Source of the DNA: Asticcacaulis excentricus
Lineage (GTDB): Bacteria; Pseudomonadota; Alphaproteobacteria; Caulobacterales; Caulobacteraceae
Direction: 5' to 3'
Assembly: GCF_003966695.1 (NCBI RefSeq)
Contig: NZ_AP018827.1
Location: forward strand, 1,302,001 to 1,366,000
Length of the DNA: 64,000 nucleotides
In this document: positions 1 through 64,000 of the stretch, in pieces
Numbering within the stretch: position 1 is the stretch's first letter
Layout: each line of letters begins with the position of its first letter
Program-made: the position numbers and the translations under genes
Notes under the pieces: generated by a model
What the model was told of the DNA's origin: nothing
What the model saw: the letters and a program-made list of their open reading frames with translations, nothing else
Database searches by the model: none

Positions 1-116
1 GCCTGCGCCTGCGCCACGCCCGCAACCGGCAGGCAAAGGGCAAGGATCAGAAGGCAGAGCGCCCGGCAAAGGGTCTGAAACCGGGTGGGACGCAATGTGA
101 ACTGAGGCTGTGTCAT
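1..116 (-). CDS. N-terminus of an exported protein, cut by window edge
   Basis: The first 38 codons of a minus-strand gene begin at ATG 116 and run off the left edge. The peptide starts MTQPQFTLRPTRF, then has a hydrophobic core (LCLLILALCLPVAG) and an Ala-Gln-Ala type end. This is the form of a Sec signal peptide with a cleavage site near residue 36. The product is therefore probably periplasmic or outer-membrane. Nothing of the mature protein is visible, so no function can be given. Confidence 0.55.
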   Translation of the reverse strand, partial: MTQPQFTLRPTRFQTLCRALCLLILALCLPVAGVAQAQ

Positions 117-349
117 CGGGGCGTAAACTACGCACGGAAATGGGCGGAATTAGGACAGGCCGGAGGTGTCTTAAGGGCACTAATCGTTGAATTACAAGCG
201 ATTGCGGCATTTTTGTCACAAAGCGGCGCGCGAATGATAACCGCTCTCAAACAGGCGTGCCGCAACAGCATAAGGTATGAAAAATCCCCCGCCATCGAGA
301 TGGCGAGGGACACGTTCTCCGCCTATATGCGGCACAGCCAGCATAAGGC

Positions 350-1075
350 CTAGCTGGCCATATGCTGACCGCCATTGACGGCGATGGTGGCGCCGGTGAT
401 GAAGCTGCCCATGTCCGACGCCAGGAAGGCAACGATTTCGGCGACTTCTTCAGGCGTGCCCAGACGTCCGACGGGGATGCCGGAGACGATCTTTTCCAGC
501 ACCGCCGGGGCGATGGCCGAGACCATTTCGGTCGAGGTATAGCCGGGGGCGACGCAGTTGACCGTGATGCCCTTGGCCGCCGATTCGAGCGCCAGCGCCT
601 TGGTGAAGCCGATCACGCCCGCCTTGGCCGTCGAATAGTTGGCCTGACCGGCCTGACCCTTCTGACCATTGATCGACGAGATGTTGATGATGCGGCCATA
701 GCCGCGCTCACGCATACCTTCGATGACCGGGCGGGTCATGTTGAACATCGAATCGAGATTGGTGTGGATGACTTCCTGCCACTGCTGCTGGCTCATCTTA
801 TGGAAGAAGCCGTCGCGCGTGATACCGGCATTATTGACCAGCACCTCGACCGGGCCCAGCGCGGCTTCAACCTCGGCCACAGCGCGCTGACAGTCGGCGA
901 AATCGGCCACCGACCCCTTGACCACGAAGACGCCCAGTTCTTCGGCGACGCGCCTGGCGTTTTCTTCATTCCCGGCGTAACCGGCGGCCACCTTGAAGCC
1001 GGCGTCCTTGAGGCGCTTGGCAATCGCCTTGCCGATACCGCGCGTCCCGCCCGTAACCAATGCAACTCTGCTCAT
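350..1075 (-). CDS. phaB: Acetoacetyl-CoA reductase (NADPH), PHB synthesis
   Basis: Short-chain dehydrogenase of 241 aa, the normal PhaB length. It reduces acetoacetyl-CoA to (R)-3-hydroxybutyryl-CoA, the monomer for polyhydroxybutyrate. Visible motifs are the Rossmann glycine motif TGGTRGIG (residues 8-15), NNAG (81-84), a catalytic Ser near 133-134, and YxxxK as Y147/K151 (NYSTAKAG). The C-terminal GATIAVNGGQHM is typical of PhaB. It lies just downstream of phaA on the same strand, separated by a 160-bp gap filled with an intergenic repeat. The start ATG has AGGA about ten bases upstream. FabG is the main alternative, but the phaA/phaR context favours PhaB. Confidence 0.92.
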   Translation of the reverse strand: MSRVALVTGGTRGIGKAIAKRLKDAGFKVAAGYAGNEENARRVAEELGVFVVKGSVADFADCQRAVAEVEAALGPVEVLVNNAGITRDGFFHKMSQQQWQEVIHTNLDSMFNMTRPVIEGMRERGYGRIINISSINGQKGQAGQANYSTAKAGVIGFTKALALESAAKGITVNCVAPGYTSTEMVSAIAPAVLEKIVSGIPVGRLGTPEEVAEIVAFLASDMGSFITGATIAVNGGQHMAS

Positions 1076-1112
1076 ATTTTTTATCCTGTAGGTTTAAAAT
1101 CCGGGCCCCTTT

Positions 1113-1232
1113 TCTCCTCCCCACCTTGTGGAGAGGGGAACCGCGAAGCGGTGGAGGGGTACGGCTCTGACGGTCATACCCCTCCGTCTGCTCATTTCAT
1201 TCGAATCCACCTCCCCACGCCGTGGGGAGGAG
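1113..1232. repeat. Intergenic CTCCTCCCC palindromic repeat between phaA and phaB
   Basis: GC-rich inverted-repeat DNA with CTCCTCCCCACC near the left end and CTCCCCACG...GTGGGGAGGAG at the right end. A GAACCGCGAAGCGGTGGAGG segment lies inside. It belongs to the same broad class of CTCCCC-stem elements seen in at least seven other gaps of this window. It could act as a partial terminator between phaA and phaB. Confidence 0.6.
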
Positions 1233-1235
1233 AGA

Positions 1236-2444
1236 TTAAGCGACGGTCTCGACGGTCAGGGCAACCCCCATCCCCCCGCCAATGCACAGCGTGGCAAGGC
1301 CCTTCAGCGGCTTGCCCGCCTCAGTGGCGCGGCGGTTCAGTTCAAAGATCAGCGTGGTCAGGATGCGCGCGCCCGATGCGCCGATCGGGTGGCCGATGGC
1401 GATGGCGCCGCCATTGACATTGACCTTCGAGGTGTCGAGACCCAGTTCCTTGACGACGCACAGGGCCTGAGCGGCAAAGGCTTCGTTCGATTCGACGAGG
1501 TCGAGATCGGCGACGCTCCAGCCGGCCTTTTCCAGCGCCTTTTTCGAGGCCGGGATCGGGCCCGTGCCCATGATGGCCGGATCGACGCCCGCAGTGGCCC
1601 ACGACTTGATGCGCGCCAAAGGCTTCAGGCCGCGCGCCGCCGCTTCGTCGGCCGACATCAGGACCAGCGCCGCCGCGCCGTCATTGAGGCCCGACGCATT
1701 GGCCGCCGTCACCGTGCCATCCTTCAGGAAGGCGGGCTTCAGACCGGCCACGCTGTCGAGCGTTGCGCCGTGGCGGATGAATTCGTCCTTATCGACGACC
1801 GTATCGCCCTTGCGCCCCTTGATGGTCACCGGCGCGATTTCGGCGTCGAACTTGCCGGCCTTCTGAGCGGCTTCGGCCTTGTTCTGCGAGGCGACGGCGA
1901 ACTCGTCCTGCGCCAGACGGGTGATCTCCCACTTGGCCGCGATGTTTTCGGCCGTCTGACCCATATGATAGTTGTTGAAGGCGTCCCACAGGCCGTCCTT
2001 GATCATGGTGTCGGCAAACGAGATGTCGCCGAACTTCTGGCCATTGCGCAGGAAGGCCGCGTGGTTGGCCTGCGACATGCTTTCCTGACCCCCGGCGATG
2101 ACCACCTTGGCGTCACCCAGCGCGATCTGCTGCGCGGCGAGCGCCACCGCGCGCAGGCCCGAGCCGCAGATCTGGTTGATGCCCCAGGCCGGGGTGGTGT
2201 GGGGCAGGCCGCCCTTGATGGCCGCCTGACGGGCCGGTCCCTGCCCCTGAGCGGCGGTCAGCACCTGCCCCAGAATCACTTCGTCGATCTCTTCTGCCTT
2301 GAGGCCGGAGCGTTCCAGCACGGCCCGGATCACATGGGCGCCCAGCTCCGCCCCCGACAAAGAGGCCAAACCACCCAGAAACGAACCGACCGGTGTACGG
2401 GCCGCAGCCACGATCACCACGTCAGACACAGAGCTTACCGACAT
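1236..2444 (-). CDS. phaA: Acetyl-CoA acetyltransferase (beta-ketothiolase)
   Basis: Thiolase of 402 aa. It condenses two acetyl-CoA to acetoacetyl-CoA, the first PHB step, or runs in reverse during degradation. The acyl-accepting cysteine is C93 in QICGSGLRA, the histidine is in [14 protein letters not shown], and the proton-shuttling cysteine is about C387 in LCIGGGMG. The NEAFAAQAL motif is also intact. It is followed by phaB on the same strand and is divergent from phaR, so the three form a PHB unit. No PHA synthase (phaC) is in the window. Confidence 0.95.
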
Positions 2445-2852
2445 GAAAATTCCCTTTTGAAAATAACCGGACGTTTCCCTTGCAACCGCTCATTTGCGCG
2501 CGTATCCGGCGAGTTGACGGTTCGGACCCTGCCCCAAAGGCGTGACGGTGTCACGACACAAAATATGTGTAAAAGTCTCCAAACACGTGATTTTGAGCGC
2601 AAATTTTTCGCATGTGCACAACCATCACGCCGGATTTACCGCATTTTGCACACGCACACGCGCTTTATCGCCGCACACCCCTTGAACAACTGAGGGAATA
2701 GCCATTTAGTAGGTGCAGTTCTTCCGCATAAGCACAAAAAGCCGCGGAAAACCTCTTCGCTTTTCGCATCTGCGCGACGGATCATGTTGCGCAATATGAA
2801 CCGCGAAGATGGCATCACACTGGACCCGTACAGGGGGAGTCAGGATCAAGGC
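2445..2852. other. Divergent phaA / phaR control region
   Basis: This 408-bp gap separates phaA (minus) from phaR (plus). It has no convincing gene. It is richer in AT than its surroundings and contains several TGCAC/GTGCA words (around 2612, 2644 and 2715) and TTGCGCAATATG near 2786. PhaR proteins of other bacteria bind TGC-rich operators, so autoregulatory sites may lie here, but I cannot define one with confidence. Confidence 0.4.
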
Positions 2853-3485
2853 ATGACCGAAACCAAAACGAAGACCAAACGCGGCGATCAGGAACGCGTG
2901 GTCATCAAGAAATACGCCAACCGCCGTCTGTATAATACCGCCACCAGCTCCTATGTGACGCTGGACAACCTGTCGGACATGGTGCGTCAGAATATCGACT
3001 TCATCGTCTATGACGCCAAGACCGGCGACGACATCACGCGCGGCGTGCTGGCCCAGATCATCTTCGAAGAAGAGAGCCGCGGTCAAAACCTGCTGCCGAT
3101 ACAGTTCCTGCGTCAACTCATCTCCTTCTACGGCGACTCGATGCAGAACCTTCTGCCGACCTATCTGGAAATGTCGCTCGACGGTTTTGCCAAGCAGCAG
3201 GAGCGCTTCCGCTCGCAATTCTCTCAGGCCTTTGGCGGCGCGCCGGGGCTGGGCTATTTTGACGAGCAGGTGGCGCAGAACCTGGCCATGTTTGACCGCG
3301 CCATGCGCATGTTCTCGCCCTTCTCGTTTGCCGCCCCCGGCGCGGCCCCCAGCGCGGGCGCAGCCGAACCGGCGGCCCCGGCTGCGGCCCCCGCGCCTGC
3401 AGCCGACAGCGATCAGGTCAATGAACTGCGTCAGCAGATCGAGGCCATGAAGGCGCAGATCGACCAGTTGGCGACGCGCAAATAG
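2853..3485 (+). CDS. phaR: PHA synthesis repressor PhaR
   Basis: 210 aa when begun at MTETKTKTKRGD. The N-terminal PHB/PHA accumulation DNA-binding domain is clear: VVIKKYANRRLYNT followed by SSYVTLDNLSDMVRQ. It is followed by the PHB_acc region (about residues 70-115, FLRQLISFYGDSMQNLLPTYLE). The C-terminus is Ala/Pro-rich and ends in a short helix rich in Glu and Gln. PhaR binds both PHB granules and DNA and represses phasin and its own gene. Upstream ATGs at 2784 and 2796 would add residues with no family match; GGGGGAG lies about 15 bases before the chosen start. Confidence 0.92.
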   Translation: MTETKTKTKRGDQERVVIKKYANRRLYNTATSSYVTLDNLSDMVRQNIDFIVYDAKTGDDITRGVLAQIIFEEESRGQNLLPIQFLRQLISFYGDSMQNLLPTYLEMSLDGFAKQQERFRSQFSQAFGGAPGLGYFDEQVAQNLAMFDRAMRMFSPFSFAAPGAAPSAGAAEPAAPAAAPAPAADSDQVNELRQQIEAMKAQIDQLATRK

Positions 3486-3557
3486 ACTCAGTTTTAAGAC
3501 TATCGGTGTAGAGTGGGCGGGAGCTTCGGTTTTCGCCCCTTTTCTTTTGCCGACAGA

Positions 3558-3812
3558 ATGACGAAAAAGCCCAACCTTCCTGTGCCTGTTGGTCCCGCTG
3601 TGGAACACGAACCCTCGTCCACGCGGCGGGTCAACAAGGCCTATGAGAATGTGGACTATGCGGCGCAGGTGCTGGGCGGCGGCGAAAAGCGCGGCCTGCG
3701 CGGCGGGCCGGAGACGCTGGGGCGGGCAAAAAAAACCTATCTGGCGTCCGAATATTCCGGGCCGAACGACCGCCGCCCGGCACCGGGCCGCATCAAGCGC
3801 GAGAAGATATAG
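3558..3812 (+). CDS. Small conserved-type hypothetical protein
   Basis: 84 aa, MTKKPNLPVPVGPA at the start and GRIKREKI at the end. It is polar, basic and rich in Gly, Arg and Pro, with no signal peptide or membrane segment. It lies 72 bp after phaR in the same direction and may be cotranscribed. I do not recognise a domain. Codon use matches the neighbours, which supports a real gene. Confidence 0.6.
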   Translation: MTKKPNLPVPVGPAVEHEPSSTRRVNKAYENVDYAAQVLGGGEKRGLRGGPETLGRAKKTYLASEYSGPNDRRPAPGRIKREKI

Positions 3813-3856
3813 GGTTAAGAGTCGTTAAGCCTGCGGCACGGCTTTTGCAACGCGCC

Positions 3857-3871
3857 CCGCATCTGATGCGG
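3857..3871 (+). promoter_or_regulatory. Hairpin overlapping the ribosome-binding site of a tiny ORF
   Basis: CCGCATC-T-GATGCGG is a perfect 7-bp palindrome. The final GG belongs to GGAG, the likely ribosome-binding site of the 25-codon ORF starting at 3880. In RNA the hairpin would partly hide that site. Confidence 0.35.
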
Positions 3872-3879
3872 AGCGTCCC

Positions 3880-3957
3880 ATGCCTACCTTGATGCCGATC
3901 CTGACCAAGACCTTCGACGTGCTGCTGGTCGCCACCATCTTCACGCTGTTTACGTAG
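3880..3957 (+). CDS. 25-residue putative membrane peptide
   Basis: ATG at 3880 opens a 25-codon frame: MPTLMPILTK followed by a hydrophobic stretch FDVLLVATIFTLF and a terminal Thr. GGAG lies 6-9 bases upstream. The length and single hydrophobic helix resemble the peptides encoded near 13.5-13.8 kb, although sequence similarity to them is weak. It is too short to be certain. Confidence 0.35.
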   Translation: MPTLMPILTKTFDVLLVATIFTLFT

Positions 3958-4092
3958 GCGCGATATTTTAGTTGGAAATACCATCCCGCTACGGCACCTC
4001 CCCTGAAACAGTTTTCGGCAAAGCGAAATCCGGGAAGATGAGTTGGACGATTGAGTAGTGCCGTCCGGCGTTTCAGCATAAGGGCTTCGAGA

Positions 4093-4323
4093 ATGGACAA
4101 GCTACTGTTTGAACTGGCGGATTTGCAAATCTGGCGGCGCGGCAACCGTTATTTTGTGCGCTATGATGCCGGATCGCATCAAGTTGTCATCCGCGAAGAT
4201 GAAATCAGCGAAACCGAGGCACGCGAAGGGATGAAAAGCGGCGTAGCGGCGGTGAAAATGCTCCATGCCGTGCAAGACAGGCTCATCCAGCAGGGCATCA
4301 ACCCGTACACTTCAAACCTGTGA
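4093..4323 (+). CDS. Hypothetical protein
   Basis: 76 aa from MDKLLFELAD. It is a mixed helix/strand-like soluble protein with an aromatic and basic middle (LQIWRRGNRYFVRYDAG) and an acidic stretch (REDEISETEAREG). No domain is recognised. An in-frame start 42 bases further upstream exists, but the extension looks non-coding. It converges with the membrane protein gene that ends 4 bases downstream. Confidence 0.55.
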   Translation: MDKLLFELADLQIWRRGNRYFVRYDAGSHQVVIREDEISETEAREGMKSGVAAVKMLHAVQDRLIQQGINPYTSNL

Positions 4324-4326
4324 CGC

Positions 4327-4848
4327 TCAGCCAAATTCCAGATCGCGGCGGGCGGTGATAATGGTCACGATAAAGCCGGCCAGCACATCGAGCAGCGTCA
4401 TGGTGGTGAGCAGGAAGAAGGTCGAAGTGCCAAACGGGCGCAGCAGCAGAAACTCGACCAGACAGATGATAAACAGCACCATCGACAGCGAGTGATTGAC
4501 GATGGCCACGCTGTCCGAACGGGTCGATTTCAGAAGCTCGAAAAACAGCATGATCAGGCCGATAAACACCACCACATCGCCAGTGGAAATCAGCCACTTC
4601 GTTCCGGGTGACGGCATAGAGACGGTAAACAGAACGTGGTTCAAACCGTTATAGGCAGAGTTTGCGTCGCTGCCGAACATGTGAAACAGGGCGACGATAT
4701 TATACACCGCAACCGGAATCACCAGCATCGGGAAGGCCGTCAGAATTCCCCCCTCGTCCTTCTTGGCCGCTCCATTCGCCATGTGCTTCCCCGTTTGCGA
4801 GATGACTGCTGTACCTACTACCGCGTTTCGCTGTTCCTGACTAGCCAT
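4327..4848 (-). CDS. Four-helix inner-membrane protein, unknown function
   Basis: 173 aa from MASQEQRNAV. The N-terminal 45 residues are polar. About four hydrophobic segments follow: FPMLVIPVAVYNIVALF, WLISTGDVVVFIGLIMLFF, LSMVLFIICLVEFLLL, and FFLLTTMTLLDVLAGFIVTI. The gene starts 27 bp after the stop of the GT2 glycosyltransferase and is probably in its operon, so a role in the same envelope-glycan process is plausible. The family is not recognised by name. Confidence 0.75.
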   Translation of the reverse strand: MASQEQRNAVVGTAVISQTGKHMANGAAKKDEGGILTAFPMLVIPVAVYNIVALFHMFGSDANSAYNGLNHVLFTVSMPSPGTKWLISTGDVVVFIGLIMLFFELLKSTRSDSVAIVNHSLSMVLFIICLVEFLLLRPFGTSTFFLLTTMTLLDVLAGFIVTIITARRDLEFG

Positions 4849-4874
4849 CCCGTTAACCCCGTTCTCAGAGAGGT

Positions 4875-5606
4875 TTAAACCTCTGTGGTGCGCCCCGGCA
4901 GGCGGCGACGGCTGTTCAGCCACATGACGCCCGGCAGGTCGGTCAGCGCGTTTTTCAGGCGGCCCCAGTTGGTATATTTGGAGCTGCCCGTCGTGCGCAG
5001 CCGGTCATCGACCGGTTCAAAAAGCGTAACATAGCCTTCGCGGTTGACCAAGGCCGGGATGTAGCGGTGCATATTGTCGAAATAGGGCAGACGCAGAAAC
5101 AGGTCGCGGCGTATGGCCTTGATGCCGCAGCCGGTGTCGTTTGAGCCGTCTTTCAGCAGGTTCCTGCGGATGCCGTTGGCCCAGCGCGAGGCCCATTTCT
5201 TTGAGGCCGTGTCCTGACGACGGCGGCGCTCACCGGCGACCATGCCCACACTGGCATCGGCGGCCATCAGCATCTGCGTGACCTTCAGCACGTCGGCGGC
5301 CGGGTTCTGGCCGTCGCCGTCCAGCATGGCCACGATATCACCGCGCGCATAAAGGACGCCCGTGAATACGCCGCCCGACTTACCCACATTGTTTTCGTGG
5401 CGAATGACGCGCAGTTCCGGCACCGAGGCCTTCAACCCGCTCAGCACCTGCGGCGTCGCGTCTGTCGACTTATCGTCCACAAACACCAGCTCGTAATTCC
5501 CGGCCCCAAGGCCCGCGTCAAACACGCTTTTCAGCTCCTGCACCACCTGCGGGGTGGCCCCCTCTTCATTGTGGACGGCAACGACGACGGACACGGGTAC
5601 GGACAT
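4875..5606 (-). CDS. GT2 glycosyltransferase (polyprenol-phosphate sugar transferase type)
   Basis: 243 aa with a GT-A fold. It has VSVVVAVHNEEG at the N-terminus, VFVDDKSTDATPQ, and the DxD-type motif MLDGDGQNP, followed by KAIRRDLF and RYIPALV. The order and length match the dolichol/undecaprenol-phosphate mannosyl- or aminoarabinosyl-transferase group (DPM1/ArnC-like) but without the C-terminal membrane helices of ArnC. It is divergent from an ArnT-like enzyme 187 bp away. This gives a usual pairing in which the GT2 loads a sugar on undecaprenyl phosphate and the GT83 enzyme transfers it in the periplasm. The exact sugar is unknown. Confidence 0.85.
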   Translation of the reverse strand: MSVPVSVVVAVHNEEGATPQVVQELKSVFDAGLGAGNYELVFVDDKSTDATPQVLSGLKASVPELRVIRHENNVGKSGGVFTGVLYARGDIVAMLDGDGQNPAADVLKVTQMLMAADASVGMVAGERRRRQDTASKKWASRWANGIRRNLLKDGSNDTGCGIKAIRRDLFLRLPYFDNMHRYIPALVNREGYVTLFEPVDDRLRTTGSSKYTNWGRLKNALTDLPGVMWLNSRRRLPGRTTEV

Positions 5607-5792
5607 GGATGAGCGGCTCTTTGCGGGAAAGGGAGGCGTGGTCGGCGCGACCAGCGGTAATATGAGTCTGGCGTCTTATCAGGTTTGCGGTTAAGCGTAA
5701 ACCGAACACCCCCTCATCAGGAGTCCGGTGCCCCGCCGCACCCGGATTTCGCGCCTGTGAGGCCGCTTTGCCCCTGTGAGCCCGCTTTGCCT

Positions 5793-7481
5793 ATGTCCAG
5801 CAAGACCTTCTCCCCCCTGAGCCCTGATCTGCGCGGCCCGCTGCTGGCGGCGATCATCGCTTTTCTGGTTGGCCTGCCCTGCGCCCTGCTGATCCCGCCG
5901 CTCGACCGCGACGAATCGCGCTTCGCTCAGGCCTCCAGCCAGATGCTGGAATCGAAGGACTTCATCAATATCAGCTATCAGGACCGCCCGCGGCACAAGA
6001 AGCCGGTCGGCATCCACTGGCTTCAGGCCGCCTCGACCGCCCTCACCTCGGACGTGGCGGCGCGCGACATCCTCTCTTACCGCTGGCCGTCGCTGTTTGG
6101 CGCGGCTTTGGCGGCCTTTGCCATGAGCTGGGGCGCGGGTTTCCTGTTTGACCGCCGGCAGGGGCTGATCGCCGGGGTACTGTTCGGCGTCTCCTTCCTG
6201 TTGTCCAGCGAAGCCTTTATCGCCAAGACCGATGCCGTGCTGTGCGGCCTGACCACCCTGTTCCTGATGGCGCTGGCGCGCATCTACGTCACCTATCGTC
6301 AGCGCACAGACCTCAGCGAAAAGCCCAAGCTGACCAGGTACAAGCTGATCTTCTGGCTGGCCTTCGGCGGCGCGGTGCTGATCAAGGGACCGATCGGGCC
6401 GATGATGTTCGCCGCCACGGCGCTGGCGCTGTTGGGCTGGGATCTGAAGGCCAAGGTGCCCGGTGCCGCCGACTGGCTGAAACACCTCGGCTGGACGTGG
6501 GGGCTGCTGATCACCGCCCTGATCGTCGGGCCGTGGGCCATCGCCATCACCATAGCGACCGACGGCGGCTTCTGGGGCACGGCCATCGGCGACGACTTTG
6601 CGCCCAAGCTGGTGTCGGGGTCTGAGGGGCATTTCGCCTGGCCCGGCTATCATACGCTGGCCCTGCCGCTTCTGTTCTTCCCCTTGAGCTTCCTTCTGGG
6701 CGGCGCGCTGCAAACGGCGTTAACGCGCTACGCGGAGCCCGCCGTGCGCTTTGCCATCTGCTGGTTCGTGCCGGGCTTCCTGATCTTTGAAGCCTCGCCC
6801 ACCAAGCTGGTCCACTATCCGCTGCCGACCTATGGCGGTCTGGTGCTGCTGGCGGTGCTGGGGCTGTCGATCCCGCTGAAAACCTGGGCCAAGGTGATGA
6901 ACACCGGTCTGGGCCTGTTCGGCGGCTTCCTGATCACCGCCATCGCCGCCTATGGCCTGTCCGAGTTTGGTCATGCCGGCGTAGCGGTTCTGGTCACCAT
7001 CGTAGCCGCGGCGGCGCTGCTGATCGGGGGTCTGGCGGCGCTGTTCCTCTGGCGTCAGCATATGAATACGGCGCTGGCCTGTCTGATCGGCGCGGGCGTG
7101 GTGGCGCACCTCGGCTTCGTCGCCACCCTGTCGGAGCTTAAGCCTTTGTGGATGTCGCGCAATCTCGAAGCGGCGCTGGTCGAAACCGGCCTTGACCCGC
7201 GCAAGGGCCTGCAACCGGGCCCGGTGGCGACGCTGGGCTATGCCGAACCGTCCTTCGTCTTTGCCATGGGCACGGAGACCGAGCTGGCCGACACGCCGGA
7301 ACAGGCCGCCGCCGCCCTGCTGCAAGGGCGTCCGGTGTGCGTCGAAGGCCGCCACGACGCGGAGTTCCGCAAGGCCGTCAGCGCCGCCGGTCTGAGGCCG
7401 CGCGCCGTCAAAACCATCGAGGGTTATAACTACTCCAACGGCGACCCTGTGAAGATCACGCTGTATCAGTTGCAGAAGTAA
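5793..7481 (+). CDS. ArnT-like GT83/GT39 membrane glycosyltransferase
   Basis: 562 aa from MSSKTFSPLS. The key periplasmic-loop motif PPLDRDESRFAQASSQML, with the catalytic DE pair, is near residue 35. RPRHKKPVGIHWLQA follows at about 70. Roughly eleven membrane segments come next, then a soluble C-terminal domain from about residue 450. This is the ArnT/PMT family architecture, which moves a sugar from undecaprenyl phosphate to lipid A or another envelope acceptor. A start at 5685 would add 36 residues with no family match. Partner: the divergent GT2 gene. Confidence 0.87.
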   Translation: MSSKTFSPLSPDLRGPLLAAIIAFLVGLPCALLIPPLDRDESRFAQASSQMLESKDFINISYQDRPRHKKPVGIHWLQAASTALTSDVAARDILSYRWPSLFGAALAAFAMSWGAGFLFDRRQGLIAGVLFGVSFLLSSEAFIAKTDAVLCGLTTLFLMALARIYVTYRQRTDLSEKPKLTRYKLIFWLAFGGAVLIKGPIGPMMFAATALALLGWDLKAKVPGAADWLKHLGWTWGLLITALIVGPWAIAITIATDGGFWGTAIGDDFAPKLVSGSEGHFAWPGYHTLALPLLFFPLSFLLGGALQTALTRYAEPAVRFAICWFVPGFLIFEASPTKLVHYPLPTYGGLVLLAVLGLSIPLKTWAKVMNTGLGLFGGFLITAIAAYGLSEFGHAGVAVLVTIVAAAALLIGGLAALFLWRQHMNTALACLIGAGVVAHLGFVATLSELKPLWMSRNLEAALVETGLDPRKGLQPGPVATLGYAEPSFVFAMGTETELADTPEQAAAALLQGRPVCVEGRHDAEFRKAVSAAGLRPRAVKTIEGYNYSNGDPVKITLYQLQK

Positions 7482-7512
7482 GCGAAGGGTCGCGCCAGCG
7501 CCTTACGTATCA

Positions 7513-7536
7513 CCTCTGTAATAAAGACAGAGGAGG
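7513..7536 (+). promoter_or_regulatory. Hairpin covering the Shine-Dalgarno of the DUF1800 gene
   Basis: CCTCTGT at 7513-7519 pairs with ACAGAGG at 7527-7533 across a 7-base loop (AATAAAG). The second arm overlaps the GAGGAGG ribosome-binding site that precedes ATG 7541. The site would be partly sequestered, as in a simple RNA thermometer or translational switch. Confidence 0.45.
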
Positions 7537-7540
7537 CGTC

Positions 7541-8989
7541 ATGAGCCCGGACACACGAGCCGCCATCGCGTTCAGCCGTTTCGGATTGGGCATCACGCCA
7601 AGGGGCCTCGGCGCCGCCTCCGGTGAGGCGCGCGAAGCGCTGCTGGCGGAACTGAAATCTCCCCCGACCCTCAGCATGAGCCTGAGCGACGTGCAGCGCG
7701 ATCTGGGCTTTTCCACGGCCCTGCCGCCGACGCCGGAGTTGCTAACGCAGATCGCCGCCTATAACCGCGCCCGCAAGGAACGGCGCGAGATCAAGGCGCA
7801 AAACCAGACACCCGCGCCCGACACCCCGTCTATGGCCGCCCCCGATATGGCGGGCAAACCGGGCAAGCCCGCGCCCCTGATGGACGATCAGCGCCTGCCC
7901 CAGGCCGTCAGCTTTGCCGAGGTCGCCGCGCGGCTGAAGGTCTGGGGCGACGCCCGCATCGGTTTCCATGAGCGGCTGGTGATGTTCTGGGCCAACCACT
8001 TCGCCGTGTCGGTCGATAAGGGCCTGCCCGTGCGGATACTGGCCGGGGCCTATGAGCGCGAGGCGATCCGCCCGCACGTCACCGGGCGCTTCCGCGACCT
8101 GTTGCTGGCCGCCGAGCGTCATCCGGCCATGCAGGTCTATCTGGATAATGACGCCTCCATCGGGCCGAACGCCCGCGCCAACCGCAACGGCAAGCGCGGT
8201 CTGAATGAGAATCTGGCGCGTGAAATCCTCGAACTGCACACGCTGGGCGTCAATGGCGGCTACACGCAGGCCGATGTGACGCGCTTTGCCAAGGTGATTA
8301 CCGGCTGGGGGATCAACCGCAGCGGTCAGGGCGACGGCTTCCGCTTTAACGCCAATGCCCACGAGCCGGGCCCGCAGACGATCCTGGGCAAGACCTATGC
8401 CGATGACGGCGAACGGCAGGGCATCCGCGTGCTCGAAGACCTCGCCCGCCATCCGGCAACGGCGAAACACATCGCCACCAAGCTGGTACGCCACTTCGTC
8501 AGCGATCAGCCGCCACCAGCTCTGGTCGAACGCTTAAGCCGCCGGTTCATCGACACCGACGGCGACCTCAGCGCCGTCTATGCGACCCTGATCGCGGCGG
8601 ACGAAAGCTGGAGCGCGCCGCGCGCCAAGCTGCGGACCCCGCAGGAATATGTGATCGCCAGCCTGCGGGCGCTGGATACGCCGGTCCAGCCGCAGCGCTT
8701 CCTGCAAACCCTGCGCGTGCTGGGTCAGCCCCTGTGGCAGCCGCCCGGCCCCAACGGCTTTTCCGATCTGGCCAGCGTCTGGGCCACACCCGAAGGCCTG
8801 AACAACCGCCTCGACCTCGCCTATCAATTGTCAGAGCGCGTCGCCGAAAAGACCGATCCGCGCGTCTTTGCCGAAGAGCGGCTGAAAGGCCTGATCTCCG
8901 AGACCACCCGCCGTTCGGTCGCCCTGGCCGAAACCCGTCCGCAGGGCCTGGCCCTCGTGCTCCTCTCCCCCGAATTCATGAGGCGTTAG
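7541..8989 (+). CDS. DUF1800 family protein
   Basis: 482 aa. Typical DUF1800 signatures are FSRFGLG at residues 11-17, HERLVMFWANHFAVS around residue 145, and LNENLAREILELHTLGVNGGYTQADV around 226-251, with VITGWG following. Pro-rich low-complexity sequence fills residues 85-115. No signal peptide is visible. The family is usually encoded directly before a DUF1501 protein, as here (94 bp apart). Its biochemical function is not established. Confidence 0.88.
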   Translation: MSPDTRAAIAFSRFGLGITPRGLGAASGEAREALLAELKSPPTLSMSLSDVQRDLGFSTALPPTPELLTQIAAYNRARKERREIKAQNQTPAPDTPSMAAPDMAGKPGKPAPLMDDQRLPQAVSFAEVAARLKVWGDARIGFHERLVMFWANHFAVSVDKGLPVRILAGAYEREAIRPHVTGRFRDLLLAAERHPAMQVYLDNDASIGPNARANRNGKRGLNENLAREILELHTLGVNGGYTQADVTRFAKVITGWGINRSGQGDGFRFNANAHEPGPQTILGKTYADDGERQGIRVLEDLARHPATAKHIATKLVRHFVSDQPPPALVERLSRRFIDTDGDLSAVYATLIAADESWSAPRAKLRTPQEYVIASLRALDTPVQPQRFLQTLRVLGQPLWQPPGPNGFSDLASVWATPEGLNNRLDLAYQLSERVAEKTDPRVFAEERLKGLISETTRRSVALAETRPQGLALVLLSPEFMRR

Positions 8990-9045
8990 CGCCCGTATGG
9001 CTGCGCCACACCGGCGCTAACATTTTTACTGACGCGCTTTTGAAT

Positions 9046-9070
9046 CCGAAAAGTGCGTCCCACTTTTCGG
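9046..9070. repeat. 25-bp palindrome upstream of DUF1501 gene
   Basis: CCGAAAAGTG-CGTCC-CACTTTTCGG is a perfect 10-bp stem with a 5-base loop, and is followed by AAAGTGCTTG. The same element, with loop CGCCC, recurs at 63262-63286. The GGAAAG formed at the element boundary lies about ten bases before ATG 9084 and probably acts as the ribosome-binding site. Confidence 0.75.
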
Positions 9071-9083
9071 AAAGTGCTTGAAA

Positions 9084-10253
9084 ATGATCGACCGCCGCTC
9101 CTTCCTCGTTGCCTCCACCGGCCTGTTTGCTTCGGCTGTCCTGCCGCAGAGCGCCTTTGCGGCGGGACGCGACCCGCGCTTCGTCGTCATCATCCTGCGC
9201 GGCGCGCTCGATGGCCTCGCCGCCGTGCCGCCAGTCGGTGACCCAGACTTCGCCGCCCTGCGTCCCCCGGCGTGGGAGGGCGAGGCCCTGCCGCTCAACG
9301 GCTTTTTTTCCCTGAACCCGGCCATGCCCAACCTGAAACGCCTCTATGGCGCGAGTCAGGCGGCGATCGTCCACGCCTCAGCCACCCCCTATCGCAACCG
9401 CTCGCACTTCGATGGGCAAGACGTGCTGGAGTCGGGCTTTGATGTGCCCGGCCACGCCGATACGGGCTGGCTCAACCGCCTGATCCTGTCGCTGGGGCAA
9501 GGGTCAAAGATCGGCGCCGCGCAAAAATCGCTGTCGGTCGGCACGCTGACGCCGCTGGTCATCCGCGGCGAAGCGCCCCTACTCGGCTGGGCCCCGCAGC
9601 AGTTGAAGGCCGCCGATCCCGACCTCGCCCCACGCCTGTTGCGCCTCTATGGCGAGACGGACCCGGCCCTGATGACCGTGCTGCAAGAGGGTATCGACAC
9701 CGGCAAGATCGCGTCGGGCATGAACCCGATGATGGGCGGCGGCGGCCCGGCCGGGGCCATGGTCGATATGGCCAAGGGGGCGGCGGCCCTGATGGGGCGC
9801 GACGACGGCCCGCGCATCGCCGCCATGGCTTTCGATGGATGGGACACCCACACCGCCGAACAGCGCCGCCTGACGCAGCTTCTGGGCGGCCTCGATCAGT
9901 CTCTGGCCGCTTTTGAACAGGGTCTGGGGGCGAAATGGGCCGACACGGTGGTGCTGGTGGCGACCGAATTTGGCCGCACGGCGCGCTTTAACGGCACGCA
10001 GGGCTCCGACCACGGTCAGGCCACGACCGCCTTCCTTGCCGGCGGTGCGGTCAAGGGCGGGCGTGTCATCGCCGACTGGCCGGGCCTGAAAGGCGCGCAG
10101 CTCTACGAAGGGCGCGACCTCACCCCGACCACCGACCTGCGCGCTGTGGTGATGGGCGTGGCCCGCGACCATCTGGGGGCCGATGTGCGGCGGCTACAGA
10201 CCGACGTCTTCCCCGGCGCGCTCAGCGTCAAACCGCTGGACGGTCTGGTGTAG
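9084..10253 (+). CDS. DUF1501 family exported (Tat-type) protein
   Basis: 389 aa beginning MIDRRSFLVASTGLFASAVL, with a twin-arginine (DRRSFL) motif and an AFA-like cleavage site near residue 28. DUF1501 features are FVVIILRGALDGLAAVPP at the mature N-terminus, HFDGQDVLESG, FDGWDTH and the late VATEFGRTARFNG...SDHG block of sulfatase-like folds. It follows the DUF1800 gene and is probably cotranscribed with it. The pair is common in Proteobacteria, but its role is unknown. A TTG six bases upstream is possible but unneeded. Confidence 0.88.
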   Translation: MIDRRSFLVASTGLFASAVLPQSAFAAGRDPRFVVIILRGALDGLAAVPPVGDPDFAALRPPAWEGEALPLNGFFSLNPAMPNLKRLYGASQAAIVHASATPYRNRSHFDGQDVLESGFDVPGHADTGWLNRLILSLGQGSKIGAAQKSLSVGTLTPLVIRGEAPLLGWAPQQLKAADPDLAPRLLRLYGETDPALMTVLQEGIDTGKIASGMNPMMGGGGPAGAMVDMAKGAAALMGRDDGPRIAAMAFDGWDTHTAEQRRLTQLLGGLDQSLAAFEQGLGAKWADTVVLVATEFGRTARFNGTQGSDHGQATTAFLAGGAVKGGRVIADWPGLKGAQLYEGRDLTPTTDLRAVVMGVARDHLGADVRRLQTDVFPGALSVKPLDGLV

Positions 10254-10256
10254 AGA

Positions 10257-12095
10257 TCACTCCGCGATAAAGCCGCCGGTCTGGCGGGCCCACAGGCGGG
10301 CATAGAGGCCCTGCGCGGCCAGAAGCTCCGCATGGGTGCCGGTTTCGATAATCCGCCCCTCTTCGAGCACCACCAGACGGTCCATCCGCGCGATGGTTGA
10401 CAGCCGGTGCGCGATGGCGATGACCGTCTTGTCCTGCATCAGCTCGATCAGGCTGTCCTGAATGGCGGCTTCGACCTCGGAATCGAGCGCCGCCGTGGCT
10501 TCGTCCATGATCAGGATCGGCGCGTTTTTGAGCAGGACGCGGGCGATGGCGATGCGCTGCCTCTGACCGCCGGACAGCTTGACGCCGCGCTCCCCCACAT
10601 GGGCATCAAGGCCGGAGCGGCCCTTGTTGTCGCGTAGGTCAGGGATGAAGTCCCAGGCGTGGGCGCGACGGGCGGCTTCGATGATCTCTTCATCCGAGGC
10701 CCCCGGCCGGCCATAGGCGATATTGGCTCGGATCGAACGGTGCAGCAAAGACGTATCCTGCGTCACCATGCCGATATGGGCGCGAAGGGAATCCTGCGTG
10801 ACGTGCGTAATGTCCTGCCCGTCGATGCGGATGCACCCTTCGCTGAGGTCGTAAAGGCGTAAAAAGACATTGACCAGCGTCGATTTGCCCGCGCCGGATG
10901 GCCCGACCAGGCCGATCTTTTCGCCCGCAGCAATGGTCAGGTCGATGCCGTTCAAAGCGGGTTTGCCTTCGGCGTAATTGAAGCGAACCCGCTCAAATTG
11001 CACCTCACCCGCCGTGACGCTCAGCGGCTTGGCATCCGGGGCGTCGCTGACGCTGTGGGCTCTGGCGATGGTCTCGATGCCGTTCTGCACCGTGCCGATG
11101 TTTTCAAACAGGCTGGTGACCTGAAACATCACCCAGCCGGACATGTTGAGGACGCGCTGGGTCAAGGCGCCGACCAGAGCGATGGCCCCGACGGTGATCA
11201 GCCCCTGCCCCCACAGCCACACGGCCAGCACGCCGGTCGAGAGCAGAAGGGCGGCATTGAGACAGGCCACAAGGATATCCAGCCGCGTGATCAGGCGCTG
11301 CTGTTGCTGCCATTTGGCGGTGTTGTCTTCCAGCGCCTCACGCACATAGGCGTCTTCGCGCGACGGGTCGGCGAACAGCTTAACCGTCTGGATATTGGTG
11401 TAGCTATCGACCACACGGCCGACCAGCGCCGAGCGGGCTTCGGAGGCCTGTTCAGAGGCGCTCGACAGCTTCGGCACGAAGCGCCAGCAGATCAGGCCAT
11501 AGCTGATCAGCCACAGGCTCAGCGGCACGATCAGGCGGATATCGGCCTGAAAGAACAGGTAAAGCGCACTGGAGAAATAGACCAGCACGTAGAGGAAGGT
11601 GTCGCACAGGGTGATCAGGGTGTTGCGCACACTGGACGCGCTATCGACGACCTTGGATGCGACGCGACCGGCAAAGTCATTGGAGAAAAAGCTCATCGAC
11701 TGACGCACCACGTGGCGGTGCGACTGCCAGCGGATCAGGGCCGGGAAGTTGGTCGTCACCCCCTGTTGCAGCAGCAACGACTGGATCAGCACCAGCAGCG
11801 GCCAGCCAATACCCAGCAGCAGCACCATGGCGATAAAATAGTGCCCGTGCTGTGCCCAAAGCTGCGACGGCTTTGTGGTGTTAAGTATGTCCACTATGTC
11901 GGCGATGAAGCGGAAGATCATCACCTCGGTCAGGGTCACCAAGAGTCCCGCCGCCAGAACGCCGGCAAAGACGGGCCAGGTCTGACGCAGATAGACGAGG
12001 AAATAAGGCACGATCGACGCCGGCGGGGTCGTTTCCGGATAGGGCCGGAACGGGTCGATCAGGCGCTCAAAACGGCGAAACAGGGCGGTCAGCAT
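10257..12095 (-). CDS. ABC exporter, fused permease and ATPase
   Basis: 612 aa half-transporter. The N-terminal membrane domain spans about residues 30-320 with six helices. The nucleotide-binding domain has Walker A GPSGAGKST (about 400), Q-loop VTQDTSLLH, signature LSGGQRQRIAIARVLL, Walker B ILIMDEATAALD and H-loop IAHRLST. It should work as a homodimer exporting a lipid, peptide or drug. The start at 12095 is preferred over one 10 codons upstream because the extension is poor. The substrate cannot be read from the sequence. It converges with the DUF1501 gene, with 3 bp between them. Confidence 0.88.
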   Translation of the reverse strand: MLTALFRRFERLIDPFRPYPETTPPASIVPYFLVYLRQTWPVFAGVLAAGLLVTLTEVMIFRFIADIVDILNTTKPSQLWAQHGHYFIAMVLLLGIGWPLLVLIQSLLLQQGVTTNFPALIRWQSHRHVVRQSMSFFSNDFAGRVASKVVDSASSVRNTLITLCDTFLYVLVYFSSALYLFFQADIRLIVPLSLWLISYGLICWRFVPKLSSASEQASEARSALVGRVVDSYTNIQTVKLFADPSREDAYVREALEDNTAKWQQQQRLITRLDILVACLNAALLLSTGVLAVWLWGQGLITVGAIALVGALTQRVLNMSGWVMFQVTSLFENIGTVQNGIETIARAHSVSDAPDAKPLSVTAGEVQFERVRFNYAEGKPALNGIDLTIAAGEKIGLVGPSGAGKSTLVNVFLRLYDLSEGCIRIDGQDITHVTQDSLRAHIGMVTQDTSLLHRSIRANIAYGRPGASDEEIIEAARRAHAWDFIPDLRDNKGRSGLDAHVGERGVKLSGGQRQRIAIARVLLKNAPILIMDEATAALDSEVEAAIQDSLIELMQDKTVIAIAHRLSTIARMDRLVVLEEGRIIETGTHAELLAAQGLYARLWARQTGGFIAE

Positions 12096-12206
12096 GGCAC
12101 AGCTTTCGGATGGGGCCGCACGCATGGCAGCCGCGCCGGTCAGGAGGCGTCAGTAGCCGAAAGCGGCGGATCGTGTCATGCTCAAAAAGATGAAAACGGA
12201 GGGTCC

Positions 12207-12626
12207 ATGCCCAATACGCTTCTGATCCTGTGGCCGATGGGCGCGCTGGCCGCCCTCACCTTTGTCATGCTGACGGGTATCCTGATCACGCGCCTCGCCG
12301 CGGCCAAGGCCGGACAGGTGACGCCGCGCGACTTCGCTTTTGGCGAAAGCGAGCGGGTGCCGAAGCAGAGCCGCCTGATCAGCCGCAACTATTCGAGCCT
12401 GTTTGAGCTGCCGGTGCTGTTCTATGTTCTGTGCCTGATGCTGTTTGTCACGAAGACGGTCAGCGATGGGCAACTGATACTGGCCTGGGCCTATGTGGCC
12501 TTGCGTGTCCTGCACAGCCTGATCCACGTAACGATCAACCACATCCTGTTCCGCTTACTGGCCTTTGCCGGGTCCGTGACGGTGCTGCTGACGATGTGGG
12601 TGCTGTTTTTTGTGCGGCTGGCGTGA
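12207..12626 (+). CDS. MAPEG family membrane protein
   Basis: 139 aa, with four hydrophobic helices. The block NYSSLFELPVLFYVLC followed by AWAYVALRVLHSLIHVTINHILFR is the MAPEG signature (membrane-associated eicosanoid/glutathione metabolism proteins, YecN type). GGAGGG precedes ATG 12207 at good spacing. The bacterial members are of uncertain function; some have glutathione-linked activity. Confidence 0.88.
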   Translation: MPNTLLILWPMGALAALTFVMLTGILITRLAAAKAGQVTPRDFAFGESERVPKQSRLISRNYSSLFELPVLFYVLCLMLFVTKTVSDGQLILAWAYVALRVLHSLIHVTINHILFRLLAFAGSVTVLLTMWVLFFVRLA

Positions 12627-12635
12627 AAGCGCGCT

Positions 12636-12740
12636 CCCTTATACCTCCCCGCCTTTGGCGGGGAGCCGGGCGGCCGGTGCCGGGGACCGCACGAGCCTGT
12701 CTGAGCCTAAGCGAAGACGGGTGAGATGTGGTGGTGGGGG
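12636..12740. repeat. Dispersed ~100-bp TTATACCTCCCC...GTGGTGGGGG repeat, copy 1
   Basis: Begins CCCTTATACCTCCCC, has a CCCCGCCTTTGGCGGGG stem, then GGGGACCGCACGAGCCTGTC, a GAGCCTAAGCGAAGACGGGT segment and ends GATGTGGTGGTGGGGG. The copy at 18800-18899 is almost identical over the last 65 bases. The element lies between convergent MAPEG and sugE genes. Confidence 0.8.
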
Positions 12741-12747
12741 CCTTTCT

Positions 12748-12783
12748 GAGAGCGCGTTTCGTTCAGGTTGAATCATAAACGGG
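12748..12783. repeat. AGAGCG...TTTCGTTCA repeat, partial copy
   Basis: GAGAGCGCGTTTCGTTCAGG then TTGAATCATAAACGGG. It matches the first half of the larger inverted repeat at 63174-63234 (AGCGGATTTCGTTCAAATTG...). It sits against the sugE stop codon and may be part of its 3-prime end. Confidence 0.55.
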
Positions 12784-12784
12784 C

Positions 12785-13120
12785 TTAAGCCGCCGTCGCC
12801 TTGAGCCCGATAATCGCCACCAGCAGCATCCCCAGAAACAGGAGCCGCATCGGCGTTACCGCTTCGTGGAACAGCACAATGCCGAGGATCGCCGCCCCCA
12901 GCGCCCCGATACCCACCCACACGCCATAGGCCGTGCCAATGGGCAGGCTTTGCGCGGCCTTGGCCAGCAAAAACATACTCCCGGCCAGCGTCACCAGCGT
13001 GAACAGGCTCGGCACGGGCTTCGTAAAGCCGTGGCTGTATTTCAGCCCGATGGCCCAGCACACCTCCAGCAGTCCGGCAATAATCAGATACACCCACGGC
13101 ATCGGCAAGACCGTCGTCAT
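12785..13120 (-). CDS. sugE: SMR-family exporter, SugE/Gdx type
   Basis: 111 aa with four membrane helices. The SugE-type signature is present: IAGLLEVCWAIGLKYSHGFT, with the essential membrane Glu in helix 1 and the G-L-K-Y-[ST]-H-G-F pattern of Gdx proteins. LPIGTAYGVWVGIGALGAAI follows. Gdx exporters move guanidinium, or small quaternary ammonium compounds, in exchange for protons. I looked for a guanidine riboswitch upstream and found only a 44-bp repeat. It converges with the MAPEG gene. Confidence 0.88.
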   Translation of the reverse strand: MTTVLPMPWVYLIIAGLLEVCWAIGLKYSHGFTKPVPSLFTLVTLAGSMFLLAKAAQSLPIGTAYGVWVGIGALGAAILGIVLFHEAVTPMRLLFLGMLLVAIIGLKATAA

Positions 13121-13182
13121 AACGCACGCCTTTGATAATAAAATGTCAGGGAGCGTCGTCTTGTCTGCCCGGCCTTTTTGCC

Positions 13183-13226
13183 GCGCATCCGTACCCCAAA
13201 ACCGCGTGGCACTTTTGAGGATGCGC
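13183..13226 (-). repeat. 44-bp palindromic element, intergenic copy
   Basis: Read on the minus strand the element is GCGCATC, CTCAAAA, an 11-base GTGCCACGCGG, TTTTGGG, GTACG, GATGCGC. The 7+7+11+7+5+7 layout with paired outer arms equals the copies at 35753, 52844 and 54491. It lies in the leader of sugE. Confidence 0.7.
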
Positions 13227-13513
13227 TGACTCCGGTCCCGGTACGGCGCGTCTCGTCGGGAACAGATGCGCTATAGCAAATGCGGCACGCCGGATAAAGC
13301 CCTGATCGGGCTCAGCTTTTGGCCACATTACAGGCCTGTAAGTTATTGCGCAAAATTCATCAAATAAATCAAATGATTAAATCCCGTTCATGACGTTCAT
13401 TTAATTTGAAACTATCTGCGGGCTGCGGCATACCCACATCACCGGCGGACGAAACGCCGCCACACAAAAGCAAACCTCAAACCGAATACTTATCAAATCG
13501 AAAGGATATCGAC
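13227..13513. other. AT-rich control region upstream of short peptide genes
   Basis: Between sugE (minus) and the first short peptide gene (plus). The part from about 13340 to 13420 is strikingly AT-rich for this genome and holds GTTCATGACGTTCAT, a direct repeat of GTTCAT. A promoter for the downstream peptide genes is likely, but I cannot fix its -35/-10. No larger gene fits. Confidence 0.4.
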
Positions 13514-13624
13514 ATGCAAATCTCTCTGACCGGCGCCACCTTCCTCAGCTTTGCCACCTTCCTGACCATGCCCTGCTCAGCATCTGAGCCATTACTTGCA
13601 CACACCGAAAGATATACACCATGA
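13514..13624 (+). pseudogene. Short membrane peptide 1, apparently frameshifted
   Basis: As read, ATG 13514 gives 36 residues: MQISLTGATFLSFATFLTM and then a polar tail. AAGGA lies upstream at good spacing. One extra G after the ATG at 13568-13570 would instead give ...FATFLTMALLSI and a stop at TGA 13585-13587, a 24-residue peptide exactly as long as peptide 3 and aligning with it (LTG..FLSFA...). So this copy has either a real single-base deletion or a sequencing error. The long reading overlaps the next ATG by four bases. Confidence 0.5.
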
Positions 13625-13698
13625 CCCGCTACCTCACCCCGCTCTACTTCCTGTCGATCACCGCCTTCTGCGTGATCTCGCTCCTCACCATCGCTTAA
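13621..13698 (+). CDS. Short membrane peptide 2
   Basis: 25 residues: MTRYLTPLYFLSITAFCVIS then LLTIA. One hydrophobic helix nearly fills the peptide. It shares the LT-x3-FLS pattern and the LLxI end with peptides 1 and 3. The three lie in tandem within 271 bp. Function unknown; a small membrane regulator or toxin-like peptide are both possible. Confidence 0.55.
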   Translation: MTRYLTPLYFLSITAFCVISLLTIA

Positions 13699-13709
13699 GG
13701 ATAAGTCCC

Positions 13710-13784
13710 ATGACCAACGCATTAACCGGCCTGTTCTTCCTGTCGTTTGCCGCCCTCGCCACCGTCGCCCTGCTCGTCATCTGA
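13710..13784 (+). CDS. Short membrane peptide 3
   Basis: 24 residues: MTNALTGLFFLSFAALATVA then LLVI. AAGGATAAG precedes ATG 13710 at suitable spacing. It is the clearest member of the tandem family (LTG-x-x-FLSFA). A single helix would span the membrane. Confidence 0.6.
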   Translation: MTNALTGLFFLSFAALATVALLVI

Positions 13785-13828
13785 GCGATGCTGACAGATG
13801 AGTAATGCGTAACGACAGGGAGGCGCTG

Positions 13829-13888
13829 ATGCCCACCGCACAGCCAGACACCAAAACCAAACGGCCAAAAAAACGGGCGGAAGACTGA
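13829..13888 (+). CDS. 19-residue basic peptide overlapping a terminator
   Basis: ATG 13829 has an excellent AGGGAGG six bases upstream. The frame encodes MPTAQPDTKTKRPKKRAED and stops inside the loop of the terminator hairpin. It might be a leader-like peptide whose translation would affect the hairpin, or chance. Low certainty. Confidence 0.25.
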   Translation: MPTAQPDTKTKRPKKRAED

Positions 13889-13910
13889 TCTTCCGCCCGT
13901 TTTCTTATTT
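13871..13910. terminator. Strong bidirectional terminator
   Basis: AAACGGGCGGAAGA at 13871-13884 pairs perfectly with TCTTCCGCCCGTTT at 13889-13902, a 14-bp stem with loop CTGA. It is flanked by A-rich sequence on the left and TCTTATTT on the right. It ends the short-peptide transcript and also the PhyH gene on the other strand, whose stop codon lies in it. Confidence 0.85.
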
Positions 13911-14582
13911 GGCAATCCCATACCAGTTCAACCCGCCGGGCAACTCACCCGCTGCGTAATCCACCTGCAATACCCGCCGCCGTCCCATGCGCTGCGACCT
14001 TTCGGACGCATGAAGAATAGGCGTCGAATAGGCCCAGACATCTCCCGCCGACGCCAGACACTCTAAAACCGGCAAGTGTTCCGCACGGTCGGCCACCTCC
14101 GCCGCAGGCACACGGCCTAGCCGGTGCGAGCCGAGCGCGATCTTCAACGGCGCATTGTCCGCACCACAGTCATCCAGATGCAAACGCAGGGTCACCATAC
14201 CTTCCAGCACGGATATGGGCGGTTCGACATGGATCAGGCCGTCCTTTACCGACCACGGTCCAAAGCCTTCGACGGCGATGCGCTCACGCACGACTATGGT
14301 GCGGTCCTGATGCCAGGCCACACTCCAGTTGGTCTCAGGCGTCTTGTCGAAGATGACCGCTCTGACCGGATGCGCCCCGGCCCCGATATGGCCCACAGCG
14401 ATTTGCGCCAGCGGTCCCTCGGACACCACAGACGCCCAGTCGCCCTTGCTTAATCGTCGGCCGGGTCGCCCGCTCAGTTGCAACTCGAACACACGACACA
14501 GCGCCGCGACAGTCTCAGACGCAAGAACGGCGCGATGAAGCACCGCGCCGTCCCTGTGGAAACCCAACACTTCCGGGCTCAT
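13905..14582 (-). CDS. PhyH-type Fe(II)/2-oxoglutarate dioxygenase
   Basis: 225 aa. It has FHRDGAVLHRAVL at the N-terminus, the metal-binding HxD in SVAWHQDRTIVV, the distal His in TPILHASERSQ, and an Arg shortly after for 2-oxoglutarate. This is the phytanoyl-CoA dioxygenase-like fold used for hydroxylation of varied small molecules. The substrate is unknown. It begins 13 bp after fumC on the same strand, so it may be expressed with fumarase. Confidence 0.75.
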   Translation of the reverse strand: MSPEVLGFHRDGAVLHRAVLASETVAALCRVFELQLSGRPGRRLSKGDWASVVSEGPLAQIAVGHIGAGAHPVRAVIFDKTPETNWSVAWHQDRTIVVRERIAVEGFGPWSVKDGLIHVEPPISVLEGMVTLRLHLDDCGADNAPLKIALGSHRLGRVPAAEVADRAEHLPVLECLASAGDVWAYSTPILHASERSQRMGRRRVLQVDYAAGELPGGLNWYGIAK

Positions 14583-14595
14583 ATCCACCCGCCCA

Positions 14596-16098
14596 TTAAC
14601 CGGGGCTGACCATGTTTTCCGGGCGGACGTACTGATCGAACTCTTCATTGGTCAGGTAGCCACCACCGACCGCCTCTTCGCGCAGCGTCGTGCCGTTCTT
14701 GTGCGCGGTCTTGGCGATCTTGGCGCAGGCATCATAGCCCAGACGCCCGTTCAGCGCCGTCACCAGCATCAGCGAGTTTTCGACGCCCTTACGGATATTG
14801 TCGATGCGCGGCTCGATCCCCACCACGCAGTTGTCGGTGAACGACACGGCCGCGTCGGCCAAGAGGCGCACCGATTGCAGGAAGTTATAGGCCATCACCG
14901 GGTTAAAGACGTTCAGTTCAAAATGCCCCTGCGACCCGGCAAAGGTCAGGGCGGCGTGGTTGCCGAACACCTGCACGCAGACCTGAGTGAGCGCCTCGCA
15001 CTGGGTCGGGTTGACCTTGCCCGGCATGATGGACGAGCCCGGCTCGTTTTCCGGCAGGGCCAGTTCGCCTAAGCCCGCGCGCGGCCCGGACCCCAAAAAC
15101 CGGATATCGTTGGCGATCTTGAACAGCGACGCGGCCACCGTATTGATGGCCCCGTGCGAGAAGACCATGGCGTCGTGCGCCGCCAGCGCTTCAAACTTGT
15201 TCGGCGCCGTGGTGAAACCAAGGCCCGTGATGCGTGCAATGGCTTCGGCCACGCCCTCAGCAAAGCCGATCGGCGCGTTGAGCCCGGTGCCGACCGCCGT
15301 GCCGCCCTGCGCCAGTTGCATCAGCGCCGGAAGCGTCGATTCAATGCGCGCAATGCCGTTTTCGACCTGCTTGGCATAGCCCGAAAACTCCTGACCGAGC
15401 GTCAGCGGCGTCGCGTCCTGCGTATGGGTGCGGCCGATCTTGATGATCTCGGCCCAGGCCTTCGCCTTGGCATCGAGCGCGGCGTGCAGGTGCTTCAGCG
15501 CCGGCAAGAGGTCGTGCACGATCTGCTCGGCGCAGGCCACGTGCATGGCCGTCGGATAGGTGTCGTTCGACGACTGCGACATGTTGACGTGGTCGTTGGG
15601 GTGCACCGGCTTTTTCGAGCCCATCTCACCGCCCAGAATTTCGATAGCGCGGTTGGAGATGACTTCGTTGGCGTTCATGTTGGACTGCGTGCCCGAACCG
15701 GTCTGCCACACCACCAGCGGGAAGTGGTCATTGAGCTTGCCCTCGATCACTTCGTTGGCGGCCTGAATGATGGCATTGGCGATGGTGGCGTCCAACTTGC
15801 CCAGAGACTGATTGGTTTCCGCCGCCGCGCGCTTGACGATCCCCAGCGCCCGCACCACCGGCAGGGGCTGCTTTTCCCAGCCGATCTTGAAATTGCCGAG
15901 GCTGCGCTGTGCCTGCGCGCCCCAGTATTTCGAATTATCGACCTCGATGGGGCCGAAGGTATCGGTTTCGGTGCGTGTCGCTTTGGTCATGACGGGAGTC
16001 TCCGTTACTGCCGGGGCATCCACGACCGGGGCCTGAGACGCTTGGGTCTGAGAAGCCTTAGTCTTCGATTTTTTCTTGCCGAACAACCAGCCGAACAT
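14596..16098 (-). CDS. fumC: Class II fumarase with basic N-terminal extension
   Basis: 500 aa; the catalytic part starts near residue 42 ([20 protein letters not shown]). It interconverts fumarate and malate in the TCA cycle. It carries [32 protein letters not shown] and the signature loop [15 protein letters not shown]. The first 37 residues ([20 protein letters not shown] then Ala/Pro/Val-rich) are not part of the family. ATG 16098 has a near-perfect AGGAGGGG, while the internal Met (15990) has a weaker GGAG. The extension therefore seems to be translated. An internal start cannot be excluded. Confidence 0.93.
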
Positions 16099-16260
16099 GG
16101 ATGCACCCCTCCTGAAAATCTGCGGCTTTCAGTGGAACATTTGCCCCAAAAGGGCAAGGGGTTTTACGTCAAGGTGCGGGCAATTTGCAATGCTGCTCTC
16201 ACCTTGCTTAGCCGGTGAGCGGTCATACAGCGAGCGTGGCAAATCTTAGGAATTAGAATT

Positions 16261-16559
16261 GGGGCTGTCGTAGATAAGGTAACTTATCTATGGTGGTTAT
16301 ATGGGCTTAAAGCGCTGTAAATTAAGTCGAAAAACACAGCTTCGGCTTCTGGAATTTTTCGTTCTGGAAGTGACAGCACGCTCGGCTGCGGATGTTTTGG
16401 GTTTGCAGGCCAACACCGTAGCCTTATTTTACCGAAAAGTGCGCGAACTTATCGTCGAACAGGCAGCCGCCAATGAAGAGTTGCTCGGCGGTGAGGTCGA
16501 GGTGGATGAAAGCTATTTCGGCGGAGTTCGTAAAGGCAAACGAGGTCGGGGCGCTTTGG
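16261..16559 (+). mobile_element. Truncated IS1595-family insertion sequence (left end)
   Basis: GGGGCTGTCGTAGATAAGGT at 16261 looks like an IS1595-type terminal inverted repeat. It precedes a transposase start at 16301. Family similarity stops near 16559. No right end is found downstream. This is a decayed remnant that marks an accessory patch. Confidence 0.7.
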
Positions 16560-16834
16560 GTAGGCGCCCCAAATTGCTTGAAGATTTAGACAGATTAGAC
16601 GGAAATCGAGAATTCAGCGACGACGACGCTTTGACTTATATCCGCTCCGCCGACGCCTCAAGCCACGCTCATGGAGCTTGTCATGAAGAAGGGATGTTAA
16701 GCGGTCTTGCCACCCATCTGTATGCACGACGCGATCAAAATGAGCGTCCTGATCGCGAAGGAGATCAAGCCGCGACCGCTGTGATGCTTCGCCCCAATCT
16801 TGGTATAGTAGATACACCGCATTGCCATATTTGA
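16301..16834 (+). pseudogene. IS1595 (ISXO2-like) transposase, 5-prime fragment
   Basis: About 86 residues match the N-terminal part of IS1595 transposases: CKLSRKTQLRLLEFFVLEVT, then ARSAADVLGLQANTVALFYR, and VEVDESYFGGVRKGKRGRGA with the first catalytic Asp. The rest of the DDE domain is missing. The frame stays open by chance to 16834, antisense to the next gene. It cannot transpose. Confidence 0.8.
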
Positions 16835-17654
16835 GGTTCTCAAACACGACTAGATCATCCGCAAACTGCGCGCCGAAATAGGAACCAAAACTTCCCTGTC
16901 CACGAATGTAGGCTTTCGGCTCGAAACCTTCGAACAATCGCACACGGTCTCGGACATGCTTCTCGAAATCGGGAGCATTTGAAGGGCGCGCCGAACTTAA
17001 CAGACGAGCAACAACCTCATCGGCAGTGCCGGGCGGAAAAATCTGCCAGTCGAGCGTGACCGTCGAAATGTATTCAGCTCGTGTCGCATCGCTCGCAAAC
17101 ACGCCAGTGACCCCCGTGTTCTCTTGCAAGACGTTTAGCGCCCAAAGCAGCATTAGATCGAATTCGGCCATGCCACGGCTCAGCATGGGGGTGAGAGCAA
17201 ACTTAACGATTAACTGCTCGCCACCCTTGTCTTCAAGCACTATAGGCTCAATGGTCATCCCCTGTGGCTCGAATATTTGGTGTTGGTAGACATCCTTCGT
17301 CCACGAGCGCATCGTCCAACCGTTGCGCGCACCATCTCCAAAATTGGGTGACTCGAAGGTCCATGACTTCTGGACCATCGGCCAATCCTCGCGCTTGCGA
17401 TCCCAGCCGTGCGCGTTCCGCTTAGACCACCTTCCAGCATCTGCCGGAGGATGTGCGGGTCCAGCGGTAGAAATCCCGGAGGTCGCTGCAGTTAGCCCTA
17501 GATGACTATACAGCCCCTCTTCGACATCACTTCGATTGACTCTCTTGGTTGCAGCAACGGCGATGAGATCACCCTCAATGTCGTCCAGCGCATCCAGCAC
17601 AAATGAAGGGATTTGACGGTAGTTGCTCTTCCAAGAAAAACGCTTTGCCATCAT
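16614..17654 (-). CDS. Unrecognised protein in accessory patch
   Basis: 346 aa from MMAKRFSWKSNYRQIPSF. GGGGG lies six bases before the start. A 54-residue longer frame exists but has no Shine-Dalgarno and unlike composition. The protein is soluble with many Trp and Asp residues (for example PMVQKSWTFESPNFGDGARN and VTLDWQIFPPGT). The C-terminus is very basic (GYKSKRRRR). Base composition is less GC-rich than its neighbours, and it abuts the IS remnant, which suggests horizontal gain. I do not recognise a domain; a defence or other cargo role is only a guess. Confidence 0.7.
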   Translation of the reverse strand: MMAKRFSWKSNYRQIPSFVLDALDDIEGDLIAVAATKRVNRSDVEEGLYSHLGLTAATSGISTAGPAHPPADAGRWSKRNAHGWDRKREDWPMVQKSWTFESPNFGDGARNGWTMRSWTKDVYQHQIFEPQGMTIEPIVLEDKGGEQLIVKFALTPMLSRGMAEFDLMLLWALNVLQENTGVTGVFASDATRAEYISTVTLDWQIFPPGTADEVVARLLSSARPSNAPDFEKHVRDRVRLFEGFEPKAYIRGQGSFGSYFGAQFADDLVVFENLKYGNAVYLLYQDWGEASQRSRLDLLRDQDAHFDRVVHTDGWQDRLTSLLHDKLHERGLRRRRSGYKSKRRRR

Positions 17655-17922
17655 GTAACCCCCTGCTGTGGAACCAAAATATATGGGTCCGATAGCAAAC
17701 TTACAAGTAGGGGTTGAGACTTTTTTAAAGGTCGCTTGTTTGCGAAAGAAATAACCAGATATGAATGGGGAATGCAAAATGTGAGGCTGCGCGGGCATAC
17801 TTTCGTCAATTTCCACTCACTTACGATCAGCTACCGGTCCATACACAAGGGTCACTGGCACCTGCACGCCAAAATCTACCTAAATCTATCCCCCTCGCTG
17901 AAAGCCGGTGCATCCTGTGGGC

Positions 17923-18582
17923 ATGGCTTTGGATACGCACAGCACAGAGGAGAGACTAAGCCCGGAGGTTCGGCGCCGCCGATTGCGCGCCTTTGCCGAC
18001 CGGATGCTGCTGCGCGCCGAGGCTCTGGACGATCCCGAAGACATGCAAGGCGTTGAGCGCGCGGTGCGCGTGGCGGCGGTTATTGAGCGCATCTACAGCC
18101 GCTGCGACCGTGCCGAAACCCAGGCTCCTGATCCGCGCAAGCTGGAGGCCGAACGGGCGCAGCACTACAACGAAGCGCTCAAGGCGCGCGTCTCACTGGC
18201 CGGAACGCTGCAATGGGCGCAGGCGCGCCGCACCGAGCTGGGGCCGTGGTGGGAGGCCGCGAAACGCGAAGCCACCTCGCCGCGTCCTCAAGCCGACGCG
18301 GTGCCAGCGCCTGCGCCAAAAGGCGTCACGCCTGAGGCGGCGAAAGCGCCGACTGTGGAGGCTGCGGCTGTGGCGACCAAGGCCTCCAAAATGATTGACC
18401 GTCCCCTGCCTGTGCCGGGGGTGACGCCGGTGAGGGCTGCGGGGACTGAGTTTCGTCCGAACGCGCGCCCCGCTCCGGCAGTTCTGCCCGGTCTGACGCC
18501 GCAGCCGTCGAAAGCGGCGCAACTGGTGGCGCAGTTACGCCGGCAAGGGACGCAGACACAGCCTCCAACCGCCCCACCGTGA
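17923..18582 (+). CDS. Hypothetical protein with Ala/Pro-rich tail
   Basis: 219 aa from MALDTHSTEERLSPEV. Residues 10-110 look like a helical domain (RRRLRAFADRMLLRAEALDD, VAAVIERIYSRCDRAE). The second half is low complexity, rich in Ala, Pro and Thr. It resembles proteins of other Caulobacterales of unknown role, by pattern only. Composition returns to the host type, so it lies outside the accessory patch. Confidence 0.65.
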   Translation: MALDTHSTEERLSPEVRRRRLRAFADRMLLRAEALDDPEDMQGVERAVRVAAVIERIYSRCDRAETQAPDPRKLEAERAQHYNEALKARVSLAGTLQWAQARRTELGPWWEAAKREATSPRPQADAVPAPAPKGVTPEAAKAPTVEAAAVATKASKMIDRPLPVPGVTPVRAAGTEFRPNARPAPAVLPGLTPQPSKAAQLVAQLRRQGTQTQPPTAPP

Positions 18583-18626
18583 AGAGGGACGTAAACGATA
18601 CAGCCCCAGCGTTTTGGGAAAGAAAG

Positions 18627-18707
18627 ACCCCCCACCACCGCATCTCACCGCGTAAACGCGGCTCGTGCGGTCCCCCTCCCCAACAAGTTGGGGAGGTATA
18701 AGGGAGG
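18627..18707 (-). repeat. Dispersed ~100-bp repeat, copy 2 (inverted, short middle)
   Basis: Reads in reverse: GGTATAAGGGAG at its right end, GTTGGGGAGG, GTGCGGTCCCC, and CCCCCACCACCGCATCTCAC on the left. The central segment found in copies 1 and 3 is replaced by GCGTAAACGCG. It starts the 497-bp gene-free stretch 18583-19079, which is almost wholly made of three repeat copies. Confidence 0.75.
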
Positions 18708-18799
18708 TGTGAACCTTCCCCGCAACGCAGGGACCGAGGGCAAGAAAAGCCACCGTCCCGCGCCACCCGGACACCCGCCTGCCAACCTTGGGGGATCGC

Positions 18800-18899
18800 C
18801 CTTCCTTATACCTCCCCAGTTTACTGGGGAGGGGGGACCGCACGAGCCTGTCTGAGCCTACGCGAAGACAGGTGAGATGTGGTGGTGGGGGGCTTTCTG
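18800..18899 (+). repeat. Dispersed ~100-bp repeat, copy 3
   Basis: CTTCCTTATACCTCCCCAGT, a TTACTGGGGAGG stem, GGGGACCGCACGAGCCTGTC, then ACGCGAAGACAGGTGAGATG and GTGGTGGGGGGC. It is almost identical in its second half to copy 1 at 12636-12740, including the flanking CTTTCTGAG. Confidence 0.8.
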
Positions 18900-18930
18900 A
18901 GTTTCAACACCGGCGCGGGTGGACGTTGCG

Positions 18931-19029
18931 CCTCACCCCACCCCCGCATCGCCTTCGCTGCGCTCAGTTGTGCGGTCCCCGGCACCGGCCGCCCGGCTCC
19001 CCGCCAAAGGCAGGGAGGTGTAAGGGAGG
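18931..19029 (-). repeat. Dispersed ~100-bp repeat, copy 4 (inverted)
   Basis: Inverted copy: CCTCACCCCACCCCCGCATC on the left, a GCCTTCGCTGCGCTCAGTTG middle, GTCCCCGGCACCGGCCGCCC, and GGGAGGTGTAAGGGAGGG on the right. The GGCACCGGCCGCCCGGCTCC part matches copy 1. It stands immediately downstream of the potA stop and may help end that operon. Confidence 0.75.
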
Positions 19030-19079
19030 GTGAACCCACTACTGGCGCTACACCCCCACCCACGGAGCTATAAACGCGC

Positions 19080-20198
19080 CTAGCTCAGCAAGGCCGCCGG
19101 GGCGCAGGCGTTGAAGGACAGCCACACCTTCTCATCCCAGGTAAAGTCTTCCTGATCCCAGCGCGTCAGGTTGGAGCGCAGCACCTTGACCATGCGGCCG
19201 CTTTGCAGCTCAACCTCATAGACCGTTTCTGAGCCCAGATAGGTCATCAGGCGGATGGTCCCGGCGACGATGTTATAGCCTTCCGGGGCGTCTTCCATCT
19301 TGGTCGGCTTGTGATCGAACTTCTCCATCTCGATCTTTTCCGGACGCAGCGCCGCCCAGACGGTCGCGCCGGTCGCCCCGGTCACCCCGTGGTCGAGATA
19401 GATGGGGCCGATGTCGCGCGTATTGATGATGGCGTGGTCCGGCTCATCGACGTCGAGCGTCCCTTCAAACAGGTTCACGCTGCCGATAAAGTCGGCGACA
19501 AAGCGCGAATTGGGGAACTCATAGAGGTCAAAGGGCGTGGCCACCTGTTGCAGCAGGCCGCGGTTCATCACGGCGCAGCGCGTCGCCATGGCCAGGGCCT
19601 CGTCCTGATCGTGGGTGACCATGATGAAGGTGATGCCGACCTTCTCCTGAAGAAGCGCCAGCTCGGTGCGCATGGCGTCGCGCAGCTTGGCATCGAGCGC
19701 CGACAGGGGCTCATCGAGCAGCAGGACGCGGGGCTTTTTGACCAGCGCGCGGGCCAGCGCCACGCGCTGACGCTGACCGCCCGACATCTGGTCGGGCTTG
19801 CGCTCACCGAAGCCGCCGAGCTTGACCAGCTCCAGCGCTTCCTCGGCGCGCTGACGGCGCTCAGCCTGCGGCACACCGTCCATCTTCAGGCCGTAGGCGA
19901 CGTTATCGAGCACGCTCATGTGCGGGAAGACGGCGTAGGACTGAAACACCATGTTCACCGGGCGCTTGTTCGGCGGGGTGTTGGAGACGTCCTTGCCGTC
20001 GATCAGGATGCGGCCCTCGGTCGGCATCTCAAACCCGGCCAGCATACGCAGAAGCGTGGTCTTGCCGCAGCCCGACGGCCCCAGCAGGGAGAAGAATTCA
20101 CCCTCCTTGATGTCGAGCGACACATTGTCCACGGCGGTATTCTTGCCAAAGCGCTTGGAGACGTTCTCGAAGCTGATGATGGTCTTGTCTTCAGACAT
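19080..20198 (-). CDS. potA: Polyamine ABC transporter ATPase
   Basis: 372 aa. ATPase motifs: Walker A GPSGCGKTT (about residue 39), Q-loop VFQSYAVFPHM, signature MSGGQRQRVALARAL, Walker B VLLLDEPLSALD, and H-loop VTHDQDEALAM. A TOBE-type domain follows (about 260-365). Last gene of potF-potH-potI-potA, and 12 bp after potI. It powers spermidine/putrescine import. PotG of putrescine-specific systems is an equally fitting name. Confidence 0.9.
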   Translation of the reverse strand: MSEDKTIISFENVSKRFGKNTAVDNVSLDIKEGEFFSLLGPSGCGKTTLLRMLAGFEMPTEGRILIDGKDVSNTPPNKRPVNMVFQSYAVFPHMSVLDNVAYGLKMDGVPQAERRQRAEEALELVKLGGFGERKPDQMSGGQRQRVALARALVKKPRVLLLDEPLSALDAKLRDAMRTELALLQEKVGITFIMVTHDQDEALAMATRCAVMNRGLLQQVATPFDLYEFPNSRFVADFIGSVNLFEGTLDVDEPDHAIINTRDIGPIYLDHGVTGATGATVWAALRPEKIEMEKFDHKPTKMEDAPEGYNIVAGTIRLMTYLGSETVYEVELQSGRMVKVLRSNLTRWDQEDFTWDEKVWLSFNACAPAALLS

Positions 20199-20210
20199 CA
20201 GGTGTCTCCG

Positions 20211-21095
20211 TCACTTCTTTTCGGGGCCGTGGCCGGCGGTCAGGGCGCTGGTCCCTTGGAATTTCAAGGCGAGGAAGGTGAGCAGGACCGTCACCACGAT
20301 CAGTATGGTCGAGGCGGCGTTGACCTCAGGCGTCACCGAGAAACGCACCATCGAATAGATCTTCACCGGGAAGGTCACGGTGTCGGGCCCGGAGGTGAAG
20401 AACGTGATGACGAAATCATCGAGCGACAGGGTGAAGGCCAGAAGGGCGCCGGCGATCAGCGACGGCTGGATATGCGGCACCAGCACGTCCATCAGGGTGC
20501 GCCATTCGCTGGCCCCCAGATCCTTGGCGGCCTCTTCAAGCTCCCGGTTGAACGAGGCGAGACGCGCGCGCACCACCACCGCCACGAAGGGGAAGCTGAA
20601 CGAGACGTGGGCGATGATGATGGCCCCCAGATTGAGCGGCCACGGCAGGCCCTGCGGCCAGGGGAAGATTTTGGCGAAGAAGACCAGCATCCCGACGCCC
20701 ATGCAGATTTCCGGCACCACGATGGGGATGGCCATGCCCGCATCAAAGGCGGTGCGGCCGGGGAAGCGGAAGCGCCACAGGGCAATGGCCGCCATGGCCC
20801 CCACGATCACCGACAGGATGGTCGAACACAGGGCGATGACGAGGGAGTTGCTGAAGGCCTCGATCAAACTGGCATTGGTCAGGGCCTTTTCGTAGTATTT
20901 CAGCGTAAAGCCCTGCCACACCACGTTGCGCTTTGAGTCATTGAAGGAAAAGACCATCAGCGAGATCAGCGGCGCGTAGAGGAAGATCGTCACCGCGATC
21001 AGCCACGCCTGAATGGGCCAGCGGCGCATATAGTCGAGCGGGCCCGGACGTTCTTTTTTGGCTGGGGTTACCTTCATGGGGGCTGCGTCGCTCAT
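20211..21095 (-). CDS. potI: Polyamine ABC transporter permease
   Basis: 294 aa from MSDAAPMKVTP. Six membrane helices, and the EAA loop is seen as LEEAAKDLGASEWRTLMDVL. The start overlaps the end of the preceding permease gene by four bases (21092-21095), showing translational coupling. It forms the inner-membrane channel together with PotH. Confidence 0.9.
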   Translation of the reverse strand: MSDAAPMKVTPAKKERPGPLDYMRRWPIQAWLIAVTIFLYAPLISLMVFSFNDSKRNVVWQGFTLKYYEKALTNASLIEAFSNSLVIALCSTILSVIVGAMAAIALWRFRFPGRTAFDAGMAIPIVVPEICMGVGMLVFFAKIFPWPQGLPWPLNLGAIIIAHVSFSFPFVAVVVRARLASFNRELEEAAKDLGASEWRTLMDVLVPHIQPSLIAGALLAFTLSLDDFVITFFTSGPDTVTFPVKIYSMVRFSVTPEVNAASTILIVVTVLLTFLALKFQGTSALTAGHGPEKK

Positions 21096-22003
21096 GCCAT
21101 CCCCCGCTTCTTCGCCGAGCTGTCGAGCAGGCCCTGAATGGCGATACCGATAAAGGTCAGATAGACCAGAATGAAGCACAGGGCCGCGCCGAAGGGCCAG
21201 TTATTGGCGCGCTTGAACTGGCTTTCGATGACATTGGCGATCATCTGCGAGTCCGTGCCGCCCAGAAGGTCCGGCGTCAGATAGGCCCCCAGCGCCGGGA
21301 TAAAGGTGATCAGCACGCCCGAAGCTATCCCCGCTCCGGCCAGCGGGATTACAATCGAGAACATCGTCCGGATATGACCGGCCCCCAGATCGAGCGAGGC
21401 CTCCAGCAGCGAACGGTCCAGCCGGTCGAGCGTCGAATAGAGCGGCAGGATCATGAACGGCAGATGCACATAGACGAGGCCCAGCACCACGGCGAAATTA
21501 TTGTACAGCAGCTCCAGCGGCTGAAACGTGCCCAGTGGCTGAAGCCCGATCAGCGTCATCAGGCCCGACGCATGTTCCCACAGAAAGCGATAGGTCTGAT
21601 TGACATAGCCTTCGCTGCGCAGGACCGCGATCAGGGCGTAGGTGCGGATCAGCAGATTGGTCCAGAAGGGCAGCATGACCAGCAAAAGCAGCCACGGCTT
21701 CCACTTGTCCGGCGCAAAGGTGATGGCCAGCGCCACCGGAAAACCGATCACCACGCAGAGGAAGGTGGTCAGGGCCGCCACCCACAGGGACTTGGCGAAG
21801 ATACCGAGATAGAGGGGCTCCAGCGCCTTGGCGTAGTTGCTCCACGTCCCCGTAAAGGCAATGTCGATCAGGCCGCGGTTTTCACCAAAGCTGTAGAGCC
21901 AGACAATGCCCAGCGGCACGAAGAAAAAGAAGACCAGCCAGACGAGCGGCGCGCTCATCAGGGCGGCAAAAAGTCCCTTGGCCTGACGCCAGCTCTGTTC
22001 CAT
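21092..22003 (-). CDS. potH: Polyamine ABC transporter permease
   Basis: 303 aa. Six membrane helices; the EAA-type loop is LLEASLDLGAGHIRTMFSIV. It follows potF by 63 bp and overlaps potI. Family: PotB/PotH permeases of spermidine/putrescine systems. Confidence 0.9.
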   Translation of the reverse strand: MEQSWRQAKGLFAALMSAPLVWLVFFFFVPLGIVWLYSFGENRGLIDIAFTGTWSNYAKALEPLYLGIFAKSLWVAALTTFLCVVIGFPVALAITFAPDKWKPWLLLLVMLPFWTNLLIRTYALIAVLRSEGYVNQTYRFLWEHASGLMTLIGLQPLGTFQPLELLYNNFAVVLGLVYVHLPFMILPLYSTLDRLDRSLLEASLDLGAGHIRTMFSIVIPLAGAGIASGVLITFIPALGAYLTPDLLGGTDSQMIANVIESQFKRANNWPFGAALCFILVYLTFIGIAIQGLLDSSAKKRGMA

Positions 22004-22066
22004 GTGCTGTCCCCTTACACAAAAACAAACCGCCGCAGGTCTGGTACCCCTGCGGCGGCGCGACGA

Positions 22067-23164
22067 TTAGGCGGCCTTGATCTTGGTCATGGCGTCTTCA
22101 TAGACCTGCGCCTTGGCAGCGTCGAACGCGGCGTATTCGCAACGCGCGAGTTCCTCGGTCGAGGGGAAGATGATGGGGTTGTTCTTGTAGCTGTCCGGCA
22201 TCAGCGCTTTGGCGGCGGCATTGGTCGTCGGGTAGAGGATGGTCTCAAAAATGTGCTTAGAGGCCTGCGCGTCCATCATATAGTTGATGAAGCGGTGGGC
22301 GTTTTCCGGGCGCGCCGAATCCTTGGGGATGCACCAGTTGTCGGAATTGAGCTGCGAGCCTTCCTTAGGGATGATGAAATCGATATCGTCGTCCTCAGCC
22401 TTAGCCTGCGCGATGTCGCCATTATATTCAAGGACCAGATCAACGTCCTTCGCCAGCAGCATGTCCTGCCCATCATCTTCGTGGAAGGCCTTGATATTGG
22501 GCTTTTGCCTGATCAGCATTTCGGTGACCTTGTCGATGGTCGCCTGATCGAGGCCATTGACCGAATGGCCAAGGTATTTGGCCCCCAGACGGATCATGTC
22601 CCCGGCTTCGGAAAGGACAGCGATCTTGCCCTTGAACTGATCGGAATCGAACAGGTATTTCCACGAATCCGGCTTGAAGCCCGCCGGCATTTTCGACTTG
22701 CGATAGCCGATGCCGAGCACCAGCCAGGTATAGGGCGCCGACCATTTACGGCCCGGATCATAGGCCACGTCCATAAAGGCCGGGTCGATGTTTTTGAGGT
22801 TGGGCAGCTTGGCGTGATCGAGCGGCAGGAGCAGGTCGGCCTGCGACAGGCGCTCCACGAAGTCATTCGACGGCACAATCACGTCAAAGCCGGAATTGCC
22901 GGTCTTCATCTTCGCGAACAGCTCGTCGTTGGTGGCGAAGATCGACATGTTGACGTCGATACCGGCGGCCTTTTTGAAGTCGGCCAGCGTATTCGTGCCG
23001 ATATAGGTGTCCCAGTTGTAGAAGTTCAGCTTGTTGCCTTCGCCGCCGGAGGAACTGGCCCCCTGCGAACAGGCCGACAGGCCGCCGAAACTGATGCCCA
23101 CCGCCGCGGCCCCAAGACCTTGCAGCAAGGAACGACGTGAAGCGTGCGTACGCGATGAAGTCAT
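22067..23164 (-). CDS. potF: Polyamine-binding periplasmic protein
   Basis: 365 aa. The N-terminus has SRRSLLQGLGAAAVGISFGG and then a lipobox-like LSAC (Cys32), so it could be a Tat-exported lipoprotein. The mature protein begins NKLNFYNWDTYIGTNTLADF, the hallmark of PotD/PotF, with FDVIVPSNDFVERL and VLEYNGDIAQAKAED later. It binds putrescine or spermidine and delivers it to PotHI. A TGTGATCACG palindrome lies 144 bp upstream of the start. Confidence 0.92.
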   Translation of the reverse strand: MTSSRTHASRRSLLQGLGAAAVGISFGGLSACSQGASSSGGEGNKLNFYNWDTYIGTNTLADFKKAAGIDVNMSIFATNDELFAKMKTGNSGFDVIVPSNDFVERLSQADLLLPLDHAKLPNLKNIDPAFMDVAYDPGRKWSAPYTWLVLGIGYRKSKMPAGFKPDSWKYLFDSDQFKGKIAVLSEAGDMIRLGAKYLGHSVNGLDQATIDKVTEMLIRQKPNIKAFHEDDGQDMLLAKDVDLVLEYNGDIAQAKAEDDDIDFIIPKEGSQLNSDNWCIPKDSARPENAHRFINYMMDAQASKHIFETILYPTTNAAAKALMPDSYKNNPIIFPSTEELARCEYAAFDAAKAQVYEDAMTKIKAA

Positions 23165-23305
23165 GTCCGGTCTCCTCAGGTTTCAACCCGTCAGCTTGTA
23201 ACGGTGGTGGTGGTGCAAACCCCACGGAAGACGCCGTCCCTCTGGCCCCTTCCAAGTGTGACGATACGTTAACAGAATACGGGATTGGGCTTCTGTCAAC
23301 CGGCA

Positions 23306-23319
23306 ACTGTGATCACGTT
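23306..23319. promoter_or_regulatory. TGTGATCACG operator upstream of potF
   Basis: AC-TGTGATCACG-TT, centred at 23312/23313. The core is shared with three other sites (29335, 30129, 35805). Inferred binding site of the GntR-family regulator encoded at 29408-30115. Confidence 0.6.
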
Positions 23320-23395
23320 CGCAAATGCGTCATGTTTCTTGCGCGGGGCCTCACTCAGACCAGGCCTTGGTCGCCATTGCGCTTTCGCGCCTTAC

Positions 23396-23420
23396 CTCCT
23401 CCCCATTTTATGGGGAGGAG
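23396..23420. repeat. CTCCTCCCC hairpin after the synthetase gene
   Basis: CTCCTCCCC-ATTTTAT-GGGGAGGAG forms a perfect 9-bp stem. It lies downstream of the glutamine-synthetase-like gene on the minus strand and upstream of potF. It may act as a weak terminator that separates the two transcripts. It shares its stem sequence with the dispersed CTCCCC repeats. Confidence 0.55.
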
Positions 23421-23453
23421 AAAAGAACCGTGCGTTTTAGGGCCCAAACCCAA

Positions 23454-24848
23454 TCAGGCGTTGCGCAGATACCAGTCGTAGTCCAGTTCGGTGATTTCCT
23501 CGAAGAAACGCGCCTGTTCGGTCTTTTTGACCTTCACATACATGTCGATGAAGCGCTCCCCCAGATAGTCGCGCAGCACCTGAGACCGGTCGAGATAATC
23601 GACCGCCGCGAACCAGTTGGTGGGCAGCGTTGCGCCGGTTTCGGCGGCCACGGCATAGCCATTGCCGACCACGGCGGGGCCGGGGTCGATCGCGTGCGTC
23701 AGGCCGTGGTGGGCGCAGGCCAGAATGGCCGCCAGCACCAGATAGGGGTTGCCATCGGCCCCGGCGACGCGGTGTTCGACGTGGCGCGTATGGGCGGGGC
23801 CAGCGGTGACACGCAAACTCACCGTGCGGTTATTGACGCCCCAGGTCAGGCCCACCGGCGCGTAGGAATTGGCCTTGAAGCGCTTATAGCTGTTGGCACC
23901 CGGCGCGAGAATGCCCATGCAGTCGGCCAGATGATCCTTCATGCCGCCGATCATGTGCTTGAGCAGGGGCGAGCCTTCCGGATGGGCATCGGCACAGAGG
24001 TTTTTGCCGTCCTTATCCGCCACCGAGACGTGGACGTGGAAGCCGGAGCCCGCGCGATCGGCCCACGGCTTGGCCATAAAGGTCGCTTCGATACCGAGGC
24101 TGAGCGCCACGCCCTTGGCCATGCGCTTATAGAGGACCGCATCGTCGGCGGCGCGCAGCGCATCCGGCTTGTGCTTCAGGGTCAGTTCGACCTGACCGGG
24201 GGCAAATTCGGAAATCGCCCCTTCCAGCGGGATGTTCATGACATCCGCTGTCTCCCACAGGGTGCGGAAAAACTCACCGTGCGCTTCGACTTCGGGCAGG
24301 CCATAGACCTGAATCCCCTTGGGCGTCTGGCCCGTGGTGAAGCCGGCGGCGGGCACCAGTTCACCGTTTTGTCCCCGCTCGATATCGACAAGGTAATATT
24401 CCAGTTCGCAGGCCACCACCGGCGTCAGGCCATCAGCAGCGTAGCGGTCGAGCACCCGTTGCAGCACATGGCGCGGATCGAGGTCGTTGGGCGTGCCGTC
24501 CAGTTCGTATAGGGAGAGCATAACCTGCCCCACATCATCCCCCAGCCACGGCGCGGGCGTCAGCGTGCCCGGCACCGGCCGCGCCACGCGATCGGCGTCG
24601 CCATCTTCCCAGACAAGACCCGTCTCTTCGCAATCGGCCCCCAGCGTATCGACCACCAGAATCGAGCCCGGCAGGAAGCGGCCGTATTCGTAGATGGGCA
24701 AAAGCTCGTGACGGCGCAGGCGCTTGCCGCGCGGCACCCCGGTCATCGAGGTGAACAGGATCTCAAAATAATTGATGTGCGGGTGGGCCTCCAGAAAGGC
24801 CTTGGCCTCATCAACGGTGGCGACCATGGGGTGTGCAGGCAGGGTCAT
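23454..24848 (-). CDS. puuA: Glutamine-synthetase-like gamma-glutamylpolyamine synthetase
   Basis: 464 aa. GS fold: NYFEILFTSMTGVPRGKRL at the N-terminus, ACELEYYLVD, then GQVELTLKHKPDALRAADDA and FMAKPWADRAGSGFHVHVS for ATP and metal, and VNNRTVSLRV. This is the PuuA/GlnA3 type, not ammonia-assimilating GlnA. In this context it should ligate glutamate to putrescine (or another polyamine) with ATP. The start overlaps the preceding aminotransferase by four bases. The symbol follows the E. coli pathway; specificity is inferred from neighbours. Confidence 0.85.
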   Translation of the reverse strand: MTLPAHPMVATVDEAKAFLEAHPHINYFEILFTSMTGVPRGKRLRRHELLPIYEYGRFLPGSILVVDTLGADCEETGLVWEDGDADRVARPVPGTLTPAPWLGDDVGQVMLSLYELDGTPNDLDPRHVLQRVLDRYAADGLTPVVACELEYYLVDIERGQNGELVPAAGFTTGQTPKGIQVYGLPEVEAHGEFFRTLWETADVMNIPLEGAISEFAPGQVELTLKHKPDALRAADDAVLYKRMAKGVALSLGIEATFMAKPWADRAGSGFHVHVSVADKDGKNLCADAHPEGSPLLKHMIGGMKDHLADCMGILAPGANSYKRFKANSYAPVGLTWGVNNRTVSLRVTAGPAHTRHVEHRVAGADGNPYLVLAAILACAHHGLTHAIDPGPAVVGNGYAVAAETGATLPTNWFAAVDYLDRSQVLRDYLGERFIDMYVKVKKTEQARFFEEITELDYDWYLRNA

Positions 24849-26188
24849 GAGAAGCCTTTATATTCGACGATAAACCCTTCCACCGCCGCCACGAGGCGGT
24901 CAATGGCCTCCGGTGGGGTTTTGGGCGAAATCAGCATCATATTGTGGAAGGGCGCGATCAGCACCCCGCGATTGATCAGATAGAGATGCAGGGCCTCCAG
25001 CAGGTGCGGGTCCAGCGCGCGGCGCATGTCGGCGGCGTTTTGTGGCTCAGGCGCGGCGAAGACCAGCTCGGCCCGCGCGCCCACATGCACCACCGACCAC
25101 GGCACCTGATGCTGCACAATGACAGCCCTCAGCTTGGCCACAAGGCTTTCGGCCCCGGCCTGCATCCAGGCATAGGCGTCCGGGGTCATGACCTCGCTCA
25201 GCATGGCCTTCATCCCGGCGATAGCCAGCGCGTTGCCGGACAAGGTGGTGCCTATGCCCGACGAACCCGGACCGATGGCAGCCTGAGCGGCGTCCATGCG
25301 CGCGGCGACCTCTGCGGTCACGCCCCACACGGCGGCCGGCACGCCTCCGGCAATGGCCTTGCCTACGGTCAGGACGTCGGCGCGCAGACCGTGTTCGCGC
25401 ACATAACCGCCAAAGCCCGACGACAGGGTGTGCGTCTCATCGTAAACCAGCAGCGTGCCCGTCTCGTCACACAGGGCGCGCAGGCGCTCATGATAGCCCT
25501 CAATCGGCAGGATCATGCCGCAATTGGTCATGACGGGTTCGAGCATGACGGCGGCGATCTCACCCGTGCGCAGCGCCGCCTCCAGCGCCGTCAGGTCGTT
25601 GAACGGCACGACGACGCTGTGCTGCGTCAGGTCGGCGACCTGCCCGATCAGGCCGGTCTTATGAACGATCTGCCCGTCCTTCAGCACCACAAAGGCGTCA
25701 TCGACCATGCCGTGATAGGCCCCGTCGATAAACAGGATTTTAGCGCGCCGGGTGATGGCCCGCGCCCAGCGGATGACGGCGCGATTGGCGTCCGACGCCG
25801 TGGTGGCGCACTGCCACATCGGCAGGCCGAAGCGGTCTTTCAGAAGCTGTCCCACCTCAAGGCTGGAGCGGGTCGGCAGCATGAAGCCCACCCCCTGCCC
25901 GGCCTGCGCGGCAATGGCGCGTTGCAGTTCTTCGCGCCCGTGGCCGAACATGGACGGGGTGTCGCCCAGACAGAAGTCGTCATAGGCGTGGCCATCGACG
26001 TCCCACAGGGTCGCGTCCTTGGCCCGCTCGGCATAGAGCGGCACGGGCGAGGCCCAGTCGTGCATCCAGTGCATCGGCACGCCGCCGCGCCACACCGTTT
26101 GCGCCTCAGCGGCCAAAGCGACCGTTTTGGGGTGGGTGGCGGTGAACAGGCGCTTTTGTTCGGTGAGGAAATCAGACAGAGCCGTCAC
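24845..26188 (-). CDS. Class III aminotransferase (glutamate-1-semialdehyde aminomutase-like)
   Basis: 447 aa. GTG start with GGAGGGGG upstream. PLP enzyme signs: LWDVDGHAYDDFCLGDTPSM, DGAYHGMVDDAF, the PLP aspartate in LLVYDETHT, and the Schiff-base lysine in VGKAIAGGVPAAVWG. It is nearest to GSA aminomutase-like class III enzymes found beside polyamine genes. It may transaminate a polyamine or its gamma-glutamyl derivative. The substrate is inferred from context only. Confidence 0.82.
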   Translation of the reverse strand: MTALSDFLTEQKRLFTATHPKTVALAAEAQTVWRGGVPMHWMHDWASPVPLYAERAKDATLWDVDGHAYDDFCLGDTPSMFGHGREELQRAIAAQAGQGVGFMLPTRSSLEVGQLLKDRFGLPMWQCATTASDANRAVIRWARAITRRAKILFIDGAYHGMVDDAFVVLKDGQIVHKTGLIGQVADLTQHSVVVPFNDLTALEAALRTGEIAAVMLEPVMTNCGMILPIEGYHERLRALCDETGTLLVYDETHTLSSGFGGYVREHGLRADVLTVGKAIAGGVPAAVWGVTAEVAARMDAAQAAIGPGSSGIGTTLSGNALAIAGMKAMLSEVMTPDAYAWMQAGAESLVAKLRAVIVQHQVPWSVVHVGARAELVFAAPEPQNAADMRRALDPHLLEALHLYLINRGVLIAPFHNMMLISPKTPPEAIDRLVAAVEGFIVEYKGFS

Positions 26189-26214
26189 GGCAGGCCCCCT
26201 CCGTCAGCGACGTC

Positions 26215-26335
26215 GCGCTGCCACCTCCCCCGCTCCGCAGGGGAGGAGAAACGAATACCCTCCTCCTCCCCTGTCGCGAAGCGTACGGGGGAGGTGGCCT
26301 CTGAGCGTCAGCGAAGAGGACGGAGGGGGCGATAT
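26215..26335. repeat. Intergenic CTCCCC repeat between gabD and aminotransferase genes
   Basis: Contains CCACCTCCCCCGCTCCGCAG, GGGGAGGAG, CTCCTCCTCCCCTG, GCGAAGCGTACGGGGGAGGT and outer arms CCCTCCGTCAGCGA and CAGCGAAGAGGACGGAGGGG. Nested inverted repeats fill the gap inside the operon and could lower downstream expression. The last bases also supply GGAGGGGG ahead of the aminotransferase only through its left arm (26198-26205). Confidence 0.6.
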
Positions 26336-26341
26336 CCCAAC

Positions 26342-27793
26342 TCATCCCAGCCCCCCGAAACTGATGAACTTGGTCTCCAGAAACTCCTCAAGGCCTTCGA
26401 CCGCGCCTTCGCGGCCCAGACCCGATTCCTTGACCCCGCCAAAGGGCGCGACCTCGGTGGACATGACCCCGTCATTGAGGCCGACCATGCCCGCCTCAAT
26501 GGCCTGCGTGACGCGCCAGCCGCGCTTGATGTCCGTCGTGAAGGCATAGGCCGCCAGACCGAACGGCGTGTCATTGGCCAGAGCGATCCCTTCCGCTTCG
26601 GTATCAAACGGATAGAGCGCCGCCACCGGGCCGAAGATTTCCTCATCAAACATACGGGCCTCACGCGGCACGTGGGTCAGTATGGTCGCCGGGAAGTACA
26701 GCGGCCCCTGAGCGTCATCGACCTTGCCGCCCAGCACGACCCGCGCCCCCTTCGCCACCGCGTCTTCGACCAGTTGCGTCACCTTGGTCGCCGCCTTCTG
26801 ATTGATCAGCGGCCCAAGGCCTGTGCCCTCTTCCCAGCCCGGCCCGAGTTGCAGGCGTTTGGCTTCGGCGGTCAGGCGTTCGACAAAGGCGTCATAGATG
26901 CCGCGCTGCACGAAGATGCGGTTGGCGCAGACGCAGGTCTGCCCCGAATTGCGGAACTTCGACAGGGCCGTCGCCGGGACTGCGATATCGAGGTCGGCGT
27001 CGTCAAACACCACCACCGGCGCATTACCGCCCAGCTCCAGCGAGATCTTCTTAATCGTCGAGGCGCACTGTTCATAGAGCGTTTTGCCGACCGGGGTGGA
27101 ACCGGTGAAGGAGAATTTTTTGATGCGCGGATCGGTGGTCAGGACCTTACCCACCTCGGCCCCGCTGGCCGCCGTCACAATGTGGATCAGGCCTTCGGGC
27201 ACCCCGGCCCTGTCGGCCAGTTGCTTCAGCGCCAGCGCGCTCAGAGGCGTGTCTTCGGCGGGCTTCAGCACCGCCGCGCACCCGGCGGCCAGCGCCGGCC
27301 CCAGCTTGCGCGTGAGCATCGACAGGGGGAAGTTCCACGGGGTCACCGCGCCAACCACACCCACCGGCTGCTGGAGGGTCAGCAATTGTTTGCCCGCCAC
27401 CGGGGCCGGGATGGTGCGGCCATAGGCGCGCTTGCCCTCTTCGGCGAACCATTCGATGAAGCCCGCCGCATAGGCCACTTCGCCGCGCGCTTCCTTAATG
27501 GCGCGGCCCTGTTCCAGCGACACCAGAAGGCCCAGTGCCTCCTGATTCTGCATCAGCAGATCGTGCCATTTTTCCAGAATCCTGGCGCGTTCCTTGGCGG
27601 TCTTGGCGGCCCATTCGGGCATGGCGGCCTGAGCGGCGGCGATGGCGGCCTCGGTCTCTTGCGCCCCCATATCGCGCACATAGGCCAGCACCTCGCCGGT
27701 CGATGGGTTGTACGAGGCAAAGGCCTTATAGGCGGGCGGCGTCTGGCTGATGGCGTCGCCGAGGATGTCGAGAATGGCGGGGGTGAGTTTCAT
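26342..27793 (-). CDS. gabD: NAD(P)-dependent succinate-semialdehyde dehydrogenase
   Basis: 483 aa, usual GabD length. Motifs: TPWNFPLSMLTRKLGPALAA, KPAEDTPLSA, FTGSTPVGK, the catalytic Glu in SLELGGNAPVVVFDDAD, and the catalytic Cys in NSGQTCVCANR. The double CVC is typical of GabD. It oxidises succinate semialdehyde to succinate, the last step of putrescine breakdown via GABA. Four bp separate it from puuC. Confidence 0.9.
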   Translation of the reverse strand: MKLTPAILDILGDAISQTPPAYKAFASYNPSTGEVLAYVRDMGAQETEAAIAAAQAAMPEWAAKTAKERARILEKWHDLLMQNQEALGLLVSLEQGRAIKEARGEVAYAAGFIEWFAEEGKRAYGRTIPAPVAGKQLLTLQQPVGVVGAVTPWNFPLSMLTRKLGPALAAGCAAVLKPAEDTPLSALALKQLADRAGVPEGLIHIVTAASGAEVGKVLTTDPRIKKFSFTGSTPVGKTLYEQCASTIKKISLELGGNAPVVVFDDADLDIAVPATALSKFRNSGQTCVCANRIFVQRGIYDAFVERLTAEAKRLQLGPGWEEGTGLGPLINQKAATKVTQLVEDAVAKGARVVLGGKVDDAQGPLYFPATILTHVPREARMFDEEIFGPVAALYPFDTEAEGIALANDTPFGLAAYAFTTDIKRGWRVTQAIEAGMVGLNDGVMSTEVAPFGGVKESGLGREGAVEGLEEFLETKFISFGGLG

Positions 27794-27797
27794 GGCT

Positions 27798-29318
27798 TTA
27801 TACCGTATAGCTGATCGAGACGGACTTCAGATCGGCATACTTATATAGGGCGTGCAGGCTGCGATCGCGACCAAAGCCCGACTGTTTAAAGCCCCCGAAG
27901 GGCAGCGTAATGTCACAGGCGTCCCAGCCATTGACCCAGACCAGCCCGGCCTTGAGCCGTTTCGCCGCCCGCATGGCGCGCCCGACATCCGCCGTCCACA
28001 CCCCGGCCGCCAGCCCATAGACGGTATCGTTGGCCAGTCGGAAGGCCTCGGCTTCGCCCTCAAAGGTCAGGACCGACAGGACCGGCCCGAACACCTCTTC
28101 GCGGGCCAGCACATTGTCCGGCCTGATGCCGTCAATGAGCGTCGGCTCGACATAGAAGCCGCCGGTGTCGCGCATGACCCGGCTACCGCCCAGCCGCACC
28201 GTGCCGCCCCCCGCCTGCCCCTTGGCGATATAGTCAAGCGCCGTGTTCATCTGACGCTCGGAGATCATGGCTCCGAAGGCGGTTTGCGGGTCGAAGGGGT
28301 CGCCGACCCTGATGGTCTTGGCCACAGCGATGACCTTTTCGAGGAAGGCGTCCTTGATGGCGGCTTCGACGAACAGGCGCGAGGCCGCCGTGCACACCTG
28401 ACCCTGATTGTAGAAGACGCCCCAGGCAGCGTTCTGGGCCGCCGCCTCAAGGTCCGGGCAGTCGGCAAAGACGATCTGCGGCGACTTGCCGCCCAATTCC
28501 AGCGAGACGCGCTTGAGGTTCGACTCGGCCGACGCCTTCATCAGTTGCCGCCCCACCGGGCCCGACCCGGTGAAGGCGATCATATCGACCTCCATATGGC
28601 GGGCCAGCGCGTCCCCGGCCTCAGGACCGAAGCCGGTCACCACATTGAACACGCCGGCGGGCAGTCCGGCTTCGATGGCCAGCGCCGCCACATAGAGCGC
28701 CGTCAGGGACGATAGCTCGGCGGGTTTGAGCACCACCGAATTGCCCATGGCCAGCGCCGGCGCGACCTTCCACATGGCCATGTGCAGCGGGAAGTTCCAC
28801 GGCACAATGGCCCCGATCACCCCCAGCGGCTCGTGTTCGGCATAGGAGAACCGGCCCTGCGGCGCGGGCGCCACCTCGCCATAGATCTTGTCCAGCGCCT
28901 CGGCATAGTAACGCACGCTGTTGATGGCCAGAGGGATATCGACGGCGCGCGCATCGCGGATCGGCTTGCCCGTATCGAGACATTCGAGCAGGGCCAGAGT
29001 TTCCGCGTGCGCCGTCATCAGATCGGCCAGGGCGTGCAGCACCTTTTTCTTGGCCTTGGGGGCGACGTGGTGCCAGCGCCCGTCTTCGAAGGCCTGACGC
29101 GCCGCGCGCACCGCCGCATCCACATCGGCGGCGTCACAGGCGGGCAGCCGGTTGATCAGGCTATGGTCGCGCGGCGTGTGATTATCGAAGGTGCGCCCGG
29201 ACGCCGCCGCCGTCCATTGCCCGTCGATAAAGGCCTTGTCGGGTCTGAAGACGGCTTTCAGGGCCGCAAGCACCCCGGACAGGTCGGCAGCAGGCGTGGC
29301 AATCGGCGCGGGCAGCAT
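27798..29318 (-). CDS. puuC: Aldehyde dehydrogenase (gamma-glutamyl-aminobutyraldehyde type)
   Basis: 506 aa. Motifs: VPWNFPLHMAMWKVAPALAM, FTGSGPVGRQ, SLELGGKSPQIVFADCPD with the catalytic Glu, and NQGQVCTAASRLFV with the catalytic Cys. Closest in pattern to PuuC, which oxidises gamma-glutamyl-gamma-aminobutyraldehyde. GGAGG precedes ATG 29318. First gene of the operon puuC-gabD-aminotransferase-puuA. A perfect 16-bp palindrome sits 17 bp upstream of its start. Confidence 0.87.
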   Translation of the reverse strand: MLPAPIATPAADLSGVLAALKAVFRPDKAFIDGQWTAAASGRTFDNHTPRDHSLINRLPACDAADVDAAVRAARQAFEDGRWHHVAPKAKKKVLHALADLMTAHAETLALLECLDTGKPIRDARAVDIPLAINSVRYYAEALDKIYGEVAPAPQGRFSYAEHEPLGVIGAIVPWNFPLHMAMWKVAPALAMGNSVVLKPAELSSLTALYVAALAIEAGLPAGVFNVVTGFGPEAGDALARHMEVDMIAFTGSGPVGRQLMKASAESNLKRVSLELGGKSPQIVFADCPDLEAAAQNAAWGVFYNQGQVCTAASRLFVEAAIKDAFLEKVIAVAKTIRVGDPFDPQTAFGAMISERQMNTALDYIAKGQAGGGTVRLGGSRVMRDTGGFYVEPTLIDGIRPDNVLAREEVFGPVLSVLTFEGEAEAFRLANDTVYGLAAGVWTADVGRAMRAAKRLKAGLVWVNGWDACDITLPFGGFKQSGFGRDRSLHALYKYADLKSVSISYTV

Positions 29319-29334
29319 GGCAAAACCTCCGGCA

Positions 29335-29350
29335 ATTTGTGATCACAAAT
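29335..29350. promoter_or_regulatory. Perfect 16-bp TGTGATCACA operator before puuC
   Basis: ATTTGTGATCACAAAT is a perfect palindrome 17 bp upstream of the puuC start, where a bound repressor would block transcription or its start. It shares the TGATCACA half with the sites at 30129 and 35805. Inferred operator of the adjacent GntR regulator. Confidence 0.7.
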
Positions 29351-29407
29351 GGAGCACGCGATACGGCGAAGTGTCAATCCCTTCTCCCCGCTAGCATGGA
29401 GAGGAGG

Positions 29408-30115
29408 CTAGGCCCGCAACGCCTCCAGCATCAGTTCCATACCCTCGTGCACGTCGTCCGACATATGCTGGCGCACGGCCGCGGCGTCGCCGGTTTCAAA
29501 GGCGCGGATCAGTTCCTGATGGTGGTCCTGCGGCAGTTGCACGGTCCCCAGCCGCCCGAAGACCACGCGCATGAACGGTCCCGATTGCAGCCATAACGTC
29601 TTGGCCATATCGAGAAACAGGTCCGCCTGCGCCAGCCGGTAGATGCGGAAATGGAAGGCGTGGTTGGCCTGCATATAGCCATCGACATCGCCCTTACCCA
29701 GCGCCGCCATCAGGCGCTGATCGTCGGCCTTCAGCTCGGCAATCGTGTCCTTCGTCATCGCCGCCACAGCGCGGAAGGCCAGTTCCGGCTCGACCCACTG
29801 GCGTGCCATCATCAATTGCTTCAGGCGGTCTTCGGAAAGCGAAGGCACGCGCAGGCGCTTGTTTGAGGGCTGAAGCTCAAGGGCCTTCTGCGCGATCAGG
29901 CGGCGCACCGCCTCGCGCACCGGCATGGGGCTGACGCCCAGCCCGCTGGCCAGCGTCCGGAGCGAGACCGACTTGCCCGGCGGAATCTGCCCCTGAATCA
30001 GCAGGTTGGCCAGCGCCTCATAGACCTGATCGTGGACGGAGGCGTCCTCGTCGCGCCCATCGACCCCGGTGCTCAGCGCGTTGGGCGGAAAGACGTTCAG
30101 CGCCGGAAAGGTCAT
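29408..30115 (-). CDS. GntR-family regulator, FCD domain
   Basis: 235 aa from MTFPALNVFPP. Winged HTH: VHDQVYEALANLLIQGQIPP, then LRTLASGLGVSPMPVREAVR (about residues 27-85). The C-terminal FCD ligand domain has RQWVEPELAFRAV, NHAFHFRIYRLA and the late HHQELIRAF metal/ligand histidines. It lies between puuC and the divergent aminotransferase. The likely ligand is a polyamine or a catabolite. Its own promoter holds one of the TGTGATCACA sites, which suggests autoregulation. Confidence 0.87.
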   Translation of the reverse strand: MTFPALNVFPPNALSTGVDGRDEDASVHDQVYEALANLLIQGQIPPGKSVSLRTLASGLGVSPMPVREAVRRLIAQKALELQPSNKRLRVPSLSEDRLKQLMMARQWVEPELAFRAVAAMTKDTIAELKADDQRLMAALGKGDVDGYMQANHAFHFRIYRLAQADLFLDMAKTLWLQSGPFMRVVFGRLGTVQLPQDHHQELIRAFETGDAAAVRQHMSDDVHEGMELMLEALRA

Positions 30116-30128
30116 AGAGACGGCCTCG

Positions 30129-30146
30129 AAAATGTGATCACAAAAT
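30129..30146. promoter_or_regulatory. TGTGATCACA operator between gntR and aminotransferase
   Basis: AAAATGTGATCACAAAAT. A perfect TGTGATCACA core lies 14 bp upstream of the gntR start and on the other strand about 97 bp before the divergent aminotransferase ATG. It could control both directions. Confidence 0.68.
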
Positions 30147-30242
30147 AGGGAAACGGCGCACAAAAAGACTGGCAGAGCTGTGTATAGCCTGTAAGCTGTG
30201 GACGGACAATTGAAATGCCTGTTGTTTAAGGGAGGCCCGGCT

Positions 30243-31574
30243 ATGGAGGCGTCTGATCATTTCCCCTCACCCGACGCGCTGAGTTCGTTCTGGATGCCCT
30301 TCACGCCCAACCGGGCCTTCAAATCCGGGCGGCACAAGCTGCTGGTCGAAGCCGACGGCATGTACTACCGCAGCCACGACGGGCGTGAGATTCTGGACTC
30401 CACGGCGGGCCTGTGGTGCTCCAATGCCGGGCATAACCGGCCGAAAATCACGGCGGCTATCCAGACACAGGCGGCAGTGCTGGACTTCGCGCCGACCTTC
30501 AATATCGCCCACCCGCTGGCGTTTGAATTTACCCACAAACTCAGCCACATCCTACCCTACGACCTGAAAAAGGTCTTTCTGACCAATTCCGGCTCGGAGG
30601 CCGCCGATACGGCGCTGAAGATCGCCCTGGCCTATCACCGGATGCGCGGCAATGGCGCCAAGACGCGCCTGATCGGGCGTGAGCGCGCCTATCACGGCAC
30701 CGGCTTTGGCGGCATCAGCGTCGGCGGCATCGTCAAGAACCGCATGCACTTCGGCACGCTGCTGACCGGCGTCGATCACCTGCCGCACACCCACCTGCCG
30801 CAGAATGTTTTCTCAAAAGGCGAGCCGGAGCACGGGGCCGATCTGGCCGACGCGCTGGAACGGCTGGTGACGCTGCACGACGCCTCGACCATCGCGGCTG
30901 TTATTGTTGAGCCGGTGGCCGGTTCGACCGGCGTGCTGATCCCGCCGAAGGGCTACCTGAAACGCCTGCGTGAGATTTGCGACAAACACGATATTCTGCT
31001 GATCTTTGACGAGGTGATCACCGGTTTCGGGCGGCTGGGGACGCCGTTTGCGGCGGACTATTTCGGCGTGCGCCCGGACCTGATCTGCATGGCCAAGGGC
31101 ATCACCAATGCCACCGTGCCGATGGGGGCCGTCGGCGTGTCGAACCGCATCTACGACACCTTCATGCAGGCCTCGGAAACCCCGATCGAGCTGTTCCACG
31201 GCTATACCTATTCCGGCCACCCGCTGGCCTGCGCCGCCGGGATTGCCACGCTGGAAACCTATGAAGAGGAGGGCCTGTTCGCCCGCGCCGCTGAAATTTC
31301 GCCCTATTGGCAGGAGGCCGTCCATGGTTTACGCGACGCGAAGCACGTCATCGACATCCGCAATCTGGGCCTGATCGCCGGGATCGAGCTGACGCCGCGC
31401 GAAGGGGCCCCCACGGCCCGCGCGCTTGAGGTGTTTGACCGCTGTTTTGAGGCGGGTCTGCTGATCCGCGTCACCGGCGACATCATCGCCATGTCACCGC
31501 CGCTGATCATCGAAAAGGCGCACATCGACCGTATCGTCGAAACCCTGCGCCGCGTGCTGGATCAGACGGCTTAA
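30243..31574 (+). CDS. Class III omega-amino acid/polyamine:pyruvate aminotransferase
   Basis: 443 aa from MEASDHFPSPDALSSFW, with AAGGGAGG upstream. It has LSSFWMPFTPNRAFK at the N-terminus, typical of beta-alanine:pyruvate aminotransferase (BauA) and related putrescine:pyruvate enzymes. Other motifs: SGSEAADTALKIALAY, RERAYHGTGFGG, the PLP-binding LLIFDEVITGFGRLG, and Lys in CMAKGITNATVPMG. The amino acceptor is likely pyruvate, giving alanine. That would link it to ald (35.8 kb), which carries the same operator. Substrate between beta-alanine, GABA and putrescine is open. Confidence 0.85.
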   Translation: MEASDHFPSPDALSSFWMPFTPNRAFKSGRHKLLVEADGMYYRSHDGREILDSTAGLWCSNAGHNRPKITAAIQTQAAVLDFAPTFNIAHPLAFEFTHKLSHILPYDLKKVFLTNSGSEAADTALKIALAYHRMRGNGAKTRLIGRERAYHGTGFGGISVGGIVKNRMHFGTLLTGVDHLPHTHLPQNVFSKGEPEHGADLADALERLVTLHDASTIAAVIVEPVAGSTGVLIPPKGYLKRLREICDKHDILLIFDEVITGFGRLGTPFAADYFGVRPDLICMAKGITNATVPMGAVGVSNRIYDTFMQASETPIELFHGYTYSGHPLACAAGIATLETYEEEGLFARAAEISPYWQEAVHGLRDAKHVIDIRNLGLIAGIELTPREGAPTARALEVFDRCFEAGLLIRVTGDIIAMSPPLIIEKAHIDRIVETLRRVLDQTA

Positions 31575-31834
31575 ATCACCGACACGATCAGCGCGAATAG
31601 GCCAAAGATCGCGCAGCCCAACACATTGACCCACCGCCCGCCCAGTTTGCGCACCGGCGGGGCAAAGCGCGCGACCAGCAGGATCAGCACCAGCCAGATG
31701 GCCCACAGCCCCTCCGGCTTATCCTCACCATTGAGGATCATCCCGCCCCACAGAAACAGGATCGACAGCAACCAGTAGAGCGGTGCGCAGATGACACCCG
31801 TCATGTGCCACAGGGCGGCGATCAGCGTTTTCAT
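31571..31834 (-). CDS. Small membrane protein, unknown function
   Basis: 87 aa from MKTLIAALWHMTG. Three likely membrane helices: VICAPLYWLLSILFLWGGMI, LWAIWLVLILLVARF, and VLGCAIFGLFALIVSVI. It is convergent with the aminotransferase gene with a 4-base overlap of stop codons. No family recognised. Confidence 0.6.
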   Translation of the reverse strand: MKTLIAALWHMTGVICAPLYWLLSILFLWGGMILNGEDKPEGLWAIWLVLILLVARFAPPVRKLGGRWVNVLGCAIFGLFALIVSVI

Positions 31835-31850
31835 CAATGAGCCTCGGCTT

Positions 31851-31870
31851 TTACGGAATTCTTACGGAAT
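31851..31870. promoter_or_regulatory. Direct repeat TTACGGAAT, 11-bp period
   Basis: TTACGGAAT at 31851-31859 and again at 31862-31870. The 11-bp spacing places both on one face of the helix, as in sites for OmpR/PhoB-type regulators. It lies in the 118-bp gap between two divergent small membrane-protein genes. Confidence 0.45.
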
Positions 31871-31952
31871 CGCGCGGATATCCTTGCCCTAAAGCTCGCC
31901 AAACGGCCATAGTGTGCCGCACAATCGATCTGTTCATTTCAAGGGGCGTGTC

Positions 31953-32420
31953 ATGTTTAATCTGTCGGAACAGCTATCTGAGCTGCGGACCACCCTGATC
32001 GTCGTTGTCCTGATGGTCGCCGCGGCCATTATCGGTCTCGCCTGGGCCAGTATCGGCCTGTTCAACGCCCTGCAAATCTGGCTGGGGCCGATCTGGGGGC
32101 CGGTGGCGCTGGGCGGCGTGATGATCCTGCCGCTGATCCTCTATGTGCTGGTGAAGCAGGCGGGCAAACGCCGCCGCGAGGAACAGCAGGCCCTGCTGAA
32201 GGCCCAGACTCAGGCCGCTCACGCGCAATCGGCTATCGTGCATATCCAGCGCATCCTTGATGCCCTCAAAGGGCGCTCGCCCGTGCTGGCCAGCGCCGCC
32301 GCCGTCGCCGCCGGGCTTCTGGCCTCGCGCTTCCCGTCGCTGCTGGCCATCGTCTCTGAGCTGATTTCGGCCTGGGGCGAGGACATGCGCCGCCGCGACG
32401 CCGAACGCGACGACGACTGA
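31953..32420 (+). CDS. Membrane protein with helical cytoplasmic linker
   Basis: 155 aa from MFNLSEQLSELRTT. Two N-terminal helices (VVVLMVAAAIIGLAWASIGL and WGPVALGGVMILPLILYVLV), a charged stretch KQAGKRRREEQQALLKAQTQ predicted as coiled coil, then an Ala-rich amphipathic or membrane helix (VLASAAAVAAGLLASRFPSL) and an acidic tail. The layout resembles phage-holin-superfamily/DUF1469-like membrane proteins, but I cannot assign it. Confidence 0.6.
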   Translation: MFNLSEQLSELRTTLIVVVLMVAAAIIGLAWASIGLFNALQIWLGPIWGPVALGGVMILPLILYVLVKQAGKRRREEQQALLKAQTQAAHAQSAIVHIQRILDALKGRSPVLASAAAVAAGLLASRFPSLLAIVSELISAWGEDMRRRDAERDDD

Positions 32421-32511
32421 TTGGTGGAAACGCAGGCCTGAGGGGCTTGCCAGTCCCGGCAAAAGCCGATAACTACGCGTCCCTCACCCGCTGCGATCCG
32501 TCGCAAAGCGT

Positions 32512-32595
32512 GCCCCTGTGGTGAAATGGTAGACGCGCCGGATTCAAAATCCGGTACCGATAGGTGTGTCAGTTCGAGTCTGACCAGGGGCACCA
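32512..32595 (+). tRNA. tRNA-Leu (anticodon CAA)
   Basis: The acceptor arm GCCCCTG (32512-32518) pairs with CAGGGGC (32585-32591), followed by A and an encoded CCA. The D-arm contains GGTGAAATGGTAGAC. The anticodon stem-loop is GCCGGA-TTCAAAA-TCCGGT, anticodon CAA. The TTCGAGTC T-loop is present. Length 84 with a long variable arm, as expected for Leu. Confidence 0.93.
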
Positions 32596-32623
32596 TTTTA
32601 TATTTTCGCAGAAAATATAAAAT
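32595..32623. terminator. AT-rich hairpin after tRNA-Leu
   Basis: ATTTTATATTTTC pairs with GAAAATATAAAAT across the three-base loop GCA, a perfect 13-bp stem beginning at the last base of the tRNA. It is a likely 3-prime processing or termination signal, though there is no U-run after it. Confidence 0.5.
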
Positions 32624-32802
32624 GGATCTTAGTTTGCGCTCAGAGGCTTCACCCAGATTTCGTAAAAGACGGGCTATGCCCTTTGGGGCGCCGCGCAGGC
32701 TGCACTCCCGCCCATTAACCCCGTTTCTAAGCCCCTCCTTAAGCCATACGGTTTATTATCCACAGGCCGGGTGCCGAACGCGCCGGTGACAGGTGGCGCA
32801 AG

Positions 32803-33021
32803 ATGATCGCTTTTCATACCGCAGCGGCGGGGGCCCTGAACGCGACGCGGATGTTTGACCGCGCCGCGACGAAGGTGGCTCAGTCCGCTGGCGGCGATAC
32901 GAACACCCTGTTGGGGGCCGTGGTGGATCAGTCTGAGGCGCGCACCGCCTTTGCCGCCAATCTGGCCGTGATGAAGACCGCCGAAGAGATGACCGGCCGA
33001 TTGCTGGACATGAAGATATAA
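32803..33021 (+). CDS. Short flagellar basal-body-like protein
   Basis: 72 aa. It resembles a condensed flagellar rod/hook protein with the middle missing: an N-terminal AAAGALNATRMFDRAATKVAQ (rod N-terminal motif) joined to AFAANLAVMKTAEEMTGRLL, which is like the C-terminal helix of FlgC/FlgG-class proteins. Proteins of this form occur in Caulobacterales. No other flagellar gene is near. Its role in the flagellum is inferred from pattern only. Confidence 0.6.
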   Translation: MIAFHTAAAGALNATRMFDRAATKVAQSAGGDTNTLLGAVVDQSEARTAFAANLAVMKTAEEMTGRLLDMKI

Positions 33022-33100
33022 CGGTTTGACGTCTCTGCGCAGGGGATTGGCGCGGGGCCCCGTATAAGGGATATCTTTCCTCCAACGGACGGTTACCCCA

Positions 33101-33469
33101 ATGAAAAAGACCCCGCTTCTGATCGCTTCCGCACTGTTCCTGCTGCCGGCCGCCGCTATGGCGCAGACCGATGGCCAAACCCCGCCGCCAGGCGGCTGGG
33201 GCAATGGCGGCCCCGGCCCGCGCATGACCCCTGATGAGCGTTTTGCCCGCATGGACACCAATAAGGACGGCTTTATCACCCGCGATGAATTCAAGGGCCG
33301 CCGCCCCGAAGCCTTCGATATGATGGACGCCAACAAGGACGGCAAGCTGACCAAGGACGAAATGATCGCCTTCATGAAAGAGCGCATGGGTCCGGGCGGT
33401 CCGCGTGGGGGAGGCCCGCGTGACGGGGGCGCATCGTCGTCTTCATCCTCTTCGAGCGGAGGGAACTAA
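33101..33469 (+). CDS. Exported EF-hand protein 1
   Basis: 122 aa. Signal peptide MKKTPLLIASALFLLPAAAM with AMA-like cleavage. Two EF-hand loops: DTNKDGFITRDE and DANKDGKLTKDE, both with all Ca-binding positions. Between them is a short helix-rich link. The tail is Gly/Pro- and Ser-rich (PRDGGASSSSS). First gene of a run with a second EF-hand gene 5 bp downstream and then an ECF sigma factor. Confidence 0.87.
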   Translation: MKKTPLLIASALFLLPAAAMAQTDGQTPPPGGWGNGGPGPRMTPDERFARMDTNKDGFITRDEFKGRRPEAFDMMDANKDGKLTKDEMIAFMKERMGPGGPRGGGPRDGGASSSSSSSSGGN

Positions 33470-33474
33470 GGCCC

Positions 33475-33795
33475 ATGCGACCCGTCGTCTTCAGCCTGAT
33501 GGCCGCTGGCCTTATAATGGCGGCCTCCCCCGTCTTCGCGCAAGCCACCCTGTGGCAGGAGCGGATGCAGGAACACCGCAAACGCGCCGACGAGATGCGT
33601 GACAAATTCGAGGAGCGCCTGTTCAAACGCACCGACGCCAATCAGGACAATTTCATCTCACGCGAGGAATTCCTGAAACAGGCCAATGAGCGTTTCGACC
33701 GCCTCGACGTCAATAAAGACGGCAAGCTGTCGCGCGAAGAGGTGCGGGCCGAACTGAAAGGTCCCAAGCGCCCGCCGGAGCCCAAGGACAAGTGA
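33475..33795 (+). CDS. Exported EF-hand protein 2
   Basis: 106 aa. Signal peptide MRPVVFSLMAAGLIMAASPV with VFA cleavage near residue 22. EF-hand loops DANQDNFISREE (Asn in place of the usual central Gly) and DVNKDGKLSREE. Paralogue of the upstream gene. Its stop codon TGA overlaps the ATG of the sigma factor gene (33795), so the two are translationally coupled. Confidence 0.87.
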   Translation: MRPVVFSLMAAGLIMAASPVFAQATLWQERMQEHRKRADEMRDKFEERLFKRTDANQDNFISREEFLKQANERFDRLDVNKDGKLSREEVRAELKGPKRPPEPKDK

Positions 33796-34349
33796 TGCGC
33801 GATACGGTAGGTGATGCGCAGCTTATGCGGCTGACGGCGGAGGGTGATGCCGCCGCCTTCCGTCAGCTCGTGGCGCGTCACCTACCGCGTGCGCACGCCG
33901 TGGCTTACCGCGTTCTGCTCAACCGGGAGGACGCCGAAGACGCCGTGCAGGCGGCCTTCACCAAGGTGTGGGCCAATGCCGGGCGTTATGAGCCGGACCG
34001 CTCGGCCTTTTCTACCTGGCTTTATACCATCGTGACCCGCGCCTGCCTCGATCGGGCGCGGCGTTTCAAGCCCAAGACCCAGTCGATCGACGACTGGGCT
34101 GAGGCGCTGAGCGATGGCGACCCGGATGCGGAAACGCAACTGTCGCAGCGGCAGGCCGCCGGGGCCGTGCGCGCTGCCGTGGCGCAACTGCCGCTCAATC
34201 AGCGTATGGCCGTGGCCCTGTGCTATTTCGAAGGCTTCAGCAATGCCGAGGCCGCCCAGAGCCTCAATATGAGCGTAAAAGCGGTGGAATCGCTGCTCGT
34301 GCGGGCAAGACGGCAGTTGAAGACTGTGTTAGGAGTAAAGGATGACTGA
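33795..34349 (+). CDS. ECF-type RNA polymerase sigma factor
   Basis: 184 aa. Region 2 is about residues 22-90 (REDAEDAVQAAFTKVWANAG, FSTWLYTIVTRACLDRARR). Region 4 is about 130-180 (AAVAQLPLNQRMAVALCYFE, NAEAAQSLNMSVKAVESLLV). There is no region 3. It starts inside the stop of EF-hand gene 2 and overlaps the next gene by 8 bp. It presumably directs its own operon, with Ca-binding envelope proteins as regulators or targets. Confidence 0.92.
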   Translation: MRDTVGDAQLMRLTAEGDAAAFRQLVARHLPRAHAVAYRVLLNREDAEDAVQAAFTKVWANAGRYEPDRSAFSTWLYTIVTRACLDRARRFKPKTQSIDDWAEALSDGDPDAETQLSQRQAAGAVRAAVAQLPLNQRMAVALCYFEGFSNAEAAQSLNMSVKAVESLLVRARRQLKTVLGVKDD

Positions 34350-34620
34350 GTTCGAGCGCACATTGCAGCAGTGGAAGACCCCGCAACCGGCGACGGGATT
34401 GTCTGACCGCATTGCGCGTGAGGCCATGCGCCAGCCGCAGGGCTTTGCCTGGCGCGAAGTGGCGCAACGCAGCCTGACCGAATGGCGCTACGGTCTGGTC
34501 TATAAGGCCGCCGCACTGGCCGCCTGTGTCGTCATCGGCGTCGGCGTATCGGTCAGCCTGAACCAGCCCGCGGCGCAGGAGGCCGATCTCGACGAACTGG
34601 CCTTTATCGTCGGAATCTGA
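34342..34620 (+). CDS. Putative short membrane anti-sigma factor
   Basis: 92 aa, overlapping the sigma gene by 8 bp. The N-terminal 60 residues are soluble (FERTLQQWKTPQPATGLSDR). One membrane helix follows (AAALAACVVIGVGVSVSL) and then a short acidic periplasmic tail (QEADLDELAFIVGI). Position and topology fit a membrane-tethered anti-sigma factor, but no zinc-binding HxxxCxxC motif is present. Function inferred from context. Confidence 0.65.
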   Translation: MTEFERTLQQWKTPQPATGLSDRIAREAMRQPQGFAWREVAQRSLTEWRYGLVYKAAALAACVVIGVGVSVSLNQPAAQEADLDELAFIVGI

Positions 34621-34683
34621 GGCGTCGCTATAATTCTGCCGCTTACCGGCATTAGGATGTCACCCTGAACCGGAGGTGACCTC

Positions 34684-35007
34684 ATGCGTAAGACCCTGAT
34701 CTGGCTGATCCCCGCCCTGAGCCTCTCGGCCCTGCCCGCTATGGCCGAAACCGTCGCGCCGCCCAAGACCGCAGCCGAAAAACAGGCCCTGCGCAGCCGA
34801 CTTGATGCCGAAGTCGATAAGCAGTTCCGCAAGACCGACAGCAACAGGGACGGCAAGATTTCGCGCGCCGAACTGACGGCGGTAAGCCCCAAAAACGCGG
34901 CCTATTTCGATCTGGTCGATATGAACCGCGACGGGACGCTCAGCCGCGAAGAACTGAGCGCCGTGGCCAGCCTGATGTTTGAAAACTGGGTGGCGAAGAA
35001 CGGGTAA
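34684..35007 (+). CDS. Exported EF-hand protein 3
   Basis: 107 aa. Signal peptide MRKTLIWLIPALSLSALPAM ending AMA. EF-hand loops DSNRDGKISRAE and DMNRDGTLSREE. GGAGGTGA precedes ATG at good spacing. Third EF-hand gene of the locus, 63 bp after the anti-sigma candidate. Confidence 0.85.
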   Translation: MRKTLIWLIPALSLSALPAMAETVAPPKTAAEKQALRSRLDAEVDKQFRKTDSNRDGKISRAELTAVSPKNAAYFDLVDMNRDGTLSREELSAVASLMFENWVAKNG

Positions 35008-35029
35008 CCGGCCACAGGATGTAAAAATC

Positions 35030-35168
35030 TGGCCACGAAAAGCACGAAAAGACACAAAAAATTTGAATCCCGAAGGACCGACAGGTCCTTCATATCCACC
35101 TTAGTCAAGGGCGCTGCGCGCCGTTACGTGGCTATGATGTTCGTGTCTTTTCGTGTTTTTCGTGGCCA
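35030..35168. mobile_element. MITE-like element with 26-bp terminal inverted repeats
   Basis: The left end (35030-35055) starts TGGCCACGAAAAGCACG and the right end (35143-35168) is its reverse complement with one mismatch in 26 bases. The interior is about 87 bp without a gene and includes GGACCGACAGGTCC. No transposase is inside. Sequences of the GGCCACGAAAAGCACGAAAAG type are widespread in proteobacterial genomes. Confidence 0.65.
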
Positions 35169-35197
35169 AAATTTCAGGGCCAAGGTCTGCTGAAAAC

Positions 35198-35662
35198 TTA
35201 GACCGCCTTCACCGTGCGGATCGAAAACTGCGACACCAGCTTGGACACGCCCGGCATGGTCGAAAGCACGTCGCGGTGCACGTCCTCATAGGACAGGCTT
35301 TCGCGCAGCACGATTTTCAGCAGGTAATCCGCCTCACCCGACATCAGGTGGCATTCTTCGACGGCGGCGATCTGCACCACCGCCTTTTCGAACTTTTCGA
35401 AGGTTTCGCGGCGCTGGTCCTGAAGCGTGACGTGCACGAAGACCATGCCCTGCTTGCCATGCACGCTTTCAGCAATCACCGCGCGGTAACCAGTGATGAT
35501 GCCGCGCTGTTCCAGCAGCTTGACGCGACGGTGCGCCGCCGAGGGGCTGAGGCCCACCTTTTCCCCCAGCTCCGCCGCCGTGGCCCGCGCGTCATTGCGC
35601 AAAACCTTGATCAGTTCGCGGTCAAAGGAATCGAGATCGGAAAATTTATCAGCGTTCGCCAT
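35198..35662 (-). CDS. Lrp/AsnC family regulator
   Basis: 154 aa from MANADKFSDLDSFDREL. HTH: LIKVLRNDARATAAELGEKV and LSPSAAHRRVKLLEQRGIIT. RAM ligand domain from about residue 70 (FVHVTLQDQRRETFEKFEKA, VEECHLMSGEADYLLKIV). It is divergent from ald, 175 bp away. Lrp proteins often control a neighbouring alanine dehydrogenase in response to alanine or leucine. Confidence 0.92.
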   Translation of the reverse strand: MANADKFSDLDSFDRELIKVLRNDARATAAELGEKVGLSPSAAHRRVKLLEQRGIITGYRAVIAESVHGKQGMVFVHVTLQDQRRETFEKFEKAVVQIAAVEECHLMSGEADYLLKIVLRESLSYEDVHRDVLSTMPGVSKLVSQFSIRTVKAV

Positions 35663-35752
35663 GGAATTGAGAATATATCCCACAAATCGGCAGCACAAGC
35701 CACATAATTGCAAGAAAATCCACCGAAATTCGTATCATTATCTACCACATAA

Positions 35753-35796
35753 GCGCACGCCGAAAAGTGGATACCGGTTTTCGGGATTTCGTGCGC
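35753..35796 (+). repeat. 44-bp palindromic element, lrp-ald gap
   Basis: GCGCACG, CCGAAAA, GTGGATACCGG, TTTTCGG, GATTT, CGTGCGC. Inner arms CCGAAAA/TTTTCGG and outer arms GCGCACG/CGTGCGC both pair perfectly. Same layout as copies at 13183, 52844 and 54491. Confidence 0.8.
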
Positions 35797-35804
35797 GCGG
35801 AACC

Positions 35805-35822
35805 AAAACGTGATCACAAAAG
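35805..35822. promoter_or_regulatory. CGTGATCACA operator before ald
   Basis: AAAACGTGATCACAAAAG. The core CGTGATCACA ends 19 bp before ATG of ald. It matches the polyamine-island sites in nine of ten core positions and keeps the AAAA flanks. It extends the putative GntR regulon 5.7 kb away from the regulator gene. The divergent Lrp protein is an alternative binder. Confidence 0.55.
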
Positions 35823-35837
35823 TGGCGGAGGACTCCC

Positions 35838-36935
35838 ATGAAAATCAGCGTGCCGAAGGAAATCAAGAACCACGAATACCGCGTCGGGCTGACGCCGGGC
35901 AGCGTGGCGGAACTCACCCACCACGGGCATCAGGTCTTTGTTGAAACACAGGCCGGTGCGGGCATCGGTTTCAGCGACGCCGACTATCAGGCCGCCGGAG
36001 CCACCATCGTGGATACCGCCGAAGCCACGTTTGCGGCGGGTGACCTGATCGTCAAGGTCAAGGAACCGCAACTGCACGAATGCGCCTGGCTGAAACCGCA
36101 TCAGACCCTGTTCACCTATCTGCACCTCGCCGCCGACAAGCCGCAGGCCGAGGCGCTGATGGCGTCGGGCGCCACCTGCATCGCCTATGAAACCGTGACC
36201 GAGGCGCAAGGCGGCCTGCCGCTGCTGCGCCCCATGTCGGAGGTCGCCGGGCGTATTTCGGTGCATGTCGGGGCCAGCTATCTGCACAAGGCCTATGGCG
36301 GACGCGGCGTGCTGATGGGCGGTGTGCCGGGCGTCGAACCGGCGAAGGTCGTCATCATCGGCGCGGGCGTTGCGGGCATCAACGCGGCGCAGATGGCCGC
36401 CGGGCTACAGGCCGACGTGACCGTATTCGACGTCTCGGCGCACAAGCTGATCGAGATTGACCGCCTGTTCCACGGCCGCGTCAAGACCGCCTATTCGGCG
36501 CGCGCCGCTCTGGCCGCTGCCGTGGCTGAGGCCGATCTGGTCATCGGGGCGGTGCTGATCCCCGGCGCGGCAGCACCCAAGCTGGTGACGCGCGACATGC
36601 TGAAGACCATGAAGCCCGGCGCGGTGATGGTTGATATCGCCATTGATCAGGGCGGCTGTTTTGAAACCTCGCACCCGACCACGCATCAGGATCCCATCTT
36701 CCTCGTCGATGGCATTGTGCACTATTGCGTCGCCAACATGCCGGGGGCGGTGGCGCGCACCTCGACTCTGGCGCTCAATAACGCCACCCTGCCCTTCGTG
36801 GTGAAGATGGCGAAGCTGGGCGTCGCCGAGGCGCTGGCTGCCGATACGCACCTGAAAGCCGGGCTGAATGTGGCGGGCGGCCATATCCGCCATGCCGCCG
36901 TGGCCGACGCGCTCGGCCTGCCGTTTGTCAGCTAG
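35838..36935 (+). CDS. ald: Alanine dehydrogenase
   Basis: 365 aa. N-terminus MKISVPKEIKNHEYRVGLTP as in all Ald proteins. Pyruvate-binding region VKVKEPQLHECAWLKPHQTL, Rossmann motif VVIIGAGVAGINAA (about residue 172), AVMVDIAIDQGGCFETSHPT, and HYCVANMPGAVARTSTLALN. It converts L-alanine reversibly to pyruvate and ammonia with NAD. Divergent from lrp. The operator-like sequence and GGCGGAGGA Shine-Dalgarno lie directly upstream. Confidence 0.95.
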   Translation: MKISVPKEIKNHEYRVGLTPGSVAELTHHGHQVFVETQAGAGIGFSDADYQAAGATIVDTAEATFAAGDLIVKVKEPQLHECAWLKPHQTLFTYLHLAADKPQAEALMASGATCIAYETVTEAQGGLPLLRPMSEVAGRISVHVGASYLHKAYGGRGVLMGGVPGVEPAKVVIIGAGVAGINAAQMAAGLQADVTVFDVSAHKLIEIDRLFHGRVKTAYSARAALAAAVAEADLVIGAVLIPGAAAPKLVTRDMLKTMKPGAVMVDIAIDQGGCFETSHPTTHQDPIFLVDGIVHYCVANMPGAVARTSTLALNNATLPFVVKMAKLGVAEALAADTHLKAGLNVAGGHIRHAAVADALGLPFVS

Positions 36936-36971
36936 ATCATTATGATTTCTTTTAGAAACATAATGATCTAG
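36932..36971. terminator. Terminator hairpin of ald
   Basis: CTAGATCATTATG (36932-36944) pairs perfectly with CATAATGATCTAG (36959-36971) around a 14-base loop. CTTTTGTTT follows. The ald stop codon lies inside the first arm. Confidence 0.7.
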
Positions 36972-37205
36972 CTTTTGTTTCGCCCCTCGCCGGGCGGTGG
37001 CTTCGCCACCTTGGCCGCCGCCTCAATGGCGGCTTGAGCGGAGCGATTCCCTCAGACATCATTCTGCTAAAAGGGTGCGGCGTCCTGCCGCACCTTGAAG
37101 CTATTTTTTTCGAGCTGAAGGTCTGGAAATCCGTCTGGGTGACCCTATCTACAGCTTACCAACCGGTCAGACGTCCCCCCCCCCCTGAACTGTCCGGCTG
37201 AAGAT
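36972..37205 (+). ncRNA. Candidate structured RNA between ald and retropepsin gene
   Basis: A 527-bp gap (36936-37462) without a gene. It holds several GC hairpins: GGTGGC-TTC-GCCACC near 36996, GGCCGCC/GGCGGCTT near 37012-37035, and GGTGCGGC-GTCCT-GCCGCACC (37074-37094) followed by a T7 run. An 11-C tract lies at 37175-37185. A strong plus-strand terminator ends at 37250. Since ald already has its own hairpin, the second terminator implies another transcript here. No promoter could be fixed and no known RNA family is recognised. Confidence 0.4.
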
Positions 37206-37250
37206 GGCGCTTGAGACTTCCCCCCTGGTCTCAAGCGCCTTTTATATTTT
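37206..37250 (+). terminator. Strong rho-independent terminator
   Basis: GGCGCTTGAGAC (37206-37217) and GTCTCAAGCGCC (37228-37239) form a perfect 12-bp stem, followed by TTTTATATTTT. It points to plus-strand transcription. No protein gene ends near it. Confidence 0.88.
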
Positions 37251-37462
37251 AATCTCTTGTTCTCTTATATGTTTGCCGCACAGAATGCGCGAGGCGATAA
37301 TAATGCGCCTGCGTCCATACCTGTTCAATGCTCTGACTTACACTCGCGGCCGAAGGTGCTGAGCGTATCCGACCGTTGAAACCTCGATAATGTCTCGAAG
37401 TATCAGCGACATGAGACATTATACAAAGGCATACCAGGAGTCATTTCCAATCACCCTCGGTA

Positions 37463-38464
37463 TTATCTGACGGGCTCGGTCTTTCCGGAAGTCACGGCGT
37501 AGGTCAAAGTGCGCGCGTCGAGTACGAGAGCACGATCTACAAACAATTTGTTGCCCGTCATACCGCCCATGCCCGTGGCACGCATGAGCATATTTTGCAT
37601 AAAGCTGGTCCCTTCGATATAGGTCGCCGAACCCAACGGTATTTCCGTAGCGCCGAAACGGATACGGCTTTTGGTAGGGGCCATGTGTGCGGTCAGCGTT
37701 TTGCCCCAGCTATTTACCGGAAAGGTTGTTGCACCGGCGCCGTTACTGGTCATGCGCTGCCAGGTTGTTTTGTCGGTCAAGAGGGCAAAAGCACTGGACC
37801 CCGTATCCAGCATAAGCTGTGTTTTCTTACCGTCGATAGCGACGTCTTGCAGTATAACGCGGCGCTCCTTGAAGGTGAACGGACTCATGGCACTGGAAAG
37901 CACCACCCCCTCCGGCACATGGTCACCCAGGAAGAGGTCCTTATTGGTATAATCTATGACGAGGACCCGTCCATCCAGCAAATCTGACCCTATGGTCCCG
38001 ATAACATCGATAGACTCCGGATTATCCCAATCGATAGCTGAGGTTTCACCCACCTTGCGGACTTTGATGCGGTCCGATGAGAGCGTCAGATTACCGACAC
38101 GGAACTCTACTTTGCTCGCAAAGGCCGCATCCCCTTCGGTTACGGTTGGCCATCTCCCAAGCCGCTCTTGAAGGCTCTTGAGTTTGTTGGCCTTCAATAC
38201 GGTGGATGGCGTGCCCAGATCGAATTGCATGTAAAGCGTCTTCGGACTGCCTTCGATCACAACGGGCACAAGAAGGGCAGAATGGGGTTCAAGTCGATCC
38301 CCGAAGCGCGATTGCGCCCATTCGAAGGAAAAGTGCGTATTGAGACCGGATACTTTCAGCGTGTTTGGCGGCGCCTTATACTGGGCTGCGGCACATCCAG
38401 CGATCAATAAGCCCCCGGTGAACAGCAAAAGTGAAACTGTCAAAAACTGAATAGCGCGCTTCAT
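37463..38464 (-). CDS. Retropepsin-like aspartic protease, lipoprotein
   Basis: 333 aa from MKRAIQFLTVSLLLFTGG. A signal peptide with lipobox LIAGC (Cys24) suggests a membrane-anchored periplasmic lipoprotein. Two half-domains are seen: an FDLGTPSTVLKAN site in the first half and the clearer LMLDTGSSAFALL in the second, the catalytic motif of retropepsin-like proteases. The N-terminal copy has D-L-G, not D-T/S-G. AT content is higher than in neighbours. Substrate unknown. Confidence 0.68.
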   Translation of the reverse strand: MKRAIQFLTVSLLLFTGGLLIAGCAAAQYKAPPNTLKVSGLNTHFSFEWAQSRFGDRLEPHSALLVPVVIEGSPKTLYMQFDLGTPSTVLKANKLKSLQERLGRWPTVTEGDAAFASKVEFRVGNLTLSSDRIKVRKVGETSAIDWDNPESIDVIGTIGSDLLDGRVLVIDYTNKDLFLGDHVPEGVVLSSAMSPFTFKERRVILQDVAIDGKKTQLMLDTGSSAFALLTDKTTWQRMTSNGAGATTFPVNSWGKTLTAHMAPTKSRIRFGATEIPLGSATYIEGTSFMQNMLMRATGMGGMTGNKLFVDRALVLDARTLTYAVTSGKTEPVR

Positions 38465-38702
38465 GAAAACGAAATCCCCATCTGAACAGCCCGCGAAGGT
38501 CCGAGAGTTTGAGGTTAACATGATCTCGAACCCTGAAAATCTCAGGCATAACTCTGCAAAGCTTTACACGACAAGGTTGACCTAGAGTAATGCCGAATCT
38601 GTATCGGACGCGGCAAATCGGCAACGCTATAAGCGATTGCAGGTACAGTCCGTTTGCGCGCGAAGATGCAGTTTGCCGCCTCTCCGCCAAAATATAAGCC
38701 CC

Positions 38703-39629
38703 CTACGTCGGCCATTTCGGCAGGGCGTGGGTCATTAGCGGCCAAAGATTATTACGCGCCGCCTGCGCGGGACGCGCATTGTTGCGGTCGGTCGGCGCGG
38801 GCAGGGTCACGGCGGGCGAGGTCCGCATCGTCTGCCCCGGATAGTAGTCCATATGGTCGAAATTGCGGTCCACCGCCGGATCGAGCCACAGGAAGGTCGA
38901 TGGAATCTGATAGTTTGATACATTGGCCGGGCGCGGTTTGGCCCCCGTCAACCCCAGAGCGGCGGTCAGCGGCGCGTCGATTTCACCCGTAAAGGTCGCC
39001 GCAAAATTGCCCGGCGGATAGGCAAGCATCAGAATCTTGTCAGCCTTTGAGGCCAGAATAGAGATGCGCTCGGCCTTGGCCTCCACGCCCTTATAGCGTT
39101 TGGCAAAGGCGTTGGCATTGACCGCCGGGGCCGTCAGGCACACCTCGCGGAAGCGACGCTTGACCGTCTTCAGGCACTCCAGACCGACCCGACCGCCCAG
39201 ACTGTGCGAGATGAAGTTTACCTCAGCCGCCGCGCCGCAATGGGTATCGACCAGCTCAGCGAGGCGTTTACCGGCGGCGATCGCATCGTGGTGCTCGGTG
39301 ATATAGTTGAGCGGCGTGCCCCCCTCGCCCGGCCACAGCACGCCGATGACCAGATAGCTCTCATCGAGGCTGAGGAACTGCCGCACGCCAGACAGGGCGT
39401 TCAGACCATCGCGCATGGTCACATTGTAGCCATGCGTCACAAAGACCAGCCGGCGGTTGGCCACATAACGGCCCAGCAGCGCCACATCGGTATAGGTCTG
39501 CACGCCGCTGGCATAGGGTTTGATCACCTCGCCATCGCGTTTGGTGACGTAATGCAGCCGCGCCTGCCCGAGGTCAGCGACCGTCGTGGTCCCCGGATTG
39601 GGGCCGCCGCGCACATCGAAAAACCACAC
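38703..39629 (-). CDS. DUF900-type alpha/beta hydrolase
   Basis: 308 aa. RRLVFVTHGYNVTMRDGL gives the oxyanion strand, nucleophile Ser in FISHSLGGRVGLECL, and HMDYYPGQTM near the C-terminus may carry the catalytic His. This is the DUF900 (esterase/lipase-like) group. No signal peptide. It follows the membrane-protein gene 39633-40472 with 3 bp between them, so the two probably work together. Substrate unknown. Confidence 0.8.
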   Translation of the reverse strand: MWFFDVRGGPNPGTTTVADLGQARLHYVTKRDGEVIKPYASGVQTYTDVALLGRYVANRRLVFVTHGYNVTMRDGLNALSGVRQFLSLDESYLVIGVLWPGEGGTPLNYITEHHDAIAAGKRLAELVDTHCGAAAEVNFISHSLGGRVGLECLKTVKRRFREVCLTAPAVNANAFAKRYKGVEAKAERISILASKADKILMLAYPPGNFAATFTGEIDAPLTAALGLTGAKPRPANVSNYQIPSTFLWLDPAVDRNFDHMDYYPGQTMRTSPAVTLPAPTDRNNARPAQAARNNLWPLMTHALPKWPT

Positions 39630-39632
39630 GGC

Positions 39633-40472
39633 CTACCCCTTGCTCGTCACGGTTTTCAGGGCGTCGCTGGCCGCCCGCAGGGCCGAGGTCAGGTCCTTGG
39701 CAATCGGGGCCAGAGGCACGGCCAGCAGGCCCAGAATGGCCGCGCCCGCGAACACCACCCCCTCCGGCACGGTGTCATCGGCATAGGCAAAGGCCGCCCC
39801 GCACGCCAGCGCCAGCCCCAGCGACACCACCGCCGCCGACAGACGGGCCTTGGCGCGATAGTCGTGCGCTGCCAGCTCAAACGCGGCCTCCAGCCGCGCC
39901 CGCACCAGCGCGTCAAAGCGCCCCAGCGCATCAAAGGCCTGCTGCGTGCGCAGGGCCTCGGCGCGCGTCACCTCCGGCTCTGCGGCCTCCAGCGCCACCG
40001 GGCCGTCGGCCTCCAGTGGCGGCGCGGGCGGGTTCTTGATCAGGCGCACCGCGTCTTTCAGACTGGCCACCTCCACCGGCACAGGGGCAGACGCCTCCGA
40101 CGAGGCCAGCTTCACGCCCGGCGCGCCCGTATCCAGCAGCCGGTCGAGCAGCGCCTGCGGGTTGTCGTCATTCAGCCCCAGCCGCACCATGGCGATCACC
40201 GTATTGATCTGCTGCTCGTGCGGCGTGCCATTCAGCCAGTAACCACGCAGCACCGGCTCCCACGAGCGCCCCAGCGCCACGCTGAGCGCCGGTTCCAGGG
40301 CCTCATAGACCGCCTTGATATGCTTGTAACCACAGGCGGACACCCCCCCACTGGGCAGTATCCCCCGCGACGCATCGACCAGCGCCGAGGCCGCCGTCCC
40401 GACCGCGCCGGTGGCCAAAATCACCGCCCCGGCGTGTTCAATAAGTTGTGTCGCCACCGTTGCATCGGCCAT
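39633..40472 (-). CDS. Membrane protein partner of DUF900 hydrolase
   Basis: 279 aa. A weak hydrophobic N-terminus (AGAVILATGAVGTAASALV), a soluble central domain (about residues 45-200) with Pro/Ala-rich link, and two C-terminal membrane helices (LSAAVVSLGLALACGAAFAY and VVFAGAAILGLLAVPLAPIA). No family recognised. Tight coupling with the hydrolase gene suggests a membrane-anchored two-part system. Confidence 0.65.
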   Translation of the reverse strand: MADATVATQLIEHAGAVILATGAVGTAASALVDASRGILPSGGVSACGYKHIKAVYEALEPALSVALGRSWEPVLRGYWLNGTPHEQQINTVIAMVRLGLNDDNPQALLDRLLDTGAPGVKLASSEASAPVPVEVASLKDAVRLIKNPPAPPLEADGPVALEAAEPEVTRAEALRTQQAFDALGRFDALVRARLEAAFELAAHDYRAKARLSAAVVSLGLALACGAAFAYADDTVPEGVVFAGAAILGLLAVPLAPIAKDLTSALRAASDALKTVTSKG

Positions 40473-40597
40473 GACACCCCCCTCCGGATAAGCACAACTT
40501 CTGGATGATAACCACGTTACAAAACTTCTGTAAAGAGCGCGCAGCCCTTGCTTTGCGCCCCCATCCTTGTCACAGAGTCAGACAGGGAGCACAAATA

Positions 40598-41080
40598 ATG
40601 ACCGATATTTTTGCGGCCACGCTCGACGACCTGCCGCGCGTACAGGCGCTGGCGCGCGACATCTGGCCGGAATGTTTTGCGGGCATCCTGCCGCCGGAGC
40701 GCATCGGCCCGATGGTCGAAGCCATCTACGCGCTGGACACCCTGCGCGACGACGTGCAGGTGCGCGGGCATCGCTACTGGCTGGCGCAGGTCGATGGGCA
40801 CGACGCCGGCTACGTTTCCGCCTATCCGGAGGGTGCGCGCCTGTGGCTGAAGAAGCTCTATCTGCGCCACACCTGCCGCGGCAAGGGCACAGGCAAAGCC
40901 CTGATCGCGACCGTCCTGAAGGCCTTTCCCGACGCCCGCGAACTGGCCCTCTATGTCAATGACGGCAATGCCCCGGCTATTGCCTTCTACCACGCGCAGG
41001 GCTTTGAGATCGAAGCCACCGTCCCTGTGCGCATGGGCCCGTTTGACTTTACCGACCACATCCTGCGCAAGGCCCTGTGA
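40598..41080 (+). CDS. GNAT acetyltransferase A
   Basis: 160 aa from MTDIFAATLDDLPRVQAL. Acetyl-CoA site motif is LYLRHTCRGKGTGKALIATV (R/Q-x-x-G-x-G/A). C-terminal motif YVNDGNAPAIAFYHAQGFEI is standard. Paralogue of the next gene. Substrate unknown. CACAAATA lies before the start and Shine-Dalgarno is AGGGAG. Confidence 0.85.
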   Translation: MTDIFAATLDDLPRVQALARDIWPECFAGILPPERIGPMVEAIYALDTLRDDVQVRGHRYWLAQVDGHDAGYVSAYPEGARLWLKKLYLRHTCRGKGTGKALIATVLKAFPDARELALYVNDGNAPAIAFYHAQGFEIEATVPVRMGPFDFTDHILRKAL

Positions 41081-41243
41081 TCTGATGGGACACGCCCTGA
41101 AATAATATTTCACAGGACGTGAATTTCATGGCACCTTGTCCACAGGCGTCACTGCCATTTGGAGGAATTGACACAGGGAAGACCCAAAGGCGCCCTGAAG
41201 TCTTGTTAAAGGCACCCCCGCTGCCAGGAAACGGAGGTCACAC

Positions 41244-41753
41244 ATGCCGAACCCGCCCAAAATCCGCCGCATCCGCACGGACGAACTGTTTATCGTGCGC
41301 GATCTGGCCATGCTGATCTGGCCGCGTCTTTACCGCAACGTCGTCTCCCCGGTGCAGATGGACGCCATCATCAGCGCCCTGTTCGACCTCGATACGCTGG
41401 AAGAAGATATGGACGAACGCGGCCACGTCTATTGGGTGGCCGAAGTGAACGGCAAGCCCGTGGGCTTCCTGTCCGCCGCCGCCGAAGACGGCCACGTCAG
41501 CGTGCACAAGATCTACGTCCTCGAAGACTATCGCGGTTTCGGTATCGGTAAGGCCCTGATGCAGGCCGCGCTTGGCCATTTCGACGACACGCGCACCCTG
41601 TCGCTGATCGTGCCCAAAGACCACGACCACGGTATCGGCTTCTCGCTGAAATCCGGCTTCACCTTCGATCACGAAGAACCCACCCGCGTCGGGGGCTATG
41701 ACCTCACCAACTACGTGATGCGCAAAAGCCTTGATGCCGCGGTGGCGTCGTAG
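41244..41753 (+). CDS. GNAT acetyltransferase B
   Basis: 169 aa. Shares with the gene upstream the IWP at residue 29 region, LDTL-x-x-D motif and H-x-YW-x-A-x-V-x-G pattern. CoA motif IYVLEDYRGFGIGKALMQAA. The usual N-x-x-A-x-x-FY motif is altered to DHDHGIGFSLKSGFTF. Diverged tandem paralogue. Good GGAGG upstream. Confidence 0.83.
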   Translation: MPNPPKIRRIRTDELFIVRDLAMLIWPRLYRNVVSPVQMDAIISALFDLDTLEEDMDERGHVYWVAEVNGKPVGFLSAAAEDGHVSVHKIYVLEDYRGFGIGKALMQAALGHFDDTRTLSLIVPKDHDHGIGFSLKSGFTFDHEEPTRVGGYDLTNYVMRKSLDAAVAS

Positions 41754-41829
41754 GGCCAAAGTCTGGATTGCAGGTTTTGGATTTCAAATTCTGGGGCCAG
41801 TTGGCCCCAGACCCCGTAAAGGGCGCTTT

Positions 41830-41945
41830 CCCTTATACCTCCCCAGCTTGCTGGGGTATAGCGCCAGCGAAAGTATAGCTTTCGCCAGCGTTGGGACCGC
41901 GCCCGCAGGGCGTGGTGGTGGGGTGTTCCTTGGCCCCCCAACCTC
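41830..41945. repeat. Dispersed ~100-bp repeat, copy 5
   Basis: TTCCCTTATACCTCCCCAGC, TTGCTGGGG, a middle AGCGAAAGTATAGCTTTCGC hairpin, GGGACCGCGCCCGCAGGGCG and TGGTGGTGGGG. Same ends as copies 1-4 with a different middle. Lies between convergent GNAT and CPBP genes. Confidence 0.72.
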
Positions 41946-42480
41946 ACCCCGCCCGCATCAGCGCCTCCAGAGACGGCCCGCCCAGCCACGCCTTCCACAC
42001 GAACACCAGCACCCCGTGCAGCAGCACCGCCGGCCATAACGACCCGGTACGCCAGCGCATCAGCGCGCACCCCAGCCCGATCAGCCCGGCATTGAGCAGA
42101 AAAGCCGGATGCAGAAACAGGGTCGCGCCCGGCAACAGGACCAAGGCCTCAAATATGTGCCACAGCACGAAGATCAGCGTCCCCACCCCGATCCAAAGAA
42201 CGGGCCGCGTGGTTTCGGTCTGCGCCGGGATCATCAGCCCACGAAAGACGATTTCCTCGCTGAACGCCGGGACCAGCATCACACTCAGCCACAACCCCAA
42301 TAAGCCCGCCTGCGGCGACGCGACCCGCAATATACCGCTGCCAAAGCCAATCACCGCCACGGCCAGCGTCACCGCCGCCGACACCCCCACGCACCACGCC
42401 CAGTCCTTCAGCGCCGGCCAGACGATCAGGCTGCGCCCGGCGCCCGTTATCCGCTCGCGGATCAGGCGCAAAGGCGTCAT
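41944..42480 (-). CDS. CPBP-family intramembrane metalloprotease
   Basis: 178 aa with about five membrane helices. Motif 1 is EEIVFRGLMIP (catalytic Glu-Glu and Arg), motif 2 includes FVLWHIFEAL and motif 3 SLWPAVLLHGVLVF. These are the ABI/CAAX protease marks. The start overlaps the stop of the Sel1 gene by four bases. Substrate unknown; relatives process membrane or peptide substrates. Confidence 0.85.
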   Translation of the reverse strand: MTPLRLIRERITGAGRSLIVWPALKDWAWCVGVSAAVTLAVAVIGFGSGILRVASPQAGLLGLWLSVMLVPAFSEEIVFRGLMIPAQTETTRPVLWIGVGTLIFVLWHIFEALVLLPGATLFLHPAFLLNAGLIGLGCALMRWRTGSLWPAVLLHGVLVFVWKAWLGGPSLEALMRAG

Positions 42481-43730
42481 TTGTTCGCCTCGGCCTCCAG
42501 CGCCGCCTTGCGCTCGGCCAGCAGGGTCTTGCCCTTGCTCTTATCGGCCCCGGTCATCTGCCCTTCCAGCGCCTTGAGCTTCTCTTTCGCCTCGTCATTC
42601 TTTTTCTCAGCCGACAGGCTGTACCACGCGAAGGCGCTGCCGCGATCCTGCGCCATACCCATGGCGTTTTCCGCCATGATCCCCAGTTGCAGCATGGCCG
42701 ATCCATGCCCCTTCAACGCGGCCTTTTCAAACCAGCTTTTGGCGTCCGAATAAGAGGTTTTTACCGATAATCCTTTGAGGAACATGTAGCCGACATAGTA
42801 CTGCGCATTGCCATCGTCCTGATCCGCCGCCTTGCGGAACCACTTATAGGCCTGATCATTATCGGCTTCAAGGAACTCGCCGGCAAAGTACATGTAGCCG
42901 AGGCTGTATTGCGCCTCAGCATTGTCCTGCATGGCCGACAGGCCGAACCATTTGAAGGCCTCGGCCAGGTCCGGTTCCACGTCCTTACCATAATAATAGA
43001 CATCACCCAGTTCGTACTGCGCGTTGTCATCGCCCAGTTTCGCCGCCTTGATCAGCCATTCCCGGCTTTTGGCCGCGTCCTGGATCAGGCCTCCGCGTCC
43101 CTCGTCATAAAAGACAAAGACCTTATAGGCCGCCCCGGCCTGATCCTTGGTGGCCGCCTGCTGGTACCATTTCAGCGCCTCGGCATCGCTCTTGTCGCGG
43201 CCTTCGCCAAATTCGTACATGATCCCCAGATCGTACATGGCGTCGGCATCGCCCTTGTCTGCCGCCGTGCGGTAATGCGCATAGGCGGCCGCGAAATCGA
43301 CCTTTTCGCCATAAAGGCCCAGCACCGCAATATTGCCCAGTTGCGCGTGCGCCCCGGCATGACCTTGCGCAGCAGCCTTTCTGTACCATTCGATGGCCTT
43401 GGCATTGTCTTCGGCGACGCCATAGCCGCCATCGTAGTAATAGGCGGTGCGGAACTGCGCTTCGGCCAGCCCGGCCTCTGCAGCCTTCTGCGCCCATGTG
43501 AAGGCCTCGGTCCAGTTGCGCTCCACGCCCTTGCCCGTGAAATAGAGCAGGCCCAGCGCGTGCATGGCCACCGGGTCGCCCTTGTCGGCGGCGGCCTTCA
43601 CGGCGTCAAACGGCTTATCGGAAAAGGCGGTCGGCGCAGGCTTGTAAAAGGCCTGAGCGGCCAGCGCCGCATCGCCCACGAACAGGCCACCCGCGATCAG
43701 CAGCGCGGAACAGAAGGTTTTCAGAGACAT
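42477..43730 (-). CDS. Exported Sel1-repeat protein
   Basis: 417 aa from MSLKTFCSALLIAGGLFVGD, with a signal peptide ending LAAQA. About nine Sel1 (TPR-like) repeats follow, each with A-x2-LG-x2-Y-x-G and A-x-x-W/Y-x-x-KAA motifs, for example HALGLLYFTGKGVERNWTEA. The C-terminus has charged helical sequence (KKNDEAKEKLKALEGQM). Likely a periplasmic scaffold. A longer frame to 43853 lacks a Shine-Dalgarno. Coupled with the CPBP protease gene. Confidence 0.85.
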   Translation of the reverse strand: MSLKTFCSALLIAGGLFVGDAALAAQAFYKPAPTAFSDKPFDAVKAAADKGDPVAMHALGLLYFTGKGVERNWTEAFTWAQKAAEAGLAEAQFRTAYYYDGGYGVAEDNAKAIEWYRKAAAQGHAGAHAQLGNIAVLGLYGEKVDFAAAYAHYRTAADKGDADAMYDLGIMYEFGEGRDKSDAEALKWYQQAATKDQAGAAYKVFVFYDEGRGGLIQDAAKSREWLIKAAKLGDDNAQYELGDVYYYGKDVEPDLAEAFKWFGLSAMQDNAEAQYSLGYMYFAGEFLEADNDQAYKWFRKAADQDDGNAQYYVGYMFLKGLSVKTSYSDAKSWFEKAALKGHGSAMLQLGIMAENAMGMAQDRGSAFAWYSLSAEKKNDEAKEKLKALEGQMTGADKSKGKTLLAERKAALEAEANK

Positions 43731-43842
43731 AGGAGGCTCCCCCCGGAACAATAATACCGCCCCCTTGTGCCAAACCTGCCCCGGAAAATCCACTGTAAAG
43801 AGAGCTGGCCTTAGGTTTTCACTTGGTCGCGCAATTTTTCCG

Positions 43843-43873
43843 CAAAGTGCCAAGAAGCTTTTATGGCACTTTG
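43843..43873. promoter_or_regulatory. Inverted repeat CAAAGTGCCA in Sel1-lemA gap
   Basis: CAAAGTGCCA (43843-43852) and TGGCACTTTG (43864-43873) separated by 11 bases. Perfect 10-bp arms between two divergent genes. It could be an operator or a hairpin. Confidence 0.4.
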
Positions 43874-43940
43874 TCGGAGTGCGCTCCAGCTTAACAAAAG
43901 GTAACCTTGCCCCCCTTTTGCAAGCGCCCGATTTCGCCTA

Positions 43941-43957
43941 TGTGTAGAGACTACACA
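43941..43957. promoter_or_regulatory. TGTGTAG-AGA-CTACACA palindrome before lemA
   Basis: A perfect 7-bp inverted repeat 26 bp upstream of the lemA GTG start, close to where transcription would begin. Candidate operator of the LemA-TPM operon. Confidence 0.4.
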
Positions 43958-43982
43958 CGGGCTTTTTAAGGGAGCTACCCTC

Positions 43983-44609
43983 GTGATCAAGCTGAAGCGT
44001 ATTCTGGGTCTGTTTGCCGTCGCGGCCGCCGCCGTGAGCCTGACGGCCTGCGACGTCAACCGCATCCCGACTCAGGAAGAAAACGCCAAACGCGCCTTCT
44101 CTGACGTGCAGGACGCCTATCAGCGCCGCAACGATCTGGTGCCGAATCTGGTCGCCACGGTGCAGGGCGCGGCCATTGCCGAACGCGGCACCCTGACCGA
44201 AGTGGTCGAAGCGCGCGCCAAGGCCACCAGCGTCACGGTCGATGCCTCGACCATCACCGACCCGGCCAAGTTCCAGCAGTTCCAGCAGGCGCAGGACGGT
44301 ATGTCTTCGGCACTGGGCCGCCTGATGGTCGTTGTGGAACGCTATCCGGACCTCAGGAGCCAGCAGAACTTCACCACCCTGATGTCGCAGCTTGAAGGCG
44401 CGGAAAACCGCATCTCCATCGCGCGCCGCGACTTCAATGCCGCGGCCCAGACCTATAACACCACCCTGCGTTCCTTCCCGCAGAACATTCTGGCCGGGAC
44501 GATCCATTCGGGCGCCAAGCCGATGGAATATTTCAAGGCCGCACCGGGCGCCGACAAGGCTCCGACGGTGGACTTTTCGGGCCTGAACAACGCCGAAGCC
44601 TCGAAATAA
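43983..44609 (+). CDS. lemA: LemA family lipoprotein
   Basis: 208 aa, GTG start with AAGGGAG nine bases upstream. Lipobox VSLTAC (Cys23). The LemA domain follows: NDLVPNLVATVQGAAIAERG, RLMVVVERYPDLRSQQNFTT, LEGAENRISIARRDFNAAAQ. Helical envelope protein. First of three genes (lemA, TPM, TPM), a common bacterial arrangement whose role is not settled, with links to envelope stress. Confidence 0.92.
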   Translation: MIKLKRILGLFAVAAAAVSLTACDVNRIPTQEENAKRAFSDVQDAYQRRNDLVPNLVATVQGAAIAERGTLTEVVEARAKATSVTVDASTITDPAKFQQFQQAQDGMSSALGRLMVVVERYPDLRSQQNFTTLMSQLEGAENRISIARRDFNAAAQTYNTTLRSFPQNILAGTIHSGAKPMEYFKAAPGADKAPTVDFSGLNNAEASK

Positions 44610-44632
44610 CCCTCTAAACAGAAGGCCGTCCC

Positions 44633-45439
44633 ATGTCTCTCCCCGCCTCCGCCTTGCGGATCAGGACCGCATGGACGGCCTTTCTCTTCGTCTGTCTGAC
44701 ACTGTGGGCCTCCGCGGCCTTCGCGGCACCTGACTTCCCCAAGCTGACCGGGCGCGTGGTCGATCAGGCCGAACTTCTGACGCCCGAAGTCGAGGCGGAC
44801 CTGACGGCCAAGCTGGCGGGGCTCGAAAACGCCACCACGGATCAGGTCGTCGTCGTCACGGTCAACAGCCTTCAGGGCTATGATATTGCCGATTACGGCT
44901 ATCAACTGGGGCGCACCTGGGGCATCGGTCAGAAAGAGGCCAAGGCCACCACGGGCGTCGAGTCCGAAGCCGGTGGTCAGTTCAAAAACAATGGCGTCCT
45001 GCTGATCGTTGCGCCCAATGAGCGCAAGGTGCGTATCGAGGTCGGCTATGGTCTCGAACCGGTCATTACCGACGCCTATTCGTCCGTGATCATCCAGAAC
45101 GCCATCCTGCCGGCCTTTCGCGAAGGCGATTACCAGACCGGTATCGTCAAGGGCACGGATGAGATCATCGCCCAGCTTTCGGCCGATCGCGGCACCGCCA
45201 TCGAAAAGGCGCGTCAGGTCGCTCAGCAGCCGGTGCACAAGGCGGAGCGCTTCCCCGTGTGGATCATCATCGTCGTGGTGCTGTTCCTGATTATCTTCGG
45301 GCGCGGCTGGCTGCCCTTCTTCATCCTGGAGGCCCTGCTGCGCGGCGGCGGGGGTGGCGGCTGGAGCGGCGGCGGCGGCGGTGGTTTCAGCGGCGGCGGC
45401 GGCAGCTTCGGCGGCGGCGGTTCGTCGGGTAGCTGGTAG
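44633..45439 (+). CDS. TPM-domain protein (YgcG type) with Gly-rich tail
   Basis: 268 aa. Signal peptide to about residue 34. TPM domain about 40-190: LTGRVVDQAELLTPEVEADL, DQVVVVTVNSLQGYDIADYG, IGQKEAKATTGVESEAGGQF, GVLLIVAPNERKVRIEVGYG. One membrane helix (WIIIVVVLFLIIFGRG) and a tail of Gly with few Ser/Trp/Phe. Coupled to LemA. Confidence 0.9.
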   Translation: MSLPASALRIRTAWTAFLFVCLTLWASAAFAAPDFPKLTGRVVDQAELLTPEVEADLTAKLAGLENATTDQVVVVTVNSLQGYDIADYGYQLGRTWGIGQKEAKATTGVESEAGGQFKNNGVLLIVAPNERKVRIEVGYGLEPVITDAYSSVIIQNAILPAFREGDYQTGIVKGTDEIIAQLSADRGTAIEKARQVAQQPVHKAERFPVWIIIVVVLFLIIFGRGWLPFFILEALLRGGGGGGWSGGGGGGFSGGGGSFGGGGSSGSW

Positions 45440-45453
45440 AGGGAAAGACGGAC

Positions 45454-46146
45454 ATGCCTTTGAACATCGACCACGCCCGCATCAATGCCGCCATCGCCCG
45501 CGCCGAAACGCAGACGGCCGGTGAAATCACCTGCGTTATCAAGAAAACGGCGCTCGACTATCCGGAAACGCCGCTGATGTGGGCGGCGGCTTCGGCCTTT
45601 ATCCTGCCGCTGATCTTTCTGGGGCTGGGCGTGTGGCCGCACGACTGGCTGGGGCCGGTCTTGAGCGCCCTTGCCGGGTGGAATGCCCCCAATGTCACGG
45701 GCGAATTGCTGGCCGCCGAAGCGATCATCTTCTACGCCCTGACGCAATTGCTGCTGTTTGCCGTCGTCTATCTGCTGGTCAGCGTGCCCAAGGTGACGCT
45801 GTGGCTGACGCCGCGCTTCATCACGCGCCGCCGCGCCCACAAAAAGGCGCTGGAACAGTTTCTGGCGCGCGGCCTGCACCTGACCGAGGCGCGCACCGGC
45901 GTGATGATCTTCTGCGCCCTTGAGGAACGCTTTGTCGATGTGATTGCGGATGAGGGCATCTATTCGCGCGTGGACAAGAGCGAATGGAACGCCACGGTCG
46001 CCGCTCTGGTCAGCCATATCAAAAAGGGCGACCTGACCACAGGATTTGAGGCCGCCGTGGAACGCTGCGGCGTGGTGCTGAGCGCCCACTTCCCGCCGGG
46101 GGCCACCAATGCCAATGAATCGCCCGACGTGCTGATCGAGATTTAA
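45454..46146 (+). CDS. TPM-domain membrane protein, second
   Basis: 230 aa. N-terminal short TPM start (INAAIARAETQTAGEITCVI), two inserted membrane helices (ASAFILPLIFLGLGVWP and IIFYALTQLLLFAVVYLLVS), then the rest of the TPM domain (THLTEARTGVMIFCALEERF-like, SHIKKGDLTTGFEAAVERCG). 14 bp after the previous gene; same operon. Confidence 0.87.
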   Translation: MPLNIDHARINAAIARAETQTAGEITCVIKKTALDYPETPLMWAAASAFILPLIFLGLGVWPHDWLGPVLSALAGWNAPNVTGELLAAEAIIFYALTQLLLFAVVYLLVSVPKVTLWLTPRFITRRRAHKKALEQFLARGLHLTEARTGVMIFCALEERFVDVIADEGIYSRVDKSEWNATVAALVSHIKKGDLTTGFEAAVERCGVVLSAHFPPGATNANESPDVLIEI

Positions 46147-46406
46147 CCCCAGTCCGTCCGATCGATGGTAATGATTATTCCTGCCAAAATCAGGAGCGGT
46201 ACGGGAATTAGTGCGTAGGGAATAAAAGCGTTCAGCTTCAATGCGCTCAACCCAAAAATCAGCATAAAGCACAGGCCTGTGCAACCGATGCCGAAGAGGA
46301 CTAACAGCCAACCCTCTTTCCGTGTCGGCCATATACCGAGCCATGAACCCCGGAACCAGTAATGATCCGGTCCCCGGTCATCATAGGGTTTGCTTTTGTT
46401 TCCCAT
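46143..46406 (-). CDS. Small two-helix membrane protein, Hsp70 neighbour (left)
   Basis: 87 aa from MGNKSKPYDDRGPDHYWF, with GGAGG six bases before the ATG. Two hydrophobic helices (GWLLVLFGIGCTGLCFMLIF and YALIPVPLLILAGIIITI). It shares a pattern, a P-x-x-x-x-G-[WY]-LL-x-L motif after a Trp-rich start, with the protein at 47862-48152 beyond the Hsp70 gene. Function unknown. Confidence 0.65.
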   Translation of the reverse strand: MGNKSKPYDDRGPDHYWFRGSWLGIWPTRKEGWLLVLFGIGCTGLCFMLIFGLSALKLNAFIPYALIPVPLLILAGIIITIDRTDWG

Positions 46407-46597
46407 AGCCACCTCCGGATAGAGTGACCATATTCACCCAGAATTTTAGCTAAGGCGAGATGATTTAGGTTGAAATGACATGCCGCTTTAGCGCCTCCCT
46501 GTCGAGTAGCGATGAAGCGGAGAATATGCGACTGGCCTTCCCCACTGATCCCGTGTACACACCGCCGCCCTTTTGTGTGTCTTCGGCGGAACCTCCC

Positions 46598-47836
46598 ATG
46601 TCTTTGCGTCCCTATTGCGGTATAGACTTCGGCACCTCCAATTCGGCGGTCAGCGTCGGTCGCGGTGATCAGGTGCAGCTTGTCCCCGTTGAAGGCGACG
46701 CCGTCACCCTGCCCTCGGCCCTCTTTTTTAATACCGAAGAAGACCACCTCAGTTTTGGACGCAAGGCGATTGCCGAATATCTCGACGGCTATGAGGGTCG
46801 CCTGATGCGCGCCCTGAAATCCGTGCTCGGCAGCCATCTGATTGGCGAAACCACTCAGGTCGGCACCAAGCGCAAAAACTTCCGCGAGATCATTGGCCTC
46901 TATATCGCCCATGTGAAACAGGCCGCCGAACGCCACGCCGGTGAGCCCATCGAAGACGTGGTGCTGGGCCGTCCCGTGCACTTTGTCGATGACGATGAAG
47001 AGGCTAATCAGCGTGCCGAAAACGAACTGCGCGGCATTGCCGAGGCGCAGGGCTTTAAGACCATCCGCTTCGAATACGAACCTCTGGCCGCCGCCCGCGA
47101 TTACGCCAGCCGCCTCAGCGCGCGTGAAACCGTGCTGGTGGTCGATATCGGCGGCGGCACTTCGGACTTTTCCGTCCTCAGCCTGTCACCCGACCATTCG
47201 GATATTCTGGCCAATACGGGTGTGCATATCGGCGGCACCGACTTCGACCGCCTGCTGAGTATGGATACGGCCATGGTCGATATGGGCTGGAAGTCGAAGC
47301 TGAAAAGCGGGCTCGACATGCCGGGCCTGACCTATCATCAGCTTTCGACCTGGCACCTGATCAACTTCCTCTACACGCAAAAGGTCATGCACAGCGTGCG
47401 CGAACTGCACCATCTGGCTGAACGCCGCGACCTGACGCAGCGCCTGATCAAGGTGCTGGAAGACCGCATGGGCCACGCCATCGCCAGCCGCATCGAAGCC
47501 GCCAAGATCGCCTTGTCCTCTGATGCGGTTACGCATATCGACTATGGCGATATCGACGCCGGCTGGGTGTCGGACGTGAGGCGCGAGACGCTGATCACGG
47601 CCACGGCGCGCGAAGTGGCCAGGGTGGTGGCCACCGCCTTGCTATGTGTGGAAAAGGCCGGCCTTAAGCCGGACGCCATCCATACCCTGTTCATGACCGG
47701 CGGTTCGACCGCCATGCCGGGCTTTGAGGCCGCCATGCAGGCCGCCTTCCCCGCCGCCAGCATCAATTACGGCGACCGCTTTTCATCGGTGGCGTCGGGT
47801 TTGGGTCTGGCGGCACGGGCGGCGTTTAAAACCTGA
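46598..47836 (+). CDS. Hsp70-family protein (YegD-like)
   Basis: 412 aa from MSLRPYCGIDFGTSNSAV, the phosphate-1 motif. Other ATPase marks: phosphate-2 VLVVDIGGGTSDFSVLSLSP, HIGGTDFDRLLSM, and late LFMTGGSTAMPGFEAAM. No C-terminal substrate-binding domain as in DnaK; length fits the YegD group. The frame upstream to 46475 lacks family support. Probably a specialised actin/Hsp70 ATPase. Confidence 0.9.
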   Translation: MSLRPYCGIDFGTSNSAVSVGRGDQVQLVPVEGDAVTLPSALFFNTEEDHLSFGRKAIAEYLDGYEGRLMRALKSVLGSHLIGETTQVGTKRKNFREIIGLYIAHVKQAAERHAGEPIEDVVLGRPVHFVDDDEEANQRAENELRGIAEAQGFKTIRFEYEPLAAARDYASRLSARETVLVVDIGGGTSDFSVLSLSPDHSDILANTGVHIGGTDFDRLLSMDTAMVDMGWKSKLKSGLDMPGLTYHQLSTWHLINFLYTQKVMHSVRELHHLAERRDLTQRLIKVLEDRMGHAIASRIEAAKIALSSDAVTHIDYGDIDAGWVSDVRRETLITATAREVARVVATALLCVEKAGLKPDAIHTLFMTGGSTAMPGFEAAMQAAFPAASINYGDRFSSVASGLGLAARAAFKT

Positions 47837-47861
47837 TCGAAGCTTAAATTGCACAGCCTGT

Positions 47862-48152
47862 TCAGGCCATGCGAGTTTTGCGGATACTAAAGACAAAGAG
47901 TATCAAGAACACAAACACACTGCCTGAGGCGATGTATTTGCCCCATTCGAAGCCGCGTTCGATCAATGCGACACCTGTGCCGACACCGCCACCGATGCAA
48001 AGAATTTCCCCCAGAGTCAGCAGATAACCCTGCCAAGTGATCGGCCACCAGAAGCCGAACGGTCCCCACTTGAACAGAAACCATGCCCCTCGAATTTTAG
48101 GCGTTGGACGCTTCTGATCCCACAAGGGTTTGGATTTCGAAAATTCAGCCAT
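47862..48152 (-). CDS. Small two-helix membrane protein, Hsp70 neighbour (right)
   Basis: 96 aa from MAEFSKSKPLWDQKRPTP. Trp/Phe-rich stretch FLFKWGPFGFWWPITWQGYL followed by helices LGEILCIGGGVGTGVALI and YIASGSVFVFLILFVFSI. The pattern resembles 46143-46406. The two genes flank the Hsp70 gene and both point against it. Confidence 0.65.
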   Translation of the reverse strand: MAEFSKSKPLWDQKRPTPKIRGAWFLFKWGPFGFWWPITWQGYLLTLGEILCIGGGVGTGVALIERGFEWGKYIASGSVFVFLILFVFSIRKTRMA

Positions 48153-48318
48153 GAGTGGAGATTAACTAAGCTCGACCCTCTGTCAATGCGAATGAATAGA
48201 GCCAAAATCCGTTCCGGTGTGCTGCTTTACAGACCTTCTCCGATACGGCATTGAGTCCCGGCCATAAATTTCAGGTTTCAGGGTTTGAGGCCTTGCCATC
48301 CTCCCCCGGCTTCTGTAT

Positions 48319-48342
48319 TAACGCGCTAACACAGTAACACAC
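48319..48342 (+). promoter_or_regulatory. Three 8-bp direct repeats abutting yerC start
   Basis: TAACGCGC, TAACACAG and TAACACAC in a row, ending right at ATG 48343. There is no Shine-Dalgarno here. TrpR-family proteins bind half-sites spaced eight bases apart, so this could be a site for YerC itself or a leaderless start region. Confidence 0.45.
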
Positions 48343-48663
48343 ATGACTGACAAGCCTGCCAAGACCCCGCAATCCTTCGCCGCCGATGAGGCGGAGCTGG
48401 TCCGCGCCCTTCTGACGCTCAAAACAGCCGAAGAGGTGCGCGCCTTTCTCGACGACCTGTGTACGCCGTCGGAAATCCGGGCCTTTGCCGAACGCTTCAA
48501 GGTCGCGCGTCTGCTGGACGAAAACGCCCTCTCCTACCGGGACATCTCGGAACGGACGGGGGCATCGACCACCACCGTCACCCGTGTGGCGCGCTTCCTG
48601 CGCGACATGCCGCACAAGGGCTACCGGCTGGTGATCGACCGATTGAACCAAGAAAGTCACTAA
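48343..48663 (+). CDS. yerC: YerC/YecD-family TrpR-related regulator
   Basis: 106 aa. LVRALLTLKTAEEVRAFLDD, LCTPSEIRAFAERFKVARLL, then HTH ALSYRDISERTGASTTTVTR. This is the TrpR-superfamily YerC domain. It is first in the histidine operon and is 6 bp from hisG; YerC genes stand before his genes in several bacteria. Regulatory role inferred. Confidence 0.87.
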   Translation: MTDKPAKTPQSFAADEAELVRALLTLKTAEEVRAFLDDLCTPSEIRAFAERFKVARLLDENALSYRDISERTGASTTTVTRVARFLRDMPHKGYRLVIDRLNQESH

Positions 48664-48669
48664 AGTTCT

Positions 48670-49557
48670 ATGCCTTCCGAAACCCTCAGACTGCGTATCG
48701 CCGTTCAGAAATCCGGCCGTTTGGCCGACCGTTCGCTGGAGCTGATTTCCGGGGCGGGCCTGCGCGTCATGAAGGGCGCCAATGAGTTGCTGTACCGCAT
48801 CGAGAACCAGCCCATCGACCTCCTGCGCGTGCGCGACGACGACATCCCGACCTTTGTGGCCGATGGTGTCGCCGAACTCGGCATCGTCGGTTACAACGTG
48901 CTGGCCGAACACTTCCCGGAAGATGACCTCGAAGAGCGCATCGTCATGCGCCTCGGTTTTGGCAAGTGCACGCTGAAGATCGCCGTGCCGGACAGCGTCA
49001 CCTATGAGGGCCCCCAAAGCCTCGAAGGCAAGCGCATCGCCACCTCCTACCCGAATATTCTGGGCAAATGGCTGAAGGACCGGGGCGTCAGCGCCACCAT
49101 CGTCGAAATGCGCGGCGCGGTCGAGGTGGCCCCGCGCATGAAGATCGCTCACGCTATCTGCGACCTCGTCTCGACCGGCGCGACGCTGGAGGCCAATGGC
49201 ATGAAGGCCGTCGATCTGGTGCTGGCCTCCGAAGCCGTGCTGATCAAGGCCCCGCACGCGCCGCCGGCCGATCTGGCGCACGTCTATGACATGCTGCTGC
49301 GCCGTTTCGATGGCGTCACCGCGTCGAACGGGGCAAAATATGTGATGCTGAACGCACCGCGTGAGCATCTGAACGAGATTATCGAGTTGATCCCCGGTGC
49401 CGACGCCCCGACCATCATGCCGCTGGCCGGGCGCGAAGACACGGTGGCCGTCCATGCGGTGTGTCAGGAAAATGTGTTCTGGGACACGCTGGACAAGCTC
49501 AAGGCGGCGGGCGCTTCGGCGATCCTCGTCCTGCCGATCGAAAAGATGATGAAGTAG
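48670..49557 (+). CDS. hisG: ATP phosphoribosyltransferase
   Basis: 295 aa, the long self-sufficient form with a C-terminal histidine-binding domain. First step of histidine synthesis: ATP + PRPP to PR-ATP. Motifs: LRIAVQKSGRLADRSLELIS, VAELGIVGYNVLAEHF, IATSYPNILGKWLKDRG, and PRPP-binding DLVSTGATLEANGMK. The C-terminal part (about 220-295) includes YVMLNAPREHLNEIIELIPG. Feedback control by histidine is expected. Confidence 0.95.
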   Translation: MPSETLRLRIAVQKSGRLADRSLELISGAGLRVMKGANELLYRIENQPIDLLRVRDDDIPTFVADGVAELGIVGYNVLAEHFPEDDLEERIVMRLGFGKCTLKIAVPDSVTYEGPQSLEGKRIATSYPNILGKWLKDRGVSATIVEMRGAVEVAPRMKIAHAICDLVSTGATLEANGMKAVDLVLASEAVLIKAPHAPPADLAHVYDMLLRRFDGVTASNGAKYVMLNAPREHLNEIIELIPGADAPTIMPLAGREDTVAVHAVCQENVFWDTLDKLKAAGASAILVLPIEKMMK

Positions 49558-49611
49558 GTGTCGCGGACACCCTTTTAGTTAGGCCTGCGGCACCGCAGGC
49601 GGGTATGCACC

Positions 49612-50910
49612 ATGAAGACCTTTATCTGGAACGACCTCAGCGCTTCTGAGCGCAAGTCGGCGTTGTCCCGTCCGGAAAACCGGCGCGACGCCCGCGTGCT
49701 CGAAACGGTGAAGACCATTTTCGACGACGTCGAAGCGCGCGGCTTTGAAGCCGTCACGGACTGGGCGACGCGGCTCGACGGTCACGCCCCCGTGCGGGTC
49801 GAGCTGACGCGCGGTCTGGTCGATGAGGCGCGCGCCAATCTGAGCGCCGAAGACCTCGCCGCCATGGAACTGGCCGTCGAACACGTGCGCGCCTTCCACG
49901 CCGCTGAGCTGCCGTCCGCCGGGCCGGTCATCGCCCCGTCGCAAGGTCTGTCGCTTCAGCGCGTCTATCGCCCGATCTCGACCGCCGGCCTCTATGTGCC
50001 GGGTGGCACCGCGCCGCTGTTTTCGACCCTGATCATGACCGCTGTGCCCGCTCTGGTCGCCGGTGTGCCCAACAGAGTCTGCGTCACCCCGCCAGCCAAG
50101 GACGGCTCGCTGCACCCGATGATGATCGCGGCCGGGGCCGCTGCCGGTCTTGAGGCCGTGTGGCGCGTCGGCGGCGCGCACGCCATCGCCGCCATGGCTT
50201 TGGGCGCACTGCCTGACGTCCCGGCAGCGGACAAGCTGTTCGGGCCGGGTAACAAGTACGTCGCCGAAGCCAAACGTTACGCCACCGAGCGCATCTCCGG
50301 CATCGCCATCGACATGCCCGCCGGGCCGTCGGAGCTGATGGTCATTGCCGACGCTTCGGCCAATGCGAAGCTGATTGCCGCCGACCTTTTGTCACAGGCC
50401 GAACACGACGCCGATGCGCAGGTCGTGCTGGTGACGCTGGACGCGGATCTGATCACCGCCGTCGCCGCCGAGCTTGCGGCGCAACTGGCGACCCTGCCGC
50501 GCGCCGCCATTGCCCGCGCCTCGCTGGAGCAGGCCCGCCTGTTCGTGGTCGATAGCCTTGAGGCCGCCGCCGAAGTCGCCAACCTCTACGGCCCCGAACA
50601 CCTGGCGCTTCAGGTGGCCGATCTCGACGCCCTGATCCCGCAACTGACCGCCGCCGGAACGGTATTCGCCGGGACCTATGCCGCCGAAACCTTCGGCGAC
50701 TATGCGGCGGGCCCCAGCCACGTCCTGCCGACCGACGGCGCGGCACGGGCCTGGGACGGCATCACCATCCGCTCCTTCCTGACCAGCTTTGTGGTGCAGC
50801 GCGCCACCAAACAGGGCGCGGCGACCATTGCGCCCGCCGCTGCCCGTCTGGCGCGTCTGGAAGGCCTCGAAGCACACGCGCTGGCAGCAGATTTCAGGCT
50901 GGAGGTTTAA
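49612..50910 (+). CDS. hisD: Histidinol dehydrogenase
   Basis: 432 aa. Last two oxidations, L-histidinol to L-histidine with NAD. Motifs: YVPGGTAPLFSTLIMTAVPA, GPGNKYVAEAKR, MPAGPSELMVIADASANAKL, zinc and catalytic residues in SQAEHDADAQVVLVT, and GDYAAGPSHVLPTDGAAR. The last codons (ADFRLEV, stop) and the ribosome-binding region after them are duplicated 95 bp downstream. Confidence 0.96.
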   Translation: MKTFIWNDLSASERKSALSRPENRRDARVLETVKTIFDDVEARGFEAVTDWATRLDGHAPVRVELTRGLVDEARANLSAEDLAAMELAVEHVRAFHAAELPSAGPVIAPSQGLSLQRVYRPISTAGLYVPGGTAPLFSTLIMTAVPALVAGVPNRVCVTPPAKDGSLHPMMIAAGAAAGLEAVWRVGGAHAIAAMALGALPDVPAADKLFGPGNKYVAEAKRYATERISGIAIDMPAGPSELMVIADASANAKLIAADLLSQAEHDADAQVVLVTLDADLITAVAAELAAQLATLPRAAIARASLEQARLFVVDSLEAAAEVANLYGPEHLALQVADLDALIPQLTAAGTVFAGTYAAETFGDYAAGPSHVLPTDGAARAWDGITIRSFLTSFVVQRATKQGAATIAPAAARLARLEGLEAHALAADFRLEV

Positions 50911-50911
50911 A

Positions 50912-51004
50912 ATGACACTGTTGTGCACTGCCGCCAGCTTTTTAAGTTGCGCTACCGCTTCGCTGCCTGAGCGCAGGGCGGCAGATTTCCGGTTAGAGGT
51001 CTAA
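50912..51004 (+). CDS. 30-residue ORF ending in a copy of the hisD C-terminus
   Basis: ATG 50912 is preceded by GGAGGT at good spacing. It encodes MTLLCTAASFLSCATASLPE and then RRAADFRLEV. The final ADFRLEV repeats the last residues of HisD, and GAGGTCTAAC-ATG repeats the GAGGTTTAAA-ATG junction. Probably a scar of duplication or deletion between hisD and hisB, with possible but unproved translation. It could couple translation of hisD to the fusion gene. Confidence 0.4.
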   Translation: MTLLCTAASFLSCATASLPERRAADFRLEV

Positions 51005-51005
51005 C

Positions 51006-52508
51006 ATGTTCGCGTCTCCCTTCACCGCCCTCAATGCCCAAGGCTCCGGCCTCGAAGCCTCGCCGCCCTCGCTGGAGCCGCTGCGTGAGCGCATGGCTGA
51101 GCTTTATGGCGTCGAGCCCTATCAGCTCATGGTCACGCGCGGGGCGTCTCACGCCACCGAAATCCTGATGCGCCGCCTGAAGGTCAATGGCTATGAGGCC
51201 GTCTTCACCGAGCCCTGCTATTCGGAGCGGCAATACCACCTGCAAAGTCTGGCCGACGCCTATGGCCTGACGCTGAAACAGGCGACCAAGCCGCTGATGA
51301 CGCTCAAGGGCGCGGGCATGTACGTCATCGACAACCCCGCCATGCCGGACGGCAAGGCCTGGGACCTGATCGCGGCGCGCACCCTGGCCGTTGAAATCTT
51401 CCCGGCCCTGCTGGTGATCGACGAGAGCTATTTCGACGTTTGCGACGCCCAGAGCCTGATCGAACTGACCAAGTCCGAATCGAACGTCGTCGTGCTCAAA
51501 AGCCTGTCCTTCCTGTACGGGCTTTCGGGCGCACGGGTCGGTGCGCTGATCTCCTCGGCCAAGACGCTGAACGGCCTGACGCGCTTCTGCGAGCCGGTGC
51601 CGCTGCCCACGCCCTCGATCCGCGCCGCCGAGGCCGCTCTGGCCCCGTCGCGCGCCTTAAGCGTGCAGGCGCGCATCGACCTGATCCGCGGCGAACAGGC
51701 GCGCTTGCGCGACGCACTGGAACAGGCGTCCGCCGTGGTGCAGTTCCACGTCAATGACGGCCCCTTCGTGTTTATCAAACCGAAGGATCTGATCCGCAGC
51801 CAGACCCAGCTCAAAAAGTTCGGCATCACCGCCAAGAACGCCTATGAGGGCCTGATCATGGCGCTGGGTGACAAGGCGCACAATGACCGCATTCTGGCGG
51901 CGCTCGGGGTCAGCATGGAAGCCGGACGCCCGGCGCGGCGCGGTGAGGTGCTGCGCGACACCAAGGAGACCAAGATTTCGGCGATTGTCGATCTTGATAC
52001 GCCCAAGCCGGTGAAGATTCACACCGGCATCGGCTTCTTCGATCATATGCTGGATCAGGTGGCGACGCACGGCGGCTTCTCGCTGCAACTGTCGTGTCAG
52101 GGCGATCTGGAAATCGACGGCCACCACACCATCGAAGACTGTATGCTGGCCTTCGGTCAGGCCCTGAAACAGGCGCTGGGCGACCGCGTCGGCATGGCGC
52201 GCTTCGGCTTTGTCCTGCCGATGGATGAAACCGAAGCGAAGGTGTCAATCGACATTTCCGGCCGCGCCTTCTGCGTGTTCAAGGGCAACTTCGACGCCAG
52301 CCACATCGGCGACTATCCGACCGAAATGACCGGTCACGCCTTCCGTTCGCTGTCCGAAGCGCTGGGGGCCTCGATCCATGTCGAGGTCGCGGGCGAAAAC
52401 GACCACCACAAGGTCGAAGCCTGCTTCAAGGCGCTGGGACGTGCCCTGAGGATGGCCACGCGCATCGAAGGCGACGCCTTGCCGTCAACAAAAGGCATGT
52501 TGGCATGA
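51006..52508 (+). CDS. hisB: Fusion: HisC-like pseudo-aminotransferase + HisB dehydratase
   Basis: 500 aa. Residues 1-308 show a degenerate HisC (fold type I PLP) domain: LMVTRGASHATEILMRRL, LLVIDESYFDV with the PLP Asp and Tyr, and VLKSLSFLYGLSGARVGALI. In HisC the SLSF position is TLSK, with Lys forming the Schiff base. Here it is Phe169. The domain is about 50 residues shorter than HisC and its PNNPTG loop reads DNPAMPDG. Residues 311-500 are a complete HisB imidazoleglycerol-phosphate dehydratase (GIGFFDHMLDQ, DGHHTIEDC, ENDHHKVEACFKAL, PSTKGML). The stop overlaps hisH by four bases. The second half should be active; the first is probably not an aminotransferase. Confidence 0.9.
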   Translation: MFASPFTALNAQGSGLEASPPSLEPLRERMAELYGVEPYQLMVTRGASHATEILMRRLKVNGYEAVFTEPCYSERQYHLQSLADAYGLTLKQATKPLMTLKGAGMYVIDNPAMPDGKAWDLIAARTLAVEIFPALLVIDESYFDVCDAQSLIELTKSESNVVVLKSLSFLYGLSGARVGALISSAKTLNGLTRFCEPVPLPTPSIRAAEAALAPSRALSVQARIDLIRGEQARLRDALEQASAVVQFHVNDGPFVFIKPKDLIRSQTQLKKFGITAKNAYEGLIMALGDKAHNDRILAALGVSMEAGRPARRGEVLRDTKETKISAIVDLDTPKPVKIHTGIGFFDHMLDQVATHGGFSLQLSCQGDLEIDGHHTIEDCMLAFGQALKQALGDRVGMARFGFVLPMDETEAKVSIDISGRAFCVFKGNFDASHIGDYPTEMTGHAFRSLSEALGASIHVEVAGENDHHKVEACFKALGRALRMATRIEGDALPSTKGMLA

Positions 52509-53179
52509 GTCAGGTGGTTGTCATTGAATTAGGCTGCGCCAATACCGCCTCGGTGCTGTTCGCGCTGGAGCGTCTGGGCGCTGAGGCCGTGCTGTCGTCG
52601 GACGCCGCCGAAATCCGGGCCGCCCCGCGCGTGGTACTGCCCGGCGTCGGCGCGGCGGGCTTTGTGATGAGCCGCATCCACGAGCTGGGGCTTTATGACA
52701 CGATCCGCGGCCTGACCCAGCCGCTGATGGGCGTCTGTCTGGGGCAGCAACTGCTGTTCGACAGCTCCGAAGAGGGCGACGTCGCCTGTCTGGGCCTCAT
52801 TCCGGGCCGGGTCGTGAAGATGGGAGCCCCCAAAGCCCCTGAGCGCATTCCGGAAAGTGGGCACCGGTTTCCGGAATCAAATGCGCGACCAAGCCTAGAA
52901 CCAGAGCCTGTCAGGGCTCTGGTGGTTCCACACATGGGCTGGAACCAGCTACAGGCCGTGCGCGAAGACCCGCTGACGGCGGGCCTGAATGCGGGTGACT
53001 ACGCCTATTTCGTACATAGTTTCGTCTGCCCGGTCACCGACCATACGCTGGCGCAATCGACCTATGGTGCGCCGTTCGCGGCTATGGTGCGTAAGGGGAA
53101 TGTCTGGGGCTGTCAGTTCCACCCCGAACGCTCCTCAGCCGCCGGCGCGAAGATACTGGAGAATTTTCTCCGTCTGTAA
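52505..53179 (+). CDS. hisH: Imidazole glycerol phosphate synthase, glutaminase subunit
   Basis: 224 aa. Class I amidotransferase: LPGVGAAGFVM, nucleophile Cys78 in MGVCLGQQLLF, and His-Glu of the triad in CQFHPERSS. It supplies ammonia to HisF. About 27 residues between KAP (112) and VPHMGWNQL (142) are extra. They read ERIPESGHRFPESNARPS and so on, and are encoded by a 44-bp palindrome plus a second hairpin. The insert lies in a surface loop before the PHMGWN strand. Confidence 0.93.
   Translation: MSQVVVIELGCANTASVLFALERLGAEAVLSSDAAEIRAAPRVVLPGVGAAGFVMSRIHELGLYDTIRGLTQPLMGVCLGQQLLFDSSEEGDVACLGLIPGRVVKMGAPKAPERIPESGHRFPESNARPSLEPEPVRALVVPHMGWNQLQAVREDPLTAGLNAGDYAYFVHSFVCPVTDHTLAQSTYGAPFAAMVRKGNVWGCQFHPERSSAAGAKILENFLRL
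52844..52887 (+). repeat. 44-bp palindrome in frame within hisH
   Basis: GCGCATT, CCGGAAA, GTGGGCACCGG, TTTCCGG, AATCA, AATGCGC. Both arm pairs are perfect. It encodes IPESGHRFPESNA. A second palindrome, ACCAGAGCC/GGCTCTGGT at 52901-52924, follows and is also within the insert. Confidence 0.85.
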
Positions 53180-53183
53180 TGCA

Positions 53184-53302
53184 ACCCCCTCTCCCTAGAG
53201 GGAGAGGGTTGGGGTGAGGGGGTGACCCTAAGCTCCGTTTTCCCCCTCACCCGGCACGAAGCCAAGACTTCGCGCCACCCTCTCCCTCTAGGGAGAGGGG
53301 GA
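53184..53302. repeat. Long inverted repeat between hisH and hisA
   Basis: CCCCCTCTCCCTAGAGGGAG at the left and CCCTCTAGGGAGAGGGGGAG at the right, each also a small palindrome. The interior holds GGGTGAGGGGG/CCCCCTCACCC. The right end provides the GGGGGAG ribosome-binding site eight bases before the hisA ATG. A long hairpin would separate hisH from hisA. Confidence 0.78.
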
Positions 53303-53310
53303 GTAAAAAA

Positions 53311-54042
53311 ATGATCCTCTACCCCGCTATCGACCTGATCAACGGTGAATGTGTCCGCCTCGCGCAGGGCCGGTTTGATGCCGTCACCAGATACGACTCC
53401 GACCCGTTCAAGCGTCTGGCCCTGTTCAATGAAGAATTTGCGGAATGGGTGCATATTGTCGATCTCGACGGGGCGCGCGCCGGCTCACCGCAGCAGCACG
53501 AACTGATCGGGCGGCTGGCGCAGGCCTCGCGCGCCAAGATCCAGACCGGCGGCGGGGTACGGTCACGCGCCCATGTGCAGACCCTGCTCGATCAGGGCGT
53601 CTCCGCCGTCGTGGTCGGCTCTGCCGCTGTGAAAGACCCCAGGGAGGTGCGCGGCTGGCTGCGCGACTTCGGCAAGGAACACATCACGCTGGCGCTCGAC
53701 GTTTTACCCACCAGGGACGGTGACTTTGACGCCGCCCTGCACGGCTGGACCGAAGGGTCGGGGATTTCGCTGTGGAAGGTGCTCGACGAATATCCGGTCG
53801 GCGTCGCGCAGCGCATCCTCGTCACCGACGTGTCGCGCGACGGCATGTTGATGGGGCCGAACATGGACCTGATGCGCGCCCTGAGACAAAAACGCCCGGA
53901 CCTCGACATTCAGGCGTCAGGCGGCGTGCGCTCGGTCGAAGACCTTTATGATCTCAAGGCGCTGGGCGTACACGGCGCCATTGTGGGTAAGGCCATCTAT
54001 GAGGGCCTGATTGATTTGAAGGCCGCTCTCAATGTTGGCTAA
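53311..54042 (+). CDS. hisA: ProFAR isomerase
   Basis: 243 aa, TIM barrel. First catalytic Asp in [47 protein letters not shown], second catalytic Asp in [12 protein letters not shown], and phosphate-binding [11 protein letters not shown]. Fourth step of the pathway: ProFAR to PRFAR. Confidence 0.95.
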
Positions 54043-54089
54043 AACGCAAATCTCCTCCCCTACGAAGCGGTAAGATGGAAAGCTGCCCC

Positions 54090-54911
54090 ATGTTAGCCAG
54101 ACGCATCATCCCCTGTCTCGACGTCAAGGACGGCAAGGTCGTCAAGGGCGTGCAGTTTGTTGGCCACGAAGTGCTGGGCGACGCCGTCGATATGGCGCTG
54201 CGCTACCGCGACGAAGGCGCCGATGAGCTGGTGCTGTATGACATCACCGCTTCGGCCGAAGGGCGCACGGTGGATTACAACTGGGTGCGCGACATTGCCC
54301 GCGCGCTTGACATCCCCTTCTGCGTGGCGGGCGGCATCCGTTCGGCGGAGCAGGCGGTGAAGTGCCTCAATTCCGGGGCCGACAAGGTGTCGATCAATTC
54401 GCCCGCCCTGGAGCGCCCGGACCTGATCAACGAACTGGCCGAAATGGCCGGGTCGCAGTGCGTGGTGGTGGGGGTGGATTCGAGAGAACTGCCCCTCCCG
54501 AAAAGTGGGAACCGGTTTTCGGATACAGAGGGGCAACCGCCTTTAAATAGCGATTATTACGTTCATCAGTATTCCGGCGATCCGGACAAAATCCGCGCAG
54601 CGGGTCGTCGCACGCTCGACTGGGTGGTCGAGGCGGCGGAACGCGGGGCGGGTGAAATCGTGCTCAACTGCATGAATCAGGACGGCGTGCGCAAGGGGTA
54701 CGATATTCGGCAACTCAGGCTGGTGCGCGACCTGATCGACATTCCGCTGGTGGCCTCCGGCGGGGCCGGCGCACCGGAACACTTTACCGAGGTCTTCGAT
54801 CAGGCCGACGTGTCGGGCGCTCTGGCGGCCAGCGTCTTCCACAAGAAGATCATCCATATACCGGACCTCAAACGCGACCTGCAAAAGGCGGGAATCGCGG
54901 TTAGGGTATAG
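54090..54911 (+). CDS. hisF: Imidazole glycerol phosphate synthase, cyclase subunit
   Basis: 273 aa from [20 protein letters not shown]. Catalytic Asp11 and Asp130 (VVVGVDSR) are in place. Phosphate-binding [12 protein letters not shown] and [12 protein letters not shown]. It joins ammonia from HisH with PRFAR to give IGP and AICAR. About residues 133-152 ([18 protein letters not shown]) are extra. They come from a 44-bp palindrome placed right after Asp130, in the active-site loop region. Five more codons upstream (54075) are possible. Confidence 0.93.
54491..54534 (+). repeat. 44-bp palindrome in frame within hisF
   Basis: GCCCCTC, CCGAAAA, GTGGGAACCGG, TTTTCGG, ATACA, GAGGGGC. Both arm pairs are perfect. 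Read in the same frame as in hisH, giving [13 protein letters not shown]. Confidence 0.88.
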
Positions 54912-54950
54912 TTCGCGCCCGTCCAATCGCAGATTGGGCGGAAATAAAGC

Positions 54951-54987
54951 GAAAAAATCTCGCAGGGCCGCCCCAAGAGATTTTTTC
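54951..54987. terminator. Hairpin between hisF and hisIE
   Basis: GAAAAAATCTC (54951-54961) pairs with GAGATTTTTTC (54977-54987). A second short stem GATTGGGCG lies just before. With A and T runs on both sides it may stop or attenuate transcription before hisIE. Confidence 0.55.
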
Positions 54988-55057
54988 TCAATCTGATAAA
55001 TAAAACGTGAAAAAGTATCGAGGCACAGCCGAGAGACTTTGTTCACGAGGAAATTAT

Positions 55058-55705
55058 ATGCCCGAAGCCCACAAACTCCCCAACCCCCTGACGCTGGCCG
55101 ATATCGACGCGCTCGATTTCACCAAGGGCGACGGCCTGATCCCCGCCATCGTGCAGGACGCTGACACGCTTCAGGTGCTGATGCTGGGCTATATGGACCG
55201 CGCCGCCCTGAGCGAGACCCTGACCGATCGTCAGGTGACCTTCTTCTCGCGCTCCAAAAACGGCCGCTGGCGCAAGGGCGAAACGTCGGGCGACTTCCTC
55301 AATCTGGTCAGCGTGACCACCGATTGCGACGAAGACGCGCTGCTGGTGCTGGCGCGTCCCGTCGGGCCGACCTGTCACACCAAGACCACCTCGTGCTTCG
55401 GGCACGACACCGCGCCCGGTATCGGCTTTATGGGCCATTTGGCCGCCGTGGTGAAGGACCGCGCCAAGGCCCCGCCCGCCGACAGCTACACCGCCCGCCT
55501 GATGCAGAAGGGCGTCGCCAAGATTGCCCAGAAGGTCGGCGAAGAAGGGCTTGAAACCGCTCTGGCCGGGCGCTGCGGTGACCTCGACGAACTGCATAAC
55601 GAGGCTGCCGACCTGCTCTATCACCTGTCGGTGCTGCTGATGGCGCGCGACACGACGCTTGAGGCCGTGCTGGATATCCTGCGCGAGCGCCACACAGGGC
55701 GGTAA
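55058..55705 (+). CDS. hisIE: HisI-HisE fusion (PR-AMP cyclohydrolase / PR-ATP pyrophosphatase)
   Basis: 215 aa from MPEAHKLPNPLTLADIDA; GAGGAAA upstream. HisI part (about 15-120): DADTLQVLMLGYMDRAALSE, TFFSRSKNGRWRKGETSG, metal-site TTDCDEDALL and CHTKTTSCFG. HisE part (about 125-215): YTARLMQKGVAKIAQKVGEE, ETALAGRCGDLDELHNEAAD. Second and third pathway steps in one chain. Last gene of the cluster. Confidence 0.95.
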   Translation: MPEAHKLPNPLTLADIDALDFTKGDGLIPAIVQDADTLQVLMLGYMDRAALSETLTDRQVTFFSRSKNGRWRKGETSGDFLNLVSVTTDCDEDALLVLARPVGPTCHTKTTSCFGHDTAPGIGFMGHLAAVVKDRAKAPPADSYTARLMQKGVAKIAQKVGEEGLETALAGRCGDLDELHNEAADLLYHLSVLLMARDTTLEAVLDILRERHTGR

Positions 55706-55766
55706 GCGGCATTTGACAGCCCTCCTGGGTTGTGATTGTCTCCCTGACAAACAGGGGGTATAAATC

Positions 55767-56285
55767 ATGTCCAAACGCAGCGGGTTATTAATAGGTCTTG
55801 GAGAATTCATCTCTCCCAAAGGGAGATTGAACCGTCTGCCCTACTTCGCCAACGCCGCGGGCGTGAATATCATCGCCTTTGTCATAAGCCTTACATTTAT
55901 GGGCCTGATGTCATGGACGACAGAGGCCAATCCTGCCATGTCATTCGTAGTGCAGATTACGTGGGTAGCTCTCGTTATCTTCCTGAATTATGTCTGGTTT
56001 TGCCTTGTGGCCAAACGCCTGCACGATATGGGCCTGACAGCATGGATTGGCCTGATCATCTGGGCTGACACCGCCTTCTTGCTAATCACGATGACTATGG
56101 AAATCGTGGGTCAGCCGCTGTCTCTATATGCCGATACCGACCTGATCCAGACGATCATAACCATCGTCCGGGTGATTTTCAGTCTGGTCATACTGTTTAC
56201 ACCCGGCCAGAAGGGGGAAAACCGGTTCGGCAAGAGCCCAAACTACTACCTGCAACCGCAGAAACCGCACGTTCTCGAAGGCTGA
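55767..56285 (+). CDS. DUF805 family membrane protein
   Basis: 172 aa. GRLNRLPYFANAAGVNIIAF near the N-terminus, LVAKRLHDMGLTAWIGLI in the middle, PGQKGENRFGKSPNYY at the end: the DUF805 marks. Four membrane helices. Function unknown in the family. Confidence 0.9.
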   Translation: MSKRSGLLIGLGEFISPKGRLNRLPYFANAAGVNIIAFVISLTFMGLMSWTTEANPAMSFVVQITWVALVIFLNYVWFCLVAKRLHDMGLTAWIGLIIWADTAFLLITMTMEIVGQPLSLYADTDLIQTIITIVRVIFSLVILFTPGQKGENRFGKSPNYYLQPQKPHVLEG

Positions 56286-56371
56286 GTTCCGCGCCACTTC
56301 CGCGTTTTCGGATTCGACAAGTGCCCGCTTGGTGCTAGAACGGGTAGGATAACGCCGATCTGAGCCTGCCC

Positions 56372-56902
56372 ATGCGTCGCCCTGCCTTTGTCCTGTTCCT
56401 GTTTGTCCTTGTTGCGTTGGTCAGTGCGCCGGATATAGCGCGCCGTTTCACCGACATCGACGCCGCGTGGCTGGGCTGGGTTCAGGCCTTGTTGATGGCA
56501 GCAGGGGTGATCTTTGCCGCCCGCGCCCGTTTGCGCGATGCCGGTAAGCCCGAAGGCTGGCTGTGGCAGGCCCTGCTTGTCGTCACGCCCGTCTATGCCC
56601 TGTTTGCCTCACCGGTCGCAGGTCTTCTGCCCATACCAAGTCAGCTCAGCACCCTGGCCCTGATCGGGGCCAACGGGCTGGTTTTCGGTGGACTAATCGC
56701 TCTGGCCTTGGTGCCGTCCGCATACCCTGCGACACCGGCTCGGACCCGCCGATCGGACTCCGATGGCGGCTTTGTCGCGGCGACGGACACGTCCGCCTCT
56801 TCGTCCTCCGGCAAGGGCGCACACGATTCGTCCCGCGACAGCGACTCTGCCGACTCGTCCAGCAGCAGCGATGGCGGCGATGGCGGCGGCGGCGGGGATT
56901 AA
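56372..56902 (+). CDS. Membrane protein with Ser/Asp/Gly tail
   Basis: 176 aa. A signal-like or first helix (FVLFLFVLVALVSAP), then three more helices (LGWVQALLMAAGVIFA, WLWQALLVVTPVYALFA, STLALIGANGLVFGGLIALAL). The last 50 residues are Ser, Asp and Gly with few other types, ending GGDGGGGGD. Stop overlaps the next, convergent gene by four bases. No family recognised. Confidence 0.65.
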   Translation: MRRPAFVLFLFVLVALVSAPDIARRFTDIDAAWLGWVQALLMAAGVIFAARARLRDAGKPEGWLWQALLVVTPVYALFASPVAGLLPIPSQLSTLALIGANGLVFGGLIALALVPSAYPATPARTRRSDSDGGFVAATDTSASSSSGKGAHDSSRDSDSADSSSSSDGGDGGGGGD

Positions 56903-58311
56903 TAGATCGGACAGGCCTTCCACTCATAGGGCACGGCCATCAGCGAGCGGCCGCGCCATTCGATGCGATAGCCACGACCTTCGGCCGGGCGGTCGGACAT
57001 GTCTTCGCAGCGGCTCATGCTAACATAGCCCAGCACCTGCTGCCCCTTGCGCTCGGCGGAATATTTGCCATCGGCGAGGCGCACCTTGGCCGTGTCGTAA
57101 TCCTGCCAGACGCGATCACCGTCGCGCACCTGACGCTTCAGCACCACCACGTCCAGCGCCTTGTGGTCGAAGGCGCGCATATAGCCGATGACCTCTTCGA
57201 AGCAGATACCGGGCAGAAGCTGTGCCGTGTCCGGGCACGAACTGCGCGCCATGGCCACCGGTCGCGCCTCGCCATAGGCTTCGAAGATGTCGCGCGGCGT
57301 CGGCGCAGGCGGCGCGCCGCAGTCGCTCAAGGCCTCTTCGGCGACAAAAAGCGCACCGTCGCGGTCGTGCACACGGAAGACCGTGGCCTGAGTCGCCGAA
57401 CACCCCGACGGGATGGTCAGCTTGCTGCGCTCGAACCAGCGCTTGTCGGCCTTGAACCCCTTGCTGGCGCGCTTGAGCACCAGTTGTTCGACTGCCTCGT
57501 CCTTCAACACATCGCCGGCACGCACCGCATATTTCGAGGCGATGAGGTCCAGTTCCTTTTCCTCCGCATGGGCTTGCAGATAGGCGATACCCGTCTGCGC
57601 GCAGTAGGTTTTGCGCACCACATCGCTTTCGGCGCAGGCCGGGTCCGGCTGCGCCAGATAGCGCCAGTCGCCTTGTGCGCGCAGGGTTTCCGTGCGCGGC
57701 CAGGCGTCGCGGCTGGCGCGTACCGGCGCTCCGGCCACGGGGGGATCGACCGGGATGGACGGGCCATCGACGCGCCAGGGACCGTTCGGCTGACGCGGGC
57801 CGCCGCCGCAGACCACGGTCTGACGCTCCTGCGCCACCGTCTGCCCGCCACGGGTTTCGACCGTGTAGAACACCCCTTCGCCGCGCAGGGCATAGCAGTC
57901 ACGCGGTACAAAAACGTCCGAGGTCGGCAGGTCGGCTTCGCGCCAGCGCAGGCCTTCGGGCGTCAGGGTCAGGTCGAACAGGCTGTAATCGCGGCCATAA
58001 TCACCGCGCACGGCTTCGCCCGCGGCTGCTGCATAGCGCACACCCAGCACCCGTGCCTGAGTAAGTCCCGAGGCCTTAAGCGTCGCCGCCACGCCGTCAA
58101 AACAGGGGCCATTGTCGAAAGATCGCGAGGCTTCGGGGCAGTTGGCCTTTGGCGTCGCCACATAGCGGGCCGCGCCCAAAACCTCATGCACCGTGCCGAT
58201 TCGCGCCGGCTCCACCAGACGCGGCGTCATCTGTGCCTGCGCCACGTCCGGACACACAATGGCCCCCAGAGCCATACCGGCCACGATCAAACCCGGCTTA
58301 CCTAAGCGCAT
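56899..58311 (-). CDS. Exported protein with three tandem four-cysteine repeats
   Basis: 470 aa from MRLGKPGLIVAGMALGAIVC, signal peptide ending AQAQ. The mature part has 12 Cys in three repeats of roughly 110-140 residues. Each runs C-x10/11-C-[FA]..., a [AQ]VR-x-GD-like motif, a third C about 60-85 residues later, a VF-x-V...R-x-G-x-x-x-VA-x-E-like strand pair, and a fourth C. Examples of the first pair: NCPEASRSFDNGPCF, ACAESDVVRKTYCA, SCPDTAQLLPGICF. Two disulfides per repeat are likely in the periplasm. No known family recognised. A start 12 bases upstream (58323) is possible. Confidence 0.75.
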   Translation of the reverse strand: MRLGKPGLIVAGMALGAIVCPDVAQAQMTPRLVEPARIGTVHEVLGAARYVATPKANCPEASRSFDNGPCFDGVAATLKASGLTQARVLGVRYAAAAGEAVRGDYGRDYSLFDLTLTPEGLRWREADLPTSDVFVPRDCYALRGEGVFYTVETRGGQTVAQERQTVVCGGGPRQPNGPWRVDGPSIPVDPPVAGAPVRASRDAWPRTETLRAQGDWRYLAQPDPACAESDVVRKTYCAQTGIAYLQAHAEEKELDLIASKYAVRAGDVLKDEAVEQLVLKRASKGFKADKRWFERSKLTIPSGCSATQATVFRVHDRDGALFVAEEALSDCGAPPAPTPRDIFEAYGEARPVAMARSSCPDTAQLLPGICFEEVIGYMRAFDHKALDVVVLKRQVRDGDRVWQDYDTAKVRLADGKYSAERKGQQVLGYVSMSRCEDMSDRPAEGRGYRIEWRGRSLMAVPYEWKACPIY

Positions 58312-58621
58312 GTCCGCCCCCATTTCTGCAATCTGTGATATTTTCGCTGCACGTCCCTGACAGCGTCTTTACCATAACCCACAGGGCAAACAATCGCCAT
58401 AATTTCCAGCAAATGAGGCACAACACGAGCGGGGCGGCCACGTGTTCAGTGGTAAGCCTTGCCTCAGAACCTTTTAGTTGCAGTCGTCAACGATTTGCGG
58501 CATATTTGTGATGATTTAAGGCACGAGGCATGGGCTTTGCCTGTCCTCAGACTTTCGATTTCAAAGTGGCGTAAGGCTGGCCGGGGCAGACCGGTGGGGA
58601 CTTTCTGGACGCACATCTCAC

Positions 58622-59272
58622 ATGTCGGCGCTGTTTGACATCATCATCGGCTTTATTGCGGCCCTTGTTTCCGCGGCCTTCCTGCATTTCGGTGCCGGTG
58701 CGGCGCCGGAACAGCCGAAACCTGCGCCCGTCACCCAGAAACAAGCCGTGCCGGCGGCCACGCCGAGCGCACCGGTCACACCCGTCAGCGAAACCACCCC
58801 GCTCAGCCAGCCGGCCCCGGCGCAGGAGGCCGCCCCTCGGACCGTGGCCGTCAAAAGCGAACCCGTAAAGTCTGAGCCCAAACGCGATGCGGCAGCGGTG
58901 AGTGCACCCGTCGTGCGGGTGAAGGCCGTGCGCTCCGAAGCCCAAACCGTGCTGCCGCCGGAGGCGGCCCCTGCGCCCCCGGCTCCGCCCGCCCTGGCCC
59001 TGCCGCCTCTGCCAGCGGTTCCGGCCCTGAGACTGCACGTTGCCGAACTGAGCGCCGAGGATCAGGCCAATATCGCGCGTGACGTGGAAAAGAGCCTGCG
59101 GGCGGGCGCACTGGAAATCGCCGTGCGCGGCGAAGATGCAAAACTGCTGATCGAGGCCGTAAAAGCCTCACGCGCCGCACGCAAGGCACAGGAAGACGCG
59201 CTGAGCGGTCCCTGCCCGGACTCGCATGGGGTCCCCGCCACGGGTCAGATTCGCACGATCGTCGCCCAATAG
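58622..59272 (+). CDS. Membrane-anchored protein with Ala/Pro linker
   Basis: 216 aa. One N-terminal helix (FDIIIGFIAALVSAAFLHFG), about 110 residues rich in Pro, Ala, Val and charged residues, and a small C-terminal helical domain (LSAEDQANIARDVEKSLRAG, LLIEAVKASRAARKAQEDAL). It resembles envelope-spanning linkers. No family recognised. The 298-bp region before it shows no other gene. Confidence 0.6.
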   Translation: MSALFDIIIGFIAALVSAAFLHFGAGAAPEQPKPAPVTQKQAVPAATPSAPVTPVSETTPLSQPAPAQEAAPRTVAVKSEPVKSEPKRDAAAVSAPVVRVKAVRSEAQTVLPPEAAPAPPAPPALALPPLPAVPALRLHVAELSAEDQANIARDVEKSLRAGALEIAVRGEDAKLLIEAVKASRAARKAQEDALSGPCPDSHGVPATGQIRTIVAQ

Positions 59273-59439
59273 GCCGACAGGGGCGTCGCCGCCGGAGCGG
59301 ACGGGTGGCAGCCTATGGTAAACATCCTCGCCTCTACCCCGCTAAACCATTTGCGTTATCAATGATCTGCGGCTAGCGTTCGCCTCACGGGAGAACCCGG
59401 CTTTCCGGTGGTAAAGACCCTGGCGCAGGACAGTATTCT

Positions 59440-62217
59440 ATGAAATCTCGCATTCGTCCCCCTCTGAACCTCTCGTCTTCCGAGACGCGGGGGCGTAAAT
59501 CCAGACTGCGCCCGCTATTTGAGGACGATACGCCCGCCGACGATACGGCCCCAGAGGCAATGCCTGAGGCAATGCCAGAGGCAATGAATGTCGAGACGGC
59601 GAACCTGAGTGCAGATACGGACGATCTCGACATCCCGTCGACCGCGCACCTGAGCGATGCCCGCACAGACAGCGAAGCGACGCATGACGTCGTGCCCGAA
59701 ACCGCAGAAACCCCGCTTGAGGTCGAGCCCGCGCCGGTGGATGACCTGCTCGACCGGCCACTGGATTTCCATGCGGTCTCAGAGCCGCAACCGGCACCGC
59801 CGCCCACCGAGGCGATGGACACTCCGCAGCACGCGCCCCTGCCGCCGCCAACCCATACTGAGACGCCGTCCGCCCTCACCTCGCACCGCAAGGCCGAGCC
59901 CGCCACCGCGCCGGTCAGCCCCGTCGAAGTCAAGCCCGACGGTATCATGCAGCTTTCGGGCGGCTCACCCGTGCCTTTCTGGGGCGGGGTGACGGTAATC
60001 AGTCTGGGTTGGGCCCTGTGCCTGACGGCCTTTATTCTGGGGGCCGAAACCCAGATCGCCGCCTTCACGCTTCAGCCGTTCCGCGTGGTAATTCTGGGGG
60101 CGCTGGCCCTGTTCCCCATCGGTCTGATCGTCGCCACGGCCTTTGCGCTGCGCCATGCCGCCGCCCTGTCGCGCGAAGCCCGCCGCACCGCCGCGCTGGC
60201 CGACGCCATGGTTGCCCCCGCCGCCATTGCCGCCACCCAGACGACCGCTCTCGTCGAATCGCTGCGTCAGCAGGTCGAACAGGCGGTGCGCGCCGTGCGC
60301 GTGGCGCACAACGACCTCAATGAACTCAGCCTGCGCATGAAGGTTGAAACCGAGTCCATGCTGGCCGCTGCCGAACAGGCGCGCCAATCAACGCAGACCA
60401 TCACCGGGGCCCTGTCGCTTGAGCGGCAGGCGGCGATGGATATGGGCGTGCAACTCGATGAACAGGCGCGCGGCGTTATCGACGCCGTGGACCGTCAGGC
60501 CCGTATGGTCGCCGATGCCTCCGATCTGGCTCAGACGCAGTTGCGCGAAGCCGAGGCCGCACTGGCGGCGCGCGCGGCTGACCTTGCCACCGTGGCCGCC
60601 GATACGCACAATACGGCGCGCACCGTCGCCGAAGACCTGGATCGTCAGACCCTGCGTCTGGAAACCGCCGGGGCCGGCGTCGCCGATCAGATCCGCAGCG
60701 TCGAGGAAGGCCTGGGGCAGCAGCGCGCCGGGCTGGTCTCCGCCGCCCTGTCGCTGCGCGCCGATCAGGAAGACTTCGCCGTCCATCTGGAAAACCAGCG
60801 CGCACAACTGTCCGAAGCGCTCAGCGTGACGCGCAACGCCACTATCGAACTGGGCGAAAGCTCGTCGCGCGGTGTCGATATTCTGCGCGATCTGGTGCTG
60901 CACGCGCAGGAACAGTTCCGTCAGGTGCTCAACGGCGCCGAAAACGAGCGCACGGCCTTTGAAACGCGCATCCATTCGACCCTGTCCAACATCTCGGTCA
61001 TGGCCGCCGATGCACGCGATGAGCTGATCAACGAGACGCGCCGTGCGCTGGAGCAACTGAATATCGCCGCCGAAGACGCCCGCCGCGCGGCCGCCGATGC
61101 CGCCCAGACGGCGCAGGTGCGCGTCGATCGCCTCAACGAGTCGCTGTTCGAAGCGGGCAAGAAGGCCGATGAGGCGTTTGATGCGCGCTTCAATTCCGCG
61201 CGTCGCCTGATCGAGGATTCTGCGACGCTGATCGACGAAGCCGGCCTGACCGCCGCGGATCGTCTCGACAACGCCTTTGGTCACGCGCGTGATGGCATCA
61301 AGCAGGTGGAGATGGCGCTGAGCGACCTCAATGCGCGCGCCGACGAACTGCCGCTACAGGCCAAGTCGCGGCTGGAGGAAATCCGCCGCGCGGTCGAAGA
61401 CGGCCTGCTGGCCATGACCGAGGCGGCGCGCAAGGCGGCGCTGGAAACCGAAAGCGTCGATCAGGCGTTTCAGGAGCGCGTTAAACGCAATTACGACATG
61501 CTGACCGAGGCCGTGCGCCTGATGGGGGTCATTTCGTCCCAGCCCCTGCCGACCGCACCGCCCGCCCCCAACCCCTATGTGGAGCGTTTTGAGCGCCCGC
61601 GCGACAGCGCAAGCCCGCGCGCCGCGACGCCAGAACCGCGCACGCCCGCGCGTCCTGAACGTCCGCGCCGTGCGCTCGACCCGCTGGAAGCGCCGCTCGA
61701 TACGCCGCGCCCGATCTCTGCCACCCCGTCGGCGTCGCGCTCCCCCAGTGGCCTGTCGTGGCGTGACCTACTGAACGGCATGGATGGCCGCGAAGCCCCC
61801 CCGCGTGCCACGCAGCCGCGCGCTGAGCCCGCCCCCGCCCCCGTGGAGCCCGGCGGCCCGGACACTCTCGATGACCTGATGATTGCCGAAGTCGCCTCGA
61901 TGGGCGTCGATGCGCAGGCCCTGCTCAACCGTTCGCGCCTCGAAGAAATCATCGCCGCCATCGTCGCCGACGATAACGAAGGCGCGCGTCTGGTCCTGCG
62001 TCGCATTGCGCCGGCGGCCATCCGCCGCCTCAGCCGCCGCCTGACCACCGACGCCAATCTGCGCGATCAGGCGCAGGAATTCGTCACCTTCTACGACCGG
62101 CAGCTCAATATCGCCCTGTTGACCCGTGATCCACGCGGTGCCCTGACAGAGATACTGGCCACCCCGACGGGGCGCACCTATCTGCTGTTCGACGCCGCCA
62201 TCAGCGACCTGATCTGA
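59440..62217 (+). CDS. tipN: TipN-like polarity protein
   Basis: 925 aa. Start MKSRIRPPLNLSSSETRGRK, an acidic Pro-rich region (to about 175) with three PEAM units, two membrane helices (about 181-202 and 215-237), and a long Ala/Glu/Gln-rich coiled coil (about 240-710). Then a Pro/Arg link and a conserved C-terminal domain (LNRSRLEEIIAAIVADDNEG, RRIAPAAIRRLSRRLTTDAN). This architecture and size fit TipN, the Caulobacter new-pole marker that guides polarity and flagellum placement. Assignment is by architecture and terminal motifs. Confidence 0.8.
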   Translation: MKSRIRPPLNLSSSETRGRKSRLRPLFEDDTPADDTAPEAMPEAMPEAMNVETANLSADTDDLDIPSTAHLSDARTDSEATHDVVPETAETPLEVEPAPVDDLLDRPLDFHAVSEPQPAPPPTEAMDTPQHAPLPPPTHTETPSALTSHRKAEPATAPVSPVEVKPDGIMQLSGGSPVPFWGGVTVISLGWALCLTAFILGAETQIAAFTLQPFRVVILGALALFPIGLIVATAFALRHAAALSREARRTAALADAMVAPAAIAATQTTALVESLRQQVEQAVRAVRVAHNDLNELSLRMKVETESMLAAAEQARQSTQTITGALSLERQAAMDMGVQLDEQARGVIDAVDRQARMVADASDLAQTQLREAEAALAARAADLATVAADTHNTARTVAEDLDRQTLRLETAGAGVADQIRSVEEGLGQQRAGLVSAALSLRADQEDFAVHLENQRAQLSEALSVTRNATIELGESSSRGVDILRDLVLHAQEQFRQVLNGAENERTAFETRIHSTLSNISVMAADARDELINETRRALEQLNIAAEDARRAAADAAQTAQVRVDRLNESLFEAGKKADEAFDARFNSARRLIEDSATLIDEAGLTAADRLDNAFGHARDGIKQVEMALSDLNARADELPLQAKSRLEEIRRAVEDGLLAMTEAARKAALETESVDQAFQERVKRNYDMLTEAVRLMGVISSQPLPTAPPAPNPYVERFERPRDSASPRAATPEPRTPARPERPRRALDPLEAPLDTPRPISATPSASRSPSGLSWRDLLNGMDGREAPPRATQPRAEPAPAPVEPGGPDTLDDLMIAEVASMGVDAQALLNRSRLEEIIAAIVADDNEGARLVLRRIAPAAIRRLSRRLTTDANLRDQAQEFVTFYDRQLNIALLTRDPRGALTEILATPTGRTYLLFDAAISDLI
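59551..59586 (+). repeat. 12-bp tandem repeat x3 in tipN
   Basis: CCAGAGGCAATG, CCTGAGGCAATG, CCAGAGGCAATG encode PEAM three times. Copy number may vary between strains since a change keeps the frame. Confidence 0.85.
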
Positions 62218-63176
62218 TGCACCTGACCTGTCGCTCCGAAGCCTGGCCCATTGCCGGGCGTTTCACCATTGCGCGCGGCTCCAAGACCGAGGCGCATGTC
62301 ATCTATGTCGAGGTGACGGACGGCACGCACAGGGGCCACGGTGAAGCGGTCCCCTATGCCCGCTATGGCGAAACGGTCGAAGGCGCGCTGGCCGCGCTTG
62401 ACGCCGCACGCGCCGACATCGAAGCGGGGCAAATACCCGACCTGACGGGGGCTGCCGCCAATGCGCTCGATTGCGCCCTGTGGGATTTGCGCGCCAAGGC
62501 GTCAGGGGTTCCCGCGTGGAAGGCGGCGGGTTTGCGTAGTTTCAGTCCGCTGAAGACCGCCTATACGCTCAGCCTCGATACGCCCGAAGCCATGGGGGCG
62601 CAGGCCGCCGCCAATGCCCGCCGCCCGCTGCTCAAACTGAAGATCGGCGGGCCGGACGATCTGTCGCGCGTGGAAGCCGTGCGACGCAATGCGCCCAAGA
62701 CACGCCTGATCGTCGATGCGAATGAAGGCCTGACGCTCGATAGCCTCAAGGCGCTGGCGCCCGAACTGCAACGCCTCGGCGTCGTGCTGATCGAACAGCC
62801 GCTGAAGGCGGGCGAAGACGACGCACTGGAAGGTTATAAATGCCCCGTGCCGCTGTGCGCCGACGAAAGCCTGCATACGCGCGCCGAACTGGAGCGCTGC
62901 GCGCGCCTCTATGATGCGGTGAACATTAAACTCGACAAGACCGGTGGCCTGACCGAGGCTCTGGCCCTGAAACAGGCGGCGCAGGCCAAGGGGCTGAGGA
63001 TCATGGTCGGCTGCATGGTCGCCACCTCGCTGAGCATGGCTCCGGCCATGATCGTGGCGCAGGGGGCCGACTTTGTCGATCTCGACGGGCCGCTGCTGCT
63101 GGCCAAAGACCGTGAGCACGGGCTGAAAGTCACCGGTTCGATGCTGGAACCGCCCGAACCGGCCCTGTGGGGGTAG
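62217..63176 (+). CDS. Dipeptide (L-Ala-D/L-Glu) epimerase
   Basis: 319 aa, enolase superfamily. Catalytic KxK at K140/K142 (LLKLKIGG), metal ligands D167 (VDANEG), E193 (IEQPL), D216 (ADES), and second Lys K238 (NIKLDKTGG). This is the AEE (YcjG) pattern, which epimerises L-Ala-D-Glu from murein peptides for recycling. ATG overlaps the TGA of tipN (62215-62219), so the two are translationally coupled. Confidence 0.9.
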   Translation: MHLTCRSEAWPIAGRFTIARGSKTEAHVIYVEVTDGTHRGHGEAVPYARYGETVEGALAALDAARADIEAGQIPDLTGAAANALDCALWDLRAKASGVPAWKAAGLRSFSPLKTAYTLSLDTPEAMGAQAAANARRPLLKLKIGGPDDLSRVEAVRRNAPKTRLIVDANEGLTLDSLKALAPELQRLGVVLIEQPLKAGEDDALEGYKCPVPLCADESLHTRAELERCARLYDAVNIKLDKTGGLTEALALKQAAQAKGLRIMVGCMVATSLSMAPAMIVAQGADFVDLDGPLLLAKDREHGLKVTGSMLEPPEPALWG

Positions 63177-63234
63177 AGCGGATTTCGTTCAAATTGAATC
63201 GAAACGAAATTCGGCGAAGCCAAATCACGCTCTA
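63174..63234. repeat. TAGAGCG...CGCTCTA inverted repeat
   Basis: TAGAGCG at 63174 (including the epimerase stop) and CGCTCTA at 63228-63234. Between are GATTTCGTTCAAATTGAATC and ATTCGGCGAAGCCAAAT. The left half recurs at 12748. Acts as the 3-prime end between convergent genes. Confidence 0.65.
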
Positions 63235-63261
63235 CATTTTTGGTTTAACGCGCTTTTTTAT

Positions 63262-63286
63262 CCGAAAAGTGCGCCCCACTTTTCGG
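63262..63286. repeat. 25-bp CCGAAAAGTG palindrome, second copy
   Basis: CCGAAAAGTG-CGCCC-CACTTTTCGG, identical to the copy at 9046 but for two loop bases. Flanks (GCGCTTTTTT-AT before, AAAGCGCT after) are also alike. Lies 12 bp past the stop of the transporter gene. Confidence 0.8.
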
Positions 63287-63298
63287 AAAGCGCTCTGA

Positions 63299-64000
63299 TC
63301 AGCCCTTTTTCAGGCGCGGAGCCAGAAACGCGCAGACGATCAGTTGCAACTGATGGAACAGCATCACCGGCAACAGAACCGGCCCCAGCACCGCGGCCGG
63401 AAACAGCGTCCCCGCCATCGGCACGCCTGAGGCCAGAGACTTCTTCGAGCCACAGAACAGCACCACCACGCGGTCTTCGTGGCTGAGGCCCATACGTCCG
63501 GAAACCCACCAGGTGCCGCCCATGACCAGCGCCAGAAGCCCGGCCCCGATGACGAAGATCAGGCCCAGATCGCTCAGGCCCACCTTCGACCACAGGCCTT
63601 CGACCACCGAGGCCGAAAAGGCCGTATAGACGACCAGCAGGATCGACCCGCGATCGACGCGCCCGACCAGCGTCTTGTGCCGGTCGAGATAGCCCTTCAG
63701 CCACGGCCGCATCAGGTGCCCGACCACAAAGGGCAGCAGCAGTTGCAGGGCGATGTCGATGATCGAATCGAGCGACACGCCGCCGCCCGTCGTCTTCATC
63801 AACACCGCAACCAGCAGCGGCGTAATGACAATCCCCAGAATATTGGACAAGGAGGCGCTGCACACCGCCGCGGCGACATTGCCGCCCGCTATGGCCGTGA
63901 AGGCGATGGACGACTGCACGGTCGAAGGCAGCAGGCAGAGGAATAGCACGCCCGACAGGATCATCGGGTCCATCAGCGGTTTCAGTACCGTCTGTATGCC
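63299..64000 (-). CDS. Bile acid:sodium symporter-family transporter, cut by window edge
   Basis: 233 C-terminal residues; the frame stays open through 64000. About seven membrane helices are seen. SSIAFTAIAGGNVAAAVCSA and SNILGIVITPLLVAVL match the SBF-like (YfeH/BASS) family, with CGSKKSLASGVPMAGTLFP typical of the SBF_like group. It probably carries an organic anion with sodium. An internal Met at 63973 is unlikely to be the start. Confidence 0.88.
   Translation of the reverse strand, partial: GIQTVLKPLMDPMILSGVLFLCLLPSTVQSSIAFTAIAGGNVAAAVCSASLSNILGIVITPLLVAVLMKTTGGGVSLDSIIDIALQLLLPFVVGHLMRPWLKGYLDRHKTLVGRVDRGSILLVVYTAFSASVVEGLWSKVGLSDLGLIFVIGAGLLALVMGGTWWVSGRMGLSHEDRVVVLFCGSKKSLASGVPMAGTLFPAAVLGPVLLPVMLFHQLQLIVCAFLAPRLKKG

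Follow-up and report, generated by a model that had tools for sequence, protein, structure and literature searches.

A HisC-derived domain without its PLP lysine fused to HisB in Asticcacaulis, and a series of decay stages among its relatives

Closest described systems

Among the known his gene fusions, HisNB joins a HAD phosphatase to IGPD (HisB), and the available text of PMC1963479 adds hisIE, HIS4 and HIS7, with no mention of hisC; the fused his genes given in the available text of PMC10138114 do not include hisC. A PLP-enzyme homologue without the PLP lysine is described for LCB1/SPTLC1, which forms a subunit of its own within an active heterodimer (available text of PMC3794620). In the open-licence literature, including the available portions of PMC1963479, PMC10138114 and PMC8305728, we found neither a HisC-HisB fusion among the reports on his gene fusions nor a HisC without its lysine.

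Here we describe a gene of Asticcacaulis excentricus that joins a HisC-derived domain to HisB. It lies in a window of 64,000 nucleotides, by which we mean the whole stretch of DNA analysed (contig NZ_AP018827.1, positions 1,302,001 to 1,366,000; part of contig 1 of 3 of the genome). A plasmid record of A. excentricus CB 48 covers 79% of a 20 kb stretch taken from the third contig, at 89.4% identity. As in HisNB, HisB is the C-terminal half of a two-domain histidine protein; the N-terminal half, however, matches aminotransferases instead of HAD phosphatases and is derived from HisC. The HisB part agrees with HisB/IGPD (PF00475) in being a complete domain, the only HisB match of its genome and a member of a his operon, but differs in bearing a 308-residue HisC-derived domain at its N-terminus. 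This domain resembles HisC (TIGR01141; 1gew, 7szp) in its predicted fold, in Asp139, Ser168, Arg177 and Tyr142, and in having intact relatives that are HisC fused to HisB. Unlike HisC, it lacks the PLP lysine, the lid, the NPTG Asn, the stacking aromatic and the substrate-phosphate Arg, and it scores 103.4 bits against TIGR01141 (NCBIfam, residues 1-308), under the cut-off of 276.55. It shares the missing lysine with LCB1, but is fused to an unrelated enzyme.

The fused gene and its altered active site

The his operon of the window runs on the forward strand and consists of a YerC/YecD family TrpR-related gene (48343..48663; TIGR02531), hisG (48670..49557; TIGR00070), hisD (49612..50910; TIGR00069), the fused gene (51006..52508), hisH (52505..53179; TIGR01855), which overlaps the end of the fused gene, hisA (53311..54042; TIGR00007), hisF (54075..54911; TIGR00735) and hisIE (55007..55705; NF002747), the last given as the listed ORF, whose true start is possibly further downstream. 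The TrpR-related gene lies directly upstream of hisG, ending 6 bases before it, and could regulate the operon. The ORF at 46475-47836 has an Hsp70-type look by eye (IDFGTSNS motif).

The fused gene is a single uninterrupted frame of 500 aa on the forward strand, from an ATG to a TGA at 52506-52508, with the coordinates and frame that the initial annotation gave it. A Shine-Dalgarno-like AGAGG (50995..50999, +; by eye) lies 6 nt upstream of the ATG. Residues 1-308 (51006..51929, +) form the pseudo-HisC domain, and residues 309-500 together with the stop (51930..52508, +) the HisB domain. In Pfam, Aminotran_1_2 matches residues 19-256 with 65.6 bits (cut-off 19.7), and IGPD (PF00475) matches residues 340-481 with 192.9 bits over its full profile (1-144 of 144); the HisB part also exceeds the curated cut-off of NF002111 (242.9 vs 231 bits). 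A genome search returned the fused gene as the sole HisB match. Among the 25 genomes of Asticcacaulis, the genus of the window (g1), 24 carry the fusion as a single ORF, and no HisB match was found in the remaining one (G013, 87% complete). An inner start yielding free HisB is ruled out, as Met304, near the HisB start, is not conserved across these 24 genomes.

The HisC identity of the N domain follows from its intact fused relatives and not from its own scores, which are of similar size for HisC and for CobD (108 bits; cut-off 290.55, NCBIfam). Descent from CobD is ruled out because the HisC scores of the 28 intact fused relatives, 288-334 bits, all exceed the cut-off. The Asticcacaulis N-domain profile matches that of the intact fused HisC domains with a probability of 100% and an E of 5e-51 (hhalign). 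The earlier description of a HisC-like domain joined to HisB holds; its statement that HisB is usually alone or fused to a HAD phosphatase has to be corrected, since intact HisC-HisB fusions exist.

An AlphaFold2 model of the full protein has a mean pLDDT of 87.2 and a pTM of 0.66, and does not fix the relative placing of the two domains. The best PDB match by Foldseek is HisC 1gew (E 2.9e-18), and IGPD 6fwh ranks fifth (E 7.6e-18). The predicted structure thus retains the aminotransferase fold of HisC; the model was built on 57 aligned sequences including true HisC, which pull it towards that fold.

The lysine position was examined in an alignment of the N domains of 101 fused loci, comprising 24 from Asticcacaulis, 35 from the group g3 of the same family, 14 other decayed and 28 intact ones. 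The column of codon 169 of the window's gene (TTC, Phe; 51510..51512, +) has Lys in 28/28 intact fusions and in 0/73 decayed ones. In Asticcacaulis it is Phe in 13 and Tyr in 11 (codons TTC 12, TTT 1, TAC 6, TAT 5), so that a sequencing error or a lone mutant is ruled out; in g3 it is Leu in 34 and Met in one, and in the 14 other decayed domains it is mixed, with a gap in two. No decayed domain has a His there in place of the Lys. The replacement of the Schiff-base lysine by Phe169 noted in the initial annotation is thereby confirmed, no Lys aligning at the position, and its question about relatives is answered by Phe or Tyr in 24/24.

Other columns have changed to different degrees. Those of the Asp, Arg, Tyr, aromatic and Asn are functional sites of HisC, to judge by the available text of PMC4703992 and the general background on this enzyme. 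In Asticcacaulis, Asp139 and Ser168 are kept in 24/24 and Arg177 and Tyr142 in 23/24, in keeping with the retained PLP Asp of the earlier description; Asp139-Glu140 (51420..51425, +) is present in all 101 aligned domains, intact and decayed. By motif, the Asp, Tyr and Arg correspond to conserved sites given in the available text of PMC4703992. Arg177 is kept in 35/35 g3 domains and is Pro in 14/14 of the other decayed ones, and Tyr142 is lost in g3. All 24 Asticcacaulis domains have lost the NPTG Asn, which bears out the altered NNPTG loop, and the substrate-phosphate Arg near the C-terminal end, which is Leu in 15 and Ile in 9. The stacking aromatic is also lost in 24/24, at a site in or beside a stretch with insertions and low model confidence (residues 76-86). 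The Tyr of the NRYP motif, which in HisC reaches into the active site of the partner subunit, is lost in 24/24 Asticcacaulis and kept in 34/35 g3. Compared with a profile built from ten intact domains, the 72 truncated decayed domains start to match at position 35-67, vs 2-10 for the 28 intact ones, and from this late start we conclude that the N-terminal lid region is missing. In HisC, the lid shields the active site and contributes to the dimer interface (available text of PMC4703992).

Intact, decayed and lost HisC halves

The low-scoring HisB loci of the order, with an IGPD E above about 1e-62, proved mostly to be fused. In a FastTree HisB tree, 151 of 177 rows, which are the fused types except that of the Bacteroidales, form one clade (support 0.888), and an IQ-TREE tree of 77 chosen rows separates the fused types from six stand-alone HisB (100/100). 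The 151 HisB of the clade comprise 31 with an intact HisC half, 73 with a pseudo-HisC domain, 22 with a remnant, 23 in HisD-HisB fusions and two cut loci; for the 148 within the order the numbers are 28, 73, 22, 23 and 2. The two cut loci are interrupted by an assembly gap just before the HisD end (G375) and by a contig end (G394). A free HisB is shown in 0/151. Left out of the class counts were L138 (from the genome that also holds L081), L137 (G333, where the contig stops 50 aa short of HisB), L122 (G365, a HAD-like part before HisB by eye) and HisB pieces of less than 150 aa, and G335 (split HisB) and G337, G345 and G357 (cut HisB) were unclassed.

HisB loci scoring better than about 1e-62 were taken as stand-alone, and 40 of them were fetched as a check. 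In 20 stand-alone-type loci there are at most 122 aa before HisB. The 20 high-scoring loci with longer open frames, whose HisB is 42-47% identical to that of the window, have no HisC or HisD match before HisB (0/20), which rules out a fusion there. One genome with an intact HisC-HisB fusion, G360, has at another locus an additional HisB that stands alone, and near it an additional HisC (L240; G360:C10:2000-5500). Three g3 genomes listed as 100% complete (G099, G140, G173) have no HisB match and a separate HisC over the cut-off, and are possible histidine auxotrophs.

Intact fusions also occur more widely. At least four further ones were found, in a Sphingomonas MAG, Sphingomicrobium nitratireducens, an alphaproteobacterial MAG and a Bacteroidales MAG, and no Asticcacaulis was among the matches listed in this wider search. 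In a class sample of 337 genomes, at least 14 matched at an E of 1e-60 or better. These were the window's genome, two from g3, seven whose intact fusion has the lysine, one with a remnant, one in which the locus breaks off at a contig end, and two with no HisB at the matching locus; as at most four candidates per genome were scored, the seven intact fusions are a lower bound. In a search of plasmid proteins, none of the best 12 of 86 records was named as a fused HisC-HisB, and all matched in two or three pieces. The intact HisC-HisB fusions are likely the ancestors of the decayed domains.

The remnants of family f4 (22 loci, among them L123, L125, L134, L136, L186, L191 and L198) stand in frame before HisB and are about 190-230 aa long, as judged by eye. 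Their profile matches the intact HisC profile over 214 columns (probability 89.3%, E 2.4e-7; hhalign) and the decayed profiles weakly (10.7% for Asticcacaulis, 47.3% for g3; hhalign). Loci with no HisC part left have HisD there instead, and a single ORF spans HisD and HisB in 23 genomes, which fall into two groups (f3 g33 and f4 g38). These loci are L117, L119, L124, L127, L173, L176, L181, L182, L185, L187, L194, L203, L207, L211, L217, L226, L229, L231, L233-L236 and L239. The HisD-HisB fusions apparently follow the loss of the HisC part.

The decay goes together with the presence of a separate HisC. The window's genome has one at C1:1618148-1619188, which is over the cut-off (303.2 bits), has the lysine motif TFSK and is about 30% identical to the dead domain; the search for an active hisC elsewhere, proposed with the first description of the gene, was thus positive. 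In the order, 21 of the 28 genomes with an intact fusion have no other HisC over the cut-off, and the other seven have a second one (G106, G201, G209, G226, G360, G376, G427). Of the 73 genomes with decayed domains, 71 have a separate HisC that exceeds the cut-off; of the other two, G273 has one just under it (275.6 vs 276.55 bits) and G430 (65% complete) has none. It is also present in 22/22 remnant and 23/23 HisD-HisB genomes. The pattern is clear, decay having been observed solely in genomes that have, or may have, another HisC, and it comprises few independent events. When lysine loss is set against a separate HisC on the tree (60 rows, without G430), there are five independent pairs on the best tree and one on starred branches, too few to give the comparison power.

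Loss of the lid, His49 (51150..51152, +) and the Pro253 of Gly252-Pro253 (51759..51764, +) are common to Asticcacaulis, g3 and 13 other decayed loci. His49 is found in 23/24 Asticcacaulis, 35/35 g3 and 10/13 of the other truncated decayed domains, and in 0/28 intact ones; Pro253 is found in 24/24, 35/35 and 13/13, hence in all 72 truncated domains, while all 28 intact ones have Asn. The three features are absent from G277 (L128), whose HisC domain is full-length and has Ser in the lysine column and Pro in place of the PLP-phosphate Arg. Its HisB groups with those of two intact f5 fusions (95/72, IQ-TREE), and it probably represents an early decay stage beside intact relatives. The shared derived residues favour a single origin of the 72 truncated dead domains and a separate one for G277. 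The HisB tree puts the truncated dead domains apart, but joining them is not rejected (p-AU 0.164; 35 chosen rows, f3 HisD-HisB included); p-AU is 0.057 when G277 is included and 0.141 for Asticcacaulis with g3. In a published species tree, Asticcacaulis and Brevundimonas form one clade, apart from Caulobacter and Phenylobacterium (available text of PMC12700997).

We now consider selection. Omega was estimated by maximum likelihood in IQ-TREE (GY+F3X4), using one model with rates uniform across sites. For eight close Asticcacaulis genomes, the values are 0.037 for the N domain, 0.036 for HisB, 0.038 for HisD and 0.063 for HisH (seven genomes), and for the five closest they are 0.021 for the N domain, 0.034 for HisB and 0.048 for the separate HisC. 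Eight segments of the N domain range from 0.025 to 0.082, the constraint being domain-wide. Outside these close sets the trees are deep with many silent changes, and the values for the N part and HisB are 0.063 and 0.040 in all 24 Asticcacaulis, 0.096 and 0.037 in g3 (35 genomes), 0.148 and 0.084 in decayed f3 (12), 0.169 and 0.055 in f4 remnants (22), and 0.072 and 0.044 in intact f4 fusions (23). The dead N domain of Asticcacaulis is thus under strong purifying selection, and a random unselected sequence is ruled out; the f4 remnants look relaxed. A homologue that lacks the essential catalytic lysine and is under selection (omega 0.021-0.063 in Asticcacaulis) is a pseudoenzyme.

Comparison at equal HisB divergence gives a similar picture. 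At a HisB identity of 0.80-0.85, the N identity is 0.597 in Asticcacaulis (126 pairs), 0.608 in intact f4 (20), 0.668 in g3 (96), 0.470 in decayed f3 (4) and 0.355 in f4 remnants (37); at 0.90-0.95 it is 0.817 (47), 0.790 (7), 0.667 (101), 0.719 (2) and 0.553 (6), respectively. Together with the low omega, these values indicate that the Asticcacaulis dead domain evolves like an intact fused HisC. The medians of pairwise dN/dS are higher, with N above HisB, namely 0.284 and 0.113 in Asticcacaulis (195/276 pairs) and 0.346 and 0.158 in g3 (584/595 pairs, the N stretch including about 25 codons upstream of the domain); the likelihood values are preferred because many pairs are distant and the g3 stretch is extended.

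Possible roles of the dead domain

We favour the reading that the N domain is a pseudoenzyme derived from an active HisC half and kept to serve HisB as a partner in folding or assembly, without catalysis of its own, and we put its probability at roughly 50%. The starting point would be an old HisC-HisB fusion with an active HisC half. A second, separate HisC would then have taken over the transamination, leaving the fused half free to lose its lysine, its lid and the substrate-phosphate Arg. In Asticcacaulis, and less strictly in g3, the dead half would have been retained as a folded, non-catalytic N-terminal partner of HisB, and the pseudo-HisC domains may pair on the outside of the IGPD shell, where they could stabilise the shell or hold HisB near other histidine enzymes. 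A conservation as strict as that of a working enzyme, in sequences without the lysine, suggests that the domain is kept for a non-catalytic job. According to the available text of PMC10978614, plant IGPD is a 24-mer whose N-terminal sheet faces outwards, an assembly said to be conserved across kingdoms; with this sheet external, a domain fused there would decorate the shell. HisC-type enzymes are dimers with the lid at the interface (available text of PMC4703992). We favour assembly because an N-terminal partner is present wherever visible in the clade, and this partner is HisD when the HisC part is gone. Against a common role, the decayed domains differ between lineages at most of the old active-site residues, and the relaxed f4 remnant (omega 0.169) implies that a partner role would not be equally strict everywhere. 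We offer only tentatively, as somewhat doubtful, the wider proposal of one pseudoenzyme family of single origin (lid loss, His49, Gly252-Pro253) that would be an obligatory non-catalytic assembly domain of HisB in at least 72 sampled genomes of three families, with HisB never working free and its partner exchangeable only for HisD.

The initial annotation had proposed a HisC-derived pseudoenzyme kept as a non-catalytic module within the his operon, with random, unconserved sequence in relatives as the outcome that would speak against it. The module is supported by the loss of the lysine in 73/73, the predicted fold, the purifying selection and the separate HisC, and the region is conserved, as the 73 decayed relatives and the strong purifying selection show. 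Its further suggestion, binding of histidinol-phosphate or imidazoleacetol phosphate, finds no support, as the substrate-phosphate Arg is Leu or Ile in 24/24 and there is no lid region; we now lean towards assembly instead.

A rather unlikely alternative is that the domain persists because the only ribosome-binding site lies before the HisC half, so that HisB could not be freed by a simple deletion and the dead half would be shrinking in-frame baggage until HisD joins HisB. The start and the Shine-Dalgarno-like site do precede the N domain, Met304 is not conserved in the 24 genomes, and the lack of free HisB in the clade could also be accounted for in this way. The erosion series and its end state would be explained, with the relaxed f4 remnants (omega 0.169 vs 0.055 for HisB) and the HisD-HisB single ORFs in 23 loci, but not the omega of 0.021-0.063 over about 300 codons in Asticcacaulis, nor an N domain that diverges no more than intact fused HisC domains do. 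Regulation of HisB by a ligand in the old site, whether PLP/PMP, a histidine-pathway phosphate or another compound, is in our view distinctly unlikely. Asp139, Ser168, Arg177 and Tyr142 are nearly invariant in Asticcacaulis (24/24, 24/24, 23/24 and 23/24), Asp-Glu 139-140 is kept in 101/101, and the Asp, Tyr and Arg match by motif the conserved sites in the available text of PMC4703992; however, none of the 24 Asticcacaulis domains keeps the substrate-phosphate Arg, the stacking aromatic or the NPTG Asn, the lid region is gone, and no pocket is common to all decayed domains, given the loss of Tyr142 in g3 and Pro for Arg177 in 14/14 others.

The dead domain might instead pair with the separate active HisC and so bring consecutive enzymes together, by analogy with LCB1/LCB2 of serine palmitoyltransferase (available text of PMC3794620), which we regard as improbable. 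Of the 73 decayed genomes, 72 have a separate HisC, which in one falls just short of the cut-off, and active sites of HisC-type enzymes are lined by residues of both chains (available text of PMC4703992). Against pairing, the identity between the separate HisC and the dead domain is only about 30% in the window's genome, a separate HisC occurs likewise in the remnant and HisD-HisB genomes, and the NRYP Tyr, which 34/35 g3 domains keep, is lost from all 24 of Asticcacaulis. It is hardly credible that the domain is still an enzyme with other, lysine-free chemistry: the whole domain is constrained and His49 is newly conserved (23/24, 35/35, 10/13), but several PLP-site residues are lost together, and position 169 is Phe or Tyr in Asticcacaulis, with His in no decayed domain.

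Pseudoenzymes and his fusions are known; as far as seen in the open-licence literature, the HisC-HisB combination and the decay series are new, and, by the papers searched, hisC joins the list of his genes that take part in fusions. Whereas a pseudoenzyme is commonly regarded as an end product, the living species of this one order present a series, from the active fusion and the active fusion with a second HisC, through the full-length dead domain and the truncated dead domain under strong selection, to the eroding remnant and the loss of the domain with HisD instead. This series makes two questions testable in one small set of proteins, namely when a fused domain becomes structurally needed, and what a dead enzyme does once catalysis is gone.
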